Assembly (NCBI GenBank): GCA_023416335.1
Contig: JAEZHY010000267.1
Coordinates: 1 to 64,000 of the forward strand
Reading direction: 5' to 3'
DNA from: Pseudomonadota bacterium
Lineage (GTDB): Bacteria; Desulfobacterota; Syntrophobacteria; Syntrophobacterales; Syntrophobacteraceae
DNA: 64,000 bases
Within the stretch, counting starts at the first letter, position 1; the number at the start of each line of letters is the position of its first letter. Under the pieces are notes generated by a model. That model searched no databases and had not been told where the DNA came from. It saw only the letters and a program-made list of their open reading frames with translations. A program made the position numbers and the translations under genes. Shown here one piece after another: positions 1 to 64,000 of this stretch.

Positions 1-440
1 TCCCCATAGTCTTTGCGGTTGTCGAGCATGAAAAGAAGCAGCGTCCGTAGAGGCGCCATTCCGATGCCGCCGCCGATGAAAACGATGTTCTTGCCCTTCA
101 TTTTCTCGTAAGGAAAATGATTCCCGAGGGGGGCGCGCACGCCTATCTTGTCGCCCGCGGCAAGCCCGTGGAGCCTGGTAGTCACCTCTCCGGTCCGCAT
201 TACGCTGAACTGAAGATAGTCCATGCGGGTCGGGGGCGAATTGATAACGAAGGTGGATTCCCCCACTCCAAAAACTGAAAGCTGCCCTACCTGTCCGGGC
301 TGAAAGCTGAACGAATCCATCGCTTCCCTGTCGTCGAAACGCACCCGGAAGGTCTTGATGGTCGGCGTCTCCTGGACCGTCTCAAGGATCGTTGCCACTT
401 GCGGCAGGTAAGGGTTTATTGCAACACACGGCTCAGCCAT
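1..440 (-). CDS. flxA: FAD/NAD(P)-binding oxidoreductase subunit (FlxA-like), partial at the window edge
   Basis: The first 146 codons are visible; the gene runs off the left edge. The product begins with a ferredoxin-reductase-type FAD-binding beta-barrel (FQPGQVGQLSVFG, then the serine-containing FVINSPP) and enters a nucleotide-binding fold with IVFIGGGIGMAPLR at about residues 120-133. This is the pattern of flavin oxidoreductase subunits that feed NAD(P)H electrons to heterodisulfide reductase in HdrABC-FlxABCD systems. The ATG at 438-440 overlaps the stop codon of the preceding flxB-like gene by 8 bp, which indicates translational coupling. The family is seen directly; the role as NADH-oxidising subunit is inferred from the operon. 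Confidence 0.85.
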   Translation of the reverse strand, partial: MAEPCVAINPYLPQVATILETVQETPTIKTFRVRFDDREAMDSFSFQPGQVGQLSVFGVGESTFVINSPPTRMDYLQFSVMRTGEVTTRLHGLAAGDKIGVRAPLGNHFPYEKMKGKNIVFIGGGIGMAPLRTLLLFMLDNRKDYG

Positions 441-1548
441 TTGAAACCTCTTTGTTTTTATTCTTCGCGTGTTCGATCGCGTCGAGCACGATTTCCCGAA
501 TGTCCATGCTGACCGGGCAGCTCTTGATGCAGCGGCCGCAACCGACGCAGGCAATGAGACCCGAATGGAGCTTCGGATAGTAACTGAATTTGTGCCCTAC
601 CCTGTTTCTCAGCCGATGCGCTTTCGTGGGCCTTGGATTGTGGCCGCTCGCTTCCAGGCTGAACTGGTAGGACATGCAGTTATCCCAGGTCCTGAAGCGT
701 TTGCCGCTCAGTCCCGTGGCTTCATCGCTGATATTGAAACAATAGCAGGTCGGGCACAGGTAGGTGCACGCGCCGCAGCTGTGGCATTTCGCGGAGACCT
801 CTTCCCAGAACGGCATGTCGTCAAAAAGGGTGAGCAGGGCATCAGGAATTTTGCTTATATCCGGCGCCTTTTGCAGCTTTGACTTCACCCGTGCTTTTGC
901 CGTTTCCGCTTCTTTCGCCTTTTCTTTCCCGGAGGTCAGAAGCGAACTTTTGAGCAGGGCTTTGCCTCTTTCGCTCACGGCTTCCAGGACATAGCCTCCC
1001 TCAACCGCGGTTGCGAGCACGTCCGACCCCGTCGGGTCGGCAGGCCCCCCGCCCACCCAGTTGCAGAAGCAGGTATTGTCCACGTTCCTGCAGGTGAGCG
1101 TAACGAAAAGCGTATTGTCCCTCGCCGAAGCGTAATACGGATCGGGGAACTTCTTTCCCTTGTATACGCGGTCGAATATGGAGAATCCCCTCGCGCCGCA
1201 GGGTCTCGTCCCGAAAACCACTGTGGGTTCGGCCTGGACCTTCGGACTGAGATTCAACGAGAGCTTTTCCGGTTCGTCCGGATTTTTCGATTGCTCGAAT
1301 TGAAAGAGTTCCTGGCAGGAGGGAAGTATCACCCCTTTCGGGGAAACGGTAGCATCGAGCAGCAACACCGGGTCCGCTCCATCTTCGAACGGACGGAAAA
1401 CGATGCTTCCGCCTTCCTCCCTGGGAACAAGGACTTTCCGCTCCCGGCGTACCTCCGCGAGCCACTCCGATACTTTTTCCGCCTTCAGGAATACGATATT
1501 CTCCGTCTTCGGAGATTTTGCAGATTTTGCAGATTTTGCCTGGGCCAT
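433..1548 (-). CDS. flxB: 4Fe-4S dicluster subunit of an Hdr/Flx complex (FlxB-like; hydrogenase/sulfite reductase beta-subunit family)
   Basis: A 371-residue protein. The C-terminal third has two cysteine clusters of the ferredoxin dicluster type: CHSCGACTYLCPTCYC and CVGCGRCIKSCP. The middle part has additional cysteines (CGARG and the TCRNVDNTCFC region) typical of HyhB/AsrA-type electron-transfer subunits. It should relay electrons between the flavin subunit and the MvhD/Hdr modules in the cytoplasm. The start (1546-1548) overlaps the upstream stop by one base (TAATG). Oddly, the N-terminus has an Ala-Lys-Ser repeat encoded by three perfect 9-bp tandem units (1513-1539). The symbol follows the Desulfovibrio Flx naming and is my assignment by similarity of layout. 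Confidence 0.75.
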   Translation of the reverse strand: MAQAKSAKSAKSPKTENIVFLKAEKVSEWLAEVRRERKVLVPREEGGSIVFRPFEDGADPVLLLDATVSPKGVILPSCQELFQFEQSKNPDEPEKLSLNLSPKVQAEPTVVFGTRPCGARGFSIFDRVYKGKKFPDPYYASARDNTLFVTLTCRNVDNTCFCNWVGGGPADPTGSDVLATAVEGGYVLEAVSERGKALLKSSLLTSGKEKAKEAETAKARVKSKLQKAPDISKIPDALLTLFDDMPFWEEVSAKCHSCGACTYLCPTCYCFNISDEATGLSGKRFRTWDNCMSYQFSLEASGHNPRPTKAHRLRNRVGHKFSYYPKLHSGLIACVGCGRCIKSCPVSMDIREIVLDAIEHAKNKNKEVSNG

Positions 1549-3017
1549 TACAACGCCCCCTCATGTATATTTTTCTCCTCCGCCTGGAAAGCCAGAAGAG
1601 GAGGAACGGCTTCAGGATCTGTCCCAGCCTGGTACTCGAAAAGTTCCCAAATCACCCGGTTCATCTGCTGCTTGAGAGCCAGCACCGGAATATCCATTGG
1701 GCACGCCCTTTGGCATTCGCCGCACTCGGTGCATCTGCCGGACAGGTGCACGGAATGAACGACCTGGAACATGAGCTTCTCGGTAACCGTATCCTCCTGG
1801 CTGATCCAGTGAGGGTCGCGGCTCTGGGCGATGCAGTGGTCGCGGCAGACACAGAGTGGACAGGCATTGCGGCAGGCATGGCAGCGTATGCAGCGCTGCA
1901 TGTGGTACCGCCAGAACGCCATCCGCTCGGGAAGGCTCATCTTCTCGAGTGCTGCGAGCAGAGCAGGTCCATCCTTGATGGAACCCGCAGGAGTCTTTTT
2001 CTCTCCCACGAAATGGTCGGCGAGCACGCCGTTGGGGAATTTACAGGTCAGGCACTTGTCCGCGACGACATCCGCCATCGGGAAGGAGTATTCTTTCCCG
2101 TCGACGGTAACGTTCAGGGAATTCCCCTCGACTTCCACCCGTTCGACACGGCCGATGCCGGCGCCTTCTTTTTCAAGGGCTGCCCGGACCTTCGCAAGGT
2201 CGGCCACGCCGGAGCACGGCATACCGAAAACGACGACCTTGTCGCGGTCGATCAGTTTTTCCTGGAGCAGTTCGACAACCGAACGGCTGTCGCAACCCTT
2301 GACCACCACTCCGACTTTCTTGCCTTTCAAGGACGGCAGGTAGGAAGCCGGGTTGTGGGTATTTAGCGGCCCCCAGACGAGCTTATCGACGTCCGCGGGC
2401 GAGCGCATGAAAAGAGGCGTATTGTGAAGAGGATCGAAGCCCTGCTTCCACCCGATCACCACATCGAGGCCGGACATTTCCGCCTTGATGCGCTCCTTGA
2501 GTTCCTCGAGCTGCCGCGCGCTTTCTTCGCCCGCAAGAGCAACAAGTTCGCCCGCCGCGGCCTGTTCGAATTCCGCAAAAACAGCAGGAAGATCGACGTC
2601 CTCGATGCGCGGTGCCGGACCGAGCTTATGAATCCGCTCGGTAAAGCTGCTCACGACCTTCTGCCACCGCTGTCCCTCGGAAGCCGATACCCACGTGTAT
2701 TCGAAGCGGTCCGAATCGATCCCGAGCACCGGGAGGAATCTTTTCAGTACTTCGAGGCGCCTTCTGGCGTAGAAATTACCCTGCGAATAATGGCAATCCC
2801 TGGGATGACAGCCGGAAACCAGCACGCCGTCCGCTCCGTTCAATAACGCCTTCGCTACAAAAAGCGGATCGATCCGGCCGGAACACGGGACGCGAATGAT
2901 GCGCAGGTCGGTAGGCTGGGCAAACCGGCCCACTCCCGCGGTATCCGCCCCGCCGTAAGAACACCAGTTGCACAGGAAACCGACGATCCGCAGTTCTTTT
3001 CCATTTAGAACCGACAT
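1548..3017 (-). CDS. Fused MvhD/FlxD - FlxC-type iron-sulfur protein
   Basis: A 489-residue protein with two modules. Residues 1-130 are an MvhD/FrhD-type delta subunit: FLCNWCSYGGAD near the start, then VPCSGRID and GCHPRDCHY, giving the cysteines of its Fe-S site. Residues ~190-489 are an FrhB/FlxC-like domain (KGCDSRSVVELLQEKLI, FGMPCSG), ending in two 4Fe-4S motifs, CIRCHACRNACPLCVC and CTECGECQRACP. In most organisms these are separate genes, so one chain would join the electron-entry module to HdrA. The ATG at 3015-3017 overlaps the hdrA stop by 13 bp. Domain identities are seen; the physical coupling role is inferred. Confidence 0.8.
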   Translation of the reverse strand: MSVLNGKELRIVGFLCNWCSYGGADTAGVGRFAQPTDLRIIRVPCSGRIDPLFVAKALLNGADGVLVSGCHPRDCHYSQGNFYARRRLEVLKRFLPVLGIDSDRFEYTWVSASEGQRWQKVVSSFTERIHKLGPAPRIEDVDLPAVFAEFEQAAAGELVALAGEESARQLEELKERIKAEMSGLDVVIGWKQGFDPLHNTPLFMRSPADVDKLVWGPLNTHNPASYLPSLKGKKVGVVVKGCDSRSVVELLQEKLIDRDKVVVFGMPCSGVADLAKVRAALEKEGAGIGRVERVEVEGNSLNVTVDGKEYSFPMADVVADKCLTCKFPNGVLADHFVGEKKTPAGSIKDGPALLAALEKMSLPERMAFWRYHMQRCIRCHACRNACPLCVCRDHCIAQSRDPHWISQEDTVTEKLMFQVVHSVHLSGRCTECGECQRACPMDIPVLALKQQMNRVIWELFEYQAGTDPEAVPPLLAFQAEEKNIHEGAL

Positions 3018-4963
3018 AAGCTGTTGACCTCCGCAAGGATTTGATTATCGGTAAAATGCGAGAGCTGAATGGCTCCCTGCGGACAGGTCGACGTGCAGAT
3101 GCCGCAACCCTGGCAGACGGTCTCGATGACTTCCGCCTTGGTCTCGCCGCGAATCTGGACTTCCTTGATCGCGCCAAATGGGCAGGTCATCATACATTTT
3201 CCGCAGCCGACGCATCGTTTGATTTCGACGCGGGAAATCTGCGGATCACTTTCCAGTTTGCCCTTGGAGAAAAGACCGATAACCTTTGCAGCCGCCGCAC
3301 TCCCCTGGGCAACCGAGGATGGAATGTCCTTCGGACCTTGGCAGGAACCGGCGAGATATACTCCAGCCGTGTTCGTTTCTACCGGTCGGAGTTTTGGATG
3401 GCTTTCCATGAAAAAGCCGTATTTGTCGTAGGAGATGCGAAGTCTTTCCGCGAGGGTCGGGGCTCCGGCTGCGGCTTCGACTCCGGCCGCCAGAACAACG
3501 AGGTCCGCCTCGATTTCGACTTCCGTACCCAGAAGCGTGTCCGCTCCGCGAACCACGTACTTCTTGCCCTGCGGATAAACCATGGCAACGCGGCCCCGCA
3601 CGTAATGGGCGCCGTATTCCTCGATCGCGCGCCGGGTGAACTCGTCATAGAGTTTTCCGGGTGCACGGATATCCATGTAGAATACGTATATCTCGGAATC
3701 GGGAATGTGATCCTTCGTCAATATGGCCTGTTTCGCCGTGTACATACAGCAGAAGCCGGAACAGTACGGACGGTCGAGCGACTTGTCGCGGGACCCGACG
3801 CACTGAACGAAAACGACGGTCTTTGGCTCCATTCCGTCGGAGGGCCTCTTCACATGCCCGCCGGTCGGCCCTGAAGCAGAGAGCAGCCGCTCGTACTGCA
3901 GAGAAGTGATGACGTCAGGGTAGCGCCCCCCACCGTATTCGCCGCACTTTGAGATATCGAAAAGATCGTAGCCGGTTGCGGCGACGATCGCGCCGACGTT
4001 TTCGGTAACGATTTCATCGGTCATTTCGTAATCGATCGCACCGGACGGACAGACCTTTGCACATACGCCGCACTTGCCCTTCTTGAAATGCCGGCAGGTG
4101 CCCGCGTCGATAACAGCTTTTTTCGGAATGGCCTGGGGAAAGGGAATATTGATGGAAGTGGTGAGGCCTATGCGTTCGTTAAAGCGATCCCGGTTTTTCT
4201 TATTGGGGCACTTTTCCGCGCAAATGCCGCAGCCAGTGCACTTGCTCCAGTCAACGTAGGTGGCTTTCTTCCTTACCTCGACCTGGAAGTTCCCGACATA
4301 CCCGCTGACCTGTTCCACCTCGGAGCATGCCAGGAGTTTGATATTGGGGTGCTGCGCCACATCGACCATTTTGGGGCCGAGAATACAACTCGAACAGTCT
4401 ACGGTCGGGAAGGTCTTGTCCAGTTTGGCCATTTTGCCGCCGATGGTGGATTCGCGTTCCACAAGGACGACTTCCATCCCCGCTTCCGCGCAGTCCAGGG
4501 CTGCCTGGATTCCGGCCACGCCGCCGCCGATTATCATGACGCGCTTGTTTATTTCGAACTGTCTGGAGAACAGAGGAGCGTTACGCCGCAGCTTGGAAAC
4601 AGCCATCCGAACGAGTTCCGTGGCCTTGTTCGTATTGGCTTCGCGGTCTTTGCCGATCCAGGAGACGTGCTCGCGGATATTGGCCATTTCGAAAAGATAC
4701 TTGTTGAGCCCGGCCCGTTCCACCGCACGCCGAAAAGTGGTTTCATGCATGCGCGGCGAACACGAGGCCACGACAATCCCGGTCAGGTTCTTCTCCCGGA
4801 TTGCCTGGATGATAGCGTCCTGCCCCGGTTCCGAGCAGGCATACATGGTATCGGTCGCCCAAACCACCTCGGGAAAGAGAAGAGCATTTCGGGCCACGGC
4901 GGCCGTATCCACCGTACCCTCTATATTGCTGCCGCAATGGCAGACGAAAACACCGATTCGCAT
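3005..4963 (-). CDS. hdrA: Heterodisulfide reductase subunit A (HdrA), flavin bifurcation subunit
   Basis: 652 residues, the full length of the short HdrA class. Order: N-terminal CHCGSNI segment (~8-14), FAD-binding GGGVAG (~146-151) with the following GGKMAKLDKTFP and DCSSC (~189-193), ferredoxin motifs CTGCGICAEKCP (~242-253) and CGVCAKVCP, and two C-terminal clusters CVGCGKCMMTCP and CQGCGICTSTCP. In bifurcating HdrABC the HdrA flavin splits electron pairs between ferredoxin and HdrB. Positions that carry selenocysteine in some methanogen HdrA proteins are ordinary Cys codons here (YCSGFCC). It follows hdrB after 38 bp. Confidence 0.95.
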   Translation of the reverse strand: MRIGVFVCHCGSNIEGTVDTAAVARNALLFPEVVWATDTMYACSEPGQDAIIQAIREKNLTGIVVASCSPRMHETTFRRAVERAGLNKYLFEMANIREHVSWIGKDREANTNKATELVRMAVSKLRRNAPLFSRQFEINKRVMIIGGGVAGIQAALDCAEAGMEVVLVERESTIGGKMAKLDKTFPTVDCSSCILGPKMVDVAQHPNIKLLACSEVEQVSGYVGNFQVEVRKKATYVDWSKCTGCGICAEKCPNKKNRDRFNERIGLTTSINIPFPQAIPKKAVIDAGTCRHFKKGKCGVCAKVCPSGAIDYEMTDEIVTENVGAIVAATGYDLFDISKCGEYGGGRYPDVITSLQYERLLSASGPTGGHVKRPSDGMEPKTVVFVQCVGSRDKSLDRPYCSGFCCMYTAKQAILTKDHIPDSEIYVFYMDIRAPGKLYDEFTRRAIEEYGAHYVRGRVAMVYPQGKKYVVRGADTLLGTEVEIEADLVVLAAGVEAAAGAPTLAERLRISYDKYGFFMESHPKLRPVETNTAGVYLAGSCQGPKDIPSSVAQGSAAAAKVIGLFSKGKLESDPQISRVEIKRCVGCGKCMMTCPFGAIKEVQIRGETKAEVIETVCQGCGICTSTCPQGAIQLSHFTDNQILAEVNSLCRF

Positions 4964-5001
4964 TTCTTACAATCCTCAAATTACTCGATTTGCTATCTTG
5001 T

Positions 5002-5883
5002 TCAACTGGCGGCTTCAAGCACCCGGGAAAGAATGAACCTGGGATTGACGCACAGCTTGTCCAGGCCGAGTTCTTTCTCGGCGAGTTGCATCGCGAATCC
5101 CATTACCTGGGTGAAGTACATGACCGGCATGCGGAAGTTTATGCCGGCAGCTTTGCTCAGCTGATCCTGGCGCAGGTCCAGGTTCATCTGGCACATGGGG
5201 CAGGCAACGACAACAGCCTCGGCACCCGCGTCCCTTGCGCAGGTGAGAAGCTTTCCAGACAGGCGGGTAACGATATCCTTGCGCGGAACGCCATAGGAAG
5301 CGCCGCAGCATTCGGTCTTGAGCGGAAACGGCACGACATCGGCTCCCAGGGCCGTCAGGATCTGATCCATGGCGGTCGGGTTCTCGGGGTCATCGAACTC
5401 CATGATATCGGATGGTCGGTTCATTATGCATCCGTAGTAGGGCGCCAGCCGAAGGCCGTTAAGGGGCTGACGGACCGAGGCGGATATCTTTTCGACACCG
5501 ACCTGCTCGACCATGGCCTGGAGTACCGACATGGATTTCACCGATCCCTGGTAGGGACGATCGAGAAGCCCGTTCACTTTCCGGCGAAAATCCTTCCGCT
5601 TCATCCGGTGAGCCGAAGTTTTCAGGTTCGTCAGGCAGCTTGGACACGGGGTAAGAGTCGTATCCAGGCCCATCTGTTCGACGAGTTCGAGGTTCCTCGC
5701 CGCCAGCGCGGCGGAAAGGGAATGATCGAGAGTGTGAGCCGGACTGGACCCGCAGCAGCTCCAGTCGGGAATGTCCACGAGGTCGAGACCGAGCGCGGCG
5801 CAGACGGCCCTGGTGGAACTGTCGTATTCCCTGGAGGTCCCCAGACCCGAACAGCCGGGATAATATGCGAAAGAATAGCTCAT
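5002..5883 (-). CDS. hdrB: Heterodisulfide reductase subunit B (HdrB)
   Basis: 293 residues with the two CCG domains that hold the non-cubane 4Fe-4S clusters at the disulfide-reducing site. The first has YYPGCSG, DWSCCGSSP and CPSCL; the second has YYGCIMNRP, TECCGASYG and ACPMCQ. It is the catalytic subunit for reduction of a disulfide partner; in sulfate reducers the physiological disulfide is unknown, and DsrC (gene at 12180) is a reasonable candidate. The ATG at 5881-5883 overlaps the hdrC stop in an ATGA arrangement. Cytoplasmic, with no membrane segment. Confidence 0.95.
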   Translation of the reverse strand: MSYSFAYYPGCSGLGTSREYDSSTRAVCAALGLDLVDIPDWSCCGSSPAHTLDHSLSAALAARNLELVEQMGLDTTLTPCPSCLTNLKTSAHRMKRKDFRRKVNGLLDRPYQGSVKSMSVLQAMVEQVGVEKISASVRQPLNGLRLAPYYGCIMNRPSDIMEFDDPENPTAMDQILTALGADVVPFPLKTECCGASYGVPRKDIVTRLSGKLLTCARDAGAEAVVVACPMCQMNLDLRQDQLSKAAGINFRMPVMYFTQVMGFAMQLAEKELGLDKLCVNPRFILSRVLEAAS

Positions 5884-6440
5884 TGTCCGTTCCTCCTGTT
5901 GAATCTTTCGAAGATCCGGGCCACTTCCGCCTTGCCCTGGACTTTGTGGGGCTTGAGCGAAAGTTTGCCCTTGGGAGCGATACGCGGACCGAGGTCCATG
6001 TCTGTCCAGATTTTTCCGGTCTTGGCTATATAGCCGGCGAGAACACCGGTTTCAAAAAGCCGACCGTGAGCTTTGACGGAATCGAGGAAGGTGTCCCAGA
6101 ACTTTTTCACTTCGCCAATGCCGACGCGACCCTCGCGGCGTGCCATGTGTCTGAGCACGTCCATGACCCTTGCCACATCGATGTTGTTGGGGCATCGAGT
6201 TGTGCATGATTCGCAGGTGGCACAAAGCCAAATGGACTTGCAGGCAAGCACGGTGTCTCTCTGCCCGGCCTGCACCAGCCGCATGATCTGGTTTACCGGA
6301 AAATCGTAGGCGAAAGTATAGGGGCAACCGGCCGTGCAGTTGCCGCACTGGTAGCACAGGCTGATCTTCTGCTCGGACTGTTCCTCCACCATGCGGACGA
6401 AATTCGCGTCGAACTGGCTCGATAGATTGATGGTATTCAT
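5880..6440 (-). CDS. hdrC: Heterodisulfide reductase subunit C (HdrC)
   Basis: 186 residues with two classical 4Fe-4S motifs: CYQCGNCTAGCP (Cys 29, 32, 35, 39) and CATCESCTTRCP (Cys 73, 76, 79, 83). It is an all-alpha ferredoxin subunit that passes electrons from HdrA to HdrB. It is the first gene of the minus-strand operon hdrCBA-mvhD/flxC-flxB-flxA, so the operon promoter should lie in the 730-bp gap to its right, divergent from the sigma-54 activator gene. Soluble type: no cytochrome b or HdrDE-like fusion is seen. Confidence 0.93.
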   Translation of the reverse strand: MNTINLSSQFDANFVRMVEEQSEQKISLCYQCGNCTAGCPYTFAYDFPVNQIMRLVQAGQRDTVLACKSIWLCATCESCTTRCPNNIDVARVMDVLRHMARREGRVGIGEVKKFWDTFLDSVKAHGRLFETGVLAGYIAKTGKIWTDMDLGPRIAPKGKLSLKPHKVQGKAEVARIFERFNRRNGQ

Positions 6441-7170
6441 GATACTCTACCCAAATCTCCTTTTAGGGTGTTCCTGTTAACTTCGGCTATGCACAAGTAT
6501 ACAGGACCCATTCATATAAAAACAGTAGGGTTAGAGAGATATTTTCGTCGGCATAATACTCTTAACCGCTTTCGGCCTGCATCCAAAATCTTGATTTGTG
6601 CAATGATTCTTTTGACCTGCCGCATTTTCGCGAATTTGAGGCGGGGAAACGGGTGCGGGATGAATTTGAAAAGAATTTGTGCGTTTTCAGGTTAACCAAA
6701 TTTTTGGTTTGTGCAAATCTTCTTTTGGCCCGATTCCGACCGCTCGATATCCGCAAAAAGCGGTTCCGCTCCGGGTTACTCCGGAGGGTAATCGCACATT
6801 TCCGCCGAAATTATGCTAAGCGGCTTGTGCAAGGCCATTTTCCCGCGAGAGCGTTTTTTGCCCATTCGGGTTTGCAATGTTTTCACAATTTAACCTCCGG
6901 AATAACGAAACCGAACCGAAACAGACCGTAAAGGAAGTTGAAATTAAGCACTGTGAACCTGAAATGCACGAGGAAGAATCATGCGAGGGTATTTGTCGCA
7001 TAAAAATCAGTGAATGATCCTGTCTTTTCTCTAACCCTGAGATGGGAACAAATTTTACCCGGATTTCCAATCAGGGTGCATTTCGTTTCCTTGAAAATAT
7101 CGCATTGACTATAATATCAACTCAATAGTTCCGGGATTATTCAGCCTCCCCGGCAGCTCATATGGACTGA
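6441..7170. promoter_or_regulatory. Long divergent regulatory region with three regularly spaced TTGTGCAA sites
   Basis: No convincing gene lies in these 730 bases between hdrC (minus) and the sigma-54 activator (plus). The near-palindromic octamer TTGTGCAA occurs at 6596-6603, 6709-6716 and 6825-6832, i.e. with steps of 113 and 116 bp. The first two are embedded in a longer degenerate direct repeat (6582-6619 against 6695-6732, 29 of 38 positions equal by eye). Related single-mismatch sites are at 6677 (plus) and 6491 (minus). A perfect TATAAT at 7110-7115 lies about 55 bp before the activator start, with no good -35. Binding-site function is inferred. Confidence 0.45.
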
Positions 7171-8550
7171 ATGGAAATGACGATGCATAAGAAGTCAAAC
7201 GCGCGGGAATCTACTCTGTCACCCCAAACCGAAATTATCCTGAACAGCATTGCGGACGGGGTTTTCACAGTTGACCCTGAATGGAGGATCACGTTCTTCA
7301 ATGATGCTGCGCAAGAGATTACGGGGGTCTCTTCTTCCGAAGCCATCGGACGTCCCTGTTGCGAGGTCTTCCGGGCCAACATCTGTGAATCGACCTGCGC
7401 CTTGAAATCCACAATGGAAACGAAAAGAGCCATAATCAACAAACCCGTCGTGATCCTTCGGGCGGACGGCAAGGAAATCCCTATAAGTGTCAGCACGGCT
7501 TTGCTCAAGGACAAATCGGGCAGGATCATCGGCGGGGTGGAGACATTTCGCGACCTGAGCCTCGTGGAAACACTGCGAAAGGAAATCGAACGCCAATATC
7601 GTTTCCAGGATATTATCTCCAAGTCCCGCGTGATGAAGCAGATCTTTTCGATCCTCCCAGAGGTGGCTCAAAGTGAAAGCACGGTGCTGATCCAGGGAGA
7701 AAGCGGAACGGGGAAGGAACTCCTTAGCCGCGCCGTTCACAGCCTGAGCCCGAGAGCAAAAAGGCCGTTTGTTGCTGTAAACTGCGGTGCGCTTCCCGAT
7801 ACGCTGCTGGAATCCGAGCTTTTCGGCCATGTCGCAGGGGCATTCACGGACGCAAAGCACAGCCGGGCCGGACGGTTCGCTCTCGCTGAAGGAGGGACCT
7901 TATTCCTCGATGAAATCGGAGACATTTCTCCGGCATTCCAGGTCCGCCTGCTGAGGGTCCTCGAGGAGCATGCCTATGAACCGCTTGGGTCTTCGAAGAG
8001 CGTAAGAACAAACGTAAGAATCATTACCGCAACCAATAAGGACCTATCTCAGCTGGTCCTGGAGGGTTCCTTTCGGAAGGACCTCTATTATCGAATAAAC
8101 GTGGTGAAGCTGGAGTTGCCTCCTCTCGCCCGACGCAAAGAAGATATTCCCCTTCTTTCCGAACACTTCATCGAACGCCTGAACAAACTCAAAAACAAGA
8201 ACATTGCCGGATTGACTCCGGAAGCCATGGCAATATTTATGCGCCATAATTGGCCCGGGAACATCCGGGAACTGGAAAATGTAATAGAGTACGCATTTAT
8301 CCTCTGCCGCGACGGGCTTATTCAACCCAAATGCCTGCCCGACTATCTCAGCCTAAATGGATCAAAAATTCCTGATTTTGCGGGATCCAGCCTCATCGAT
8401 GCAGAAAAGCGCACGATAATCAAGGCGCTTGACCGCAACGGTTGGCGCCGGATGGCAACCGCCCGCGAACTCGGGATAGATAAGAACACCCTGAGGCGCA
8501 AGGTGATCAGGCTGAACATTCGCGAACAAGGCGAATCCGAAGATAGATAA
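7171..8550 (+). CDS. Sigma-54-dependent transcriptional activator with an N-terminal PAS domain
   Basis: 459 residues. PAS domain at ~20-135, with a cysteine group at ~63-77 (the CC of GRPCC, then two more within CESTC). The AAA+ module has Walker A GESGTGKE (176-183), the sigma-54 contact loop GAFTDA (223-228) and LFLDEIG. A C-terminal Fis-type helix-turn-helix ends in LGIDKNTLRRK. It is an enhancer-binding protein that should activate sigma-54 promoters of the adjacent NifX/MinD genes and perhaps the divergent hdr operon, as in Desulfovibrio ORP clusters. ATGs at 7171, 7177 and 7183 are all possible; none has a strong ribosome site. The PAS cysteines suggest redox or Fe-S sensing (inference). 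Confidence 0.9.
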   Translation: MEMTMHKKSNARESTLSPQTEIILNSIADGVFTVDPEWRITFFNDAAQEITGVSSSEAIGRPCCEVFRANICESTCALKSTMETKRAIINKPVVILRADGKEIPISVSTALLKDKSGRIIGGVETFRDLSLVETLRKEIERQYRFQDIISKSRVMKQIFSILPEVAQSESTVLIQGESGTGKELLSRAVHSLSPRAKRPFVAVNCGALPDTLLESELFGHVAGAFTDAKHSRAGRFALAEGGTLFLDEIGDISPAFQVRLLRVLEEHAYEPLGSSKSVRTNVRIITATNKDLSQLVLEGSFRKDLYYRINVVKLELPPLARRKEDIPLLSEHFIERLNKLKNKNIAGLTPEAMAIFMRHNWPGNIRELENVIEYAFILCRDGLIQPKCLPDYLSLNGSKIPDFAGSSLIDAEKRTIIKALDRNGWRRMATARELGIDKNTLRRKVIRLNIREQGESEDR

Positions 8551-8778
8551 GAACCGCTCTCCTCCAACCCTCCTCGGTTTTCTTTTCCCGGACCTGTTCT
8601 TCAAGCAGGTTCAAACTCACCACCGTCTTCGATATTGATTTGTTTTCCTCGGAGTTCCTGCCTGGGAACAATTTGCATCCCATTCCGCGCCTAGAGGGAA
8701 CAATCAGTTCCCATTCCATCGTGGTTCCTTCTTCGACGACAAGGCAGGATCCAGTCCCCATCCCGGTTATCCTCCAAA

Positions 8779-8793
8779 TGGCCCGTTTCTTGA
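8779..8793 (+). promoter_or_regulatory. Candidate sigma-54 (-24/-12) promoter, imperfect
   Basis: The bases TGGCCCGTTTCTTGA match the sigma-54 consensus TGGCACG-N4-TTGC except for A in place of the usual C of the -12 GC and one change in the -24 box. It sits 54 bp before the start of the NifX-type gene at 8848, a normal distance, and downstream of a sigma-54 activator gene. The missing -12 C lowers confidence. Confidence 0.3.
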
Positions 8794-8847
8794 TTAACTC
8801 CTTTCCTGAGTGCGATCCGACCCTGAGAAGAAAGGATAAGGAGGACC

Positions 8848-9351
8848 ATGCCGGCCATTCCGGTTTTTCGAGCCCGGGTAGCGCCAGTGCTCGACTGGTG
8901 TTCGAAAATACTGATTTTTCCTGAACAAGGGGAGGACCTCCAATCGTATCGAGAGATCGATGTGATGGAAAAGAATATCTTCAAGGTGATGCAAATCCTG
9001 CGTGAGCAGGGTATCAAGACCCTTATCTGCGGGGCTCTGAGTCCCGAGACGTTGAACTACGCCGAAAGTATCGGTTTACAGATCATCCACGGGGTCGCGG
9101 GCGATATCGCGGAAATTTTGCAGGCGTACCGGGAACAAAAACTGGATCAGCCCCGGTATTGGCTTCCCGGGTGCAGGGGACAGCGCCGATACAAAGCCGG
9201 CGCGACCTGCAATGAAAAAGGAACGATCGCAGGCGGGCCGGGAGGGTTTTGCGTCTGCCCCAAATGCGGAGCGAAAAGGGAACACGAACGCGGGATACCC
9301 TGCTCACAGGTCCGCTGTTTGTCATGCAACAGTTCGATGACCAGGGGATGA
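8848..9351 (+). CDS. NifX/NifB-family (dinitrogenase iron-molybdenum cofactor type) protein with a C-terminal zinc-ribbon-like tail
   Basis: 167 residues. The N-terminal ~100 residues have the NifX-like fold pattern (IPVFRARVAPVLDW, then TLICGALSPETLNYAESIGLQIIHG), in a family that binds Fe-S or Mo clusters. The C-terminal part has CPKCGAKREHERGIPC followed by CLSC, a four-cysteine arrangement typical of the longer members found in ORP-type clusters. The start is set by AAGGAGG at 8838-8844, four bases before the ATG. It is the first gene of the plus-strand NifX/MinD series. A 192-base stretch without a gene follows it. Cluster-carrier function is inferred from the family. Confidence 0.75.
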   Translation: MPAIPVFRARVAPVLDWCSKILIFPEQGEDLQSYREIDVMEKNIFKVMQILREQGIKTLICGALSPETLNYAESIGLQIIHGVAGDIAEILQAYREQKLDQPRYWLPGCRGQRRYKAGATCNEKGTIAGGPGGFCVCPKCGAKREHERGIPCSQVRCLSCNSSMTRG

Positions 9352-9543
9352 GTTTCGGCAAGGACCCCGCACCGTGCCGTGTCCAAAGATGAGTGCTGAC
9401 GACGATCCGTTTCACCTTGGGGGTAATCCGGCCTCCTTGCAAGAATTCGACATCGTGATTGCGGACAGGATAGGCCGGAGCTTCCGGAGAGAACGTCGTC
9501 ATGTTTTCAGATAGCCGGAGCGCCGGCAGACGAGGTGCAAAGC

Positions 9544-9906
9544 ATGAGAATAGCAATAACAAGTGAAGGTCCCGGCCTGGAAGACCAGGTGGACCCGAGG
9601 TTCGGCAGGGCTGCAGGTTTCGTTGTCGTTGACCTCGAAACCATGGATACCCGCTATGTCGATAACGGCAAGTCCCAGGTAATGGCCCAGGGCGCAGGCA
9701 TTCAGGCGACCGAAATAGTTGCCGGTGAAGGAGTCGGTTGTGTTCTCACGGGATATGTGGGGCCGAAGGCGTTCCGGGCGCTTTCCGCCGTTAAGATCTC
9801 GGTTGTGCAGAACCTGGACGGCATGACGGTACGCCGGGCGATCGAGCGTTTCCAAAGCGGAGAATTGAAACCGGCGGATGGGCCGAACAGGAGTCCGGGA
9901 CGATGA
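9544..9906 (+). CDS. NifX-type dinitrogenase iron-molybdenum cofactor family protein
   Basis: 120 residues of the short NifX/ORP fold: MRIAITSEGPGLEDQVDPRFGRA at the start, VLTGYVGPKAFRAL in the middle and a charged tail. Members bind Mo-Cu or Fe-S clusters in the ORP complex of Desulfovibrio. I chose the ATG at 9544 rather than a GTG at 9535, because GAGGTG (9533-9538) is well placed as ribosome site for the former. The stop overlaps the next start (ATGA, 9903-9906), coupling it to the first MinD-type ATPase. Confidence 0.8.
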   Translation: MRIAITSEGPGLEDQVDPRFGRAAGFVVVDLETMDTRYVDNGKSQVMAQGAGIQATEIVAGEGVGCVLTGYVGPKAFRALSAVKISVVQNLDGMTVRRAIERFQSGELKPADGPNRSPGR

Positions 9907-10784
9907 TTGTTTCCGTTGCCAGCGGCAAAGGAGGCACGGGCAAGACCACTGTGGCAGCCTCCCTTGCGAGTGTCTGGGGGAAACCACTTATCGCAGTCGA
10001 CCTGGATGTGGAAGAGCCCAACCTGCACCTGTTTCTGCGCCCTGAAATCGAGGAGACCATCAAGACTTATCTGGAAGTGCCGGCCGTTGACGAATCCAGA
10101 TGCACGCATTGCGGCGCCTGCTCTGAGTTATGCCAGTTCAAGGCTATCAGCGTGATGGGCACATTGGTCCTTACATTTCCGGAAATGTGCCATGGATGCG
10201 GAGGCTGCATCGCTTTGTGTCCGGAGAAAGCGCTTTCGCCCGGGGAGAGGGAACTGGGAGAAATAGGCCGGGGCCATGCGGGTGAAGTGGAATTTCTCAT
10301 GGGCCGGTTGCGGATAGGTGAAGCGATGAGCCCCCCTTTCATGCGCCAGGTCAAATCGAGGCTCAGGGAGATTATATCGGCCGAAGGCTCCGATGCGATT
10401 ATCGATGCTCCTCCGGGGGTCAGCTGTCCGGCGGTTAATGCGGTCATCGACAGCGATGTGATCGTCCTGGTGACCGAGCCGACTCCCTTCGGCTTCCATG
10501 ATTTCAAGCTTGCATGGGAAGCGTTCTCTTCGCTGGGCAAGCCGATGGGCACAGTCATAAATCGTGCCGGTGTCGGCAATGAAGAGGTTTATTCGTTTTG
10601 CAGAAGCAAAGGGTTACCCATTCTGGCTGAAATTCCTTTCGAGCGGGCCATTGCGGAGGCCTATGCCCGCGGCTTGGTGATCGCGGACCTGTCGGAGGAA
10701 TTGAGACATGTGTTCGTATCCATGCATGTGAAGATTTGCGAATTGGCCGGAACACCGGTTCCCGCGGAGGCGGCCCATGCGTGA
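9903..10784 (+). CDS. MinD/Mrp-superfamily P-loop ATPase with inserted ferredoxin domain (ORP-type), first copy
   Basis: 293 residues. Deviant Walker A GKGGTGKT at 8-15; a two-cluster ferredoxin insert with Cys 67, 70, 73, 77 and Cys 96, 99, 102, 106; switch II DAPPG; then VTEPTPFGFHD, the hallmark of this subfamily. These cytoplasmic ATPases are thought to load or move Fe-S clusters and form part of the ORP complex. It overlaps both neighbours (4 bp upstream, 8 bp downstream), so the NifX protein and the two ATPases are probably made together. It is paralogous to the next gene. Confidence 0.9.
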   Translation: MIVSVASGKGGTGKTTVAASLASVWGKPLIAVDLDVEEPNLHLFLRPEIEETIKTYLEVPAVDESRCTHCGACSELCQFKAISVMGTLVLTFPEMCHGCGGCIALCPEKALSPGERELGEIGRGHAGEVEFLMGRLRIGEAMSPPFMRQVKSRLREIISAEGSDAIIDAPPGVSCPAVNAVIDSDVIVLVTEPTPFGFHDFKLAWEAFSSLGKPMGTVINRAGVGNEEVYSFCRSKGLPILAEIPFERAIAEAYARGLVIADLSEELRHVFVSMHVKICELAGTPVPAEAAHA

Positions 10785-11679
10785 AGTGCTCATTATCAGC
10801 GGCAAGGGTGGAACGGGTAAGACATCGCTCACCGGAGCATTTGCCCATCTGGCATCGAACAAGATCATCTGCGACCTGGATGTAGACGCCCCGGATCTTC
10901 ATCTGCTGCTCCATCCGACAAATTGTCAAAGCGAGGAATTCCATTCCGGGTATGAGGCCAGGATCGTCCCTGACGAATGCACCGGCTGCGGAATATGCGC
11001 ATCCATGTGCCGATACGATGCCGTGCGAAGCAACGGGAACGGGTTTTCAATCGATCCCCTCCGTTGCGAAGGCTGTAAGGTTTGCGTCAAGTTCTGCCCG
11101 GCCGGGGCCATTCAGTTTCCGCTGAAGCACTGCGGCCGTTGGTACCTGTCGTCAACCAGGTTCGGCCCGCTTGTCCATGCTCAGCTCTTTCCCGGTGAAG
11201 CAAATTCCGGACGGCTTGTCATGGTTCTCAAGCAACAGGCACGGGACCTGGCCAAGTCCTATGGGAAGAGGCTCATCCTTTGCGATGGTGCGCCGGGAAT
11301 CGGATGCCCCGTAATCAGTTCCCTTTCCGGTACCAACCTCGCGGTTGCGGTAACCGAGCCTACACCCTCGGGGCGGCATGACCTCGAAAGGGTTGCCGAG
11401 GTCTGCAACCATTTCAAGGTCGCATTCGCCGTCATCATCAACAAATGCGATCTCAACAATGAAGAGACCGAGAAAATCGAAGCTTTTTGCCGGTTGCATG
11501 GCTACCCGGTTATCGGGAGGCTCCCGCATGATCCGGTTGTAACGAAAGCGATGGTACAAGGCCACGTGGTCACTGAATTGCCCGAAACCGGGTTTAGCCT
11601 GGAGTTGCGAAGAATATGGCTCCGAATCGAAGACCTCGCCGGGCTTGTGACAATCAGTGCTCGTGGCAGGTTTCAGTAA
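10777..11679 (+). CDS. MinD/Mrp-superfamily P-loop ATPase with inserted ferredoxin domain (ORP-type), second copy
   Basis: 300 residues. Walker A GKGGTGKT at 9-16; ferredoxin insert with Cys 68, 71, 74, 78 and Cys 97, 100, 103, 107; switch region CDGAPGIGCPV; VTEPTPSGRHD. Same architecture as the preceding gene, with which it overlaps by 8 bp; the pair probably forms a heterodimer, as the tandem ATPases of ORP clusters do. A 53-base gap with a small GGGCG/CGCCC hairpin separates it from the next NifX-type gene, which has its own ribosome site. Confidence 0.9.
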   Translation: MREVLIISGKGGTGKTSLTGAFAHLASNKIICDLDVDAPDLHLLLHPTNCQSEEFHSGYEARIVPDECTGCGICASMCRYDAVRSNGNGFSIDPLRCEGCKVCVKFCPAGAIQFPLKHCGRWYLSSTRFGPLVHAQLFPGEANSGRLVMVLKQQARDLAKSYGKRLILCDGAPGIGCPVISSLSGTNLAVAVTEPTPSGRHDLERVAEVCNHFKVAFAVIINKCDLNNEETEKIEAFCRLHGYPVIGRLPHDPVVTKAMVQGHVVTELPETGFSLELRRIWLRIEDLAGLVTISARGRFQ

Positions 11680-11732
11680 TGGGCGGGCAATGCGCCCGTC
11701 GAATTAATCACGATCAACTATGAGGTAGAATA

Positions 11733-12113
11733 ATGAAAAGCATCACTGTAGCCGTTCCCTCTACTCTTCCCGGAGGCATGGACTCTCCTCTCGGCGCTCA
11801 CTTCGGACATTGTGACCTCTATACCCTGGTGGAAATAGCAGACGACAAGATACAGAACGTTCGCCTTTTGCCGAATGTGCCTCACCAACAGGGCGGGTGC
11901 ATGGCCCCGGTAAATCATCTCGCCCAAAACGGCGTAAATACCCTGATTGCCGGCGGGATGGGCATGCGGCCGCTCATGGGTTTCAACCAGGTTGGAATCA
12001 ACGTGATGTATGCCGGCGGCTTTCAAACGGTCGGAGAGGCTGTCCAGGCTTTTTTGCAGGGAAGTCTCCGGCAGTTCACGAGCGATTACACATGCGGCGG
12101 CGGAGGCGCGTAA
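11733..12113 (+). CDS. NifX-type dinitrogenase iron-molybdenum cofactor family protein
   Basis: 126 residues. MKSITVAVPSTLPGGMDSPLGAHFGHCD at the N-terminus, with HFG and Cys at the position where the family meets its cluster; GGCMAPVNHLAQNGVNTLIAGGMGMRPL in the middle; and a C-terminal CGGGGA. This is the third NifX-type gene of the locus and the closest in pattern to the stand-alone MTH1175-like group. GAGGT at 11721-11725 precedes the ATG by 7 bases. Metal or Fe-S cluster binding is inferred from the family. Confidence 0.82.
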   Translation: MKSITVAVPSTLPGGMDSPLGAHFGHCDLYTLVEIADDKIQNVRLLPNVPHQQGGCMAPVNHLAQNGVNTLIAGGMGMRPLMGFNQVGINVMYAGGFQTVGEAVQAFLQGSLRQFTSDYTCGGGGA

Positions 12114-12179
12114 ATCTAAGGCCTTGATTCATCAAATGCAGGATATCTTGAGCTACAAATGTTGGAGGGAGGAATAGTT

Positions 12180-12497
12180 ATGGGCCAGATTGAATTCAAA
12201 GGCAGGAGTTTCGAAGTTGACGAAGACGGCTTTATTGCCAGCTTTGAAACGTGGTGTCCCGAATGGGTCGATTATGTGAAGACGTCCGAGGGGATTGCCG
12301 AGTTGACCGAAGAGCACTGGAAGGTCATTCACGTGCTTCAGGATTATTACAGGAAGCACGGGATCGCCCCGATGGTCAGAATCCTCACCAAGGTCACGGG
12401 ATATAAACTCAAGTATATCTATGATCTGTTCCCCTCGGGACCGGGTAAAGGTGCCTGCAAAATGGCAGGTCTGCCTAAGCCGACCGGTTGTGTTTAA
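12180..12497 (+). CDS. dsrC: DsrC/TusE-family sulfur carrier
   Basis: 105 residues. The C-terminal arm GKGACKMAGLPKPTGCV carries both functional cysteines, Cys 93 and the penultimate Cys 104, which marks a true DsrC able to form the trisulfide/disulfide, rather than a single-Cys TusE. In sulfate reducers DsrC is the co-substrate of dissimilatory sulfite reductase. Its disulfide is reduced by membrane complexes or possibly by soluble Hdr modules like the one at 1-6440. The start at 12180 is supported by GGAGGGAGGA (12164-12173); an ATG at 12159 lies before that site. No dsrAB is in the window. Confidence 0.93.
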   Translation: MGQIEFKGRSFEVDEDGFIASFETWCPEWVDYVKTSEGIAELTEEHWKVIHVLQDYYRKHGIAPMVRILTKVTGYKLKYIYDLFPSGPGKGACKMAGLPKPTGCV

Positions 12498-12570
12498 CGA
12501 CCGGATTTCAACGGCTTGCCTCGGAGTACGGCCTGTCTGCGCCAGGCATGGAAGAAGAAACGGAGATTCA

Positions 12571-12960
12571 ATGTTGCACATTCTTTTGGTTGGTGTCCGA
12601 CCGGATCGCATGCGTTCGTTCGTCAAAGCATTGACGTCGGACCCGGAAGTCTGTTTTGAGCAGGTCACCTCGGGGGCTGAAGCACTGGGCACCGTTCGTG
12701 CCAAATGTCCTCATTTGGTGATTATCGACTCAGAGGTTCCGGACGTCGATTCGCTCGAACTGGTGAGGAGAATGATCTGCATTAATGCGATGGTCAATAC
12801 AGCCGTGGTCAGTTCTCTCTCCGATGCGGATTTTCACGACAAAAGCGAAGGCCTGGGTATCCTCTGCCGATTGCCGCCCGATCCGAGTGCTGATGATTCG
12901 GCGGCTTTGCTGCGGAAGTTGCGGAGCGTTCTCGGGATAGGCGAAGCCGTTTTTGAATGA
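12571..12960 (+). CDS. Stand-alone response-regulator receiver-like protein
   Basis: 129 residues in a CheY-like pattern: hydrophobic first strand (MLHILLVGVRPDRM), third strand LVIIDSEVP with the candidate phospho-acceptor Asp (~52), and a TAVVSS strand at the usual Thr/Ser position. The acidic pair after strand 1 is replaced by VRPDR and the conserved Lys is not evident, so phosphorylation may be weak or lost. GGAG at 12562-12565 supports the ATG at 12571. It lies between dsrC and the FmdB-like gene, with no kinase or output domain adjacent. Function unknown. Confidence 0.6.
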   Translation: MLHILLVGVRPDRMRSFVKALTSDPEVCFEQVTSGAEALGTVRAKCPHLVIIDSEVPDVDSLELVRRMICINAMVNTAVVSSLSDADFHDKSEGLGILCRLPPDPSADDSAALLRKLRSVLGIGEAVFE

Positions 12961-13016
12961 AGGAAGGCAAAAGCGCATTCCGGCCTAAATACACTAACAA
13001 CTGAATGGGGAATCAG

Positions 13017-13262
13017 ATGCCTATATTCGAATTTCTTTGTGCCTCCTGCGGAAATATGTTTGAGAAACTGGTGTACGGGAGTGATGAAGTAAACTGTGAA
13101 AAATGTGGGAGCACTGAAACAACAAAACTGCCGTCCAAATCTTCCAGCCTTTCCGGAACCAGGCAGCAAGGCAGGGTGCCCGAAACCGGGGATACGGGAT
13201 GCTGCGGTTCTGCTCCTGCTTCCCGGGGCTGTGTCCCCGGAAGCTGTTGCGGCAAAGCCTGA
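13017..13262 (+). CDS. FmdB-family zinc-ribbon protein
   Basis: 81 residues. MPIFEFLCASCG then CEKCGS gives the CxxC...CxxC zinc ribbon of the FmdB/CxxC-CxxC-SSSS family, followed by the serine stretch SKSSSLS. The C-terminal tail is rich in cysteine and glycine (CCGS, GCVPGSCCGK), as is common for such proteins in anaerobes. GGGGA at 13007-13011 precedes the ATG at 13017. The family is regarded as regulatory but is poorly characterised. It sits 43 bp before the DsrE-like selenoprotein gene. Confidence 0.8.
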   Translation: MPIFEFLCASCGNMFEKLVYGSDEVNCEKCGSTETTKLPSKSSSLSGTRQQGRVPETGDTGCCGSAPASRGCVPGSCCGKA

Positions 13263-13305
13263 TTACTTTTAACCATGCTTCAAACAAAATGCAGGGAGAA
13301 TGAAA

Positions 13306-13656
13306 ATGGCAAATTTTCTTTTCGTACTGGGCAAGGATGACAACGAGGCTGCAACCAGATGCTTCCAGTTGACAAAAATCGCCCATACAAAAGGCCACAA
13401 ATGTAATTTGTTCTTTATCGACGGGGGCGTTTTGTGGGCAGACAGGACCCGCGACCTCACCGTGAAGACCGTTACGGGGGATTGTCCCAACGACTATCTG
13501 CCTTACCTGGTTGAGAAAGAAGTTCCCATCGGAGTCTGAGTGCCCTGCGCCAATGCTCGTCAGGTTGACGAGTCGAAGTTCTTCCCCAATATGGGCCTCG
13601 ACGGGGGACCGCATCTGATAGACCTGGCCGCGGAAGCCAAGGTGTTCAACTTTTAA
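13306..13656 (+). CDS. DsrE/F-family selenoprotein with in-frame TGA (selenocysteine 78)
   Basis: A 116-residue DsrE-like protein if TGA at 13537-13539 is read as selenocysteine; otherwise it stops after 77 residues. The first part has the DsrE fold pattern (FLFVLGKDDNEAATRCFQL, CNLFFIDGGVLW). After the TGA the same frame continues with VPCANARQVDES and LIDLAAEAKVFNF, the expected end of the family. Sec78 and Cys81 form a UxxC motif where homologues have CxxC. A 7-bp hairpin with GGT loop follows at the right distance. AGGGAG (13293-13298) favours ATG 13306 over 13300. It is close to dsrC, so a role in sulfur or thiol transfer is likely (inference). Confidence 0.88.
13556..13572 (+). promoter_or_regulatory. 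Bacterial SECIS hairpin directing Sec insertion at 13537-13539
   Basis: CTCGTCA (13556-13562) pairs perfectly with TGACGAG (13566-13572) around the three-base loop GGT. The loop begins 24 nt after the last base of the TGA, inside the usual bacterial range, and the first loop base is G, as SelB recognition requires. The hairpin lies within the coding sequence, as bacterial SECIS elements do. Confidence 0.85.
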
Positions 13657-13917
13657 GAGTGAGTGGGGGTTCCGATTATTATCGGCCCCTCATGCGGATT
13701 CAACTTGCAGTAAAGACATTCCAGGGTGTTTCTGTCGTGGAGGAGGATCAAAACGGCCCTCGAAAAACCATTCAGGCAGCCAGAAGTGTCATGCTCCGAA
13801 ACCGCCCGTAATGGATCGTGCGGATGTCGCGTTATTTTGACGACCATGGCCAAACCGGAATCGTGCTATTATCATACGGACGTGCCGTCAATCTATAGAT
13901 CGAAAATGGAGCACCTG

Positions 13918-14310
13918 ATGGAGACCTTCCAGATCAAGACACCATCGCATTCGGCTGCAGTGGACATCACCGACCGTGTTTCCGCCGCATTGAAGGAAAC
14001 GGGCGTACGGGACGGCATCTGCCTTGTCTACGTTCCGCACACCACGGCCGGTCTGATCATAAACGAAGGAGCCGATCCGGACGTCATGGACGACGTGCTG
14101 ACGACTCTCGACAAAATGGTTCCATGGAAGGGTGCATACAAGCACGGCGAAGGGAATTCCGCCGCCCACATCAAGTCGATCCTGGCCGGAGGCAGCGTGC
14201 AGGTGATCGTCGGTTCGGGAAAACTCGTCCTGGGGACCTGGGAGCGAATTTTTCTGATGGAATTCGACGGGCCGCGGATGAGGAAGGTATTCGTGGAATG
14301 CAGGGGGTGA
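13918..14310 (+). CDS. yjbQ: YjbQ/UPF0047 family protein (secondary thiamine-phosphate synthase family)
   Basis: 130 residues. FQIKTPSHSAAVDITDRV at the N-terminus, VYVPHTTAGLIINEGADPDV (the conserved HTT motif), HGEGNSAAHIKS and GTWERIFLMEFDGPR are the diagnostic blocks of YjbQ. The E. coli protein has weak thiamine-phosphate synthase activity, but the true substrate is unknown. I start it at ATG 13918, since GGAG (13908-13911) precedes it well; an ATG at 13906 is possible. It stands alone, 260 bp after the selenoprotein gene. Confidence 0.88.
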   Translation: METFQIKTPSHSAAVDITDRVSAALKETGVRDGICLVYVPHTTAGLIINEGADPDVMDDVLTTLDKMVPWKGAYKHGEGNSAAHIKSILAGGSVQVIVGSGKLVLGTWERIFLMEFDGPRMRKVFVECRG

Positions 14311-14371
14311 CGGCGCCCATCCCAAGTAGTCAATTCACTACCAATACAGCCACATCAGTCCTGAATATGCG

Positions 14372-14393
14372 CAACCGGGCCTCCTCCCGGTTG
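14372..14393. terminator. Hairpin downstream of yjbQ, weak terminator candidate
   Basis: CAACCGGG (14372-14379) and CCCGGTTG (14386-14393) form a perfect 8-bp stem with a six-base loop. Only TCAAACCCTT follows, so a U-tract is poor. The rest of 14311-14616 shows no gene. Confidence 0.3.
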
Positions 14394-14616
14394 TCAAACC
14401 CTTAGACTCAGGGCCGAAAACCCGCAAATCTCCATTCTCCGATACACCCATTGTTCTCTGGATTTACCCCCCAACAAATTCCCGATCTTCGCGGTTGTCC
14501 CCATTGAGACAAACCGCCTTTTGTCTGATCCTCCTTTCAGAACCTCAGACAGCGGCGCGCCGACGGCCAACACTCCTCCTCGCGTCGAAGGCGCAGCCGA
14601 AAAAAAGGAGACCGTT

Positions 14617-15837
14617 ATGGGAAAGAGACTGGCTTATACAGCGATGTTTTTTCTGTTCCTGGGCTTCTCGGAGCCGGCTTGGGCCTTACTGAGCGCGGAA
14701 GAGGAACTCGGCAGGAAACTCTACTTTGACACCATACTCTCGGTTCTCAGGAACCAATCCTGCAGCACATGCCACGATCCGGCAGCCGGTTTTGCCGATT
14801 CCCGGAGAACGCCCGTTTCACAGGGGTCCATTCCGGGAAAATTCGGAGAACGTAATGCGCCAAGCTCGGCATACGCAGCTTTCGCCCCCTTCTTTCACTG
14901 GGACAGTACCCTTGGGCTCTATGTCGGGGGCCAATTCTGGGATGGGCGCGCCAATACTCTGGCCGACCAGGCGGGAGGTCCCCCGCTCAATCCCATGGAA
15001 ATGGCCATGGCAGGCAAGATGGACATCATTTCCCTGCTGGCCGTCAATAGGGCATACGTGATGCTGTTTGCCAAAGCATATAAATTCGACCTGTTCCGTG
15101 CGGTCGTGACCCTGCCGGGCGTGGATGCCGCCTTCGCACTCATGACAAAAGCGATTGCGGCCTTCGAAAAAACAACAGGCTTCAACAGTTTCAACTCGAA
15201 GTTCGACTATTATCTTCAGGGGAAAGTCACCCTGACAGCAGCCGAACTGAACGGCCTGAACATCTTCAACGGTGTCGGGAAATGCTCCGGGTGCCACGTG
15301 AGCACACCGGGTACGGCTCCGGACGGGGTATCGCAGATTCCGCCCCTTTTTACCGATTACACCTACGACAACCTCGGCCTGCCAAGGAACATGAACATCC
15401 CGGCATACAGGATGAACCCGGATAATGTCGATAAAGGCCTGGGAGGACGCCCGGAAATCGCCGCAAACGATCCGATGGGACTGCAGGTAGGCAAGTTTAA
15501 GGTCGCGACGCTCAGGAATATAGCCCTCACCGCTCCTTACGGCCATAACGGCGTGTTCAAAACACTGGCACAGATAGTTCACTTCTACAACACACGCGAT
15601 GTACTGGGGGCGGTCTGCACCGACAACAACGATGCCGGGTTTGGAACGATCTGCTGGCCAACTCCCGAAGTGATGATGAACGTCAACAACAGGGAGTTGG
15701 GGAATCTCAGCCTTACCTCTGCCCAGGAAGCGGACCTGGTCGCATTCCTGAATACCCTGACCGACAACTACGTCGATCCGGCAACCGGCCTGCCTCCGGC
15801 AACGCTCCCGCCGGTAATCTTACCGCCAATGCCATAG
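14617..15837 (+). CDS. Di-heme cytochrome c peroxidase / MauG-family protein, periplasmic
   Basis: 406 residues. A signal peptide (MGKRLAYTAMFFLFLGF, cleavage after PAWA) precedes two heme-c motifs, CSTCH in the N-terminal domain and CSGCH in the C-terminal domain. The methionine-containing segments and TLRNIALTAPYGHNGVFKTLAQIVHFYNTRD match the bacterial di-heme peroxidase family. It reduces hydrogen peroxide with electrons from periplasmic cytochromes, or oxidises another substrate if MauG-like. AAGGAG (14605-14610) fixes the ATG at 14617. The C-terminus is an unusual proline-rich tail (PPATLPPVILPPMP). Monocistronic. Confidence 0.9.
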   Translation: MGKRLAYTAMFFLFLGFSEPAWALLSAEEELGRKLYFDTILSVLRNQSCSTCHDPAAGFADSRRTPVSQGSIPGKFGERNAPSSAYAAFAPFFHWDSTLGLYVGGQFWDGRANTLADQAGGPPLNPMEMAMAGKMDIISLLAVNRAYVMLFAKAYKFDLFRAVVTLPGVDAAFALMTKAIAAFEKTTGFNSFNSKFDYYLQGKVTLTAAELNGLNIFNGVGKCSGCHVSTPGTAPDGVSQIPPLFTDYTYDNLGLPRNMNIPAYRMNPDNVDKGLGGRPEIAANDPMGLQVGKFKVATLRNIALTAPYGHNGVFKTLAQIVHFYNTRDVLGAVCTDNNDAGFGTICWPTPEVMMNVNNRELGNLSLTSAQEADLVAFLNTLTDNYVDPATGLPPATLPPVILPPMP

Positions 15838-15858
15838 ACGAACCAACACTCCCCTGGA

Positions 15859-15896
15859 AGACCGGATCGGGAATGACGACATGCCCCTTCCGGTCT
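15859..15896. terminator. Hairpin after the peroxidase gene, possible terminator
   Basis: AGACCGGA (15859-15866) pairs with TCCGGTCT (15889-15896), with an inner GGG/CCC pairing possible. It lies 22 bp past the peroxidase stop; CTTGTCTCC follows, which is only moderately T-rich. Confidence 0.4.
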
Positions 15897-16014
15897 CTTG
15901 TCTCCAGCTTCCCGTCCGGGCTCGTTTATGTCCTGCAACGGGAAAACGGCGGAAGAATATCTCTATTCCGGCAGGATAGTTGTATCGAAGGACAAAAGGC
16001 AGGCACAAAAAGGA

Positions 16015-16043
16015 GAAAGCCAGGCGGGAGGAACCTGGCTTTC
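16015..16043 (-). terminator. Strong hairpin in the gene-free stretch after the histidine kinase, possible terminator
   Basis: GAAAGCCAGG (16015-16024) and CCTGGCTTTC (16034-16043) form a perfect 10-bp stem with a nine-base loop. On the minus strand it is followed by TCCTTTTTGTG, so it could end the kinase transcript, although it is about 340 bp past that stop codon. Nothing else was seen in 15897-16385. Confidence 0.4.
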
Positions 16044-16385
16044 CAAGAGAGAAACATGAGATGGTTTAGCTAAGCGAGTATGAAGATAGTAAAACACGGA
16101 AAGAAAAGTAATCGGGTAAAGGGAGTATTTCACCCTATATTTTACTGTATTCTCAATATGATCCAAATACTGCCGAGCCTCACGCATGTCGTCGTGTTTG
16201 TCGCATTTTGCATGTTAAATCCAACGATTACGTCTGAATTACGAGCACCTGGGAACGGGTACAATCCGCACTTCCGGGTATTTGCCCGCTCGCAACTGCA
16301 GCGACGGCAAGCGAGCCGCAGTTATGAACGAAATCTGGAAGTTGTAAGGAAAACCGTGGAATCCCCGGCTTGTCCGCACAGTGCC

Positions 16386-17948
16386 CTATTTCCTACAGTT
16401 AGCCGGCAAATACGCTTTTATCAGAGTACCGAGGCCCTCCTGCGATTGAATCTCCATCCAGCCGCATGAAAGTTCGGCGCGCTCTTTCATGCTGAGGATT
16501 CCAAGCCCCGTGCCGGGCAGAGCGGCCGGGTCGAAACCGTGGCCGTTGTCCCTGACCTGCAGGTGCAGGGAGTCTTCCACCCGGGCGAGTCTTACTGCCG
16601 CCTGCGTGGCTCCGCTGTGCCTGGCGATGTTGCTGAAAGCGTCTTCCACTATGCGGAAGATGACGACCTTAAGATCCTCAGGAATTTCTCCCTCTTCGAT
16701 TTCAAGCAGGAGTTCAACATTGATATCGGGATTGAGCGCCTGGAACCTGCGTGCAAACCAGCCGACCGTGGTGAGAAGCCCCAGGTCGTCGAGCATGGAC
16801 GGGCGCAAATCGGTGATGATTCTCCGGGACTGGTCCAAAGCCTGCTGGACGACTTGAACGATCGATTTCAATTCCTCATACTGAAATCGCCCTTTTCTGG
16901 CCAGTTCCAATGAATTTTCGAGGCTGAATTTTATGCCGGTCAACGCGGTTTCCAGACCGTTGTGGATTCCGTCCGCGATAGCCTTCCGCTCCCCTTCCCG
17001 GTTCGACAGGAGTTGAGCGGACAAACACCTGAGCCGGCTTTCGGATTCCTGGAGAACCTCTTCTTCCTTCTTACGGTCCGAAACATCCTCGATGATGGCG
17101 ATGCCGCCCGTGACGGAGCCGTCGGCCGATGTTATAGGCCCGTAATCGGCCTTGAGGTAGGAAATCTTCCCTCCCGTGACCGAGAGATAGTTTCCTTCAT
17201 AGCAGGAACACCGCCCGGAAATGCAGCTCTTTACAGCCGCCTTCATCTTCTTGTTCTTCAGCGAAGAGAGGAGATTGAAGCCTATGAACTTCTCCCGCGA
17301 GGATCCCCATATTTCGATGATTCTTTTATTGCAGTCGGTTACGACCCCATTGGCGTCGAAATGAAAAATACCGAGGGGGGTGTGTTTGAATATCTGGCGA
17401 TATTTTTCCTCGGATTCCCTCAGCTTCTCCTCGGCCTGCCTCTGGGCCGTTATATCCTGAATCGATTCCACAGCCCCGACGATTCTGCCCTCCAAGTCGT
17501 ACAGAGGCGCGGCTTTGGCCCTGAGAATAGCCCCTTTCCCCTTGTTGACAAGCGGGCAGAAAGCCTCTCCGGAACAAACCTCCCCGGATTTATCCAGGGA
17601 TGCGTATAAGGGCTCGAGGCCCGTTACCCTGCCCAGGGCAAAATCGACGACGATCGGCCTGGCGATGCCGTAAAAAGGCACCGCGTAAATGTATTCGCCC
17701 TTTCCCAGGACCTCGGACCTTCCAACGCCGGTCATTTCTTCGATTGCCCTGTTCCAGGCTGTGATACGACCTTCTATGTCAACGGCGAATGTTGGGTCGG
17801 GCAGGAATTCGAAAATATCTGCCACATTGTCCGAAACGGAGTGAAATCCGTTCGGAACACGGAGCAGACTCGAAGATTCCATGGGCCAGATGGTCGACCG
17901 ATCTGCCGGAGGGTACAAATCCCTGTATTTTTCCTCTTCCACTTTCAA
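16386..17948 (-). CDS. Soluble PAS-PAS sensor histidine kinase of the NarL-partner (HisKA_3) type
   Basis: 520 residues with no membrane segment. Two PAS domains (~40-165 and ~178-295) are followed by a HisKA_3 dimerisation domain, ERKAIADGIHNGLETALTG, with phospho-acceptor His ~329; the usual HD pair is HN here. The HATPase_c domain has DNGHGFDP and GTGLGILSMKERAE. Cysteines CSGEAFC and CISGRCSCY in the PAS regions could bind a cofactor or sense redox state. Such kinases usually signal to LuxR/FixJ-type regulators, but none is adjacent. It is divergent from the K+ channel gene. Confidence 0.88.
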   Translation of the reverse strand: MKVEEEKYRDLYPPADRSTIWPMESSSLLRVPNGFHSVSDNVADIFEFLPDPTFAVDIEGRITAWNRAIEEMTGVGRSEVLGKGEYIYAVPFYGIARPIVVDFALGRVTGLEPLYASLDKSGEVCSGEAFCPLVNKGKGAILRAKAAPLYDLEGRIVGAVESIQDITAQRQAEEKLRESEEKYRQIFKHTPLGIFHFDANGVVTDCNKRIIEIWGSSREKFIGFNLLSSLKNKKMKAAVKSCISGRCSCYEGNYLSVTGGKISYLKADYGPITSADGSVTGGIAIIEDVSDRKKEEEVLQESESRLRCLSAQLLSNREGERKAIADGIHNGLETALTGIKFSLENSLELARKGRFQYEELKSIVQVVQQALDQSRRIITDLRPSMLDDLGLLTTVGWFARRFQALNPDINVELLLEIEEGEIPEDLKVVIFRIVEDAFSNIARHSGATQAAVRLARVEDSLHLQVRDNGHGFDPAALPGTGLGILSMKERAELSCGWMEIQSQEGLGTLIKAYLPANCRK

Positions 17949-18196
17949 CTACCTCCGAAGGACCGGAACGGGCGAAAAACATCATGAGATCGAACCGGAA
18001 CGGGGAATTACTTAGACTTTTCTTATCATAGAATCCGTTTTTTACAAATCGATTTACCGTCTTCACCGGAAATTCTGGACATGACACATTTTTTGCTGAA
18101 TAATCAATGCTCTTATGGATTGAGGAGAATCGAATCTCCGGGAACTCGGCTTTCGAATCCGCATTATCCTCGAACCGGTTTACCTGTTGGGAAACT

Positions 18197-19267
18197 ATGG
18201 ATCGGATTCAGAACACGATATCTGACTCTTCTACTCTGGCCAAAGCCTTCCTCCGGCACTTGGTCGTTCCGGCCCTGATGCTCCTCTTCATCCTGATATT
18301 CGGAACCGTCGGGTTCCTGATTATCGGAGACGGCAAATGGGGCCTTTTCGACTGCGCCTATATGACCAGCATAACACTCACCACCGTCGGTTACGGCGAG
18401 GTACTGGACGACTTTGGCACAAACGGGCGCTCTTTTGCGATGGTGCTGATGTGGCTGGGGATGGGTGTGACCCTGTACGCCGTATCGACCATTACCGGAT
18501 TCGTAGTCGAGAAGAATTTGTCGCGAATTTTGAAGGAGCGTAAGATGGAAAGGCGCATCGCTGCGCTGCGGAACCATTTTATTGTCTGCGGAGCCGGAAA
18601 AACCGGCTTCAACGTCCTGAATGAGATGATTGCATCCAGACGTCCCTGCGTGGTGATCGAAGTCAGGCCCGAACGACTGGAATGGATGCGAAAACAGTTT
18701 GAGGATATCTATTTCATCCAGGGCGATGCAACCGAAGAAGAAGTGCTCCAGCGCGCAGGCATCCGCAGGGCCTCAGGTCTGCTCGCTACCCTGGAAGACG
18801 ACAGCCATAACCTTCTCATTACCGTACAGGCTCGCTACATCAACCCCAATCTCAAGATCGTGACGCGCTGCCAGGAAAACAACCTGACCGACAAATTCTA
18901 CAGGGCGGGCGCGAACTATGTCGTAAACCCGGCGTTTATCGGCGGTATGCGCATGGCGAGCGAGATGGTCCGACCGCATGTGGTGTCGTTCCTCGACCGG
19001 ATGCTCAGGAGCAAGGACCAGACTGTACGCGTTGAGGAAACCACTATCTGTGAAGGATCGCCCTGGGCGGGCCGCACGCTCCGGGACCTCGACGTCCATC
19101 GAAAAACAGGCCTCATTCCCATTGCAATCAAAAGCCCGGAAGACGACGATTTCCATTACAACCCCGCCCCCGACAGCGTCCTCACCCCGGGAACGGTCAT
19201 GATCGTCATCGGAACTCCGGACCAGATAGCCGAATTGGAGCAGTACTGTACGGAGGACGGAAGATAG
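18197..19267 (+). CDS. Potassium channel with RCK (TrkA-N/TrkA-C) domains
   Basis: 356 residues from ATG 18197. Two transmembrane helices (VPALMLLFILIFGTVGFLII and FAMVLMWLGMGVTLYAVST) flank the selectivity filter TTVGYG. A TrkA-N Rossmann domain follows (HFIVCGAGKTGFNVLNEM, then DATEEEVLQRAGI), and then a TrkA-C domain to the end. This is an MthK-like tetrameric K+ channel gated by ligands at the RCK ring. An in-frame ATG at 18107 would add 30 residues of no clear similarity and lacks a ribosome site. No partner gene is adjacent. Confidence 0.88.
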   Translation: MDRIQNTISDSSTLAKAFLRHLVVPALMLLFILIFGTVGFLIIGDGKWGLFDCAYMTSITLTTVGYGEVLDDFGTNGRSFAMVLMWLGMGVTLYAVSTITGFVVEKNLSRILKERKMERRIAALRNHFIVCGAGKTGFNVLNEMIASRRPCVVIEVRPERLEWMRKQFEDIYFIQGDATEEEVLQRAGIRRASGLLATLEDDSHNLLITVQARYINPNLKIVTRCQENNLTDKFYRAGANYVVNPAFIGGMRMASEMVRPHVVSFLDRMLRSKDQTVRVEETTICEGSPWAGRTLRDLDVHRKTGLIPIAIKSPEDDDFHYNPAPDSVLTPGTVMIVIGTPDQIAELEQYCTEDGR

Positions 19268-19487
19268 ATGATAGACGAAAAATCACGACCGGAAGTAATT
19301 GACTACAGCGGCTGAAACGGTTGTTACCCTCCTCGCCCCCCGACGAATTGCACCTTGCCCCTACGCGCACCGCCGGCAAATACCTGAGCCGGCCGCCTTG
19401 TATGGCCGCCTGCCGACAAAACAGATAAACCGCGGCTTCCCGAGATGCTTTTCTTCCGTCCCCCGCCTTCCGTCCTCCGCCAAAAAA

Positions 19488-19514
19488 TTAGCACTCAACT
19501 CAATTAATTGCTAA
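19488..19514 (+). promoter_or_regulatory. CIRCE element (HrcA operator) upstream of dnaK
   Basis: TTAGCACTC, nine bases, then AATTGCTAA. The left half is a perfect CIRCE arm; the right half matches GAGTGCTAA at seven of nine positions. It lies 144 bp before the dnaK start, so it should mediate HrcA repression of the dnaK transcript. The rest of 19268-19658 has no gene. Confidence 0.82.
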
Positions 19515-19658
19515 CAGAACGCTTTAAACCCGAAGAATCATGGTTATCTTTGGTTTCAACTTTCAGCTTTCACAATAATTCCATGCCGTTGTACGGTCTT
19601 GATGAGTGATGGCTGATTTACATAGCAAACAGGACTCACCCGAAAGGAGGGAAGATCC

Positions 19659-21596
19659 ATGGCTAAGGCTGTAGGCATCGATCTCGGTACAACCAACTCA
19701 GTCGTCGCTATCTGGGAGGAAGGAAAGGCAACCGTTATCCCCAACTCCGAGGGTTCGCGCCTGACTCCTTCCGTTGTCGCATACACGGAAGACGGACAGC
19801 GCCTCGTTGGACAAATCGCCAGACGGCAGGCAATCCTCAATCCGGAAGCCACGATCTATTCAGCAAAACGTTTTATCGGCCGTAAATGGGGCGAAGTCGA
19901 TCAGGAAACAAAGACAGTCTCCTATAAGGTAGTCAGGGGGCCCAATGACGCCATCCGCTTCGACGTGCGCGGAAAGCAGGTATCCCCCGAGGAAGTCTCG
20001 GCCCAAGTGCTGCGCAAGCTGGTGGACGACGCATCCAAATATCTCGGAGAAAAGGTGACCGAGGCGGTCATTACCTGCCCGGCCTACTTCAACGACGCTC
20101 AGCGCCAGGCGACGAAGAATGCCGGCGAAATAGCGGGTCTCAAGGTCCTGCGCGTAATCAACGAACCGACGGCGGCCGCGCTTGCGTACGGGCTCGAAAA
20201 GAAAAAGAGCGAGACCATTCTCGTGTTCGACCTCGGCGGCGGAACCTTCGACGTTTCCATTCTCGACGTGGGCGACGGGGTCATGGAAGTTCGCTCGACA
20301 TCGGGGGACACGCACCTTGGCGGCGACGACTTCGATAAGAGGATCGTCGATTACGTTGCTGAGGAATACAAAAAAGACATCGGCGTCGATCTGCGTAATG
20401 ACAGACAGGCTCTCCAGAGGCTCTATGAGGCTGCGGAGAAGGCTAAGATCGAACTCTCGGCCACCACTGAGACCCAGATCAATCTGCCGTTCATCACAGC
20501 GGATGCGACAGGTCCAAAGCACCTCGTCATGAAGCTCACCAGAGCGAAATTCGAGGACCTGACCCACGACTTGGTCCAGCGCTGCATGAGTCCTGTCCAA
20601 CAGGCGCTCTCCGATGCAAAACTGTTGGCAAAGGACCTCGATGAAGTCATCCTGGTTGGCGGATCGACTCGAATTCCGGCGGTCCAGGAGCTGGTAAAGA
20701 AACTCACGGGCGGCAAGCAGCCCAATATGAGCGTCAACCCGGACGAAGTCGTCGCGGTCGGAGCGAGCATCCAGGCGGCCGTGCTCAAAGGTGAAGTCGA
20801 GGACGTCGTTCTTCTCGATGTCACGCCTCTTTCGCTTGGCGTGGAGACTCTCGGCGGTGTCATGACCAAGCTGATAGAGCGGAACACGACGATTCCGGCG
20901 AGGAAAGAGGAAATCTTCTCGACCGCCGACGAAAACCAGACTGCGGTCGACGTCGTCGCGCTGCAGGGCGAGCGCGAGATGGCACGTGACAACCGTGTTC
21001 TGGGAAGGTTCAGGCTCGAAGGGATCCGCCCTGCGCCGCGCGGTATTCCTCAGATCAAGGTGACGTTCGATATCGACGCAAACGGGATTCTGAGCATCAC
21101 GGCTCGTGACCAGGAAACGGGCAAGGAGCAGGCGATAACGATTTCGGAGTCCACGAACCTCTCCAAGGACGAAGTGGAGAAGATGGTTCGGGATGCAACT
21201 TCGAATGCCGCGGAGGACAAACGCCGCCGCGAGACCGTGGAGGCCCGCAATACCGCGGACACCCTGGCCTATCAGCTCGAACGTTCGTTGCGCGACCTGG
21301 GCGACAAAGTCCCCGTAAACGAAAAGGCGCGTGCGGAGCAGCTGATCGAGGAGACCCGGAAAGCCGTCCAGGATGAGAACATCGGCAAGGAGCGGTTCCA
21401 GCAGCTTGCGAGCGATCTGCAGCAGGCATCCCAGATGCTTGCCTCGATCGCCTATCAGCAGGCGGGGGCCGCTGCCGGCTCAAGCGCATACGGGCCTGGA
21501 ACGGGACCTCAGCCGGGAGTGGGACCTTCCGGCGGTCACAGACCGCGTCCAGGCGGCGGAGACGATGTAATCGACGCGGAGTTTACGGAACAGTAA
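19659..21596 (+). CDS. dnaK: Chaperone DnaK (Hsp70)
   Basis: 645 residues, normal length. ATPase domain: GIDLGTTNS at the start, [46 protein letters not shown]. The substrate-binding domain begins after [15 protein letters not shown], and a helical lid ends in a Gly/Pro-rich tail with the terminal [10 protein letters not shown] motif that contacts co-chaperones. AAAGGAGG (19641-19648) precedes the ATG. It is controlled by the CIRCE element upstream. grpE, canonical dnaJ and hrcA are not adjacent; the following chaperone genes are cbpA and cbpM. Confidence 0.98.
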
Positions 21597-21650
21597 TGCT
21601 TTAGAAGTCGGGAGGTTTTGATTCAGCCGGCAAACGCTGTCCCTGGATTT

Positions 21651-21810
21651 TCTCACGCGAAGACGCGAAGGCGCGAAGAAATATGGATTGTGAGAAATAT
21701 TCAGGGACAAAGAAAAAAGTGATGGTACAAAAAACAGAGATAGCGAGCGGGTTACCCGGCTCGGCAATGGTGATCGCTTCTCTTCTTCGTGTCTTCGCGG
21801 CTTTACGTGC
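21651..21810. repeat. CGCGAA-type inverted-repeat element between dnaK and cbpA
   Basis: The left arm has three CGCGAAG-type units in tandem (21654-21678); the right arm, CTTCTTCGTGTCTTCGCGGC (21785-21804), is its approximate inverted complement about 110 bp away. A similar pair lies at 54730-54868. No gene was seen in 21597-22064. Confidence 0.55.
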
Positions 21811-22064
21811 TAAGGCTCTGACAAGCATTTGCCGGAGAATCCGGATTCGCGTTTCTCGTAGGAGTCCGGATTTATTTGGGTTTGCAATTTGACGGTCTTT
21901 CAAGAAATAATTCCCCGGCGGTAAATGCCGGCCGAAAACGAGTATCCGGGACAGGACCGGGAAAGGCCTCTTCGCAGGCCAACCCGCGCCCTTCCCAGCC
22001 GACGCACCGGCGAACAATGGCGATGCAATTATATGCTGACTTCTAGAGGAACTGACGAGACCTT

Positions 22065-23057
22065 ATGGCTGTCAAATACAGGGACTACTACGAAATCCTC
22101 GGCCTCAAAAGAGGGGCCGCCCAGGACGAGGTGCAGCGGGCGTACAGGAAACTCGCCCGTAAATACCACCCGGACGTGAACAAGGCTTCGGATGCGGAAG
22201 AGAAATTCAAGGAGATAAACGAAGCCTACGAGGTCCTGAAAGACCCCGAAAAGCGGAAGATGTACGACCAGCTGGGGCCGAACTGGCAATCCGGCCAGGA
22301 TTTCAGGCCGCCTCCGGGCTGGGACGTGCACTTCGATTTCGGCAAAGGAGGAGGCGCCCAGCAGGGTGAATTCCAATGGGGCGGAGCCGGAGGGTTCAGC
22401 GACTTTTTCGAGACGCTGTTCGGAGGGAGAGGTTTTCGACAGGCTCAGGGTCCGGGAGGACCGGGCGGCTTCGGCCGAGGCCCTAATGTCTGGCGCCAGG
22501 CAGGAGCGGACCAGGAGACGACCATCCGCATCAGCCTGGAAGAAGCTTTTCGCGGCGGCACCAAGCCGATAGTTCTCCAGTCTCAGTCGATAAATCCGAA
22601 CGGCCAGATAGAGGTCCAGGAAAGGCGCTACGACATCAAGATCCCGGCCGGGGTTCTGCCGGGCCAGAAAATTCGCCTCTCCGGCCAGGGCGGAGAAGGC
22701 ATGGGAGGAGGCCCTCGCGGGGACCTGTACCTGAAGGTCGAAATCGACCCGAATCCACATTACAGGATCCAGGACCGCGATATTTACATGGAAGTGCCGG
22801 TCGCACCGTGGGAGGCCCTGCTCGGAGCGGAGGTCCAGGTATCGACCCTTTCGGGCAACATCTCCCTGAAAATCCCTCCCGGCACTCAGAGCGGGCAGAA
22901 GCTGCGCCTGCGGGGCAAGGGAATGCCGAACCCGAGGGGCAACCCGGGAGATCTCTACGTTACGGTAAGCATCAAGATCCCGACGTCCCCTTCTCCGAGG
23001 GAAAAGGAACTCTTCGAAGAATTGAAAAAAGTCTCCGGTTTCAACCCGAGACTGTAG
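22065..23057 (+). CDS. cbpA: CbpA-type DnaJ co-chaperone
   Basis: 330 residues. N-terminal J-domain with the HPD motif (KYHPDVNKA, ~34-42) and [21 protein letters not shown] Gly/Phe-rich linker follows ([16 protein letters not shown]), and then the two beta-sandwich substrate-binding domains without the DnaJ zinc fingers. It should stimulate the DnaK ATPase and deliver clients. The next gene, 15 bp downstream, encodes the matching modulator, so the two form a unit within the heat-shock island. Confidence 0.93.
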
Positions 23058-23072
23058 CCGAGGTGCGTTGCT

Positions 23073-23393
23073 ATGGCTGAGACGACATCCTTTATGCTTC
23101 AGGTGAAATCGGAAACCGAGCATTCTCCTTACTGCACTCTGCACGAGGCTGCATTTCGTGCCGGGCTGCATCCTGAACTGCTGGAAAGGTTCATCCGTCT
23201 CGGGTTGATCGAATTCATAGACCGCAAAGGAGATGGGGAACCGCTCTTCGATTCCAGCGTCGTACCTCTTCTCAGGCGGATCCTGAGGCTTCGAAACGAA
23301 CTGGGCGTCAACTACGCCGGAATCGGCCTCGTCCTGGAGCTGATGTCCCGCATCGAAGCATTGGAAGCCCGCGTGCGGGAACTCGAGAGCTGA
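23073..23393 (+). CDS. cbpM: CbpM-like chaperone modulator (MerR-type winged helix)
   Basis: 106 residues. It starts with a variable segment, then CTLHEAAFRAGLHPELLERFIRLGLIEF, the DNA-binding-like first helices of the MerR/CbpM fold, and ends in a coiled coil (GLVLELMSRIEALEARVRELES). CbpM proteins bind the J-domain of CbpA and inhibit it. GAGGTG at 23059-23064 precedes the ATG. Its position directly after cbpA supports the call; it is probably not a stand-alone transcription factor. Confidence 0.85.
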   Translation: MAETTSFMLQVKSETEHSPYCTLHEAAFRAGLHPELLERFIRLGLIEFIDRKGDGEPLFDSSVVPLLRRILRLRNELGVNYAGIGLVLELMSRIEALEARVRELES

Positions 23394-23480
23394 CGGGGGA
23401 CGTGTGGCAGTAGAGATTATTCAATATTCTCACGCAAAAATGCTTTAAAGATGATGCTTTAAATGGGGAGGAATTCTCTT

Positions 23481-26129
<2,649 letters not shown>

Positions 26130-26130
26130 G

Positions 26131-26166
26131 AGCAGCGAACAGTGAACGGTGAGCAGTGAGTTGAGA
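26131..26166. repeat. GTGARCR heptamer array directly after the clpB stop
   Basis: Tandem seven-base units of the type GTGAACR/GTGAGCR start one base after the clpB stop codon. The same array follows three other genes in this window (29890-29915, 46601-46632, 51315-51346). It has no coding capacity. Confidence 0.6.
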
Positions 26167-26215
26167 AAACTATCCCGGGATAGCTGTAGCTTCAAAGAAT
26201 ATACGGTGCGAGGAG

Positions 26216-26290
26216 GGTGGGCATCATCGTGCCCACCGCCCAATCCCCCGGAAAGCCAGGCAGGGTGGGAGAGCGTAGCGCGGTGGCTTT
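26216..26290. repeat. GTAGGGTGGGCA-family intergenic repeat
   Basis: GGGTGGGCATCATCGTGCCCACC forms a short hairpin and is followed by a second GGGTGGGAGAGCG unit. The pattern recurs at 52111-52208 and 60569-60681, always between genes. The surrounding 26167-26476 holds no gene that I can support. Confidence 0.5.
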
Positions 26291-26476
26291 ATCGTCAATG
26301 TTGTTGCTTTGTTGTTGCTTTAAGGAAATGCGCCGCTGGTTCCCAAGGTCCGCCTTGGGAACCCCACCCCCGGCAGGCCGGATAATATCCGGTACGTGCT
26401 GAGCCTCTCGGGGCTCCGGTAAAAGACCAACTTGCTGCAATTCCTCACCCGACCATATCCGGCATCCCCTATCTCC

Positions 26477-26505
26477 TTGACACACAACCCACAATCGGAT
26501 ATACG
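26477..26505 (+). promoter_or_regulatory. Sigma-70-type promoter before nikK
   Basis: TTGACA (26477-26482), a 17-base spacer, then TATACG (26500-26505). The -35 is perfect and the -10 matches TATA. It is about 150 bp upstream of the nikK start, leaving a leader in which I recognise no nickel operator or riboswitch. Confidence 0.55.
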
Positions 26506-26657
26506 GAAACCAACCGGAAGTCGAAACTTCCATCCTTTGTTCCACTAATGCCATGAAACTGTAGCATTTTCATCTTGGTCATGAAGGCCGGCGGCAAGCC
26601 GGTATTTTTTTGCGTGCTTGCCAAACCAACCAACCCTTTGACCAAAGGCAGGACGGG

Positions 26658-27485
26658 ATGTTTCGACTACTCTCATTACTTCGGACAATTGTTTTTTTCT
26701 CCTTCTGTGCTCTCCTTTGCACCGTTGCCCTGTTTCTATTTGCTCCTTCCGCGAATGCCCATTTCGGCGTGATTATCCCTTCGGAAGAGATCGTCACCCC
26801 CGACAGTCCCAAGACCATCGAACTCTCCATCAAGTTCCTGCACCCGATGGAATGCCAGTACCTTGAGATGGGCAAGCCGAAGCGCTTCGGCGTGGCACAG
26901 CGGGGCAAAATCGAAGATCTGCTCCCGACTCTCTCACCCGCAAAAGGCAACTGCCCTGGCAGGGAAGGCTCTTTCCAGTACTGGACGGCCAAATTCCCGA
27001 TCAAGAGGCCGGGCGACCATGTTTTCTTCATCGAACCCACGCCCTACTGGGAACCCTCGGAAGACAAGTTCATTGTCCACTATACGAAGACATGCGTGAA
27101 CGCGCTCGGGCTGGAGCAAGGCTGGGAAAAGCCGATCGGGCTCGAAACGGAAATAGTCCCCCTCACCCGCCCCTACGGGCTCTGGACGGGGAATATCTTT
27201 ACCGGCAGGGTGCTGCTCAAGGGAAAGCCCGTCCCGAATGCCGTGATCGAAGTCGAATACATGAACGACGCTCCGGAGGCGCGCATCATTCCTCCTGCGG
27301 ATCCCTTCGTCACGCAGACTCTCCATAGCGACGCGAATGGGGTCTTCTCTTACGCGATGCCAAAAGCGGGCTGGTGGGGTTTCGCCGCTCTACACGATGC
27401 CTCGTGGACTTTGAAGAAGGACGGGAAGCCCAAGAAAGTCGAGATCGGCGCCGTTTACTGGGTCAAGACACGGGATATGAAATAG
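26658..27485 (+). CDS. nikK: DUF4198 periplasmic protein, NikK-like component of a nickel ECF transporter
   Basis: 275 residues. An N-terminal signal peptide (long hydrophobic run to ~33, ending SANAHFG) gives a mature N-terminus starting with His. The DUF4198 domain follows, with the conserved HFGVIIPS and GHVFFIEPTPYWEPSEDKF-like blocks and a C-terminal beta-sandwich that includes GVFSYAMPKAGWWGFAAL. In deltaproteobacterial nickel transporters this protein is encoded with NikM, NikL, NikQ and NikO and probably binds metal in the periplasm. ATG 26658 starts the signal peptide; an upstream in-frame start would place 16 polar residues before it. Confidence 0.8.
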   Translation: MFRLLSLLRTIVFFSFCALLCTVALFLFAPSANAHFGVIIPSEEIVTPDSPKTIELSIKFLHPMECQYLEMGKPKRFGVAQRGKIEDLLPTLSPAKGNCPGREGSFQYWTAKFPIKRPGDHVFFIEPTPYWEPSEDKFIVHYTKTCVNALGLEQGWEKPIGLETEIVPLTRPYGLWTGNIFTGRVLLKGKPVPNAVIEVEYMNDAPEARIIPPADPFVTQTLHSDANGVFSYAMPKAGWWGFAALHDASWTLKKDGKPKKVEIGAVYWVKTRDMK

Positions 27486-27541
27486 TGAGTCGGCTCCTTT
27501 GCCTCCTTGGGCAGGAGATTCTAAATTTCAGGACAAACAAA

Positions 27542-27874
27542 ATGCATCTACAATCCATACTCCGGACCGCCGCTCTCTGTGCCCTTCTCTTCTGCATCAC
27601 TCCCGCTCTTCCGGCGCTGGCGCACAAGGTGAACGTCTTCGCCTATACGGAAGGCGACAAGATCATGGTGGAGACCTATTTTGCCGACGGCAAGCCGGTC
27701 GGAAACGGCAAAATTGCGATATTTTCCAGTTCAGGGGCCAAGCTGCTCGAAGGAACCACGAACAAGGAAGGCAAAGCGAATTTTTCGATTCCGGCAAGGG
27801 ACGATCTGCGCATCGAGGTGAATGCCTCACTCGGCCATAAGGCGTCCTATATTTTAAAGAAAGGCGAAATGTGA
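27542..27874 (+). CDS. Small periplasmic protein of the nickel transporter operon (NikL N-terminal-like)
   Basis: 110 residues. A signal peptide ends at ALAHK, leaving a mature protein that begins near His. The rest is a single beta-sandwich domain of the carboxypeptidase-regulatory type (VNVFAYTEGDKIMVETYFADG, then GKIAIFSSSGAKLLEG). In other Nik/Cbi transporters the L subunit joins such a domain to a C-terminal helix. Here the two parts are split between this gene and the next, which overlaps it by 4 bp. Function in metal capture is inferred from the operon. Confidence 0.7.
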   Translation: MHLQSILRTAALCALLFCITPALPALAHKVNVFAYTEGDKIMVETYFADGKPVGNGKIAIFSSSGAKLLEGTTNKEGKANFSIPARDDLRIEVNASLGHKASYILKKGEM

Positions 27875-28218
27875 GAAGACGGTTGAGAAAGTGCACCCTC
27901 CTTTTGATGGCGGTATTCTGTATTTACATGGCCTCACCGTTGATTTCCCTTGCCGCACAAAGTGAAAATGCGCCGGGGTCCGTTACGGCACCCGAATCGG
28001 CGGCATCGCCCGATTACGGGAAACTCGTGGAGGCAATCGAATCGCAGAAAGCCGTTTATCTCCGCGAGGTCGGGCAGCTCAAGCGGGAGATTGCCGCGCT
28101 TCGGCAGGAAATGACAAATCCCGGCATCCGGGACGTGGTGGCCGGAATCGGGTACATATTTGGCATGGCCGGGATAGCGCTGTATGTCCAGACGCGCAAG
28201 ATCAGGAAACAGGCTTAG
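27871..28218 (+). CDS. Small membrane-anchored protein of the nickel transporter operon (NikL C-terminal-like)
   Basis: 115 residues. Signal or anchor helix (LLLMAVFCIYMASPLISLAA), a coiled-coil stretch (~45-85, KLVEAIESQKAVYLREVGQ and on), and a C-terminal transmembrane helix RDVVAGIGYIFGMAGIALYV with a short basic tail. That last helix is the signature of L-type small subunits of nickel/cobalt ECF transporters. It overlaps the preceding gene (27871-27874) and is 131 bp from nikM. Likely an accessory to the NikM membrane core. Confidence 0.7.
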   Translation: MRRRLRKCTLLLMAVFCIYMASPLISLAAQSENAPGSVTAPESAASPDYGKLVEAIESQKAVYLREVGQLKREIAALRQEMTNPGIRDVVAGIGYIFGMAGIALYVQTRKIRKQA

Positions 28219-28349
28219 GCCGGTTGCTCGGCCTGCCGGGATGACGGGATTCCGCGCGCGCTCGGTCGCAAAATGTCCGACAGGCCCGGAGCTTGGGGAC
28301 CTGGAATTCTTGCGTCAGATCTTGATCTACTTCTGAAAGGAAAAACTTC

Positions 28350-28976
28350 GTGCACATATCCGACGGCGTTCTGCCCGCTTCCGTTTCGATTGCAGGATTT
28401 GCCGCCACTGCGGTGATAGCGGCATGGAGCGCGAGGAAGACAAGGGCGGAAGACCTTCCGAAGATCGCAATCGTGACTTCCGCGTTTTTCGTGGCTTCGC
28501 TCATCTCCGTGCCGATTGCCGTAACGAGCATCCATCTGCTCTTGCCCGGCCTCGTTGGCATACTGCTCGGCAGAAGCGCCTTCCTGTCCGTAACGGTCGG
28601 GGTCGCCCTGCAGAGCCTCCTCTTCCAGATGGGCGGCATAACGGCGATCGGAGTAAATTCCGTTATGATGGGAGCCCCTGCCCTCCTTTGCGCCGGACTT
28701 TTTCAGCTTTTACGGGGCAGAACCCTTGCACGTCACATCATTGCCGGAGCGCTTTCGGGAGGACTGGGAGTCATCATGGCAGCCCTGCTGCTGGTGTTTT
28801 TTCTCTGCCTCAGCGGCGAAGACTTCCTGGGCGTGGCAAAGATCGCCGTGCTCTGGCATCTCGTTGTCGCAGCCATAGAGTGCGCCATCTCGGCCTTCAC
28901 GGTTTCTTTCCTCTATAAGGTGAAGCCGGACGCTCTCAACGTTCCGCTCTCGTCGCTTACGGAAAACCGAGCATGA
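28350..28976 (+). CDS. nikM: Nickel/cobalt ECF transporter S-component (NikM/CbiM)
   Basis: 208 residues. It begins MHISDGVLP, the conserved N-terminus in which Met1, His2 and a further His coordinate the metal; this requires that the GTG at 28350 be the true start, and GAAAGGA (28334-28340) supports it. Six or so hydrophobic helices follow, with AVTSIHLLLPGLVGILLG and GGITAIGVNSVMMGAPAL as family blocks. It is the substrate-binding membrane subunit. Specificity for nickel rather than cobalt is inferred from the NikK-like neighbour, and no cobalamin riboswitch was seen upstream. Confidence 0.9.
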   Translation: MHISDGVLPASVSIAGFAATAVIAAWSARKTRAEDLPKIAIVTSAFFVASLISVPIAVTSIHLLLPGLVGILLGRSAFLSVTVGVALQSLLFQMGGITAIGVNSVMMGAPALLCAGLFQLLRGRTLARHIIAGALSGGLGVIMAALLLVFFLCLSGEDFLGVAKIAVLWHLVVAAIECAISAFTVSFLYKVKPDALNVPLSSLTENRA

Positions 28977-29890
28977 ATACCGCAGCCGGAATAATCGAGG
29001 TCCCCGCGGCCGCACTTCTTCCGATAGTCGTCGGCCTTCTGCTTCTTATCGCCCTCTCCTTTCGCATGATCGGAAAAGTGTTTGGAAACGGAGAGAACGG
29101 CACCAACGGCGATCTCGACCTGCTCCGCGCGACCTCAGCCTGTGAAGGCGAACCGACCCGGACGTGGGACCCGCGCGTGCGCATCGTATCTGCCCTGGTA
29201 TTCATTTTCTGCACCGCCTATCTGCACAGCATCGCCCTGGCCTGCGCCGCCTTTTTCCTTTCTCTCATTTCCCTTTTCGTCTCACGGGCATCCTTCCGAA
29301 AAGCCGTGACCCGGCTTATGGCCATGAGCGGCTTCCTCGGGATGCTCCTGATCGTCCTGCCTCTTACGGTACCGACGAGATCTGGCGATACGATTTTCGT
29401 CCCGTCGGGCTTTTCCGCAATCTCGGCAAACCTCCGCGGGCTTGAAACCGCGGCTTTGATCTGCCTCAAGGCCGGTTCCATCGCTTTCCTGGTGGAAGTC
29501 CTGTTCGGGAGCGAGCCGTTTTCGGTATTTCTGCAGGCAATCGAATCGCTAAGAATGCCGCAAACCGCCTGCCGCATGATTGCCCTTGCCCACCGGTATA
29601 TGTTCGTATTCGGAGACGAAGCGAGACGGATGCTCCGAGGCATGCGCGTGCGCGGATTTCGCGGAGGCGGTTTCGGCAATACGGCGCGGGCATTGGGAAA
29701 CCTGATCGGAATGCTCTTCGTCCGGAGCCTGGAGCGGACCGAAAGGGTCCACGAGGCAATGCTCTCGCGGGGCTTTTCCGGCAAGACGGCCGGCACGATT
29801 GAATTCAGGTCCAAGGTTTCCGACTGGGCCAAGGGGCTTCTTCTCGCAATGCCGGGTGTGGCGTTGCTCGTGCTGGACCGGTTGGGATGA
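28973..29890 (+). CDS. nikQ: Nickel ECF transporter T-component (NikQ/CbiQ)
   Basis: 305 residues, polytopic. The two coupling motifs that dock the ATPases are visible: EEARRML-like DEARRMLRGMRVRGFRG and SLERTERVHEAMLSRGFSG. The start overlaps the nikM stop (ATGA, 28973-28976). Energy-coupling membrane subunit. The ATPase gene follows only after a 476-base stretch filled with repeats. Confidence 0.92.
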   Translation: MNTAAGIIEVPAAALLPIVVGLLLLIALSFRMIGKVFGNGENGTNGDLDLLRATSACEGEPTRTWDPRVRIVSALVFIFCTAYLHSIALACAAFFLSLISLFVSRASFRKAVTRLMAMSGFLGMLLIVLPLTVPTRSGDTIFVPSGFSAISANLRGLETAALICLKAGSIAFLVEVLFGSEPFSVFLQAIESLRMPQTACRMIALAHRYMFVFGDEARRMLRGMRVRGFRGGGFGNTARALGNLIGMLFVRSLERTERVHEAMLSRGFSGKTAGTIEFRSKVSDWAKGLLLAMPGVALLVLDRLG

Positions 29891-29915
29891 AGAGTGGACA
29901 GTGAGCAGTGAACCG
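29890..29915. repeat. GTGARCR heptamer array directly after the nikQ stop
   Basis: AGAGTGGACAGTGAGCAGTGA begins within three bases of the nikQ stop codon; same family as the array after clpB. Confidence 0.55.
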
Positions 29916-29934
29916 GGTTGCGCGCGTATGCCCC

Positions 29935-30218
29935 TTAAGTTGCTTGTTTCCTTTTTCGTCTTGTGCCCCGGTTTTGAAGCAAAAGCACGAGGTGGGCGTA
30001 GGATGGTGACAACCCATCGTCTTTCGGAACGCCCGGGAATGATTGATCGGAAAGGCATGAGTCGGTGCCTGGAAAACGGGAAAGTTGTTATACGGAAAAA
30101 AGAAGTCGTGTTCGACAGCCACTGAGCTTCCCGGCGGCTGAGAGGGAAACGAACCTTAAAAAGCGATGGGTTCCCGCTCCGCTCCCACCCATCCTACGGC
30201 TCTGTTCCGGTTGGTGGC
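29935..30218. mobile_element. MITE-like element, copy A (within the nik operon)
   Basis: The core 29998-30197 starts GTAGGATGG...AACCCATCG and ends CGATGGGTT...CCCATCCTAC, giving imperfect terminal inverted repeats. The whole segment reads, in reverse complement, as a close copy of 46697-46985, about 85 percent alike by eye including the flanks. It has no transposase and no plausible protein. The rest of the 29891-30366 gap holds a heptamer array and a CGTGATTTTCGT-type repeat at about 30283-30330. Confidence 0.6.
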
Positions 30219-30366
30219 CATCTCTCAATGGGGGTGCAGTGCCGCAGGCTCTTAAGTCGCCTACAACCTTATCCAGTTGTTTTCTTTCGTGATTTTCGTT
30301 CGTGGTTGAAGTTTTTGTCTTTGCCCTTGCTGCTCCAAGTATCGTGGTTGAAAAACGAGGTCGTCT

Positions 30367-32058
30367 GTGCACCAAAGAGAATACACACCGCATTCCTTCT
30401 CCTCAAGGGAGGCCCTTTTCGAGGTCCGGAACCTGAGCTACCGCTACAGGGACGGCAAAAAGGCTCTCACCGGGATCGATCTCACCATCTTCGCCGGAGA
30501 CAGGGTGGCACTCGTTGGGCACAACGGGGCCGGGAAGACCACGTTCATCAAGCACCTGAATGGAATCTACCGGCCCGAATCCGGCGAGGTCCTGTACAGG
30601 GGCAGACCGCTCCGGTCCGAAGCCGACCTCCGGGAGGCGCGCCTCCGCATCGGCGTACTCTTCCAGGACCCCGACGATCAACTATTCTGCAATACGCTCT
30701 ACGAGGACATAGCTTTCGGGCCGCTCAACCAGGGGCTTTCGGTCGACCATGCGGAAGCACGGGTGAAATTCGCATCCCGTTCGGTCGATCTGGAAGACAT
30801 GCTCTATAAGGCCCCGCACAACCTGAGCTACGGTCAGAAAAAGCGCGCGGCCCTGGCAACGATATTGTCCATGCAGCCCGAGGTCCTGATCCTTGACGAA
30901 CCCACCGCAAACCTCGACTCGAAGCAGGAAAAGCTGCTCTGGGAACTCATCCAGGATTTCGCCGGCACGCTCATCGTGATAAGCCACGACCTTGAATTCC
31001 TCTACGGCCTCTGCGACCGGGCAATCGTGTTCGAGGCGGGCGCCGTCCACCACGACTTCACGATGAAGGAACTGGTCTCGCAGCCTGCGCTCATGCGCTC
31101 CCACGGCCTTGATTTCAACTTCCGCTTCCATTGCTGCCGGGACGGAGACGGGCACACTCACCTTCATGCGGACAGCGGCCTCGTTCACGATCACAGCCAT
31201 GCCCACCATCATCCCCTTCCGCACGTGCGCGAGGGGGATAATCCCGGAGCAGAAACTTCGACCGGCGGGCATAATTCCCTTCAAAACGGGGCAATCATAA
31301 GGCTGGTGAATTATTCCTTCAGCTACCCGGACGGGACTCACGGACTCGAAGGGGTAACCTTCGAAGTCCGCGAGGGCGAAAACGTAGCCATCGTCGGCGA
31401 AAACGGCGCGGGAAAATCTACTCTGGCGCATTGCCTGACAGGGATACTCTCCGGCGGGGGTACTCACCTCTTCTCGGGCGCACAGGTAAAGAACGGCTCG
31501 AAATCGGATCTCTGGAAGAAGGTGGGAATTGTTTTCCAGAACCCGGCGGACCAGCTCTTCTGCCCTACGGTCGAAGACGAAGTCGCGTTCGGGCCAAACC
31601 AGATGAGACTCCCAAAAGGCGAGGTCCGGGCGCGGGTGGAAGAGGCCCTGGATCTGGTCAAGCTGACGGGATTCGAGAAAAGAGTGCCGCTCCACCTGAG
31701 CGCAGGGGAGCGGAAAAGGGTCGCAATAGCCGCAGCCCTGAGCATGAAGCCCGAGATTCTCATCCTGGACGAACCCACCGCCCATTTGGATCCGCAGAAC
31801 GAGGAACTCTTGATAGGGATACTCCAGGGACTTGAGATAACAAAAATCCTCATCAGCCACGATATTCCCCTGATAAGAACGCTTTGCCGCCGGGTCGCCG
31901 TCCTTCACAAAGGGAGGATCGTGCGCGATTACAGCCTGGAACATTTCGTCGCCGACCACCACTTGATCTCCCTGAACGGACTCGACTATACATACCGTAA
32001 CGCATGCCATGAGGAGATACTCGCTCTCCAGAAGGCGGCCGCGCGGAACCACACTTAG
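30367..32058 (+). CDS. nikO: Nickel ECF transporter double ATPase (NikO/CbiO fusion) with a His-rich linker
   Basis: 563 residues with two complete ABC ATPase domains in one chain. First: Walker A GHNGAGKTT (~51), signature NLSYGQKKR, Walker B LILDEPTANLD. Second: GENGAGKST (~345), signature HLSAGERKR, LILDEPTAHLDP. Between them (~258-300) is a histidine-rich linker, with HTHLHADSG and HDHSHAHHHPLPH, that could hold metal ions. ECF transporters usually have two separate or two identical ATPases, so this fusion supplies both. The start is GTG 30367 after GAGGT (30356-30360). Confidence 0.92.
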   Translation: MHQREYTPHSFSSREALFEVRNLSYRYRDGKKALTGIDLTIFAGDRVALVGHNGAGKTTFIKHLNGIYRPESGEVLYRGRPLRSEADLREARLRIGVLFQDPDDQLFCNTLYEDIAFGPLNQGLSVDHAEARVKFASRSVDLEDMLYKAPHNLSYGQKKRAALATILSMQPEVLILDEPTANLDSKQEKLLWELIQDFAGTLIVISHDLEFLYGLCDRAIVFEAGAVHHDFTMKELVSQPALMRSHGLDFNFRFHCCRDGDGHTHLHADSGLVHDHSHAHHHPLPHVREGDNPGAETSTGGHNSLQNGAIIRLVNYSFSYPDGTHGLEGVTFEVREGENVAIVGENGAGKSTLAHCLTGILSGGGTHLFSGAQVKNGSKSDLWKKVGIVFQNPADQLFCPTVEDEVAFGPNQMRLPKGEVRARVEEALDLVKLTGFEKRVPLHLSAGERKRVAIAAALSMKPEILILDEPTAHLDPQNEELLIGILQGLEITKILISHDIPLIRTLCRRVAVLHKGRIVRDYSLEHFVADHHLISLNGLDYTYRNACHEEILALQKAAARNHT

Positions 32059-32316
32059 ATAAAGCCTGCTCGAGCCGAAGTTTATGAAAGCCGGATCTTT
32101 TTGTATGTAGTGGCTGCTATTTGGGGAGGTCACAGTCTCCGGATTTTCGGCTACAGTTTTGACATTTACGGATGGGCATTTATGTTATTTATGCGGGTGT
32201 TGAATCAATTCATGCAAAACGTGGAACTACATTCATTGCCGGTTATGATAAAAACTCAAGGTCCGTAATAATCGCGGCAGGTTCTCCCGCGTTCAAATGG
32301 AAGAGAGTGACGGCTG

Positions 32317-32556
32317 ATGATAACTCATGTAAAACGAGTCATAAGAATCGCACTGGGCTGTATTTTTTTGGTCCTCGGGTTGGCCGGTCTGGTCCTCCCT
32401 ATTCTGCAGGGCTGGTTGTTCATCGGTTTGGCAATTATCACTCTCTCTCAGGACATCCGCGTTCTTGCCAACTTCGAATCGAAAATAACTTCCCGTTTCC
32501 CGAAAGTGGGCCAGGTCTCCGAGCGCATGAGAAAAATAATCCCGCTATGGGATTAA
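32317..32556 (+). CDS. Small membrane protein (PGPGW-like family)
   Basis: 79 residues. One strongly hydrophobic hairpin (ALGCIFLVLGLAGLVLPILQ, then WLFIGLAIITLS), preceded by a basic segment and followed by an amphipathic, basic tail. The pattern resembles the PGPGW/DUF454-like small inner-membrane proteins, though the PGPGW motif itself is degenerate here (QGWLF). Function unknown. It stands alone after nikO; 32059-32316 shows nothing else. Confidence 0.6.
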   Translation: MITHVKRVIRIALGCIFLVLGLAGLVLPILQGWLFIGLAIITLSQDIRVLANFESKITSRFPKVGQVSERMRKIIPLWD

Positions 32557-32876
32557 CGACCGGCGCTCCTCCCACAGTACCCCGAAAAGATCGCTGAAGC
32601 AGGCAAACAGCGAGTCGCTGGTGAGCACAGTTCCGTCCCGTTGTCTTTCCCGCTCATCAGTCACGTAAAAAGATTTGCATTCAATGCCGCTTCCCGCTCC
32701 CTTGTAGACAAAATCCCGGGCGTCACTCGTCTTAATAGGGACAAAGTTGTGTGCAAAAGCGAATTTGTGGTAAAATTGAAAGTGCTTTTGCTGCAGTGCA
32801 AAGATGAAGAGGTGAAAGTTGTCAATCGACTTTGCTTGAATTGGACAAGCCACACCGTGATTTAAGGAGGAAAGCC

Positions 32877-33305
32877 ATGAGACGCTTCGCTAAGATTTTC
32901 GTGGTCGTCGTGGCATTAATTGCCTCTCTGGTTCTTATCGCACCCACCTATGCCCAGAATAGGCAGGGGGGCCACTCTTATAATGGGGGGCGCTCTTCTT
33001 ATGGAGGCCACTCATACAGTGGCGGCAGCAGCCGTTACTATCACGGAGGCAGCCGATACTATCATGGAGGCGGTCGCTATTACCACGGCGGCGGTCGTTA
33101 TTACCACGGCGGCTGGGGTTGGTGGGGATGGGGTCCCCGCGCGTATGTCGGGGCGTACGCGCCTTACTGGTACTACCCGCCTTATTACACATACTATCCA
33201 TACTACCCGTACCCCGCATATTATGGGCCTCCGGCACCGTATTACCGGTACTATCCATGGTACTCTTATTACCCTTACTCTTATTACATCTATCCTTATT
33301 ATTGA
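32877..33305 (+). CDS. Secreted Gly/Tyr/His-rich repeat protein
   Basis: 142 residues. A signal peptide (RFAKIFVVVVALIASLVLI, cleavage after TYA) is followed by a low-complexity mature part: SYxGG units, then at least four YYHGG repeats (~55-85), and a C-terminal half that is mostly Tyr and Pro (YYPPYYTYYPYYP). AAGGAGG (32863-32869) precedes the ATG at 32877. No fold is predictable; such proteins occur in cell envelopes and may cross-link through Tyr or bind metal through His. It precedes an EF-hand protein by 54 bp. Confidence 0.72.
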   Translation: MRRFAKIFVVVVALIASLVLIAPTYAQNRQGGHSYNGGRSSYGGHSYSGGSSRYYHGGSRYYHGGGRYYHGGGRYYHGGWGWWGWGPRAYVGAYAPYWYYPPYYTYYPYYPYPAYYGPPAPYYRYYPWYSYYPYSYYIYPYY

Positions 33306-33359
33306 TATTGGACGTTTCGGGGACCTTTATCATGACAAAATCTTTTCGGAAGGAAATGA

Positions 33360-33704
33360 ATGGATAAGCGAAAAATAATACCGGCCGTCATTGGCATCTC
33401 CATGCTTGTAAGCAGCCTTGCCTTCGCGCAGACTCAGCCCCCTCCTCCTCCGGGCAGCAGGGAAGCAAGGCCCGACCCGCGCATGGAGCAGGCAATTGAC
33501 AATATGCTTCAGGACATGGACACCAATGGGGACGGTAAGATCAGCAAAAAGGAATGGCTCGCCGCCCAGGAAAGGCAGTTCAAAAGACTCGACAGAAACG
33601 GCGACGGATTTGTATCCAAAGACGAAATTAAGGCCGATATGATGGACCGCATGCGAGATATGAGAGAGTCCCGTCCGCCGGAAAGGGGACGCGGGCAGCA
33701 GTAA
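33360..33704 (+). CDS. Secreted EF-hand protein
   Basis: 114 residues. Signal peptide ending at LAFAQ, a short proline run (PPPPP), then two canonical EF-hand loops, DTNGDGKISKKEW and DRNGDGFVSKDEI, so calcium binding is very likely. A charged helical tail ends RGRGQQ. AAGGAA at 33350-33355 precedes the ATG. It follows the Gly/Tyr/His-rich protein and ends at a strong terminator, so the two genes may form one transcript. Periplasmic or surface location is inferred from the signal peptide. Confidence 0.85.
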   Translation: MDKRKIIPAVIGISMLVSSLAFAQTQPPPPPGSREARPDPRMEQAIDNMLQDMDTNGDGKISKKEWLAAQERQFKRLDRNGDGFVSKDEIKADMMDRMRDMRESRPPERGRGQQ

Positions 33705-33764
33705 GTCCTGAGTTTTTGCCCGCCTGGGCTGAAGCGCTTAAAAGGACAGCATAGATTTCGGGTT

Positions 33765-33795
33765 ATGGCGCGGTTTCCCGACCGCGCCATTTTTT
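33765..33795 (+). terminator. Rho-independent terminator after the EF-hand gene
   Basis: ATGGCGCGGT (33765-33774) pairs perfectly with ACCGCGCCAT (33781-33790) over a six-base loop, followed by TTTTT. Confidence 0.9.
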
Positions 33796-33889
33796 GTCGA
33801 TCAGCGACACGACTATATGTCCAAGAGAACCGCTGAATCGGCGATTTTCGGGCTGTTGCTCGATCCCCGAAAATTGCTGCAGGCATTGC

Positions 33890-34126
33890 TTATATTCTTC
33901 TAATCGCCCATTGCGTCGTTATTACCTGAAATCCGTCTTCGAATTCTACAAGGCAGTTATTGCCGGCTTTTGTACGGATAAGGACCCGACATTTCCAGCC
34001 CTTCCGTTCCGGCATCCGCTTTTTCCAGGACCAGATATGGTCGAAAGAAGGCCGTTGATCCCTGAAACCATTCTGCATTGCGGCGAAACCTCTCCTTTTC
34101 CGGTGACGGAACAGCTCCTTTTTCAC
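33890..34126 (-). CDS. Small conserved-looking protein ending in an LVEFEDGF motif
   Basis: 78 residues if started at 34126; ATG 34015 would give 42. The C-terminal part, CRVLIRTKAGNNCLVEFEDGF, then VITTQWAIRRI, looks like a real small beta-barrel protein family that I recall from other deltaproteobacteria with the motif NSxLVEFEDGxxVVTSRxALR. The N-terminal part is basic and less convincing. No strong ribosome site for either start. The remaining part of the gene-free stretch 33796-34347 shows nothing else. Confidence 0.4.
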   Translation of the reverse strand: MKKELFRHRKRRGFAAMQNGFRDQRPSFDHIWSWKKRMPERKGWKCRVLIRTKAGNNCLVEFEDGFQVITTQWAIRRI

Positions 34127-34347
34127 ATCAAAAACACAGAATCAGATAAGTTCCGGAGGAGCGTTTTTCAAGGGCAGTGGAGCAATCGAAGATGGACTGA
34201 AATCGGAACGGCACTGCAACACCCGAATCTCCGCCCGGATACTCCGGGCAAATTTCTCCATGGCGTTGCTCCAGGAAAGAACGTGTTGAGAAGGAAGACC
34301 AGGTTATTACGGCATCCACAGCTCTTCCGGCCCAAAACCACGCACGG

Positions 34348-34782
34348 TCATTCCGCCAACCCTGCTTCACCGGCAAGTTCGGAAGAATCCGTGGTGGGAG
34401 ACAACGACGACTTGGGACCGCGCAAAAGCTCGTCTAAATCTCCCTGCAGGCCGGAGAAGATCCTCTGCAACTGATTTTCTCCAATAGCCCTGCTCAATAC
34501 GGAGATAACGCAGCGCGCCTGCCGAATAGCTTCCGGATGCCCAATATCCGCGCGAGATTGAATTCTGTTGTAGAATTCCTCAATAGCGAAGGTCGGCGGA
34601 CTGGCCTCATTGCCCAGGTAAATCTTCAGTTTCTTAGGGAGCTGATCGGCAAGGAGGTCCCGCTCGCCTTTGCCGAGACGCTCCGCGAGAGTGACGAAAA
34701 CAGCCCTGACGATCCTTTCCGCCTCTGTGGAACGGAGCCCCGCTTCCCGTTGTACGTTCTCCACAAATTGTTCGTACTCCAT
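34348..34782 (-). CDS. DUF2267 domain protein
   Basis: 144 residues from ATG 34782. MEYEQFVENVQREAGLRSTEAERIVRAVFVTLAERLGKGERDLLADQLP is the start of the DUF2267 helical repeat, and a second, weaker repeat follows (EEFYNRIQSRADIG and on). GAGGGG (34791-34796) sits eight bases before this ATG, so I prefer it to an upstream in-frame start at 34944. The family is common in anaerobes and nitrogen fixers; its function is unknown. Confidence 0.85.
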   Translation of the reverse strand: MEYEQFVENVQREAGLRSTEAERIVRAVFVTLAERLGKGERDLLADQLPKKLKIYLGNEASPPTFAIEEFYNRIQSRADIGHPEAIRQARCVISVLSRAIGENQLQRIFSGLQGDLDELLRGPKSSLSPTTDSSELAGEAGLAE

Positions 34783-34945
34783 CCGATAATCCCCTCTTCC
34801 TGGAATATTCGTGTGGATCCTGAGAAAGGGATGAAACTTTGAAGTAACCTTCTTAGCTGCATGAACAACTTTCCGTCGGTAATCCGGAGAATCCGACAGC
34901 ATATTCGGACCCACTTTTCGCAAATCTTTTATTAATTCATTCACT

Positions 34946-34951
34946 TATAAT
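34946..34951 (+). promoter_or_regulatory. Perfect -10 hexamer for a possible small transcript
   Basis: TATAAT with AT-rich upstream DNA but no clear -35. It is followed by a short possible reading frame (34974-35090) and a strong hairpin terminator (35161-35209), which together outline a transcript of about 250 nt. Confidence 0.35.
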
Positions 34952-34973
34952 AGCCATTGCGAGTCCGGGAGCA

Positions 34974-35090
34974 ATGCACTCTTTCGACACCGGCAAAACG
35001 ATGCCGAAGAAGCTGAACAGAGAGGACCGTTCGCCAAAAAACGCGGAATTCAAACCTGGTCATGTAAATAAATGTAAAGAACTGGAGTAA
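34974..35090 (+). CDS. Possible 38-residue small protein
   Basis: A short frame, MHSFDTGKTMPKKLNRED to KCKELE, preceded by GGGAG (34967-34971). It lies between a TATAAT and a strong terminator and is highly charged. No family is recognised. It may equally be part of a non-coding transcript. Confidence 0.22.
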   Translation: MHSFDTGKTMPKKLNREDRSPKNAEFKPGHVNKCKELE

Positions 35091-35160
35091 TGGACCAAAG
35101 CCCAATTTCCCGTCTAAACCGACATGATTATTTAGGTGTCAAGCGAGGACAAAATGTTTC

Positions 35161-35209
35161 AAATGAAAGACATCAGCTTTCGGGATGGGCCTGATGTCTT
35201 TTCATTTTT
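35161..35209 (+). terminator. Strong hairpin terminator in the gap before hsp20
   Basis: AATGAAAGACATCAG (35162-35176) pairs with CTGATGTCTTTTCATT (35191-35206), apart from one bulged base, and TTTC follows. No recognised gene ends here, which suggests a small upstream transcript. 35210-35497 holds no gene; TTGACA at 35417-35422 is a weak promoter candidate for hsp20. Confidence 0.7.
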
Positions 35210-35497
35210 CCGGCCCACGCCGCAATTAGCCACAATCGATTTTCCCCCCCAAAGATCGACATATCCAGCCGGTTTGTTCTCTCCACCGTGACCTGCCGGC
35301 ATAAATCCACCTGTCTCATAATCAATGGGCCGGCTTTTCGTCCTCCCCCATCTCTGTTTGGAATCAATTCCCGGGATCTTCACCCGACACGTAAATCGAT
35401 ACTTGCAACTGCAGTCTTGACAGGCACCCACTCTGGACTAATCATTCTTAAAAATGAAGCAACCAATTGGAATTGAACCTATAAGGAGATGACGACA

Positions 35498-35968
35498 ATG
35501 TTTGAGACCGGACCATATTTCAGAGAAAGAAACCTTACCGGCGATTCCACTCCGGACTGGGCTGACAGGTTCTTCAGTGATGTCGTACCATCGAGGCTTT
35601 TTCGGGAGATGATCCCCTCTTTCCGGTGGGGACAAGATGGAATCATGCCTGCTTTCGACATTTCCGAGACGGATGCTCATTTCGTAGTAAGGGCGGACCT
35701 CCCGGGGATCAATGCGAACGAGCTTGATATCAGCCTGGCAGGAAACGTCCTTACCATCAAGGGAGAAAAGAAGGATGAGAGGAGGGAGGACGGTGAGAAC
35801 TGCTACTGTTCCGAGAGGCGGTTCGGTTCTTTCAGCCGTTCATTCAAGCTACCCTCTGACGTAAGCAGCGAGGGAATCGAGGCCGCCTACAAGGACGGCG
35901 TGCTCAGTGTGACCATTCCCAAATCGGAAGCGAACAGGCACAGAAAAATAACCGTCAAGACCCATTGA
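35498..35968 (+). CDS. Hsp20/alpha-crystallin small heat-shock protein
   Basis: 156 residues from ATG 35498. The alpha-crystallin domain occupies ~50-150: MPAFDISETDAHFVVRADLPGI, NVLTIKGEKK, RRFGSFSRSFKLP, and the conserved AAYKDGVLSVTIPK near the C-terminus. It is an ATP-independent holdase. AAGGAG (35483-35488) touches an ATG at 35489 and is better spaced for 35498. It is followed by a strong terminator; no CIRCE element was found upstream. Confidence 0.93.
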   Translation: MFETGPYFRERNLTGDSTPDWADRFFSDVVPSRLFREMIPSFRWGQDGIMPAFDISETDAHFVVRADLPGINANELDISLAGNVLTIKGEKKDERREDGENCYCSERRFGSFSRSFKLPSDVSSEGIEAAYKDGVLSVTIPKSEANRHRKITVKTH

Positions 35969-36000
35969 TTTTAGCATTTTTCCGTTACGATAGTCGCATG

Positions 36001-36030
36001 AGAAGCGGGGAGCCCCCCGCTTCTTTTTTT
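36001..36030 (+). terminator. Rho-independent terminator of hsp20
   Basis: AGAAGCGGGG (36001-36010) pairs with CCCCGCTTCT (36015-36024), followed by a run of T. Confidence 0.92.
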
Positions 36031-36111
36031 CTTCCATCATCCGGGTGGATCCCATGGATTCCGGCTAAAGTGCTGCCGGAATGACGCTTGCGGGGACGAT
36101 TCGCAATCAAG

Positions 36112-36148
36112 AGCCCCGAAACCGGGATCCCGGCTCGGGGCTTTTTTT
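36112..36148 (+). terminator. Second hairpin terminator between hsp20 and the convergent secreted-protein gene
   Basis: AGCCCCGA (36112-36119) pairs with TCGGGGCT (36135-36142), enclosing the palindrome CCGGGATCCCGG, and is followed by TTTTTT. It reads in the plus direction and may protect against antisense reading of the next gene. Confidence 0.75.
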
Positions 36149-36170
36149 ACTCAATCGGCATTGCCGCCCT

Positions 36171-37580
36171 CTATCGGTACTCAAGGTAAAGCTGCGGCCT
36201 CCTGTTGGCATTGGTGTAGTAAGCCAGGCTTTCGAACCACGTTGTCCGAATGAGTGTGGCGTAGGGAAATACGAATTTGGAATCGTACAGAATAAACCCG
36301 TAATTGCCCCAGGTTCCGTTTGCCCAGTACTGCACCATGTCCGTGACATCGACTTCCAGCACTGCCGACAGGAATGTCGGAGGGGATACCGTTTTCCACA
36401 CGGCGGAGTAAACGTTTGGCTGATTGTTCCAGGTAATGGTGCTCGGGGACCATGATCCTGCCAAGGCACACACATTATAGGTAGTGTTGAAGTCACCGGC
36501 CAGTTCGTACGGGTACAGCCTTAGGATTGCCCTGTTGATCGTCTTCCCGGCGATCGTAGACTGAATGTTGAACGCCAGCACAGTCCTGTTGTCGATAAAG
36601 TCCTGCAGCCCCAGAAAGGCATTGTAGGCCCAGAATACACCGACCCCGGTCCCTGAAGGATTAGCATACACAGTGTTCGCGTAGTTCGGATACACGTCGC
36701 TGGATTTCAGCATATTGACCGTCGAAGCAATGACGGTGGTCTGGGTAACCGAAGACGCATTCTTGATGGTAACGTTGAAAGACTTCGTTCTCATGCCGTA
36801 GGTGGCGGATATGGAACACGTTTGATCGGAACTGACTGCACTGGTAGTAAGATATCCCGTAGCGCCGATGTTGGCGTAATCCTGGGGGAACACGTTCCAC
36901 AACGCGCTGGAAGTTACATTGGCGGTGCTTCCGTCGCTGTAATTTGCCGTACACGTGTATTGAGCACCAGTAGACTCGCTTACCTGAGTGGGGCCGGAAA
37001 TAGTCAATGAACTCACGTAAGCCGTCACGTTCTTAATGACTACATTATAGTTTGCTGTTTTGCCCCCGTACGATGCGGTTATCGTAATAGTCTGGTCCGA
37101 AGGGACATTCGACGTGGTGAGAAAGCCGTTGCTGTTGACCGAGGCATACTGGGAATTCTCACTCCAGGAGACGGAATGGGTAACATCCTCGAAGGTCCCG
37201 TCTATGTAATTGGCGGTACACCGATATTCCGCCCACTGTGTCTCTCCCACCAACTGGGCCCCGGTAATAGTAAGGGAGGATACCTGCGGTTCCTGCAGCA
37301 ACAGAAGGAACACGCTGTTCAGCGCCTTGTTACCGTTAGGCCTGGGCAATTTCAGTGTCCCGCTGTCTGTTTCACTTTCCTGTGACGGGGACTTCAGAGA
37401 GTTCTGCCCCGAGAGCAGATCCCCTGGTAATGTTGCTGAAGTGAGTACCGGCAGTGAATTGTCCCCGGCAAGGGATGCAGTCTGCGAATCGCCAATAACA
37501 CGACCGGGATGAACGACAAGGAAAATAGTAATAACGGCTATTGAAGTAAATGCAAGTATCCAACGGTGCGGAATTTTCAT
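36171..37580 (-). CDS. Secreted BIG2-like / DNRLRE-domain protein
   Basis: 469 residues. Signal peptide (WILAFTSIAVITIFLVV), a low-complexity spacer, then two BIG2-like immunoglobulin repeats: SSLTITGAQLVGETQWAEY with NYIDGTFEDVT, and SSLTISGPTQVSESTGAQY with NYSDGSTANVT. A DNRLRE/TGF-propeptide-like C-terminal domain follows (RTVLAFNIQS, AILRLYPYEL, DVTDMVQYWANG, GFILYD). This architecture is seen in extracellular or surface proteins with adhesion or structural roles. No anchor motif is seen. It is transcribed alone, convergent with hsp20. Confidence 0.75.
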   Translation of the reverse strand: MKIPHRWILAFTSIAVITIFLVVHPGRVIGDSQTASLAGDNSLPVLTSATLPGDLLSGQNSLKSPSQESETDSGTLKLPRPNGNKALNSVFLLLLQEPQVSSLTITGAQLVGETQWAEYRCTANYIDGTFEDVTHSVSWSENSQYASVNSNGFLTTSNVPSDQTITITASYGGKTANYNVVIKNVTAYVSSLTISGPTQVSESTGAQYTCTANYSDGSTANVTSSALWNVFPQDYANIGATGYLTTSAVSSDQTCSISATYGMRTKSFNVTIKNASSVTQTTVIASTVNMLKSSDVYPNYANTVYANPSGTGVGVFWAYNAFLGLQDFIDNRTVLAFNIQSTIAGKTINRAILRLYPYELAGDFNTTYNVCALAGSWSPSTITWNNQPNVYSAVWKTVSPPTFLSAVLEVDVTDMVQYWANGTWGNYGFILYDSKFVFPYATLIRTTWFESLAYYTNANRRPQLYLEYR

Positions 37581-38223
37581 GGCACGTCCCTTTCAATGAC
37601 CACAAAGTAATGGACTGACACATTCCGGGTTGTATTGGAATTGGGGGATGGGAGGAGAATATACAGGATCGGGTTTTATGTCAAATATTGGTTCTTACTA
37701 ACTTAGAACGAATCAAGTTCAAATCCGCTCATTTGTTTTCACTGGATTACACAGGACAGGGTACAGATTAAGGACTCGACTGACAAATCACCACATCCAA
37801 TCCGGGCATCTCATGTGTACACCATTGAACCCGGAGAACGGGGATTTCCAAAGGGTCCGGGAGCAGGCCGTCTGATCTAGCGAAAGTAAAGGTATGCGGG
37901 ACATGGAAGTGAAATTGACCGATTGGCAAGTTTGACGGCGACGAAATTGCCGGTCTTTGGCTGAGAGCCCGGGGACATCTTTTTCCAACCGCGTTGAAAC
38001 AAAATGAGCTTTGCGAGCCGATTCTAATTGTCTTTTGAGCGTGAGTGATTTAGTTTTCCCGTCTCTCCGCGGTTTCGGCCGGATTTGGGAGATCCGGTGG
38101 TTTCAGCTGGAAAAAGGAAAGGGATCGGTCTTTGACCTTAGGGACATCGAAGCACAGCGACGGACCGGGGACAGACGGATGAGATGCTTAACCAAATGAT
38201 TTCATACATAGAAAGAGGAAGAT

Positions 38224-38445
38224 TTGTCGACAGGAAATGATCTGGATCTTAAGCGATGGGAATTGGAGGCGGAGCTGCGGCGCATGGGCATTCCGTTCAC
38301 GACTGACGAAAACGAATCTCTGCTCAGGAGACGTTACAAGAACGCATTAAATGAGCAGTGGTTTAACAGGGCTTTAAAGGGGACAGTGGTCCGCCGCAAG
38401 AAAAACCTTTCACGGCCGAATTCATCCGGCTCAAATCCCAGCTGA
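38224..38445 (+). CDS. Small hypothetical protein with TTG start
   Basis: 73 residues. AGAGGAA (38213-38219) precedes a TTG start. The N-terminal helix-rich part (DLKRWELEAELRRMGIPFTTDENESLLRRRYKNAL) resembles a SAP-like or helical DNA-binding segment, and the tail is basic (RRKKN). No family is recognised with certainty. The gap 37581-38223 before it shows no gene. Confidence 0.4.
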   Translation: MSTGNDLDLKRWELEAELRRMGIPFTTDENESLLRRRYKNALNEQWFNRALKGTVVRRKKNLSRPNSSGSNPS

Positions 38446-38544
38446 AGAATATAATTCGATAAGCTTGTCAGCGCCTTTCTGAATTCCACACCGGGGCAAG
38501 GGCTCATCGCCGCACATGATGAGTTGGCGCCCTGGTCCTCGATT

Positions 38545-39999
38545 TCATGTTAACTCCGCCTGCTCTCGGCCACCCCGAGGCACTTCACCCTGCTTAATCG
38601 GCAGCGTCACAATAAAAATCGAACCAATTCCCGGAGTACTCTTCGCCGTGATGCTGCCGCCGTGGCGTTCGATTATTTTGCGGCATATGGCTAGTCCCAT
38701 ACCGGTGCCTTCGTAGATGCTTTCTCTGCCGTGAAGGCGCTGGAAGGGTTTAAAGATACGGTCCAGGTAGATTTCTTCGAAACCGATCCCGTTGTCTTCG
38801 ATGAAAATCCGGCAGAGATTGCCTTCGCAGTGATTGCCGTACAGCCTGATCGCGGGTTTCTCTCCGGGTTTGTGGTATTTGAATGCGTTGCCGACCAGGT
38901 TCTGAAGCAGTTGCTCCATTTGCCTTCGATCCGCCTCGACGGTCGGCAGGTCCCGGACCTCAATCTTCCCGCCTTCCTGCTGAAGGTGCATCTCAAAAGT
39001 ATCCAGAACTATTTCGGCCACCTCGTTCAAATTTACTTCTCTGAACGTTTCGGAATGAGTCGCGACCCGGGAGAGTTTTAACAGATCGTCAATCAGCCTG
39101 CTCATTCGGCCCGTCGAAGACTCCATCCTGGAGAGGTACTCTTTCCCCTTCTGGCTGAGTTCTTCACCGCAGGACGAAAGCAGAAGACCTCCAAAGGTTC
39201 GAATCTTTCTGAGAGGTTCCTGGAGGTCGTGAGAAGCCATGAAGGCGAAATCATTCAGTTCGCGGTTTATCTGTTCGAGCTTTCCCGAGTATGTCCTCAG
39301 TTCCAGGTTGGCTTTCTCCAGTTCGGCCGTACGCTCTTCCACCAGTTCCTGGAGGCTGCTGCGGATCTCCCTCAGCTCGGCTTCGGTCTGCTTGTGCTGG
39401 GTTATTTCTTCTTCCAGGCGGCTGAGCGCCGATGTGAGTTCCCGCGTACGATCGGAAACCAGCTGCTCCAGATGCAGGCGATGGTTCTTGAGTTCGGCTT
39501 CCGATTGAAGCCTGGTTACCGTTGTCCCAACCAGACCGGCAATTGCGAGGTAAACGTTGAGGGTGTCCTTCGAGACCGGACCGGGGGATTCGTGCCCGAC
39601 GAGCAAAACTTCGGCGGTTTCTCCGGCAAGCACAATCGGCAGGAGAACAACCGTGTACTTCCCATCAGGGTCTGTAATCGTACGCCAGGCAAGGAATCCT
39701 GTCTGCAGGACCTCACAGACGCTTTCCCGGATCTCCCCGGAGGTCAACAGAGCACGTGAGCGTCGATCGCATTCGATCAGGTGATGGAACTCTACTTCCC
39801 CTCCATCAAAATGCCTTACGAAACCTGCCGAATGGGCACCGTAGAACTTGACCATCACATTCGCTATGTGATGCCGGACGTCCTCGTGAGCGGTCAGATT
39901 GGCAAGGTACTGGGCCGTTTTGATGAACGCATCGAGATGAGTGCGATTATCGAAAGTCGAATCTTTCAATCGGCACCGCCTCTTGCTGCATGGCTCCAT
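38545..39999 (-). CDS. Soluble GAF-type sensor histidine kinase next to a corrinoid methyltransferase set
   Basis: 484 residues with no membrane helix. GAF-like sensor at ~20-165; a long coiled coil (~165-260) with a duplicated SDRTRELTSAL / EERTAELEKAN pattern; HisKA with phospho-acceptor in MASHDLQEPLRKIRTFGG; HATPase with DNGIGFEE and GTGMGLAICRKI. Its start overlaps the end of the RACo-type gene by 34 bp, so it is probably co-transcribed and may regulate methyl-group metabolism. No response regulator is adjacent. Confidence 0.87.
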   Translation of the reverse strand: MEPCSKRRCRLKDSTFDNRTHLDAFIKTAQYLANLTAHEDVRHHIANVMVKFYGAHSAGFVRHFDGGEVEFHHLIECDRRSRALLTSGEIRESVCEVLQTGFLAWRTITDPDGKYTVVLLPIVLAGETAEVLLVGHESPGPVSKDTLNVYLAIAGLVGTTVTRLQSEAELKNHRLHLEQLVSDRTRELTSALSRLEEEITQHKQTEAELREIRSSLQELVEERTAELEKANLELRTYSGKLEQINRELNDFAFMASHDLQEPLRKIRTFGGLLLSSCGEELSQKGKEYLSRMESSTGRMSRLIDDLLKLSRVATHSETFREVNLNEVAEIVLDTFEMHLQQEGGKIEVRDLPTVEADRRQMEQLLQNLVGNAFKYHKPGEKPAIRLYGNHCEGNLCRIFIEDNGIGFEEIYLDRIFKPFQRLHGRESIYEGTGMGLAICRKIIERHGGSITAKSTPGIGSIFIVTLPIKQGEVPRGGREQAELT

Positions 40000-41648
40000 C
40001 TGCGAAGGTAGAGCCCCTCCATGAACAGTTCTTCAAAGCCGGCGCACCGGGCCAGATTGACAAGCCTCGCTTTGCTCTTGAGTTCGTCCAGTCTTTTGCC
40101 GGGATCTTCCGACATCAGCAATTCCTCGCATCCCCTGAGCGCTATATTGCCGGCAAGCTCGATCGATTCGGGCGGCAATTCCGGCAGGAGACCGATTTCC
40201 ATCGCATTTTCCCTGTCCAGGAAATGACCGAAAGCACCCCCAATACAAATTCTACTTAAATGCTTGTCGGCAAGTCCGGACGATTCCATCAGCACTTTGA
40301 CGCCGGCATATATCGCCGCTTTTGCGCGCTGGAAGATGTCCACATCCTTTTTCGTCAGCACCAGCGGTTTCTGTTCCCCGTCCAGGACAAAGATTCCATC
40401 ACCCGGAATGTCGGATGAAAGACGGCCTATGCCGGTCAACTTGCCGGACCTGACAAGCAATGCGATGAGATCGACTATCCCCGAGCCGCAAAACCCGAGA
40501 GGCTTCTCATTGTCGATGGTCCGGAATTCGAGATCCAGACCTGCCGGTCTGCTTCTAAAAATAACATCTTTTGAGGTGAGGAAAGCCCGATCGCCTTCTG
40601 TTGCCCCGTTGCCGGACTCGCAGACCTGGAAAATCGCCCCGGGCTCGCCCGGAATTCCGCAGTTCATGCCGGACCCCTCGAAAGCAGGGCCGCCTGCCGC
40701 GGAGGTAACCCACAAAGTCCCGCCATCCCAGAGCGCGATCTCGGAGTTTGTGCCAAAATCGATCAGGAGCGTCCCGGGACCTTTTTCGACAAGTTTCGTA
40801 CTGATAACTCCAGCCAAAAGATCGGATCCGACAAACCCTGCCAGGGGCTGCACCATCTCGACAACCGCACCGGAACGGATCCCCCAGAGCGCCGTCAGAT
40901 CATGTATGTCATCCGGGGTGCATTCAATCGGCTTCATCCAGTAGGAGGGCTGCAGAAGCAGGTGGGCGTTCTTCCCTGAAATCATCGCCAGCATGGCCGT
41001 ATTGCCGACAAAAGTGAGCCCGGCGACCTGCTCCAGCCCTATGCCCTCACGGGCGGCCACATCCAGGAGAACGGAGCCGATCGCATCGACGAGCATGCCG
41101 CGCAGAGTCCCCGCGGCTTCCGGGGATTCATCATAGGCAATGAGCCTGGTCAGCACGTCGGCGCCCCAGGATACCTGTGGATTCAGGCCATGCCGCCCTG
41201 CAAACCATTTGCCCGTGGAAAGATCGTAAAACGATGCGCTGATGTGAGTGGTCCCGAGGTCAACGGCGACTCCGAAGTACCTTCCTTCGGGGAACCGATT
41301 CGACGGGATGCGGGAGAAATCGCCGGATGTATTCCGGATGGCTCTCCATGCGGAAACCGGTTCCTTGTTCAGGACCGTTACCTCGACGTCCCGCTCCGGT
41401 CTGACCTGGCAGGCCAGCCGAATACCGGAGGCAATCTGTTGTTCGGACAGATAAAGCCTTTCCGCCAGACTGGGTTCGATGGGTTCGCTCGTAACGATCT
41501 TCACCCGGCAAAGGCCGCACGCTCCGGTGCCCCTGCACCCGGAACGAACCCGGAAACTGCTCGAATCGAGGATGTCCCGAAGAGACAGGCCGGCGGAGAA
41601 TTCGGCATAACGGTCTCCATCGCCGCTTTTGATCGTGACTACGGGCAA
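39966..41648 (-). CDS. RACo-type corrinoid activation protein (2Fe-2S + ASKHA ATPase)
   Basis: 560 residues. N-terminal [2Fe-2S] ferredoxin domain with SGCRGTGACGLCRV and a distal Cys in RLACQV; then a DUF4445 ASKHA actin-like ATPase: GVAVDLGTTHISASFYD, FVGNTAMLA, LLIDFGTNSEIAL, KPLGFCGSGIVDLIA and ICIGGAFGHFL. These proteins use ATP to reduce Co(II) corrinoid proteins back to Co(I). It overlaps the methyltransferase gene upstream by 10 bp. The partner corrinoid protein is encoded at 42729-43358. Confidence 0.92.
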   Translation of the reverse strand: MPVVTIKSGDGDRYAEFSAGLSLRDILDSSSFRVRSGCRGTGACGLCRVKIVTSEPIEPSLAERLYLSEQQIASGIRLACQVRPERDVEVTVLNKEPVSAWRAIRNTSGDFSRIPSNRFPEGRYFGVAVDLGTTHISASFYDLSTGKWFAGRHGLNPQVSWGADVLTRLIAYDESPEAAGTLRGMLVDAIGSVLLDVAAREGIGLEQVAGLTFVGNTAMLAMISGKNAHLLLQPSYWMKPIECTPDDIHDLTALWGIRSGAVVEMVQPLAGFVGSDLLAGVISTKLVEKGPGTLLIDFGTNSEIALWDGGTLWVTSAAGGPAFEGSGMNCGIPGEPGAIFQVCESGNGATEGDRAFLTSKDVIFRSRPAGLDLEFRTIDNEKPLGFCGSGIVDLIALLVRSGKLTGIGRLSSDIPGDGIFVLDGEQKPLVLTKKDVDIFQRAKAAIYAGVKVLMESSGLADKHLSRICIGGAFGHFLDRENAMEIGLLPELPPESIELAGNIALRGCEELLMSEDPGKRLDELKSKARLVNLARCAGFEELFMEGLYLRRWSHAARGGAD

Positions 41649-42664
41649 AGCGTTCCCCCTTCCCGAGTTGCCGAAACGAGGGCCGCCACGTTTTCAGGCC
41701 TCGATCCGGGAGGGATTTCGCAACCGGACGAAAGGATGAATCCACCTCGTGTGGAGAACAACTCTTTAAGATGCAGCGACTGGTCGAGGATGGACTCAGG
41801 CTCTTCGGTCTCGAAGTCGAGTGATTTTATGTTTCCGTCGAAACAAAGCCCCGGCGCTGTTCTTATAATCTCATTCGGTTCGACGCAATAATCGAAGTTG
41901 AAAATCTCCGCGCCGGTTTCCTCGTAAAATGAAACAAGGGGAGCGATCGGACCGGCAATATGAAGCCAGCCGGACAGGGCCCCGGCAGCTTTCAGTTCAC
42001 TGAAAAGCCGCTTGAGCCTTGGCAACTCGAATTCACGAAAGAAGGACGGGGGTATCACGGCCGTCGATGCGGAAGGATCGAACACCAGAGGCAGATGAGC
42101 ACCGGCCTCGACCTGGGCTTCTCCAAACCGGATCACCACCCGCATGGCAAAATCAAGCAATCTCTCGAAAGAATCCGGATCGTCGATGGCCAGGTATAAC
42201 GCCGTTTCCATTCCCACAAGCTGAGTAGCCAATGTCATCGGTCCGAGAATGCAACCCACTACCAGGGTTTCCTCCCCAACTTCCCGTCGCAGAATTCTTG
42301 AAGCCTCCAATATTTCGGGCATACGTCCCTGGAGAAACGGATCGGGTATGGAAACATGCTGGAGGTTCGTACTTGTGGTGAAGGCGTGAGATTGCACATA
42401 AGGGTAATCGTGTGAGGGGTAGACGAGTCTGGCCCCCAAAGCTTCAGCCTCGACGCTCACGTCCATAACTGCAAAGACGCAATCGTAGCCGTATCGATCG
42501 AGCGCCTTCAGCTGGCAATAAGCCAATTCCCTGCCGCTGAGGACATAATCGTGAATGGTTTTCCCCGCCAGCACGGCGGCGTGTCCGAAAACCTGGGCTA
42601 TGACAGGCAGCCGGTCCGCCTGTTGAAAAGCGACGGCGGCCCGAATCCTTTCAATGCTTCTCAT
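41639..42664 (-). CDS. Uroporphyrinogen decarboxylase-family corrinoid methyltransferase (MtaA/MtbA/CmuA type)
   Basis: 341 residues, TIM-barrel URO-D family. Family blocks: LPVIAQVFGHAAVLAG near the N-terminus, LGPMTLATQLVGMETAL, PLVFDPSAS, GWLHIAGPIAPL with the His expected at a zinc site, and FILSSGCEIPPGS with the C-terminal Cys zinc ligand. Such enzymes move a methyl group from a corrinoid protein to a thiol or tetrahydrofolate. Between corrinoid-protein and activator genes, it is most likely the second methyltransferase of an O- or N-demethylation system. The substrate is not evident. Confidence 0.85.
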   Translation of the reverse strand: MRSIERIRAAVAFQQADRLPVIAQVFGHAAVLAGKTIHDYVLSGRELAYCQLKALDRYGYDCVFAVMDVSVEAEALGARLVYPSHDYPYVQSHAFTTSTNLQHVSIPDPFLQGRMPEILEASRILRREVGEETLVVGCILGPMTLATQLVGMETALYLAIDDPDSFERLLDFAMRVVIRFGEAQVEAGAHLPLVFDPSASTAVIPPSFFREFELPRLKRLFSELKAAGALSGWLHIAGPIAPLVSFYEETGAEIFNFDYCVEPNEIIRTAPGLCFDGNIKSLDFETEEPESILDQSLHLKELFSTRGGFILSSGCEIPPGSRPENVAALVSATREGGTLCP

Positions 42665-42728
42665 TCCGAACCTTTCCTGGATATGCCCGGAAAACCACCC
42701 CGGGAAATTGGGGTGAACGACTGCCGGC

Positions 42729-43358
42729 TTAGACTATCGAGTCAAGGTAACGCGCTCCATCGAAGGCTGTTTCGGCAACATAATCCACATTGAGCAGTTC
42801 CAGGGTTGCCTGTTTGAGAGCGGCACCGCCGGCCAGAATCCTGATGCCTTTCAGGCCTCGTTTTTCCGCCAGCTCTCTTACCCTCTTAACCTGTGGGATC
42901 ACGGTTGTTATCAAACCGCTGATGCAGATCGAGCCGGCTTTCTCTTTTTCCGCCGTATCGAGAAGTTTCTCGAGAGGGCAGTCTTTCCCGCAATCGACCA
43001 CCCTGTAGCCCTTCCCGGAGAGGACCATTTTCAGGATGTTCTTTCCCAGATCGTGGACGTCGCCTTCAAGGCTGCAGACTACGACCGTACCGCGCACCGG
43101 CATTCGTTGAGCTTCCTGGGGGAAGAGTTCTTTCGTGACGCTCATCACGGCCCTGCCCACGAGCATTATTTCGAGCAGGTTGAACTGATCGATCGTGCAC
43201 TTGCCGTCAAGCTGCTCTATTGCCTTGCCGATTCCGCGGACAACGATCTGTTCGGTGTCGACGCCTGCGACAACGAGCTTTCTTGCCTCATCGACGGAGC
43301 GCGCCTGGTCACCCTCGATCAGGGCATCGACAAGCCCTTTCATTTGCAGATCGCTCAT
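42729..43358 (-). CDS. Corrinoid (B12-binding) methyl-carrier protein, MtaC/MtbC family
   Basis: 209 residues. A helical cap (MKGLVDALIEGD, then LLEIMLVGRAVMSVTKELFP) precedes the B12-binding Rossmann domain with EGDVHDLGKNIL, whose His is the lower cobalt ligand (DxHxxG), then GLITTVIPQVK and ILAGGAAL. I start it at ATG 43358, with AAGGAT (43365-43370) upstream; a GTG at 43391 lacks a site. It is the first gene of the minus-strand set corrinoid protein, methyltransferase, RACo-type activator, kinase. Confidence 0.92.
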   Translation of the reverse strand: MSDLQMKGLVDALIEGDQARSVDEARKLVVAGVDTEQIVVRGIGKAIEQLDGKCTIDQFNLLEIMLVGRAVMSVTKELFPQEAQRMPVRGTVVVCSLEGDVHDLGKNILKMVLSGKGYRVVDCGKDCPLEKLLDTAEKEKAGSICISGLITTVIPQVKRVRELAEKRGLKGIRILAGGAALKQATLELLNVDYVAETAFDGARYLDSIV

Positions 43359-43574
43359 TCCCCTATCCTTTTCTGTAAACCCTTCGGACACGATCTATAA
43401 TGCCGGCGAATCTTTCCTCCCGGCAACTAACAAACATCACCGGCTTCCGCAAATTGATTTACCAAGGATGGCCGTCCAACGACAGGCCGCCTGAAATTCC
43501 ATACCCGGCATCATAACACTTGCCTCCATGATCAGCAATTATCGTGGGGCAAGGAGGGCAGGCACATTCACCGT

Positions 43575-43735
43575 TGCCCTAGCGCCCCCTCCGTGTTGGA
43601 CCTCCTGCGCTCGCGCCCATATTACGTTGACCCGGGCGAGCCGTCACAGGGTGATTCGTACCATCCAGGGAGCACGCACATCTGCAGAGGCAGCCGGCTC
43701 GTCCCCATTTTTCTGAAAAAAATATTTCCTCTTTT
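43575..43735 (+). ncRNA. Possible structured RNA in the gap before livH
   Basis: A GC-rich island in an otherwise AT-rich, gene-free stretch (43359-43930). It contains CCTCCTGC and a downstream GCAGAGG that can pair, an inner GGGTGATTCGTACC small hairpin followed by the purine-rich AGGGAGCACGCA, and a T-run after CGTCCCCA. The layout resembles a long imperfect rod as in 6S-like RNAs, but I cannot identify the family or fix the ends. Strand is assumed from the T-run. Confidence 0.25.
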
Positions 43736-43930
43736 GATCCTGAAATGTTAGACGAACATACCTGAAGTTTAAGTCCAAAAGCGGATGTCAAAATCGGTAA
43801 TGGGCAGTCTCGTGAATTTCCGGGAACTTTAATCAACAGGGTTGGGGCCGCAGGTCCCCATGTTTTTGTCTTTAAGCTTTGTTTTTGTCTGTGTTTTTTC
43901 GTCTGCTCCTGTTTTCAGCGTGAGGAGAGA

Positions 43931-44818
43931 TTGGGTTCCGATTTTCTACAATATGTCGTGAGCGGCCTGACAATCGGCGCCATCTATGCCATGGTGGCGA
44001 TCGGCTACAACATCATCTACAGCGTGACGGAGATCATCAACTTCGCCCAGGGCGAGTTCGTTATGCTGGGCGGGCTTTTTGCCGTCTTCTTCGCCGGCCC
44101 GCTGCACCTGCCGCTCTATGTTGCCTTCTTTTGCGCGATCGCCCTCACCGGATGCGTCGGGCTGGCCATGGACAGGTTCGTGATCGGGCGGGCGCGCAAC
44201 GCGAGCGTCCTGTCCCTGATCATTATCACGATCGCCGTTTCGATCATGCTCAAGGGCAGCGCGATGCTTTTCTGGGGCAAAGATCCGTACAGCCTCCCCG
44301 CTTTCAGTTCCGGCGGCCCGATCCGGTTCTGGAACGTGGCCATACAGCCCCAGGCGCTCTGGATCGTCGGCATCTGTGCGGTGATAATCGTTGCGCTCAC
44401 GCTCTTTTTCCGCAGGTCGATCTACGGGCAGGCTATGCTCGCCTGCGCGAACAATCCGGATGCCGCGCGGCTGGCGGGTATTCCGGTCAGGTACATGGTG
44501 CTGCTCTCCTTCCTGCTGAGCGCCGCGATCGGTGCGGCGGCGGGTGTGATCATCACGCCGGTTTCGATGATGGAATACGACAGGGGGGCGCTGCTCGGAC
44601 TCAAGGGCTTCGGGGCGGCCGTGCTCGGCGGCCTGGGACAGTTTTTCGGAGCACTCGTTGCCGGTACGATTCTCGGCCTTGCCGAGTCCTTCTGCGCGGG
44701 GTATCTCTCTTCGGGGTACAAGGACGCGGTTGCCCTGGTTCTGCTCCTGCTTGCGCTTTTCCTCAAGCCTGAAGGGCTCTTCGGCAGCGGGGAAGCGGCT
44801 AAATTGAAAAAGTTCTAG
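43931..44818 (+). CDS. livH: Branched-chain amino acid ABC transporter permease LivH
   Basis: 295 residues, about eight transmembrane helices. Family blocks: GLTIGAIYAMVAIGYNIIYSV, INFAQGEFVMLGG, the coupling region YDRGALLGLKGFGAAVLGGLGQ, and a hydrophobic C-terminus. The start is TTG 43931 with GAGGAG (43922-43927) close upstream, since the next in-frame codons already encode the first helix. No substrate-binding protein gene (livK) is found on either side. Confidence 0.93.
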   Translation: MGSDFLQYVVSGLTIGAIYAMVAIGYNIIYSVTEIINFAQGEFVMLGGLFAVFFAGPLHLPLYVAFFCAIALTGCVGLAMDRFVIGRARNASVLSLIIITIAVSIMLKGSAMLFWGKDPYSLPAFSSGGPIRFWNVAIQPQALWIVGICAVIIVALTLFFRRSIYGQAMLACANNPDAARLAGIPVRYMVLLSFLLSAAIGAAAGVIITPVSMMEYDRGALLGLKGFGAAVLGGLGQFFGALVAGTILGLAESFCAGYLSSGYKDAVALVLLLLALFLKPEGLFGSGEAAKLKKF

Positions 44819-44828
44819 GAAAGCTCGG

Positions 44829-45812
44829 ATGGGCAAGAAAAATTGGCTGATCCTGCTCGGGGCCGCTGCATTCATTTGCGCCTTCCCCTGGGTGGCCGCT
44901 CAGTTCAAAGCCATATCGCATTACGTCGATGTCATGATATTCGCGGGAATATTCAGCCTCGTGTGCCTGGGGCTGAGCCTGCTCATGGGATACGCCGGCC
45001 AGATTTCACTCGCACAGGCGGCCTTCTTCGGAATCGGTGCATACGCATCGGGCATTCTCACCACCAAGCTCGGAATGAACCCGTGGCTCGCAATGGTCGC
45101 TGGTGCCTTCGCAGGCGGCGGGGTCGCCTGGCTTGTAGGCAAGCCTGCCCTGCGGCTCAAGGGGCACTACCTCGCAATGGCCACCCTTGGATTCGGAGTG
45201 ATCGTCAATATCGTGCTTGCCGAGGAAGTGAACTGGACGGGGGGGCCTTCGGGATTGACGGACGTTCCGTACCTCAAAATAGCCGGATACAAGATAGACG
45301 GCGAGATCGCTTGGTATTACCTGGTCTGGGGAATTGTCTTCCTGACGATCGTTTTCTGTTTTCATCTTCTTCATTCCCGGGTAGGCCGCGCATTGAGGGC
45401 CATCCATGAAGAGGAGAAAGCGGCCGAATCGATGGGGGTCCCGACAGCGAAGTACAAGGTGCGCATCTTCGTTCTGAGCGCCGTGCTTGCAGCTCTTGCC
45501 GGAAGCCTTTACGCCCATTACGTGACCTGCATCAACCCGAGTTCTTTCAACCTTATGTGGTCCATCCGCTTCATGCTCATGGTCATGGTGGGCGGAATGC
45601 AGAGCCTTTGGGGCGCGCTGGTCGGGACCGTTCTCATGACGTTTGTCGGCAACGAGTGGCTGCAGGTCTTTGCGGAACTCGAAATTCTCGTATATGGATC
45701 GATCCTCCTGGCCGTGGCGCTTTTCCTGCCCGGCGGAATCGTGTCTCTTGTCCCGAAGCGGGCTTTCTCGCGAAAGAAGACCCAGCCGGTAATCGAAAGC
45801 ACGGGGTCGTAA
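44829..45812 (+). CDS. livM: Branched-chain amino acid ABC transporter permease LivM
   Basis: 327 residues, polytopic. Family blocks GYAGQISLAQAAFFGIGAYASGIL, LRLKGHYLAMATLGFG and the coupling helix AIHEEEKAAESMGV are visible. It follows livH by 10 bp and precedes livG by 2 bp, so the three are one transcript. It forms the membrane channel with LivH. Confidence 0.94.
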   Translation: MGKKNWLILLGAAAFICAFPWVAAQFKAISHYVDVMIFAGIFSLVCLGLSLLMGYAGQISLAQAAFFGIGAYASGILTTKLGMNPWLAMVAGAFAGGGVAWLVGKPALRLKGHYLAMATLGFGVIVNIVLAEEVNWTGGPSGLTDVPYLKIAGYKIDGEIAWYYLVWGIVFLTIVFCFHLLHSRVGRALRAIHEEEKAAESMGVPTAKYKVRIFVLSAVLAALAGSLYAHYVTCINPSSFNLMWSIRFMLMVMVGGMQSLWGALVGTVLMTFVGNEWLQVFAELEILVYGSILLAVALFLPGGIVSLVPKRAFSRKKTQPVIESTGS

Positions 45813-45814
45813 GT

Positions 45815-46618
45815 ATGGGAGCCGACATGGACAATCCCATTCTTCGAATCCGCGGCGTGGAGGTGCGTTTCGGCGGCGTTACGGCCCTGCAGGGGATCGA
45901 ATATTCCGTGCCGGAAGGTGCGATCCAGGCGGTTATCGGACCGAACGGAGCGGGCAAAACGACGCTTTTCAACTGCATAAGCGGCAGACTGCAGCCGACA
46001 GCCGGGGCCATAACCCTCGAGAGCCGCCAGATCCACACGCTGGAACCACATAAGATTGCCGAACTGGGAATTTCCAGGACCTTTCAGCATGTCGCTCTTT
46101 TCAAGAGAATGACCGTGCTCGAAAACGTTATGCTCGGAAGACACCCCCGGAGCCGGTGCGGTTTCCTATCCACGGGATTCCGGCTTCCGGGGATGCGGAC
46201 CGAAGAAAAGCGCATTCGGGAAAAAGCGCTCGAATACCTGGATTTTGTCGGACTTACGGACGTGGCCGAACAGGAAGCAGGCACCCTGCCCGTCGGAAAG
46301 CAGAAGATCCTCGAGATTGCGCGGGCACTGGCAACCGAACCCAGGCTGGTCCTCCTGGACGAGCCCGCCGGCGGGCTCAACATGAAGGAGACCGAAGACC
46401 TCGGCGAACTCATCCAGGCCATACGGAAGCTCGGAATTACCGTAATGCTCGTCGAGCATGATATGAACCTCATCATGGAGATTTCCGACCGCATCCTGGT
46501 GCTCAACTACGGACGGGTGCTCGCATCCGGCAAACCCTGCGAGATCAAGGAAAACAGGGCGGTAATCGAGGCATACCTGGGCGTGGAAGATGAGGAACCA
46601 AGTGAGAGTGAACAGTGA
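45815..46618 (+). CDS. livG: Branched-chain amino acid ABC transporter ATPase LivG
   Basis: 267 residues from ATG 45815; ATG 45827, with GGGAG five bases upstream, is an alternative. Walker A GPNGAGKT, an LPVGKQK signature in place of LSGGQQ, Walker B LVLLDEPAGGLN, and EHDMNLIM with the switch His. The last codons and the stop (SESEQ, TGA) are provided by a GTGARCR heptamer array, so the C-terminal tail has been altered by this repeat. Confidence 0.94.
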   Translation: MGADMDNPILRIRGVEVRFGGVTALQGIEYSVPEGAIQAVIGPNGAGKTTLFNCISGRLQPTAGAITLESRQIHTLEPHKIAELGISRTFQHVALFKRMTVLENVMLGRHPRSRCGFLSTGFRLPGMRTEEKRIREKALEYLDFVGLTDVAEQEAGTLPVGKQKILEIARALATEPRLVLLDEPAGGLNMKETEDLGELIQAIRKLGITVMLVEHDMNLIMEISDRILVLNYGRVLASGKPCEIKENRAVIEAYLGVEDEEPSESEQ

Positions 46619-46632
46619 GCGGTGAGCTGAAA
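46601..46632. repeat. GTGARCR heptamer array spanning the livG stop codon
   Basis: AGTGAGAGTGAACAGTGAGC and the following GGTGAGC units overlap the last five codons and the stop of livG. Same family as at 26131, 29890 and 51315. Confidence 0.55.
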
Positions 46633-46696
46633 AAACTCGTCTCCGAATCGACCCTTAAGCGTCTTAACGGTCGGCGGTGCCACACTCTATTGCAAG

Positions 46697-46985
46697 ACGG
46701 GCACCAATCGGAAGGGGGCGTAGGATGGGTGGGAGCGGAGCGGGAACCCATCGGTTTTTGGGGTTCGTTCCTCTCTCAGTCGCCGGGAAGCTCAGGGGAT
46801 GTCGATTGCGACTTCTTTTTCCGTATGACAACTTTCCGGTATTTCCCGGCACCGACTTATGCCTCTCCGGCCAGTCAATTCCCGGGGGTTCCGAAAAACG
46901 ATGGGTTGTCACCCATCCTACGCCCACTTCGTGCTGTTGCTTCAAAACCGGGGCACAAACCAGAAAAGAAACTGAAAGGGCTCGC
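46697..46985. mobile_element. MITE-like element, copy B (within the liv operon, inverted relative to copy A)
   Basis: The core 46720-46921 begins GTAGGATGGGTGGGAGCGG and ends CACCCATCCTAC, forming terminal inverted repeats. Its reverse complement matches copy A at 29935-30218 closely. It separates livG from livF by 398 bases; no gene is present. Confidence 0.6.
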
Positions 46986-47016
46986 CCATCATTGGCTGAA
47001 ATATGAGAGCAGGTAA

Positions 47017-47748
47017 ATGCTGACAATCAAGAGCGTACACACTTATTACGGCAACATTCATGCGCTGAAAGGCGTATCGATGCATGTCCGCCAGGGGGAG
47101 ATCGTCACCCTGGTCGGGGCGAACGGCGCCGGTAAGAGCACGCTTGTCAATACGGTCTGCGGCATGGTGAAGGCCGCCCGGGGCGGAATCGAATTCAACG
47201 GACAACCCATTGCCGGACTTCCGCCCGAAAGCATCGTGAAAAAAGGCATCGCCCTGGTCCCGGAAGGACGCCAGATTTTTTCGGCAATGACGGTCGAAGC
47301 GAACCTGCTTATGGGCGGGTTCATCCACAGGGGGAACCCGGAGCAGTTGCGCGAGGATATGGCGCGGCTCTACGAGAGATTCCCGATTTTGAAGAGCCGG
47401 AACCGGCAGCTGGCGGGAACGCTGAGCGGAGGTGAGCAGCAGATGCTCGCGATCAGCCGGGCGCTGATGTCCCGGCCGCAATTGCTGGTCCTGGATGAGC
47501 CGTCGATGGGTCTGGCCCCGCTCGTGATAAAAGAGATTTTTTCGATCATCCGTGAATTGAAGGAAGAAGGCAGGACCATTCTGCTTATCGAGCAAAACGC
47601 ACGCGCAGCCCTCAAGATTGCCGACCGGGGATATGTTCTCGAAATCGGCAAGGTGGTCCTGGAGGGAGTCGGAGCCGAATTGCTCGAACACCGGGAAGTC
47701 AAACGCGCGTACCTGGGCAAGGGCGCGAAGCAGATTTGGGAAGCATAG
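47017..47748 (+). CDS. livF: Branched-chain amino acid ABC transporter ATPase LivF
   Basis: 243 residues. Walker A GANGAGKST, signature LSGGEQQMLAI, Walker B LLVLDEPSMGLAP, switch His replaced by Gln in LIEQNARAAL as is normal for LivF. It belongs with livHMG although the repeat element 46697-46985 lies between. Pairs with LivG to energise LivHM. Confidence 0.94.
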   Translation: MLTIKSVHTYYGNIHALKGVSMHVRQGEIVTLVGANGAGKSTLVNTVCGMVKAARGGIEFNGQPIAGLPPESIVKKGIALVPEGRQIFSAMTVEANLLMGGFIHRGNPEQLREDMARLYERFPILKSRNRQLAGTLSGGEQQMLAISRALMSRPQLLVLDEPSMGLAPLVIKEIFSIIRELKEEGRTILLIEQNARAALKIADRGYVLEIGKVVLEGVGAELLEHREVKRAYLGKGAKQIWEA

Positions 47749-47837
47749 ATAAGCAACAGATTCAAAAACTAAAGAATTGAACCACGAAATTCTTGGAGCA
47801 ACAGAACCGCAACCCAAAACAAAAGACAAAGACTCTT

Positions 47838-47987
47838 AACCACGAAAGGCACGAAATACACGAAAACTTCAGAGAAGATAGTCTTTCGTTCCAATCGGGT
47901 AGCCCGGATCTTAATTCCAATGTGAGCGATTTGGGTTTCATCTTTTGTTTTTGTCTTTTTTTCGTGTATTTCGTGCCTTTCGTGGTT
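47838..47987. repeat. Perfect 29-bp inverted repeat of CACGAA type between livF and paaK
   Basis: The left arm (47838-47866, AACCACGAAAGGCACGAA...) is exactly inverted in the right arm (47959-47987), with 92 bases between. A looser third unit follows at about 48044-48090. No gene was seen in 47749-48131. Confidence 0.75.
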
Positions 47988-48131
47988 GAAAGCTTTTGCC
48001 TTTATCGCACGTTGCGGATTTGAGATCCGAGCAGGAATGTTTTTGCTTCGTTTTTCTTTCGTAATTTTCGTGCATTTTGTGGTTAAAATTTTTTCTTTTT
48101 CGTAGTCGTGGTCATTTAAAGGATATCTCCC

Positions 48132-49442
48132 ATGCCGATCTGGGAACCTGAAAAAGAACGCATGTCCCGGGCCGATCTTCGGCAGACACAGCTTGAGCGG
48201 CTTCAGGCTACGCTCAACCGGGTCTATAAAAACGTCTCGTTCTATCGCCGGAGATTCAAGGAAATCAACTTCAATCCCGAGGACGATTTCACGGAAATAC
48301 AGGACATCGAGCGGCTGCCGTTCACGACCAGTCGTGACATCAGCGACTGCTATCCGTATGAGATGTTCGCGGTGCCGCTGAGGGAAGTCGTCCGGGTGCA
48401 TGCATCTTCCGGTTCCACGACAAACCCGCGGGTGGTCGGATATACGAGGCAGGACCTGCGCACATGGAGCGGCATCGTCGCGCGCATCCTGAGTTCGGCC
48501 GGCGTGGTGCAGGATGACGTCATCCAGATAGCTTTCGGCTACGGACTGCTCACGGGCGGCCTTGGCCTCCATTACGGCGCCGAGCGCATCGGGGCTTCTG
48601 TCCTTCCGACGTCGGTTGGACGCACAGAGCGGCAAATCAAGATAATGCAGGACTTCAGAACGACGGTCCTCGTCTGCACCCCGAGCTACGCCCTGATTAT
48701 CGCCGACAGGATGGAGTCGATGGGCGTGGACATCAAGAAGCTTTCGCTCAAGTACTGCATCTGTGCCGGAGAGCCGTGGACCGAGGAAATGAGGAAGGAA
48801 ATCGAAAGCCGCCTCTTCGTCAAGGCGACGGACAACTACGGCATCACCGAGGTCATCGGTCCCGGGATAGCCGGCGAATGCCTCGACGAACAGCGTGGGA
48901 TGCACATACAGGAAGACCATTTTTACGCAGAGGTGATCGACCCGAAAACCGGACGCGTTCTCGAGCCCGGCCAAAAGGGGGAACTCGTCCTCACGACCCT
49001 GACCAAGGAAGCCTTTCCGGTCATTCGGTACAGGACAGGCGATATGTGCAGCATCATCGACGAACCGTGCTCCTGCGGAAGGACGATGCGCAGGATCAGC
49101 CGGATCGACGAGCGCTGCGACGAAGTGATCGTGATCAAGGGGATAAACATCATCCCGGATCGAATCGGGGACATCCTCGAAGGTTTTCAGGGAGAACGGC
49201 CCGTTTTCCAACTGGTCGCGGTCCGGGACGGACACCAGGACCAACTGGAGATCTGGGTGGAGGTCACAGAGCAGCTCTTCTATGACAAGATGCGCGAACA
49301 GCGTGCCCTCGTGGACTATATGAGCAAGAAAATAGCCAATTTCATCGGAATAACGCCGAAAGTGAAACTGGTCGAGAGCGGGTCCCTAAAACGCGAAGGA
49401 GACAGGGTCAAACCCTTTATCGACCGCAGGTTCATGGATTGA
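48132..49442 (+). CDS. paaK: Phenylacetate-CoA ligase (PaaK family)
   Basis: 436 residues of the AMP-forming PaaK type. VHASSGSTTNPRVVGYT is the nucleotide-binding P-loop, followed by AFGYGLLTGGLGLHYGAE, ATDNYGITEVIGPG, YRTGDMCSI, and the C-terminal GVNI-like KGINIIPDRIGDIL. It activates aryl acids, or runs in reverse with IorAB to conserve energy from aromatic amino acids. It is followed after 16 bp by iorA, which supports arylacetyl-CoA formation in the same pathway. Confidence 0.92.
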   Translation: MPIWEPEKERMSRADLRQTQLERLQATLNRVYKNVSFYRRRFKEINFNPEDDFTEIQDIERLPFTTSRDISDCYPYEMFAVPLREVVRVHASSGSTTNPRVVGYTRQDLRTWSGIVARILSSAGVVQDDVIQIAFGYGLLTGGLGLHYGAERIGASVLPTSVGRTERQIKIMQDFRTTVLVCTPSYALIIADRMESMGVDIKKLSLKYCICAGEPWTEEMRKEIESRLFVKATDNYGITEVIGPGIAGECLDEQRGMHIQEDHFYAEVIDPKTGRVLEPGQKGELVLTTLTKEAFPVIRYRTGDMCSIIDEPCSCGRTMRRISRIDERCDEVIVIKGINIIPDRIGDILEGFQGERPVFQLVAVRDGHQDQLEIWVEVTEQLFYDKMREQRALVDYMSKKIANFIGITPKVKLVESGSLKREGDRVKPFIDRRFMD

Positions 49443-49458
49443 GAACGGAGGAAACTGG

Positions 49459-51315
49459 ATGCATGAGTTATTGATACCCCCAACCGAGAAGCCGCAATTC
49501 CTTCTGGGCAATGAAGCCATCGTGCGCAGCGCGCTCGAGAGCGGCGTACGTTTTGTGGCTGCTTATCCGGGAACACCCTCTTCGGAGATTATCGACCGCT
49601 TCTCCCAACTCGGTGAGGAAGCTGGAATCTACGTCGAGTATTCGGTAAACGAGAAGGTTTCCATGGAAGTCGCATGCGCCGCGGCTGTCTCCGGCGTAAG
49701 GAGCCTCTGCTGCATGAAGCACGTCGGACTGAACGTGGCGGCGGATGCCTTCATGACCCTCGCCTATGTCGGCGTCAAAGCCGGGATGGTGATCGTGGTG
49801 GCCGACGACCCGGCACTTCATTCCAGCCAGAACGAGCAGGATACCCGCTACTACGCAAAGCTCGCGGGCGTGCCCATGCTGGAGCCGTCCACACCCGAAG
49901 AAGCCTACTGGATGACCCGGGAGGCCTTCGAGATCTCCGAGAAGTTCAAGACCCCCTGCCTCCTCCGGACCACCACCCGCGTGAACCACTGCCGCGGCCC
50001 CGTCAAAATCGGTCCGATTCCGCAGGCAAAAGGCTTTTCGGGCAGCTTCACAAAAGATCCGTTCAATCTCGTGGTCATTCCCGCTGTCGGACGGAAGCTC
50101 CGACTCGCTCTCCTGGAAAGGGGCGAAAAACTTCGGGATGAATCCGAACACAGCATCATGAATCAGATCTCCGGCACCGGCGACCTCGGGATCGTCACAA
50201 GCGGGATCTCCTATCTCCATGTCCGGGATGCCGTGAAGACTCTAGGCCTCGAGGGGAAGGTAAAGATCCTCAAAATCGGCTTCACGCACCCGCACCCGAA
50301 AAAAATGATCCGTGAATTCCTGTCCGGGCTGAAGAAAGCCCTCGTGGTCGAGGAAATTGAACCTTTTTTGGAAGAAGCAGTCAGGCTGGTGGCCCAGGAG
50401 TCCAAGCTGCCGGTCGAGATCGCAGGAAAAAGCGAAGGACTCGTTCCCCGCGCTTTCGAACTCGACTCGGTGAAAGTGAAGCAGGCAATTGGGACGTTCT
50501 TCGATATTCCCTTCGAGCAGTTCAAGCCGGTCCAGGCTCCGGAGCTGCCCATGCGGCCGCCCAACCTCTGCCCCGGCTGCCCGCACCGGGCAACCTACTA
50601 CGAAGTGAAGAAGGTGTTCGGCGAAGACGCCGTCTATCCGACCGATATCGGCTGTTATACGCTGGGCATCCTGCCACCGCTCAAAGCTGCGGATTTCCTT
50701 ATCTGCATGGGATCGGGCGTATCTACCGCGGGCGGGTTCAGTAAAGTCCTCGACCGTCCCGTCGTGGCATTCATAGGCGATTCGACCTTCTTCCACGCGG
50801 GCATAACCGGCCTGATCAACGCGGTCGCAAACGGCCACAAGTTCCTGCTGGTCATCCTGGACAACGGGACGACCGCAATGACCGGCCATCAGCCCCACCC
50901 TGGAGTGGAGCTGACTTCAAAGGGCAAAATCGAGCCCAGGGTCAGTATCGAGAAGCTGGTCCGCGGATGCGGCGTCGACGTGGTTGAAACGATCAACCCG
51001 CTACAGGTGAAGAAAAGCCGTGAAGTGCTCCAGAAACTCAAGGAGAACATGGGCAAAACCGGGGTCTCGGTGCTCATCTCCAAAAGCCCCTGCCCTCTTT
51101 TCGAAGCTCGCCTGCTCAAAAAGAAAAAGAAGATCGTGTTCCAGACAGACCAGTCCTGCGACCTGTGCCGGGAATGCCTCACACAGCTCGGCTGCCCCGC
51201 ATTCACCGTCGAGAAATCGGGCGGAACCGAAAAGATTGGAATCAACGAAACCATGTGCAGCGGATGCAGCGTCTGCTCGCAGATCTGTATTTCGATCAAA
51301 CCAAAGAAGCTGTAA
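49459..51315 (+). CDS. iorA: Indolepyruvate:ferredoxin oxidoreductase alpha subunit (IorA)
   Basis: 618 residues. Pyrimidine-binding domain at the N-terminus (LLGNEAIVRSALESGVRFV, AAYPGTPSSEI), a TPP-binding domain (CPGCPHRATYYEVKKVFG, TDIGCYTLG, GDSTFFHAGITGL), and a C-terminal ferredoxin domain with CDLCRECLTQLGCP and CSGCSVCSQIC. It oxidises aryl-pyruvates from aromatic amino acids to aryl-CoA and reduces ferredoxin. ACGGAGGAAA (49445-49454) precedes the ATG. iorB follows after 86 bases containing a repeat array. Confidence 0.95.
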   Translation: MHELLIPPTEKPQFLLGNEAIVRSALESGVRFVAAYPGTPSSEIIDRFSQLGEEAGIYVEYSVNEKVSMEVACAAAVSGVRSLCCMKHVGLNVAADAFMTLAYVGVKAGMVIVVADDPALHSSQNEQDTRYYAKLAGVPMLEPSTPEEAYWMTREAFEISEKFKTPCLLRTTTRVNHCRGPVKIGPIPQAKGFSGSFTKDPFNLVVIPAVGRKLRLALLERGEKLRDESEHSIMNQISGTGDLGIVTSGISYLHVRDAVKTLGLEGKVKILKIGFTHPHPKKMIREFLSGLKKALVVEEIEPFLEEAVRLVAQESKLPVEIAGKSEGLVPRAFELDSVKVKQAIGTFFDIPFEQFKPVQAPELPMRPPNLCPGCPHRATYYEVKKVFGEDAVYPTDIGCYTLGILPPLKAADFLICMGSGVSTAGGFSKVLDRPVVAFIGDSTFFHAGITGLINAVANGHKFLLVILDNGTTAMTGHQPHPGVELTSKGKIEPRVSIEKLVRGCGVDVVETINPLQVKKSREVLQKLKENMGKTGVSVLISKSPCPLFEARLLKKKKKIVFQTDQSCDLCRECLTQLGCPAFTVEKSGGTEKIGINETMCSGCSVCSQICISIKPKKL

Positions 51316-51346
51316 CAGACAGTGAACGGTGAGCAGTGAACTGAAA
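51315..51346. repeat. GTGARCR heptamer array directly after the iorA stop
   Basis: CAGACAGTGAACGGTGAGC followed by AGTGAACTGA starts at the stop codon of iorA; fourth copy of the family in this window. Confidence 0.6.
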
Positions 51347-51401
51347 AGCAGTCCAATGCATAACCTGCACTAATGGTTTGCGGACTTAACATAGAGAGAT
51401 A

Positions 51402-52019
51402 ATGCCGATGGGAAAAGAAGAGACATCTTTGCGTATATTTTTTACGGGAGTTGGTGGACAGGGCACGCTTCTGGCGACACGCCTGGTCGGGGAAGCCGCG
51501 GTTGAGGAAAACCTGTCCGTGCTCATGAGCGAGATTCACGGAATGGCCCAGAGAGGCGGGGTTGTGGAATCTTCCGTCGTTTTCGGGAGTTCCTCCAGTC
51601 CGACCATCGCCGATGGGGAGGCGGATGTCATCATGGCATTCGAACCGGTCGAGGCTGCCCGGGCTCTGCCCAAGTGCAATCCGAAGACGATCGTGATTAC
51701 GAGCATCAACCCTGTGCCGCCTTTTACGGTTACGATCGGCCAGAGCACGTACCCGGAACCGGATACACTCTTCAAGACGGTTGAGCCGCATATCGCGAAG
51801 CTGATAAAGGTGGATGCGGAAGGGCTGGCAAAATCCGTCGATGCTCCGCGCAGTTCGAACGTGGTCATGGTGGGCGTTCTTGCCGGGACCGGTCTTATTC
51901 CGGTTTCCAGAGAAACCTGGAAGCAGGCTCTCGGGAAGATCCTGCCGGAGAAGCTGATCAAACCGAACCTGCGAGCATTCGAAGCCGGATTCGACTTCGG
52001 GGTGAAGAACGGCAGGTAG
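51402..52019 (+). CDS. iorB: Indolepyruvate:ferredoxin oxidoreductase beta subunit (IorB)
   Basis: 205 residues of the gamma-type 2-oxoacid:ferredoxin oxidoreductase domain: RIFFTGVGGQGTLLATRLVG at the N-terminus, SEIHGMAQRGG and ADVIMAFEPVEAARAL. It forms the heterodimer with IorA. ATG 51402 or 51408 may be the start; AGAGAG lies at 51393-51398. Last gene of the liv-paaK-ior block. Confidence 0.94.
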   Translation: MPMGKEETSLRIFFTGVGGQGTLLATRLVGEAAVEENLSVLMSEIHGMAQRGGVVESSVVFGSSSSPTIADGEADVIMAFEPVEAARALPKCNPKTIVITSINPVPPFTVTIGQSTYPEPDTLFKTVEPHIAKLIKVDAEGLAKSVDAPRSSNVVMVGVLAGTGLIPVSRETWKQALGKILPEKLIKPNLRAFEAGFDFGVKNGR

Positions 52020-52110
52020 ATGCGGCCGGGCTGAATGTCCGGTTGCCCGGTTATGGGGGGCCTGAAGCGAGGCAGAAACTATTAGATATCCAAAGAAGAG
52101 CGGCAGCCGA

Positions 52111-52208
52111 GTAGGGTGGGCAACATCGTGCTCGCGACTGCCCATTTGGACGGGATTGCCGGACGGTGGGCACCCGAAAAAACCGCGCTTCGCTCCCCCA
52201 CCCTACGC
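52111..52208. repeat. GTAGGGTGGGCA-family intergenic repeat
   Basis: Opens AGTAGGGTGGGCA and closes CCCACCCTACGCG, with an inner GGTGGGCACC unit, so the two ends are inverted copies. Related to 26216-26290 and 60569-60681. Confidence 0.55.
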
Positions 52209-52269
52209 GACTCACCGTTCGCTCTCGATCGAGACCTTCAAAGAACTCTGCATCTGCGAGAATCGCAAA

Positions 52270-52794
52270 ATGGCTGAAATAAAGAGCACTCTGGATCTGG
52301 TCATGGAAAGAACCCGCCACCTGTCCATGAGCGACCGGGACAGGCAGGAGCAGGCTGAGGCGGAGTTTTCAGCGGCCCTTAACAGGCTGGCGCAGAAATA
52401 CCTGGATGGAGAGATCGAAATCGAACGGTTTCAGGACGATTTCGACCGGATCGTGGCAAGTCCCTCGGTTTCAAAGAAGCGCATCGCGGCTGCCGAGATC
52501 GGAAAAAGAATAGAGCTGTCCGGAAATAACCGGCGCCTGCTCGATTTGCTCAAGTCGGGCTTACGGATGGACATCTCGGGGATCGAAACCGTCTTGAGGG
52601 AATTCCGGGAAGCAATGGATACCGAAGAAAAGAATTCCATCGGTTCGATGCTGGAGAGTCTGCGCGAGCGGGGAATCTCCGGCTCCGCGGTCCTTCCCAA
52701 CCCGGAAGCCGATGAAGAGGGCACAAAGAGACAGGAAGAGATCCTCCGAAAGTCGGAAGAAAAACTGAAAGCCGAAATCGCCAGATCGGCTTAG
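52270..52794 (+). CDS. Conserved-looking helical protein of unknown function
   Basis: 174 residues, almost entirely alpha-helical and charged, with two coiled-coil stretches (~20-60 and ~145-172). MAEIKSTLDLVMERTRHLSMS at the N-terminus looks like the start of a small family I recall from sulfate reducers, but I know no function. ATG 52270 is chosen because the upstream in-frame part lies in repeat DNA. No signal peptide or membrane segment. Confidence 0.6.
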   Translation: MAEIKSTLDLVMERTRHLSMSDRDRQEQAEAEFSAALNRLAQKYLDGEIEIERFQDDFDRIVASPSVSKKRIAAAEIGKRIELSGNNRRLLDLLKSGLRMDISGIETVLREFREAMDTEEKNSIGSMLESLRERGISGSAVLPNPEADEEGTKRQEEILRKSEEKLKAEIARSA

Positions 52795-52910
52795 TCCAAT
52801 GCCCGGGCAGCCGGTTTAGAAAAATTTACTTTACTCGTCCTTCTCAGGATAGCAAAATAAAGCCGGATCGACCCGCCCGGTCCGTAAACCCTTGGAACTG
52901 AGGATTTCAG

Positions 52911-53777
52911 ATGGCAGGCAAAATCATACGGATGTCCCTGGTAATCAAGGTGCTGGCTTCCTGCCTCGTCATTCTCGGCTTTACTCTCCTGGCCGGAGGG
53001 AACTCCGCGTATACAGGCGAGCCGGGGCCATGGAAGGAAGTTGACGAGGGCCTTCTGGTTGCCGAATTCGAAGCCTCCCGGGAAAACACCGCGTACGCCA
53101 TCACCGTCGTCAAGATTGACCCGAAAAATTATTCCTTCAGCCTTCTTTGCGCCTCAGAGTTCGGCAAGGAAAAGCTCACCGCAAGGGAATGGGTTACCAA
53201 GCACCGCCTGACGGCAGCGGTGAACGCCGCGATGTTCCAGGAAGACGGACTGACCAGCGTGGGGCTGATGAAGAATTTCAACCATGTGAACAACCCGAGG
53301 CTGAGCAAGGCCAATTCGGTCCTGGCCTTCAACCCCGTGGACGACAACGTGCCGGAAATCCAGCTCGTCGACAGAGAATGTCATGATTTCGGTGAGTTAC
53401 GACATAAATACCAATCATTCGTCCAAAGTATCAGAATGGTCTCGTGCGGCCATCAGAACGTCTGGAGCCAGCAGAGCGCTAAATGGAGCACCATGGCACT
53501 GGGGATGGACAACGACGGGAACATCCTGTTCCTGTTCAGTCGCACACCTCATTCGGTGCACGATTTCATAGAAATCCTGCTCTCGCTTCCGCTCTCCCTC
53601 AAGACCGCCATGTACCTGGAAGGGGGGCCGCAGGCATCCCTTTACCTCACCACTCCGAAGCTGACCCTCGAGAGAAACGGAGTATGGGAAGGGCTTGAGG
53701 AGAATAATTCCTTCCAGTTTGCCCTGCCCGTTCCGAACGTGATCGGCATTACCAAGAAACAGCGAGCCAAGAGCTAG
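52911..53777 (+). CDS. Phosphodiester glycosidase (NAGPA)-family secreted protein
   Basis: 288 residues. A signal peptide (VIKVLASCLVILGFTLLAG) is followed by the NAGPA domain: VDEGLLVAEFEA, the AAVNAAMFQEDGLTSVGLMKN block that corresponds to the NGGFF region, then TMALGMDNDGNILFLFS and LPLSLKTAMYLEGGPQASLYL near the C-terminus. The family acts on sugar phosphodiester linkages in cell-surface polymers; the substrate here is unknown. It is convergent with the lipoprotein gene; their stop codons share the bases CTAG. Confidence 0.8.
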   Translation: MAGKIIRMSLVIKVLASCLVILGFTLLAGGNSAYTGEPGPWKEVDEGLLVAEFEASRENTAYAITVVKIDPKNYSFSLLCASEFGKEKLTAREWVTKHRLTAAVNAAMFQEDGLTSVGLMKNFNHVNNPRLSKANSVLAFNPVDDNVPEIQLVDRECHDFGELRHKYQSFVQSIRMVSCGHQNVWSQQSAKWSTMALGMDNDGNILFLFSRTPHSVHDFIEILLSLPLSLKTAMYLEGGPQASLYLTTPKLTLERNGVWEGLEENNSFQFALPVPNVIGITKKQRAKS

Positions 53778-54146
53778 TAAGAATCAAAAGGGGTCTTGGC
53801 TTTCTTCCCTGCCTGCCTTGCGCGAAAAATCCTGTCGCTGCTGTCGTCCAATTTCCTGTTGAGCGCATCGGTCTTCGTCGGACTCAGCCCCCCTTCGGCC
53901 TGCAACTTGGCGTACTCTTCCCCGATCCTGTTCACGTCTTTCTGAAGAGGTTTGGCGTGATCTCTGGTCAGATGACCCGCAGTGATTGCATCATCGATTT
54001 CTTTTTGCTGGTCGGCGATTCGGGTCGGGATGTCCCTTTCGGCGGGCTTCAAGATCGGCTGCACCTTCGAAATGCATGCAGCAAGGGTAAGGAGAAAACA
54101 GAACAGGACCAATAGCCTGGACAGCCTCAGCACATTTTCCTCCATT
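53774..54146 (-). CDS. Small lipoprotein
   Basis: 123 residues from ATG 54146. A lipoprotein signal ends in the lipobox LAAC (LVLFCFLLTLAAC), so Cys is lipidated; the mature part is helical and charged (ADQQKEIDDAITAGHLTRDHA, then NRIGEEYAKLQAEGG). An upstream in-frame ATG would add eight polar residues. The gap 54147-54503 to its right shows no gene. Function unknown. Confidence 0.75.
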
Positions 54147-54503
54147 TGATGAGCGACGATTCCATCCACCTGTCAATATTTTAAGTAATATCAAAACGGA
54201 GTTGCAGCCGTAGATAAATATCGAGCGATAATTAAACCGATCCCGGTCGGCTCGCGAAAAGACATGAAAACCTCTTATTGAAACATTTACAATCAAATCG
54301 AGTGTACCTAATTTCAAGCCCAGAATTAAACCTATTTTTTCGGACCGGCTGTCAGGGCATACGAGAGCAGTCGGCGGCATTTGGACCTTGATACCTGGAT
54401 CGTACTCTCACGGCAACATTTATGGTTCGATTTTTTGGGGTGCGGTTTCCAGCCGGAGAACACCCCGACTAACTGCGGAATGAGATCGGACAAGGATCCG
54501 ACC

Positions 54504-54725
54504 ATGATGTACCAGTGCATAAAATGCCGCAAAACATGGGGTGAAGGTCAGCCGGAGCAGGATGGATATTCGCACGGACTTTGTATTCCCTGCCTCAAAG
54601 AAGCGCTGGGACCTCTGTACCGAAAGAGGCAGGCTCAGGAAGGCAACTTCGACTGCTTCGGAAAGTCTTCCGGGTTCTGTGACCAGCTCACCTGCAAGTA
54701 TCGCAGAATCTGCCTGGGGGTCTAA
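54504..54725 (+). CDS. Small cysteine-rich putative zinc-binding protein
   Basis: 73 residues (ATG 54504, or 54507) after AAGGAT (54492-54497). CIKCRKTWGEGQ, then GLCIPCLKEAL, forms a CxxC...CxxC zinc ribbon; a second group CFGKSSGFCDQLTCKYRRIC holds four more cysteines. No family is named with certainty. Likely cytoplasmic. Confidence 0.6.
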   Translation: MMYQCIKCRKTWGEGQPEQDGYSHGLCIPCLKEALGPLYRKRQAQEGNFDCFGKSSGFCDQLTCKYRRICLGV

Positions 54726-54729
54726 GCTC

Positions 54730-54868
54730 ATGCGAAGACGCGAACGAGGATGCTAATCCAGCTCAACCGCTTTCGCAGAAGGTTTTACTTCTTTCCATTT
54801 ATACAGCCCTTTGGTTCACGCTAATTTCATACTATCCCTCAGCTTCTCTTCGCGTCTTCGCGTGATGG
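54730..54868. repeat. CGCGAA-type inverted-repeat element
   Basis: ATGCGAAGACGCGAA (54730-54744) and CTTCTCTTCGCGTCTTCGCG (54843-54862) are inverted relatives about 100 bp apart, as in the element at 21651-21810. No gene was seen in 54726-54995. Confidence 0.55.
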
Positions 54869-54995
54869 ATAACGTCAATATCTTGCCTGATAAACCTCAT
54901 CCGTAAATACCACCTCATTCTTCCACTTTCAAAAACCCAGCCCAAGCCTTAATATATCTCCAATCCGGAATCAGTATCATCCAGGAGGGAACCAG

Positions 54996-55512
<517 letters not shown>

Positions 55513-55843
55513 AGGGCCCGCAAAGACAATTCATGCACCCTCATCCCTCGCTGCGGGCGCCTCCATCGCGGGCAAGGCGTTATTTCAACTTCCCCCCGAT
55601 TGATCGGCCTGCAGCCGATCCACCCAAAAATCCCTGACCATCTATGCAAACCTCTTGATTTTTAAGTTATAATTCGCCTTCCTGAGAAGATATGATCTTA
55701 TGATCATTGAATAGCATTCCGTCTTTCGTTTATGCTAGAATGTGAAATATTCACTTAGGAACGATATAAGTCGGCATGGAGCCGCATAAATAGAGGCAGA
55801 GAGCCTCGTGCAATCCGCACAACCCATGACCAGGGAGCACTGA
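55513..55843. other. Gene-free leader before the malic enzyme gene
   Basis: 331 bases with no supported gene. TATAAT occurs at about 55669-55674 without a good -35. The last 100 bases contain short hairpins (GGCATGGAGCC, GCAGAGAGCCTC) but no riboswitch that I recognise. Confidence 0.35.
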
Positions 55844-58138
55844 ATGATTCGTAAGACTGATGCTCTAAATTACCACAGTGAAGAGCGCGCCGGTAAAATT
55901 GAAGTTAAACCGACAAAGCCCTGTTTCACCCAGAGAGACCTTTCGATGGCCTACACGCCGGGTGTGGCCGAACCCTGCAGGGAGATCGAGATCATCCCGG
56001 ACAGGGTCTTTGATTACACCGCCAAAGGCAATCTGGTTGCCGTCGTGACCAACGGTACGGCGGTCCTCGGCCTGGGAAACATCGGGCCGCTTGCGGCAAA
56101 ACCCGTTATGGAGGGCAAGGCAGTCCTTTTCAAAAGATTCGCCGATATCGACGTCTTCGATATCGAGCTGAACACCAAAGATCCGGACGAGATCGTGAAA
56201 GTCGTCAGCCTGCTGGAGCCCACTTTCGGCGGAATTAATCTTGAAGACATCAAAGCACCCGAATGCTTTTACGTCGAAGAGCGACTCAAAGAGATAATGA
56301 AGATCCCCGTATTCCACGACGACCAGCACGGGACCGCGATCATTTCCGGTGCCGCGCTGATCAATGCTCTGGAAGTCCAGCGGAAACGGATCGATAAGAT
56401 AAAGGTTGTCTTTTCAGGAGCGGGCGCGGCGGGAATTGCCTGCGCTGAGCTTTATGTAAAGCTCGGCGTGAAAAAGGAGAACCTGTTCCTGGTAGATTCG
56501 AACGGCCTGGTTTACAAGGGTCGGCCGAAGGGTATGAACCCGTACAAAGAACGTCTGGCCAATGGCGAAAAGCCGATGCCCCTTGCGGAAGTGATGAAAG
56601 ACGCGGACGTCTTTGCTGGAGTCTCGGTCGCGGGCATTCTCACCAAGGACATGGTCAAGACCATGGCGGAGAGGCCCATCATATTCGCAATGGCCAACCC
56701 GGACCCCGAAATCGGCTACCCCGAAGCAACCAGCGTCCGCAACGACCTTATTATGGCAACGGGCCGCTCCGACTATCCCAACCAGGTGAACAACGTGCTC
56801 GGGTTCCCGTTTATTTTCCGCGGGGCACTCGATGTGAGTGCGACTGCAATTAACGACCAGATGAAGATTGCAGCAGTTAAGGCTCTGGCGAATCTCGCGA
56901 AGGAAGACGTTCCCGATGCGGTCCTCAAGGCTTATGGGAAAGACACCATAGAGTTCGGTCCGAATTACATCATCCCCAAGCCTTTCGATCCGCGTGTGCT
57001 GCTGTGGGAAGCCCAGGCCGTTGCAAAGGCCGCGGTGGAATCGGGTGTTGCAAGAAAACCCATAACCGACTGGGATGGGTACCGGAACAGGCTTGAAAGC
57101 CGTCTCGGCCGTTCGCAGGAAGTCATGCGCCGCATTATCCAGAAGGCCAGCCGCGATCCGAAACGCATCGTCTTCCTCGAAGGCACCGATCCGAAAATCC
57201 TGCGCGCCTGCCAGGTCGTGCTGGACGAAGGCATGGCAAAACCCATCCTGCTCGGAAACCGGGTGGTTATCCGGAAGAAGATAGCGGACCTTCACCTGGA
57301 TCTCAAAGGCGCGACTTTTATCGATCCCGCCAAATTCGACCGGCTCGAAGACTATGCCTTCGAGTTCTATAAACTCCGCTGCCGCAAAGGCATCACACGG
57401 CAGGAAGCACGGAAGATCCTCCGAACCGACCCGAACTATTTCGGGCCGATGATGGTGCGCATGGGCGATGCGGACGGGCTGGTCGGCGGAGTCAACCAAC
57501 ACTATCCCGATACGATACGCCCCGCCCTGCAGACTGTTTCGTTGTGCAAGGGGACCTCCGTTATCGCAGGAGTCTATATGATGGTCTTCCAGAAGAACGT
57601 CCTGTTCTTCGCGGACACCACCGTCAATATCGACCCGAATGCGGAACAACTCGCCGAGATTGCAATCGTCACGGCCGACACGGTCAAGCAACTCGATATC
57701 GAGCCCCGGGTGGCTATGCTCTCCTTCAGCAATTTCGGGAGCACGCGTCATCCACGCGCTGAAAAGGTCTCGGTCGCAACCCAGATCGTTAAACGCCGCC
57801 GACCGGATATCGTCATCGATGGTGAGATGCAGGCAGATACTGCCGTGGTTACGGAGATCCTCAACGGAGTCTATGACTTCAATACTCTCCGCAGACGTGC
57901 GAACGTCCTGATCTTCCCATCGCTCGAAGCCGGAAACATTGCGTTCAAGTTGATGGCACGGCTTGGAGGCGCCAGGGCCATCGGGCCTATCCTCATGGGT
58001 ACCAGCGAGGCCATCCACGTGCTGCAGCGCAACTGCGACGTCGAAGACATCGTCAACACGACCGCACTCGCGGTCATCGATGCTCAGGAACACAAGAAGT
58101 GCTTCCTGGCCGAGCGCATGACCAGCGACGCGATATGA
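55844..58138 (+). CDS. maeB: NADP-type malic enzyme with C-terminal phosphotransacetylase-like domain (MaeB)
   Basis: 764 residues, the long MaeB form. N-terminal catalytic part: [12 protein letters not shown], the Lys and Asp residues in FDDQHGTA-like [12 protein letters not shown], and [20 protein letters not shown] as the NAD(P) Rossmann motif. The C-terminal ~330 residues are PTA-like ([39 protein letters not shown]), usually regulatory. It decarboxylates malate to pyruvate, linking the C4-dicarboxylate or methylmalonyl-CoA route to pyruvate. Ends with a strong terminator. Confidence 0.96.
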
Positions 58139-58191
58139 GTTGATTTATAGGGGATTTCCGAAAAAGGTTTTGCGGAGTTTGGAGATTAAGC

Positions 58192-58219
58192 AAGGCCCTG
58201 CCTTTTGCAGGGCCTTTTT
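58192..58219 (+). terminator. Rho-independent terminator after maeB
   Basis: AAGGCCCTGC (58192-58201) pairs with GCAGGGCCTT (58207-58216) over CTTTT, followed by TTT. Confidence 0.92.
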
Positions 58220-58284
58220 ATTCGAAACTGGAGGGCACTATTGATTGCGCTGTGTTGTACTTTGCGTAATCAAGGAGGCTTCAT

Positions 58285-58491
58285 ATGACTGCTCCGACCA
58301 AAATCTGCCGAGACGAGGTACTTGCAGAAATCGATGCATTACCGGAAGAATATTTGCCCTTTCTGCTGCAAATGATGCGCGCATTAATCTTAAAATCGGC
58401 TGCGGAAAGCTTTCGGCAGGGCTGGTGTGAAGCCCAGAGCGGCATGACATACCCTGTGGAAGACTTGTGGGACGGTGTTGATGCCCAATAG
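58285..58491 (+). CDS. Small protein, probable antitoxin of a toxin-antitoxin pair
   Basis: 68 residues, helical, acidic. AAGGAGG (58271-58277) before the ATG. The pattern DEVLAEIDALPEEYLPFLLQMMRAL, then WCEAQSGMTYPVEDLWDGVDAQ, resembles antitoxins whose C-terminal segment binds a RelE-like toxin, and the next frame starts inside its last codons (58481), as in such pairs. Family assignment is tentative. Confidence 0.5.
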   Translation: MTAPTKICRDEVLAEIDALPEEYLPFLLQMMRALILKSAAESFRQGWCEAQSGMTYPVEDLWDGVDAQ

Positions 58492-58609
58492 TCCGCACGC
58501 GATTGAAATCTTTTACACTCCTGAGTTCAACTTGCCGGCCGACAGTTCGTACTGCCATCGGTCGTCTTCTTGTTTTCTTGGCATGATTTTCATGCTGTCG
58601 GTTCGGTAA
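58481..58609 (+). pseudogene. Truncated RelE-like toxin remnant
   Basis: 42 codons overlapping the end of the antitoxin-like gene. The start, MPNSPHAIEIFYTPEF, looks like the first beta-strand of a RelE/ParE toxin; after LPADSS the sequence no longer fits and the frame ends at TAA. Probably a decayed toxin gene. Confidence 0.35.
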
Positions 58610-58689
58610 TCGGCCCAATATCAACAACATAGGTGCACTTTAGGCCGAGGGAACTGAACGGCACTTTCGTGTGTTTCGTACTCGTATCG

Positions 58690-58900
58690 CTCATCCCAAA
58701 GCGATGGGTTACGCTGCCAGACTGTATCGTAACCGAACGGGGTTAGGCTGGTTTTCATCGATAACACGACACAGTCTCTCCGTTTCACCCATCCTACGGC
58801 ATTGTCCTTATATCATTGTTTTCTTTCGTGATTTTCGTGTATTTCGTGGTTATGAGCTTTTGCCTTTCGTGTTTGGAAAGCCTTTGTCTTTGTACTTTGG
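58690..58900. repeat. Composite intergenic repeat (partial MITE ends plus CGTGATTTTCGT unit)
   Basis: CGATGGGTTACGC (from about 58702) and CACCCATCCTACGG (58786-58799) resemble the ends of the MITE-like element. They are followed by TTTCTTTCGTGATTTTCGTG and ATTTCGTGGTT, the same order as at 30185-30330. No gene in 58610-58944. Confidence 0.5.
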
Positions 58901-58944
58901 TTGCGCCTGTGCTGCCCCAAGTCCCTTCCCGGGCGTAATATGAG

Positions 58945-58971
58945 TTGATTATCCGATTCCTTTGGTATACT
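58945..58971 (+). promoter_or_regulatory. Promoter of thiC
   Basis: TTGATT (58945-58950), 15 bases, then TATACT (58966-58971), preceded by TGG, i.e. an extended -10. It lies just before the TPP riboswitch. Confidence 0.55.
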
Positions 58972-58995
58972 GTTCTTAACGAGTAAAAATTGAAT

Positions 58996-59083
58996 ATAGC
59001 CGGGGGGTGCTCTCTCCGAACGAGAGCTGAGATAATACCCTTGGAACCTGATCCGGTTAATGCCGGCGGAGGAAACGGCTAAA
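58996..59083 (+). promoter_or_regulatory. TPP riboswitch (THI element)
   Basis: Core blocks are all present: GGGGTGC, GCTGAGA, ATACCC, GAACCTGATC and TTAATGCCGGCG. The closing stem P1 pairs TAGCCG (58997-59002) with CGGCTA (59076-59081). It stands in front of thiC and should shut it off when thiamine pyrophosphate is bound. Confidence 0.97.
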
Positions 59084-59097
59084 ATAGGGAAGATTCG

Positions 59098-59135
59098 AAA
59101 GGCCGTTTCCTCTGGAAGCGGCCTTTGTTTATTTT
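59098..59135 (+). terminator. Riboswitch-controlled terminator with matching antiterminator
   Basis: AAAGGCCGTTTCC (59098-59110) and GGAAGCGGCCTTT (59114-59126) form a 13-bp stem with a TCT loop, followed by a T-rich run. CCGTTTCC (59103-59110) can alternatively pair with GGAAACGG (59071-59078), which overlaps P1 of the aptamer, so TPP binding should favour termination. Confidence 0.9.
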
Positions 59136-59210
59136 CGGCCCGGAACTCGCGCTGTCTCGATTCATGTTCGCACACCGGTCCTCTACTTATCTTCTGACGG
59201 GGAGAACGTC

Positions 59211-60482
59211 ATGGCAACTCAGCTGGAATTAGCCAAAGCAGGCATCATAACGGATGAAATGAACAAAGCGGTCGCAGACGAGCCGATATCCGCGGAAGAA
59301 CTGCGAGACCTGATAGCGGCGGGACTTGCTGTATTGCCCAGGAACCTCAACCATTCGTTCCCCACGATCAGGGCAATCGGGAAGAACCTCAAGACCAAGG
59401 TAAATGCCAACCTGGGAACCAGCGGTGAATGCTGTTCCCTGGATTTCGAAAAAGAAAAACTCGAAGCGGCGGTAAGGGCCAAAGCCGATTCCATTATGGA
59501 CCTTTCGACAGGCGGGGACTTGTCCGAATTCAGGAGTTTCTTCCTGCAGAATTCACCGGTCATCGTTGGGGCCGTCCCCATTTACGGCGTAGCGTCGGAA
59601 ATGGTTGCCCGCCATGAAGCCCTGGCCACCATGCAGCCGGATCAACTCCTGCGAAGCATCGAAAAACAGTGCAGCGCCGGAATCGACTACATTACCGTCC
59701 ACTGCGGCGTAACACGGGCTTCGGTCAAGAAGCTCGAACACTACGAGCGCATCATGCCCTGCGTAAGCCGCGGCGGCTCCATCCACATGGCCTGGATGCG
59801 CAAGAACAACAAGGAAAATCCCCTTTACGAGTATTACGACGACCTGCTCGATATCGCATACAAGTACGACGTGACCCTGAGCCTCGGGGACGGCTTCCGC
59901 CCGGGTGCAATCCTCGATGCAACCGATGGGCCGCAACTCGAAGAATTGATGATTCTGGCGGAACTGGCAAAAAGAGCCAGGGACCGGAACGTCCAGGTCA
60001 TGATCGAAGGTCCCGGGCACGTACCGCTCAACCAGATAACCGCCAATATCATGCTCCAGAAAAAGCTGTGCGGCGGCGCTCCTTTCTATATCCTCGGACC
60101 GCTGCCTACCGATATCGCAGCCGGGTACGACCATATCACCTCGGCTATCGGGGGGGCCATCGCGGGGGCTGCGGGAGCCGACTACCTGTGCTACGTGACC
60201 CCTGCTGAACATCTCGGATTGCCGACGGCGGACGATGTTTACCAGGGAGTTATGGCGGCAAGAATCGCGGGCCACATTGCGGACATTGCGAAAGGACTGC
60301 CTGGAGCGATCGAAGCCGATCGGCGTATGTCCATAGCACGGAGAGACCTCGACTGGGACGGCATGGTCAGGGAAGCCCTCGACCCGGATCTTGTCAAAAA
60401 ACGCCTCCAGGTAACGGAAGACCGCGAAGGCTGCTCCATGTGCGGCAAGCTATGCGCCGTCAAAATCAGCCGGGCAATTTAA
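59211..60482 (+). CDS. thiC: Phosphomethylpyrimidine synthase ThiC
   Basis: 423 residues, the short anaerobe form without the N-terminal extension. NLGTSGECCSLDFEKEKL, MDLSTGGDLSEFR, TVHCGVTRASVK, GSIHMAWMRKN, GPGHVPLNQITANI and the C-terminal iron-sulfur motif CSMCGKLC (Cys 408, 411, 415) identify it. It is a radical-SAM enzyme converting aminoimidazole ribotide to the pyrimidine of thiamine. Regulated by the TPP riboswitch upstream. No other thiamine gene is adjacent. Confidence 0.97.
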   Translation: MATQLELAKAGIITDEMNKAVADEPISAEELRDLIAAGLAVLPRNLNHSFPTIRAIGKNLKTKVNANLGTSGECCSLDFEKEKLEAAVRAKADSIMDLSTGGDLSEFRSFFLQNSPVIVGAVPIYGVASEMVARHEALATMQPDQLLRSIEKQCSAGIDYITVHCGVTRASVKKLEHYERIMPCVSRGGSIHMAWMRKNNKENPLYEYYDDLLDIAYKYDVTLSLGDGFRPGAILDATDGPQLEELMILAELAKRARDRNVQVMIEGPGHVPLNQITANIMLQKKLCGGAPFYILGPLPTDIAAGYDHITSAIGGAIAGAAGADYLCYVTPAEHLGLPTADDVYQGVMAARIAGHIADIAKGLPGAIEADRRMSIARRDLDWDGMVREALDPDLVKKRLQVTEDREGCSMCGKLCAVKISRAI

Positions 60483-60568
60483 TCGCAGTCATGATCTAGC
60501 GTGGCCGCCGCGTTGGAGAACACAATATGAAAAAGGATGAAACTTCGATTCTGAAGTGCGGTAGCAAC

Positions 60569-60681
60569 GGTAGGGTGGGCACCCGCCTTTTGGGGTGCCC
60601 ACCTCCGGCCATCCCGATCGGCCCTGATCCGAGTGGATGGACGGTGGGCACGATAAAACCGTGCCCACCCTACCCGCCTCA
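60569..60681. repeat. GTAGGGTGGGCA-family intergenic repeat
   Basis: Opens TAGGGTGGGCACC and closes GTGCCCACCCTACC, with inner GGGTGCCCACC and GGTGGGCACG units: nested inverted repeats. A partial unit follows to about 60750. No gene in 60483-60830. Confidence 0.6.
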
Positions 60682-60830
60682 CCGTTTCACTTTTATTGAA
60701 GGCGCAGGGTGGGCGAGCGAAGCGGGGTCCGGCATTTTGGATGTCCACCCTTACTGTTTCACTTTTATTGTAGCTTCATAACAGGTTCGTAGGCATCGGA
60801 TTTCATGAATGGAGTAATCGGCTCCCCATC

Positions 60831-62498
60831 ATGATCTCGGAAATCTGTCTGAGCGATCTCATTAAGAAAGCAGGAAGGACTTATCCCGGCCCGCTCACTC
60901 CGCTGGACCGGGAAATCGTAGAATGCGCTCAAATTTTGAGCGCATTTTTGTTGCGTACGAAAAAACTCGGTGGACCTCATCAGCATCGGGTGCTGGCCGA
61001 ATTCCTCGGCTCCGGCATAGGGGCGGAATCCGATCTGCGGGAATGGATCGAAAGTAGATCAGATTCCCCGGTGAGTCAGAGGGTCTGGGATTCCTGCCGT
61101 AAGCGGGCCGAATCATGGCTGGCCGAAGGTATTACAGTTACGGCGTGGAAGCCTTCAGCCATTGCCGGTTCGGATGTGACACCCTGCAGATCCCCCTGCC
61201 CTGCCGTTCTATTCGCCAAAGGCAAGTTCGATCCACACCTGCCGCGGATTGCGATATTCAACTCCCGGAAGCCCCGGCCGGTATCTCCCGACTCCCCGTG
61301 GCTTAAAGCGCTCCGAACCGTTCCAGGGGATATAGCTTCTTCCGGAGTCGGCCTTGCCACCGGCTTAGGGACACTAACCTACGACATGACGGGGACTTTC
61401 GCCGTTCGTTCCGCCCTGCCGCTGACCGTGGCAGCGCCCTGTTCAGTCCTGAAGCCGAATTCCGAATTTTCGCGGCTGTATGGTAAAGCCGAAGGCGGGA
61501 TTGCGTTGCTCTCCTGTCTGCTCGACACAAGCGCGTGCACCAAAACAAAACGCCTTCTGTGCCGCGACCGCATCCTGGCGGAATTGGCGGACATCCATAT
61601 CGTCCTGGAGATCCGTTCAGGCGGGAATCTCGCCACCGTGCTTAGAGAGCAGCAAAGGAGGTCTCCCCGCCTCCATGTCGTATATGAGCCGGAAAAGAGG
61701 AATTCAACCAACTCGGCGAACTTCGACCTCCTTCGGGAATTCCCGGCGCATGCGAGAGCAGTTCGGATCCGCAAATCCGAAGGACCTCCCGAACTCTTAG
61801 GAATACCCTGCCCGGAACCGGCGATTTCAACCCTTGAGCCGGATCGGATCGACTGGAATTCTTATCTGTTTCACTACACCAGAGCATGTCCCGGTCCCTG
61901 GCCCGGACAAACGTACAGTCAGTACCTCTTGAGCCTGCTCGATGGGGATCCGCTCTCAGGCCATTCGGCCTTCGACACCCTCACCCGGATCCTGGAAGAA
62001 GGACTCATAAGAGCTGGGTCCGGTATGGTGCGGGGAAGTGAAGCCGTGATTTCATGGAGTTCGCATCCTCCATCCGATTTATTCAGGCTTCGCAAATGGA
62101 ATCCTGCGTTGGTCAGATGGACCGTCGAGCCATACGGCCTGGCTTTCCGGCGCGATTTCCTTCGCAGCGTGGGTGCAAAACCGGCCGTTTACGGCCGAGA
62201 GGAAGTCTATTCCTCTTTGCCCGCAACAGAGAAACACCGGTTCCAGTTGAGCAGATCGCGGGTATCGGACTGGAGGCACGAACGCGAATGGCGCCTCCGA
62301 GGAGATCTGAACATCATGAATGCAGGAGAGGAGAATTTCTTCGTCTTCGTACAAACCGAACGGGAAAGGCGATTTCTGGAGCTTCATGAAACCCGCATTC
62401 CTGTAATCGCACTGGAATCCTCGGGATTGGAAAACTCCGCGAGGGGAACGCGAGGGGACGAATCCGGTTGTAAGAAAGCAAAAAATTCTCTAAGTTAA
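60831..62498 (+). CDS. Uncharacterised two-domain protein: SLOG/DprA-like N-terminal half and a conserved unknown C-terminal half
   Basis: 555 residues. Residues ~90-330 have a Rossmann-like pattern close to DprA/SLOG proteins: PCPAVLFAKGKFD, LPRIAIFNSRKPRP, DIASSGVGLATGLGTLTYDMT and LPLTVAAPCSVL. Residues ~345-530 contain FHYTRACPGPWPGQTYSQYL, AFDTLTRILEEGLIRAGSGM, MVRGSEAVISWS, RWTVEPYGLAFRRDFL and VSDWRHEREWRLRGDL, blocks I recall from uncharacterised proteins that share this order. No signal peptide or membrane segment. SLOG domains often bind nucleotides, so a nucleotide-sensing effector is possible (inference). No partner gene is adjacent. Confidence 0.6.
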   Translation: MISEICLSDLIKKAGRTYPGPLTPLDREIVECAQILSAFLLRTKKLGGPHQHRVLAEFLGSGIGAESDLREWIESRSDSPVSQRVWDSCRKRAESWLAEGITVTAWKPSAIAGSDVTPCRSPCPAVLFAKGKFDPHLPRIAIFNSRKPRPVSPDSPWLKALRTVPGDIASSGVGLATGLGTLTYDMTGTFAVRSALPLTVAAPCSVLKPNSEFSRLYGKAEGGIALLSCLLDTSACTKTKRLLCRDRILAELADIHIVLEIRSGGNLATVLREQQRRSPRLHVVYEPEKRNSTNSANFDLLREFPAHARAVRIRKSEGPPELLGIPCPEPAISTLEPDRIDWNSYLFHYTRACPGPWPGQTYSQYLLSLLDGDPLSGHSAFDTLTRILEEGLIRAGSGMVRGSEAVISWSSHPPSDLFRLRKWNPALVRWTVEPYGLAFRRDFLRSVGAKPAVYGREEVYSSLPATEKHRFQLSRSRVSDWRHEREWRLRGDLNIMNAGEENFFVFVQTERERRFLELHETRIPVIALESSGLENSARGTRGDESGCKKAKNSLS

Positions 62499-62562
62499 GG
62501 GGTTGAGCTAACTGGCAGTTTTTTGCTTTCACCCCCCAATGAAAAGTGCAGGAGGAAGACGA

Positions 62563-62865
62563 ATGAACGATTCTTTCAAAATCCCTCGGGGACAGATTGC
62601 AATGAGGCTCTTGTATACGGTTCTCAGCCTCATTCTCCTTTCCGCAGTGCAGGTCCTCATCCAGATTATCACGCTGTTCCAATATGTTGTCCTGCTTATC
62701 ACGCAGGGTTACAGCGAACCGCTGAGAGGCTTTTCCAACAAGGCTGCGACCTATGCGTACAAACTTATACGGTACGCCACCCTGAACGAGAACACCCGTC
62801 CATTTCCCTTTTCGGATTTTCCGCACGAAATGGAAGTTCCCGAAGACCACGTAAGATTCGAATAG
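62563..62865 (+). CDS. DUF4389 family membrane protein
   Basis: 100 residues. AGGAGGAA (62550-62557) before ATG 62563. One long hydrophobic stretch (LLYTVLSLILLSAVQVLIQIITLF, then YVVLLITQG), followed by the conserved FSNKAATYAYKLIRYATLNEN block and a PFPFSDFP segment typical of DUF4389. Inner membrane; function unknown. Convergent with tsaE. Confidence 0.75.
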   Translation: MNDSFKIPRGQIAMRLLYTVLSLILLSAVQVLIQIITLFQYVVLLITQGYSEPLRGFSNKAATYAYKLIRYATLNENTRPFPFSDFPHEMEVPEDHVRFE

Positions 62866-62909
62866 GATAAGCCGGCATCAAAGCCGCATAACGGCCAAAA
62901 GGGTCCACG

Positions 62910-62942
62910 CAAAAGCCGCCGCAACTTCATCCCGCGGCGGCT
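62910..62942 (-). terminator. Terminator of the tsaE transcript (minus direction)
   Basis: AGCCGCCGC (62914-62922) and GCGGCGGCT (62934-62942) form a perfect 9-bp stem that begins at the tsaE stop codon; on the minus strand TTTTGCG follows. Confidence 0.65.
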
Positions 62943-63463
62943 CAAACGTCTCCCGCTCCTTCACTGCAGACCGGATCGGCCGTTACTCTTTCCAAATCTT
63001 TAACCCAATCGGCCATTCTTCCGCGATTCTTCCTTCCGCGGCCAAGCAGCCGGATCCTGCGGCTTTCGTCCCCCGTAATCTCGATGCGAACATCCCAACG
63101 GTCGCGCGGCAAAAGCCTGTCCAGCCGCTCGGGCCACTCGATCACCGCAACGCCGTTTCCGAACAGCGACTCCTGCCAGGGCAGAGTCTCCAGTTCGTCC
63201 GGCCCCGAGATCCGGTACAAATCGAGATGATAGAGATAAAGGCGGCCGGAGTACTCGTTTATTATAGTAAAAGTCGGACTGGTCACTCGAGTTCCGACCG
63301 GAACTCCGAGCCCCCGGGCAATCCCCCGCGTGAGGAGCGTCTTCCCGGCTGCAAGTTCTCCCCAGAGAGCCAGGATGTCTCCGGCCTCGATCAGTTCGCC
63401 GATCTTTCGGCCCAGCGCCAGTGTGCAGTCTTCACCGGGAGAGTCGAACAGGAACTCATTCAT
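62942..63463 (-). CDS. tsaE: tRNA threonylcarbamoyladenosine biosynthesis ATPase TsaE
   Basis: 173 residues from ATG 63463. ALGRKIGELIEAGDILALWGELAAGKTLLTRG contains the Walker A motif GELAAGKT; then VTSPTFTIINEY and LYHLDLYRI, and VAVIEWPERL near the end. It is the ATPase of the TsaBDE complex that makes t6A37 in tRNAs. An upstream GTG at 63478 is in frame, but the ATG at 63461-63463 overlaps the preceding stop by 8 bp (ATGAATGA), which favours coupling. Confidence 0.93.
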   Translation of the reverse strand: MNEFLFDSPGEDCTLALGRKIGELIEAGDILALWGELAAGKTLLTRGIARGLGVPVGTRVTSPTFTIINEYSGRLYLYHLDLYRISGPDELETLPWQESLFGNGVAVIEWPERLDRLLPRDRWDVRIEITGDESRRIRLLGRGRKNRGRMADWVKDLERVTADPVCSEGAGDV

Positions 63464-64000
63464 GGCTTTCCCGTACACCTTCCAGAGAACCGATCACCGG
63501 GGGAACTTCGTCGAGCATATCCGTTGCCAGCAGGCCGCGGCTCCCGACTCCTTCCATGATTCGGTCGCAGGCAGTCCCGTGAACATAAACGCCGAGACAC
63601 GCCGCTTTAAAAGGCTCGAAGCCCTGGGCAAGTAAGCCGGCGATGATGCCGGTCAGCGTGTCCCCCATCCCGCCGCTCGCCATTGCGGGATTACCGCTGC
63701 TGTTGATTGCAAGCTGCCCGTCGGGGCCCGCTATCACGGTCCTGTGCCCTTTGAGCACCAACACAACGCCGTATTCCCGGCTGAATTCTGTGGCCGATTC
63801 GAGCCGGTTCTGCTGTATTTCGGAAATCGAACGATGCGCCACCCTGGCCATCTCACCGGGATGGGGCGTCAGGACGAGAGGGGCCGAAGCTTCACGTAAG
63901 AGGTTCGGATCTTTCGATACGGCCGTAATTGCATCGGCATCGAGCACCATCGGACACCGCGCCCGGAGTATCAGTTCTTTAACAAGTGCCGCCGTATCGG
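63456..64000 (-). CDS. nnrD: NAD(P)H-hydrate dehydratase (C-terminal part of NnrD/Nnr), partial at the window edge
   Basis: 181 codons are visible; the frame is open to the right edge. MVLDADAITAVS, VLTPHPGEMARV, VLVLKGHRTVIAGPDG, INSSGNPAMASGGMGDTLTGIIAGLLAQG and YVHGTACDR are the ribokinase-like ADP/ATP-dependent dehydratase blocks, with the GMGD phosphate-binding motif intact. It repairs NAD(P)H hydrates, and an N-terminal epimerase domain probably lies outside the window. It is coupled to tsaE, a common gene pair. Confidence 0.93.
   Translation of the reverse strand, partial: DTAALVKELILRARCPMVLDADAITAVSKDPNLLREASAPLVLTPHPGEMARVAHRSISEIQQNRLESATEFSREYGVVLVLKGHRTVIAGPDGQLAINSSGNPAMASGGMGDTLTGIIAGLLAQGFEPFKAACLGVYVHGTACDRIMEGVGSRGLLATDMLDEVPPVIGSLEGVRESHE

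Follow-up and report, generated by a model that had tools for sequence, protein, structure and literature searches.

An in-frame TGA in a dsrE-type gene

A short gene of the dsrE type in a Syntrophobacteraceae contig (JAEZHY010000267.1) contains an internal TGA codon, which raises the question of whether this codon is read as selenocysteine (Sec) and, if so, what a selenol might do in a protein of this fold. The gene lies on the + strand at 13306–13656 of the window, by which we mean the whole 64,000-nt stretch of DNA that was analysed. It runs from an ATG at 13306 through the TGA to a TAA stop at 13654–13656 (116 codons), and a likely ribosome-binding site, AGGGAG, was read by eye on the same strand at 13293–13298, 7 nt before the ATG; this start is supported by MANFLF, the sequence with which most homologues begin. 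The TGA at 13537–13539 (+, codon 78) is the only one in the frame, which stays open after it to the C-terminus without a second lesion. Read-through gives a protein of 116 aa with a UVPC motif at residues 78–81, whose partner cysteine, Cys81, is encoded by a TGC at 13546–13548 (+).

The first-pass annotation had proposed that the TGA splits a DsrE-like frame and that the continuation completes the domain. Comparison with the Pfam DsrE profile (PF02635) bears this out: the read-through protein scores 62.6 bits over profile positions 4–116 (cut-off 22.7) and the 77-aa product 32.4 bits over positions 3–76, so that the whole domain is obtained only by reading through the TGA. Pfam detected neither a peroxiredoxin nor a thioredoxin domain in the read-through protein. 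The positions given in that annotation for the frame, the TGA and the hairpin described below (13556–13572), with its 16-nt spacing, were all exact. Its further proposal, that Sec78 and Cys81 make a UxxC motif where homologues have CxxC and that an alignment would reveal a Cys at position 78, agrees with an alignment of 121 rows: with the U of the window row entered as C, residue 78 is Cys in 119 of them and residue 81 in all 121. The remaining two homologues, P0045 and P0096, have Trp at position 78, as would result from a gene caller translating TGA as Trp.

These two Trp residues are also what a genetic code with TGA as Trp (code 4 or 25) would predict, a reading that is practically excluded, since TGA serves other ORFs of the window as a normal stop codon, for example the fmdB-like ORF that ends at 13262. 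Codon 78 is TGA, TGC or TGT, and never TGG, in the 126 orthologous rows of at least 60% identity described below. We also scanned the window for frames that span a TGA, requiring 25 or more codons upstream of it and 12 or more downstream, and applied a coding-score filter to both sides. Four frames passed; 13306–13656 has the top rank, and each of the others lies antisense to a long ORF, so that no other sense-strand frame passed and no further selenoprotein gene was found in the window by this filter, which can miss short frames.

A hairpin downstream of the TGA

A SECIS-type hairpin with a GGU loop is present at 13555–13573 (+), with seven Watson–Crick pairs and a possible outer G-U pair (13555/13573). 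Its core, CTCGTCA-GGT-TGACGAG at 13556–13572, forms a 7-bp stem that begins 16 nt after the TGA. When the 19 downstream residues were recoded synonymously with the codon usage of the window, a perfect 7-bp stem appeared at the same place in 7 of 20,000 recodings. A survey of 13 clear ORFs in the window showed such a stem at the equivalent place after 37 of 6,735 codon positions, and 13 of these 37 chance stems have GG in the loop. The folding free-energy z-scores of the hairpin are weak (−1.21 and −1.72), and no Rfam match was obtained over 13400–13700 at E values up to 10. Hence, the hairpin of the window is not decisive by itself, and the comparison with relatives decides.

Orthologues with TGA and with Cys at codon 78

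Genome contigs, one genome per species, were scanned with a pattern that fixes the TGA, PCA, R85, D88 and E89, and leaves residues 79 and 86 and the wobble bases free. The scan returned 60 loci from 58 assemblies (three of the loci in one assembly), and all 60 are DsrE orthologues that remain open past the TGA, rather than homologues ending at its position. Their titles include Desulfobacterales, Desulfobacteraceae, Syntrophobacteraceae, Desulfohalobiaceae, Deltaproteobacteria and similar names, together with one Nitrospiraceae and one Proteobacteria. Pattern-free surveys of 395, 55 and 340 genomes, which are overlapping samples, found the TGA form and the Cys form together; in the phylum sample, there were 19 full-length orthologues of at least 66% identity, 11 with one TGA and 8 without. 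After the removal of identical rows, we retained 77 TGA rows (including the window) and 49 Cys rows at 60% identity or more, and, below 60%, 4 with TGA and 21 with Cys at position 78. The draft assemblies G012, G023 and G032 contain both forms, and may be mixed bins. Two TGA rows, L163 (Ser) and L169 (Phe), do not have Cys81, giving a Sec without its motif partner, and the genome match of L169 also contains an internal TAG. No match was found in the plasmid records searched.

The codons that form the hairpin are nearly frozen in the TGA forms (CGT CAG GTK GAC GAG) and drift in the Cys orthologues. In the window and the 60 pattern loci, CGT is kept in 60, CAG and GAC in all 61 and GAG in 56. 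The same holds for the 77 TGA rows (CGT 75, CAG 77, GAC 76, GAG 71), compared to 9, 4, 18 and 20, respectively, in the 49 Cys orthologues. All 77 TGA rows have Gln at residue 86 and 75 have Val at residue 87, two positions that are mixed in the Cys rows. When 48-nt stretches were aligned, 89.9% of the cells of the seven pairs were paired in 78 distinct TGA rows (four of them below 60% identity) and 42.6% in 48 distinct Cys rows; in the TGA rows, control structures slid along the alignment pair far less (16.5–50.2%). These observations support the hairpin as one of the bacterial SECIS type, as had been claimed, with codons that are constrained in the TGA forms and unconstrained in the Cys forms except in the row L091.

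Compensatory change was less telling. The fifth pair is U-A in 73 TGA rows, C-G in four (L081, L090, L168 and L171) and broken in one (L049); in L171, the two pairs after it are also changed on both sides. However, cells changed on both sides numbered 10 and 15 in two slid controls against 6 in the hairpin of the TGA rows, and the further pair types in these rows were matched in 98 of 500 shuffles. In the Cys rows, four pairs are changed on both sides, a number reached in 2 of 500 shuffles. Where codon 84 does not have C at its second base, GAA replaces GAG in 4 of 13 rows, against 2 of 61 otherwise (Fisher p = 0.0075, with rows treated as independent of kinship). The predicted Sec thus rests mainly on the frozen codons, and stem compensation is supporting evidence, although thin.

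The simplest objection to Sec is a broken gene or a sequencing error, which would have turned a TGC or TGT of this contig into TGA, with a hairpin that arose by chance. P0002, the nearest listed protein (91% identical), has Cys at position 78, and the single-sequence folding score is unremarkable, as such an error would lead one to expect. For the family, this reading is refuted by the recurrence of the TGA at the same codon throughout the pattern loci, and the uninterrupted frame and the contrast between frozen and drifting hairpin codons also speak against it, which makes it very improbable for the window. We are therefore highly confident, from comparison of the sequences, in the prediction that UGA78 is read as Sec.

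Selenocysteine machinery

Fifty TGA-form genomes, drawn from the 60 pattern loci, were searched for the Sec machinery, and selB was found in 40, selA in 38 and a tRNA-Sec over the cut-off in 41. At least one of the three was present in 49 of these 50 genomes, which are drafts, G020 alone being without all of them. Because 5 of 14 control genomes also pass the tRNA-Sec cut-off, scores close to it are uncertain; of the 41 tRNAs, 40 score more than 55 bits. Within the 64,000 nt of the window there is no tRNA gene, and none of the window ORFs scanned is a sel gene. Since selB was found in 42 of 46 Cys-form genomes and is thus equally common there, the machinery does not explain which form a genome has, and it was ruled out as the cause of the Sec/Cys split.

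Truncated copies in databases

The expectation that gene callers would report a truncated protein proved accurate. A search with the 77-aa product matched 1,189 proteins; among the best 120 of these, 97 are 77–90 aa long and the other 23 are 116 aa. Of those 97, 94 are exactly 77 aa and 95 end in Gly-Val, the two residues preceding TGA78. Likewise, for L090, a more distant TGA relative, 82 of the best 120 of 299 matches are exactly 79 aa, its length up to its own TGA. Truncation at the TGA is common in databases, and public collections thus contain many family members that are cut at the active site.

Changes between Sec and Cys

To follow the two forms, a tree was built from 126 rows with columns 78–91 removed; 75 rows were counted as Sec, among them P0045 with its Trp, and 51 as Cys. 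Six Sec/Cys changes suffice by parsimony, two of them forced by starred branches, a loose count because the tree has few columns and stars mark 8 of its 123 inner branches. The window falls into a group with P0002 (Cys), L022 (TGA), L091 (Cys) and P0003 (Cys), supported by an SH-aLRT of 96. As P0002, P0003 and L091 belong to this group and yet have Cys, Sec is dispensable. L091 (assembly G032) has TGC at codon 78, followed by GCT CGT CAG GTT GAC GAG, and would most simply be a Sec-to-Cys reversion with a remnant SECIS. ARQVDE is also retained in the Cys78 proteins P0002, P0003 and P0008, which are known from their protein sequence alone. In the accessible text of a 2006 study, Sec-to-Cys reversion with a remnant SECIS is described among 15 events in four families (PMC1794560). 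L022 (DMNE01000081.1) is titled Nitrospiraceae, but its DsrE clusters with those of the window and of L091; G032, the assembly of L091, also contains the Syntrophobacteraceae-titled L032. L022 may have a wrong title or reflect gene transfer. Because the Sec and Cys forms are close orthologues, the family offers a good test of what selenium contributes to a sulfur-carrier fold.

Gene neighbourhood

Directly upstream of the dsrE-type gene lies an fmdB-type zinc-ribbon gene (13017–13262, +), assigned by profile matches and with no internal TGA, and the other direct neighbour is a UPF0047 gene (13921–14310). A dsrC-type gene with both cysteines in its C-terminal arm (CKMAGLPKPTGCV) is found at 12180–12497 (+). 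The first-pass annotation had given weight to this proximity, but DsrC was detected by tblastn (E 1e-5) in the flanks of 0 of 76 TGA-form and 0 of 49 Cys-form loci, and dsrC was ruled out as a general argument for a functional partner. The flanks are short for many loci (at least 1.2 kb on both sides in 47 of the 76 TGA loci), and the tblastn search, of limited sensitivity for short proteins, missed the FmdB-like gene of L022.

The stretch further upstream, 7171–12113, encodes a sigma-54 regulator, NifX-like proteins and a pair of MinD-type ATPases that contain ferredoxin domains. Together with dsrC and fmdB, this set is ORP-like, and resembles the ORP operons of Desulfovibrio vulgaris as far as these are described in the accessible part of PMC6345978. 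Around L022, the nearest TGA-form relative among those compared, clustering identified MinD- and NifX-type genes, and receiver-like and FmdB-like genes were recognised by eye. Within 2.5 kb, NifXc was found at 6 of 76 TGA and 2 of 49 Cys loci, and MinD2 at 4 of 76 and 0 of 49, counts that include related loci without correction. No conserved neighbourhood was found, the largest neighbour cluster covering 10 of the 126 loci, and no dsrF/dsrH (tusC, tusB)-type gene was seen among the window neighbours scanned.

Other features were noted in passing. A gene that by eye is SAM-methyltransferase-like lies 3′ of the TGA-form dsrE on the same strand in L004, L009, L011, L045, L050 and L055, and the corresponding neighbour cluster (cluster 4) covers seven TGA loci and no Cys loci. 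HdrA2-like, VhuD-like and sulfhydrogenase beta-like genes, all below curated cut-offs, occupy 433–4963 (−) of the window. The VhuD-like protein contains CNWCSYGGAD; selenoprotein forms of VhuD have Sec at the second Cys, and the one in the window looks like a Cys form. A TPP riboswitch at 58993–59092 (74.3 bits), upstream of thiC at 59211, is the sole Rfam match in the window.

Possible function of Sec78

A phmmer comparison with DsrE (2hy5_A) places residue 78 opposite the sulfur-carrying Cys78, in a weak match (E = 0.42), with Ala opposite residue 81. The TusD/DsrE equivalog profile (TIGR03012) was not reached (15.6 bits, cut-off 89.25). From the weak alignment of Sec78 with Cys78 of DsrE, a role in sulfane-sulfur or thiol-redox chemistry seems likely. 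That UGA78 is Sec and that the protein has a sulfur or thiol role in this broad sense is, taken jointly, very likely. This small protein of an anaerobe, which handles sulfur, almost certainly has selenium at the active site. Comparison supports both the fold and the reading of UGA78 as Sec; substrate, partner and chemistry are what we infer.

SelB and tRNA-Sec would decode UGA78 as Sec, guided by the hairpin at 13555–13573. Sec78 would then stand at the site of the sulfur-carrying Cys78 of DsrE, forming a UxPC pair with Cys81 at the end of a beta-strand. Its selenol could attack a sulfane sulfur (persulfide, polysulfide or thiosulfonate), which would be held briefly on Sec78 as Se-SH, or be resolved to a Se-S bond with Cys81. 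A thiol partner might then receive sulfur or electrons, in a transfer that probably does not involve DsrF/DsrH subunits. This selenol attack followed by transfer to a thiol partner is the most likely mechanism, although we would not quite call it probable. A fuller version, a selenol sulfur relay in the sulfur metabolism of these anaerobes, through a perselenide (Se-SH) on Sec78 and in a DsrE family that recruited Sec repeatedly (UxxC and CxxU) and left hairpin-keeping Cys reversions, is, taken as a whole, rather unlikely.

Two other roles were weighed against the transfer of sulfur. The selenoprotein may serve thiol–disulfide or peroxide redox, with a UxxC as in thioredoxin-type proteins, as is suggested by the UxxC pair, typical of redox selenoproteins, and by the absence of a Cys from 2hy5_A at the position of Cys81. 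DsrE-like UxxC proteins are classed as thiol-dependent redox in the accessible tables of PMC1088965 and PMC1794560, and JGI calls some relatives predicted peroxiredoxin. Against this stand the fold, which is that of sulfur-relay proteins, the position of residue 78 opposite a persulfide-carrying Cys, if weakly aligned, and the lack of a peroxiredoxin or thioredoxin domain in Pfam; a redox role is thus a real but tentative possibility. Alternatively, the selenol could deliver or remove sulfur in Fe-S or Mo/Cu cluster assembly, serving the ORP-like ATPases and the NifX-like proteins whose genes lie just upstream. The genes at 7171–12113, their likeness to ORP operons and the similar flanks of L022 would fit such a part, which is improbable, given that NifXc and MinD2 accompany so few of the TGA loci and neither is a general partner.

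Comparison with known systems

The closest functional models are DsrE of Allochromatium vinosum and TusD of Escherichia coli, which act in a sulfur relay through Cys78. Compared to these, the window protein has Sec in place of this Cys and an added Cys81, no DsrF/DsrH-type neighbour among those scanned, and a score short of the TusD equivalog cut-off. YchN and the stand-alone DsrE/F-like proteins (1jx7, 3mc3 and 3pnx) share 16–20% sequence identity with the window protein; by their titles, these three are structural-genomics entries, and to our knowledge their function is not established.

In a separate DsrE subfamily, TGA takes the place of the second motif Cys (CxxU); this subfamily comprises two groups, at about 28–32% identity to the window protein (five measured). 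Six orthologues share ACKA-U-VDHR (L105, L106, L107, L111, L176 and L177, the last the same gene as L172), and their hairpins are less regular. L190 stands apart with ACKA-U-ADKR and, after its TGA, a strong hairpin of nine pairs (one G-U) with the loop GUCC. selB was found in seven of the seven CxxU genomes and tRNA-Sec in six. The accessible parts of open-licence papers, whose lists give UxxC, yielded no CxxU form of DsrE in print, and the subfamily would extend those lists.

The UxxC form itself was reported earlier, in line with the first-pass statement that such selenoproteins are known from deltaproteobacteria. In the accessible parts of the published surveys, two DsrE-like UxxC sequences are given for the Sargasso Sea set in 2005 (PMC1088965), the type is recorded for D. 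vulgaris in 2006 (PMC1794560), and DsrE 1 and DsrE 2 are given for the GOS set (PMC2398784); a DsrE-like selenoprotein is listed as predicted in 2022 (PMC9312934) and 2026 (PMC13188914), with WP_014524487.1 as the representative of the UxxC type. As far as these sources describe them, they share with the window protein the Pfam DsrE domain, Sec as the first residue of UxxC, a bacterial SECIS and an origin in Deltaproteobacteria. The window protein may be of the same subfamily as the D. vulgaris protein, to which the more distant TGA rows L080, L081 and L090 may be closer. In summary, the kind is already known, and the window gene adds a member to the DsrE-like UxxC selenoproteins, and what began as one conjecture is now a selenoprotein family of anaerobic sulfur bacteria that has been tested by comparison.
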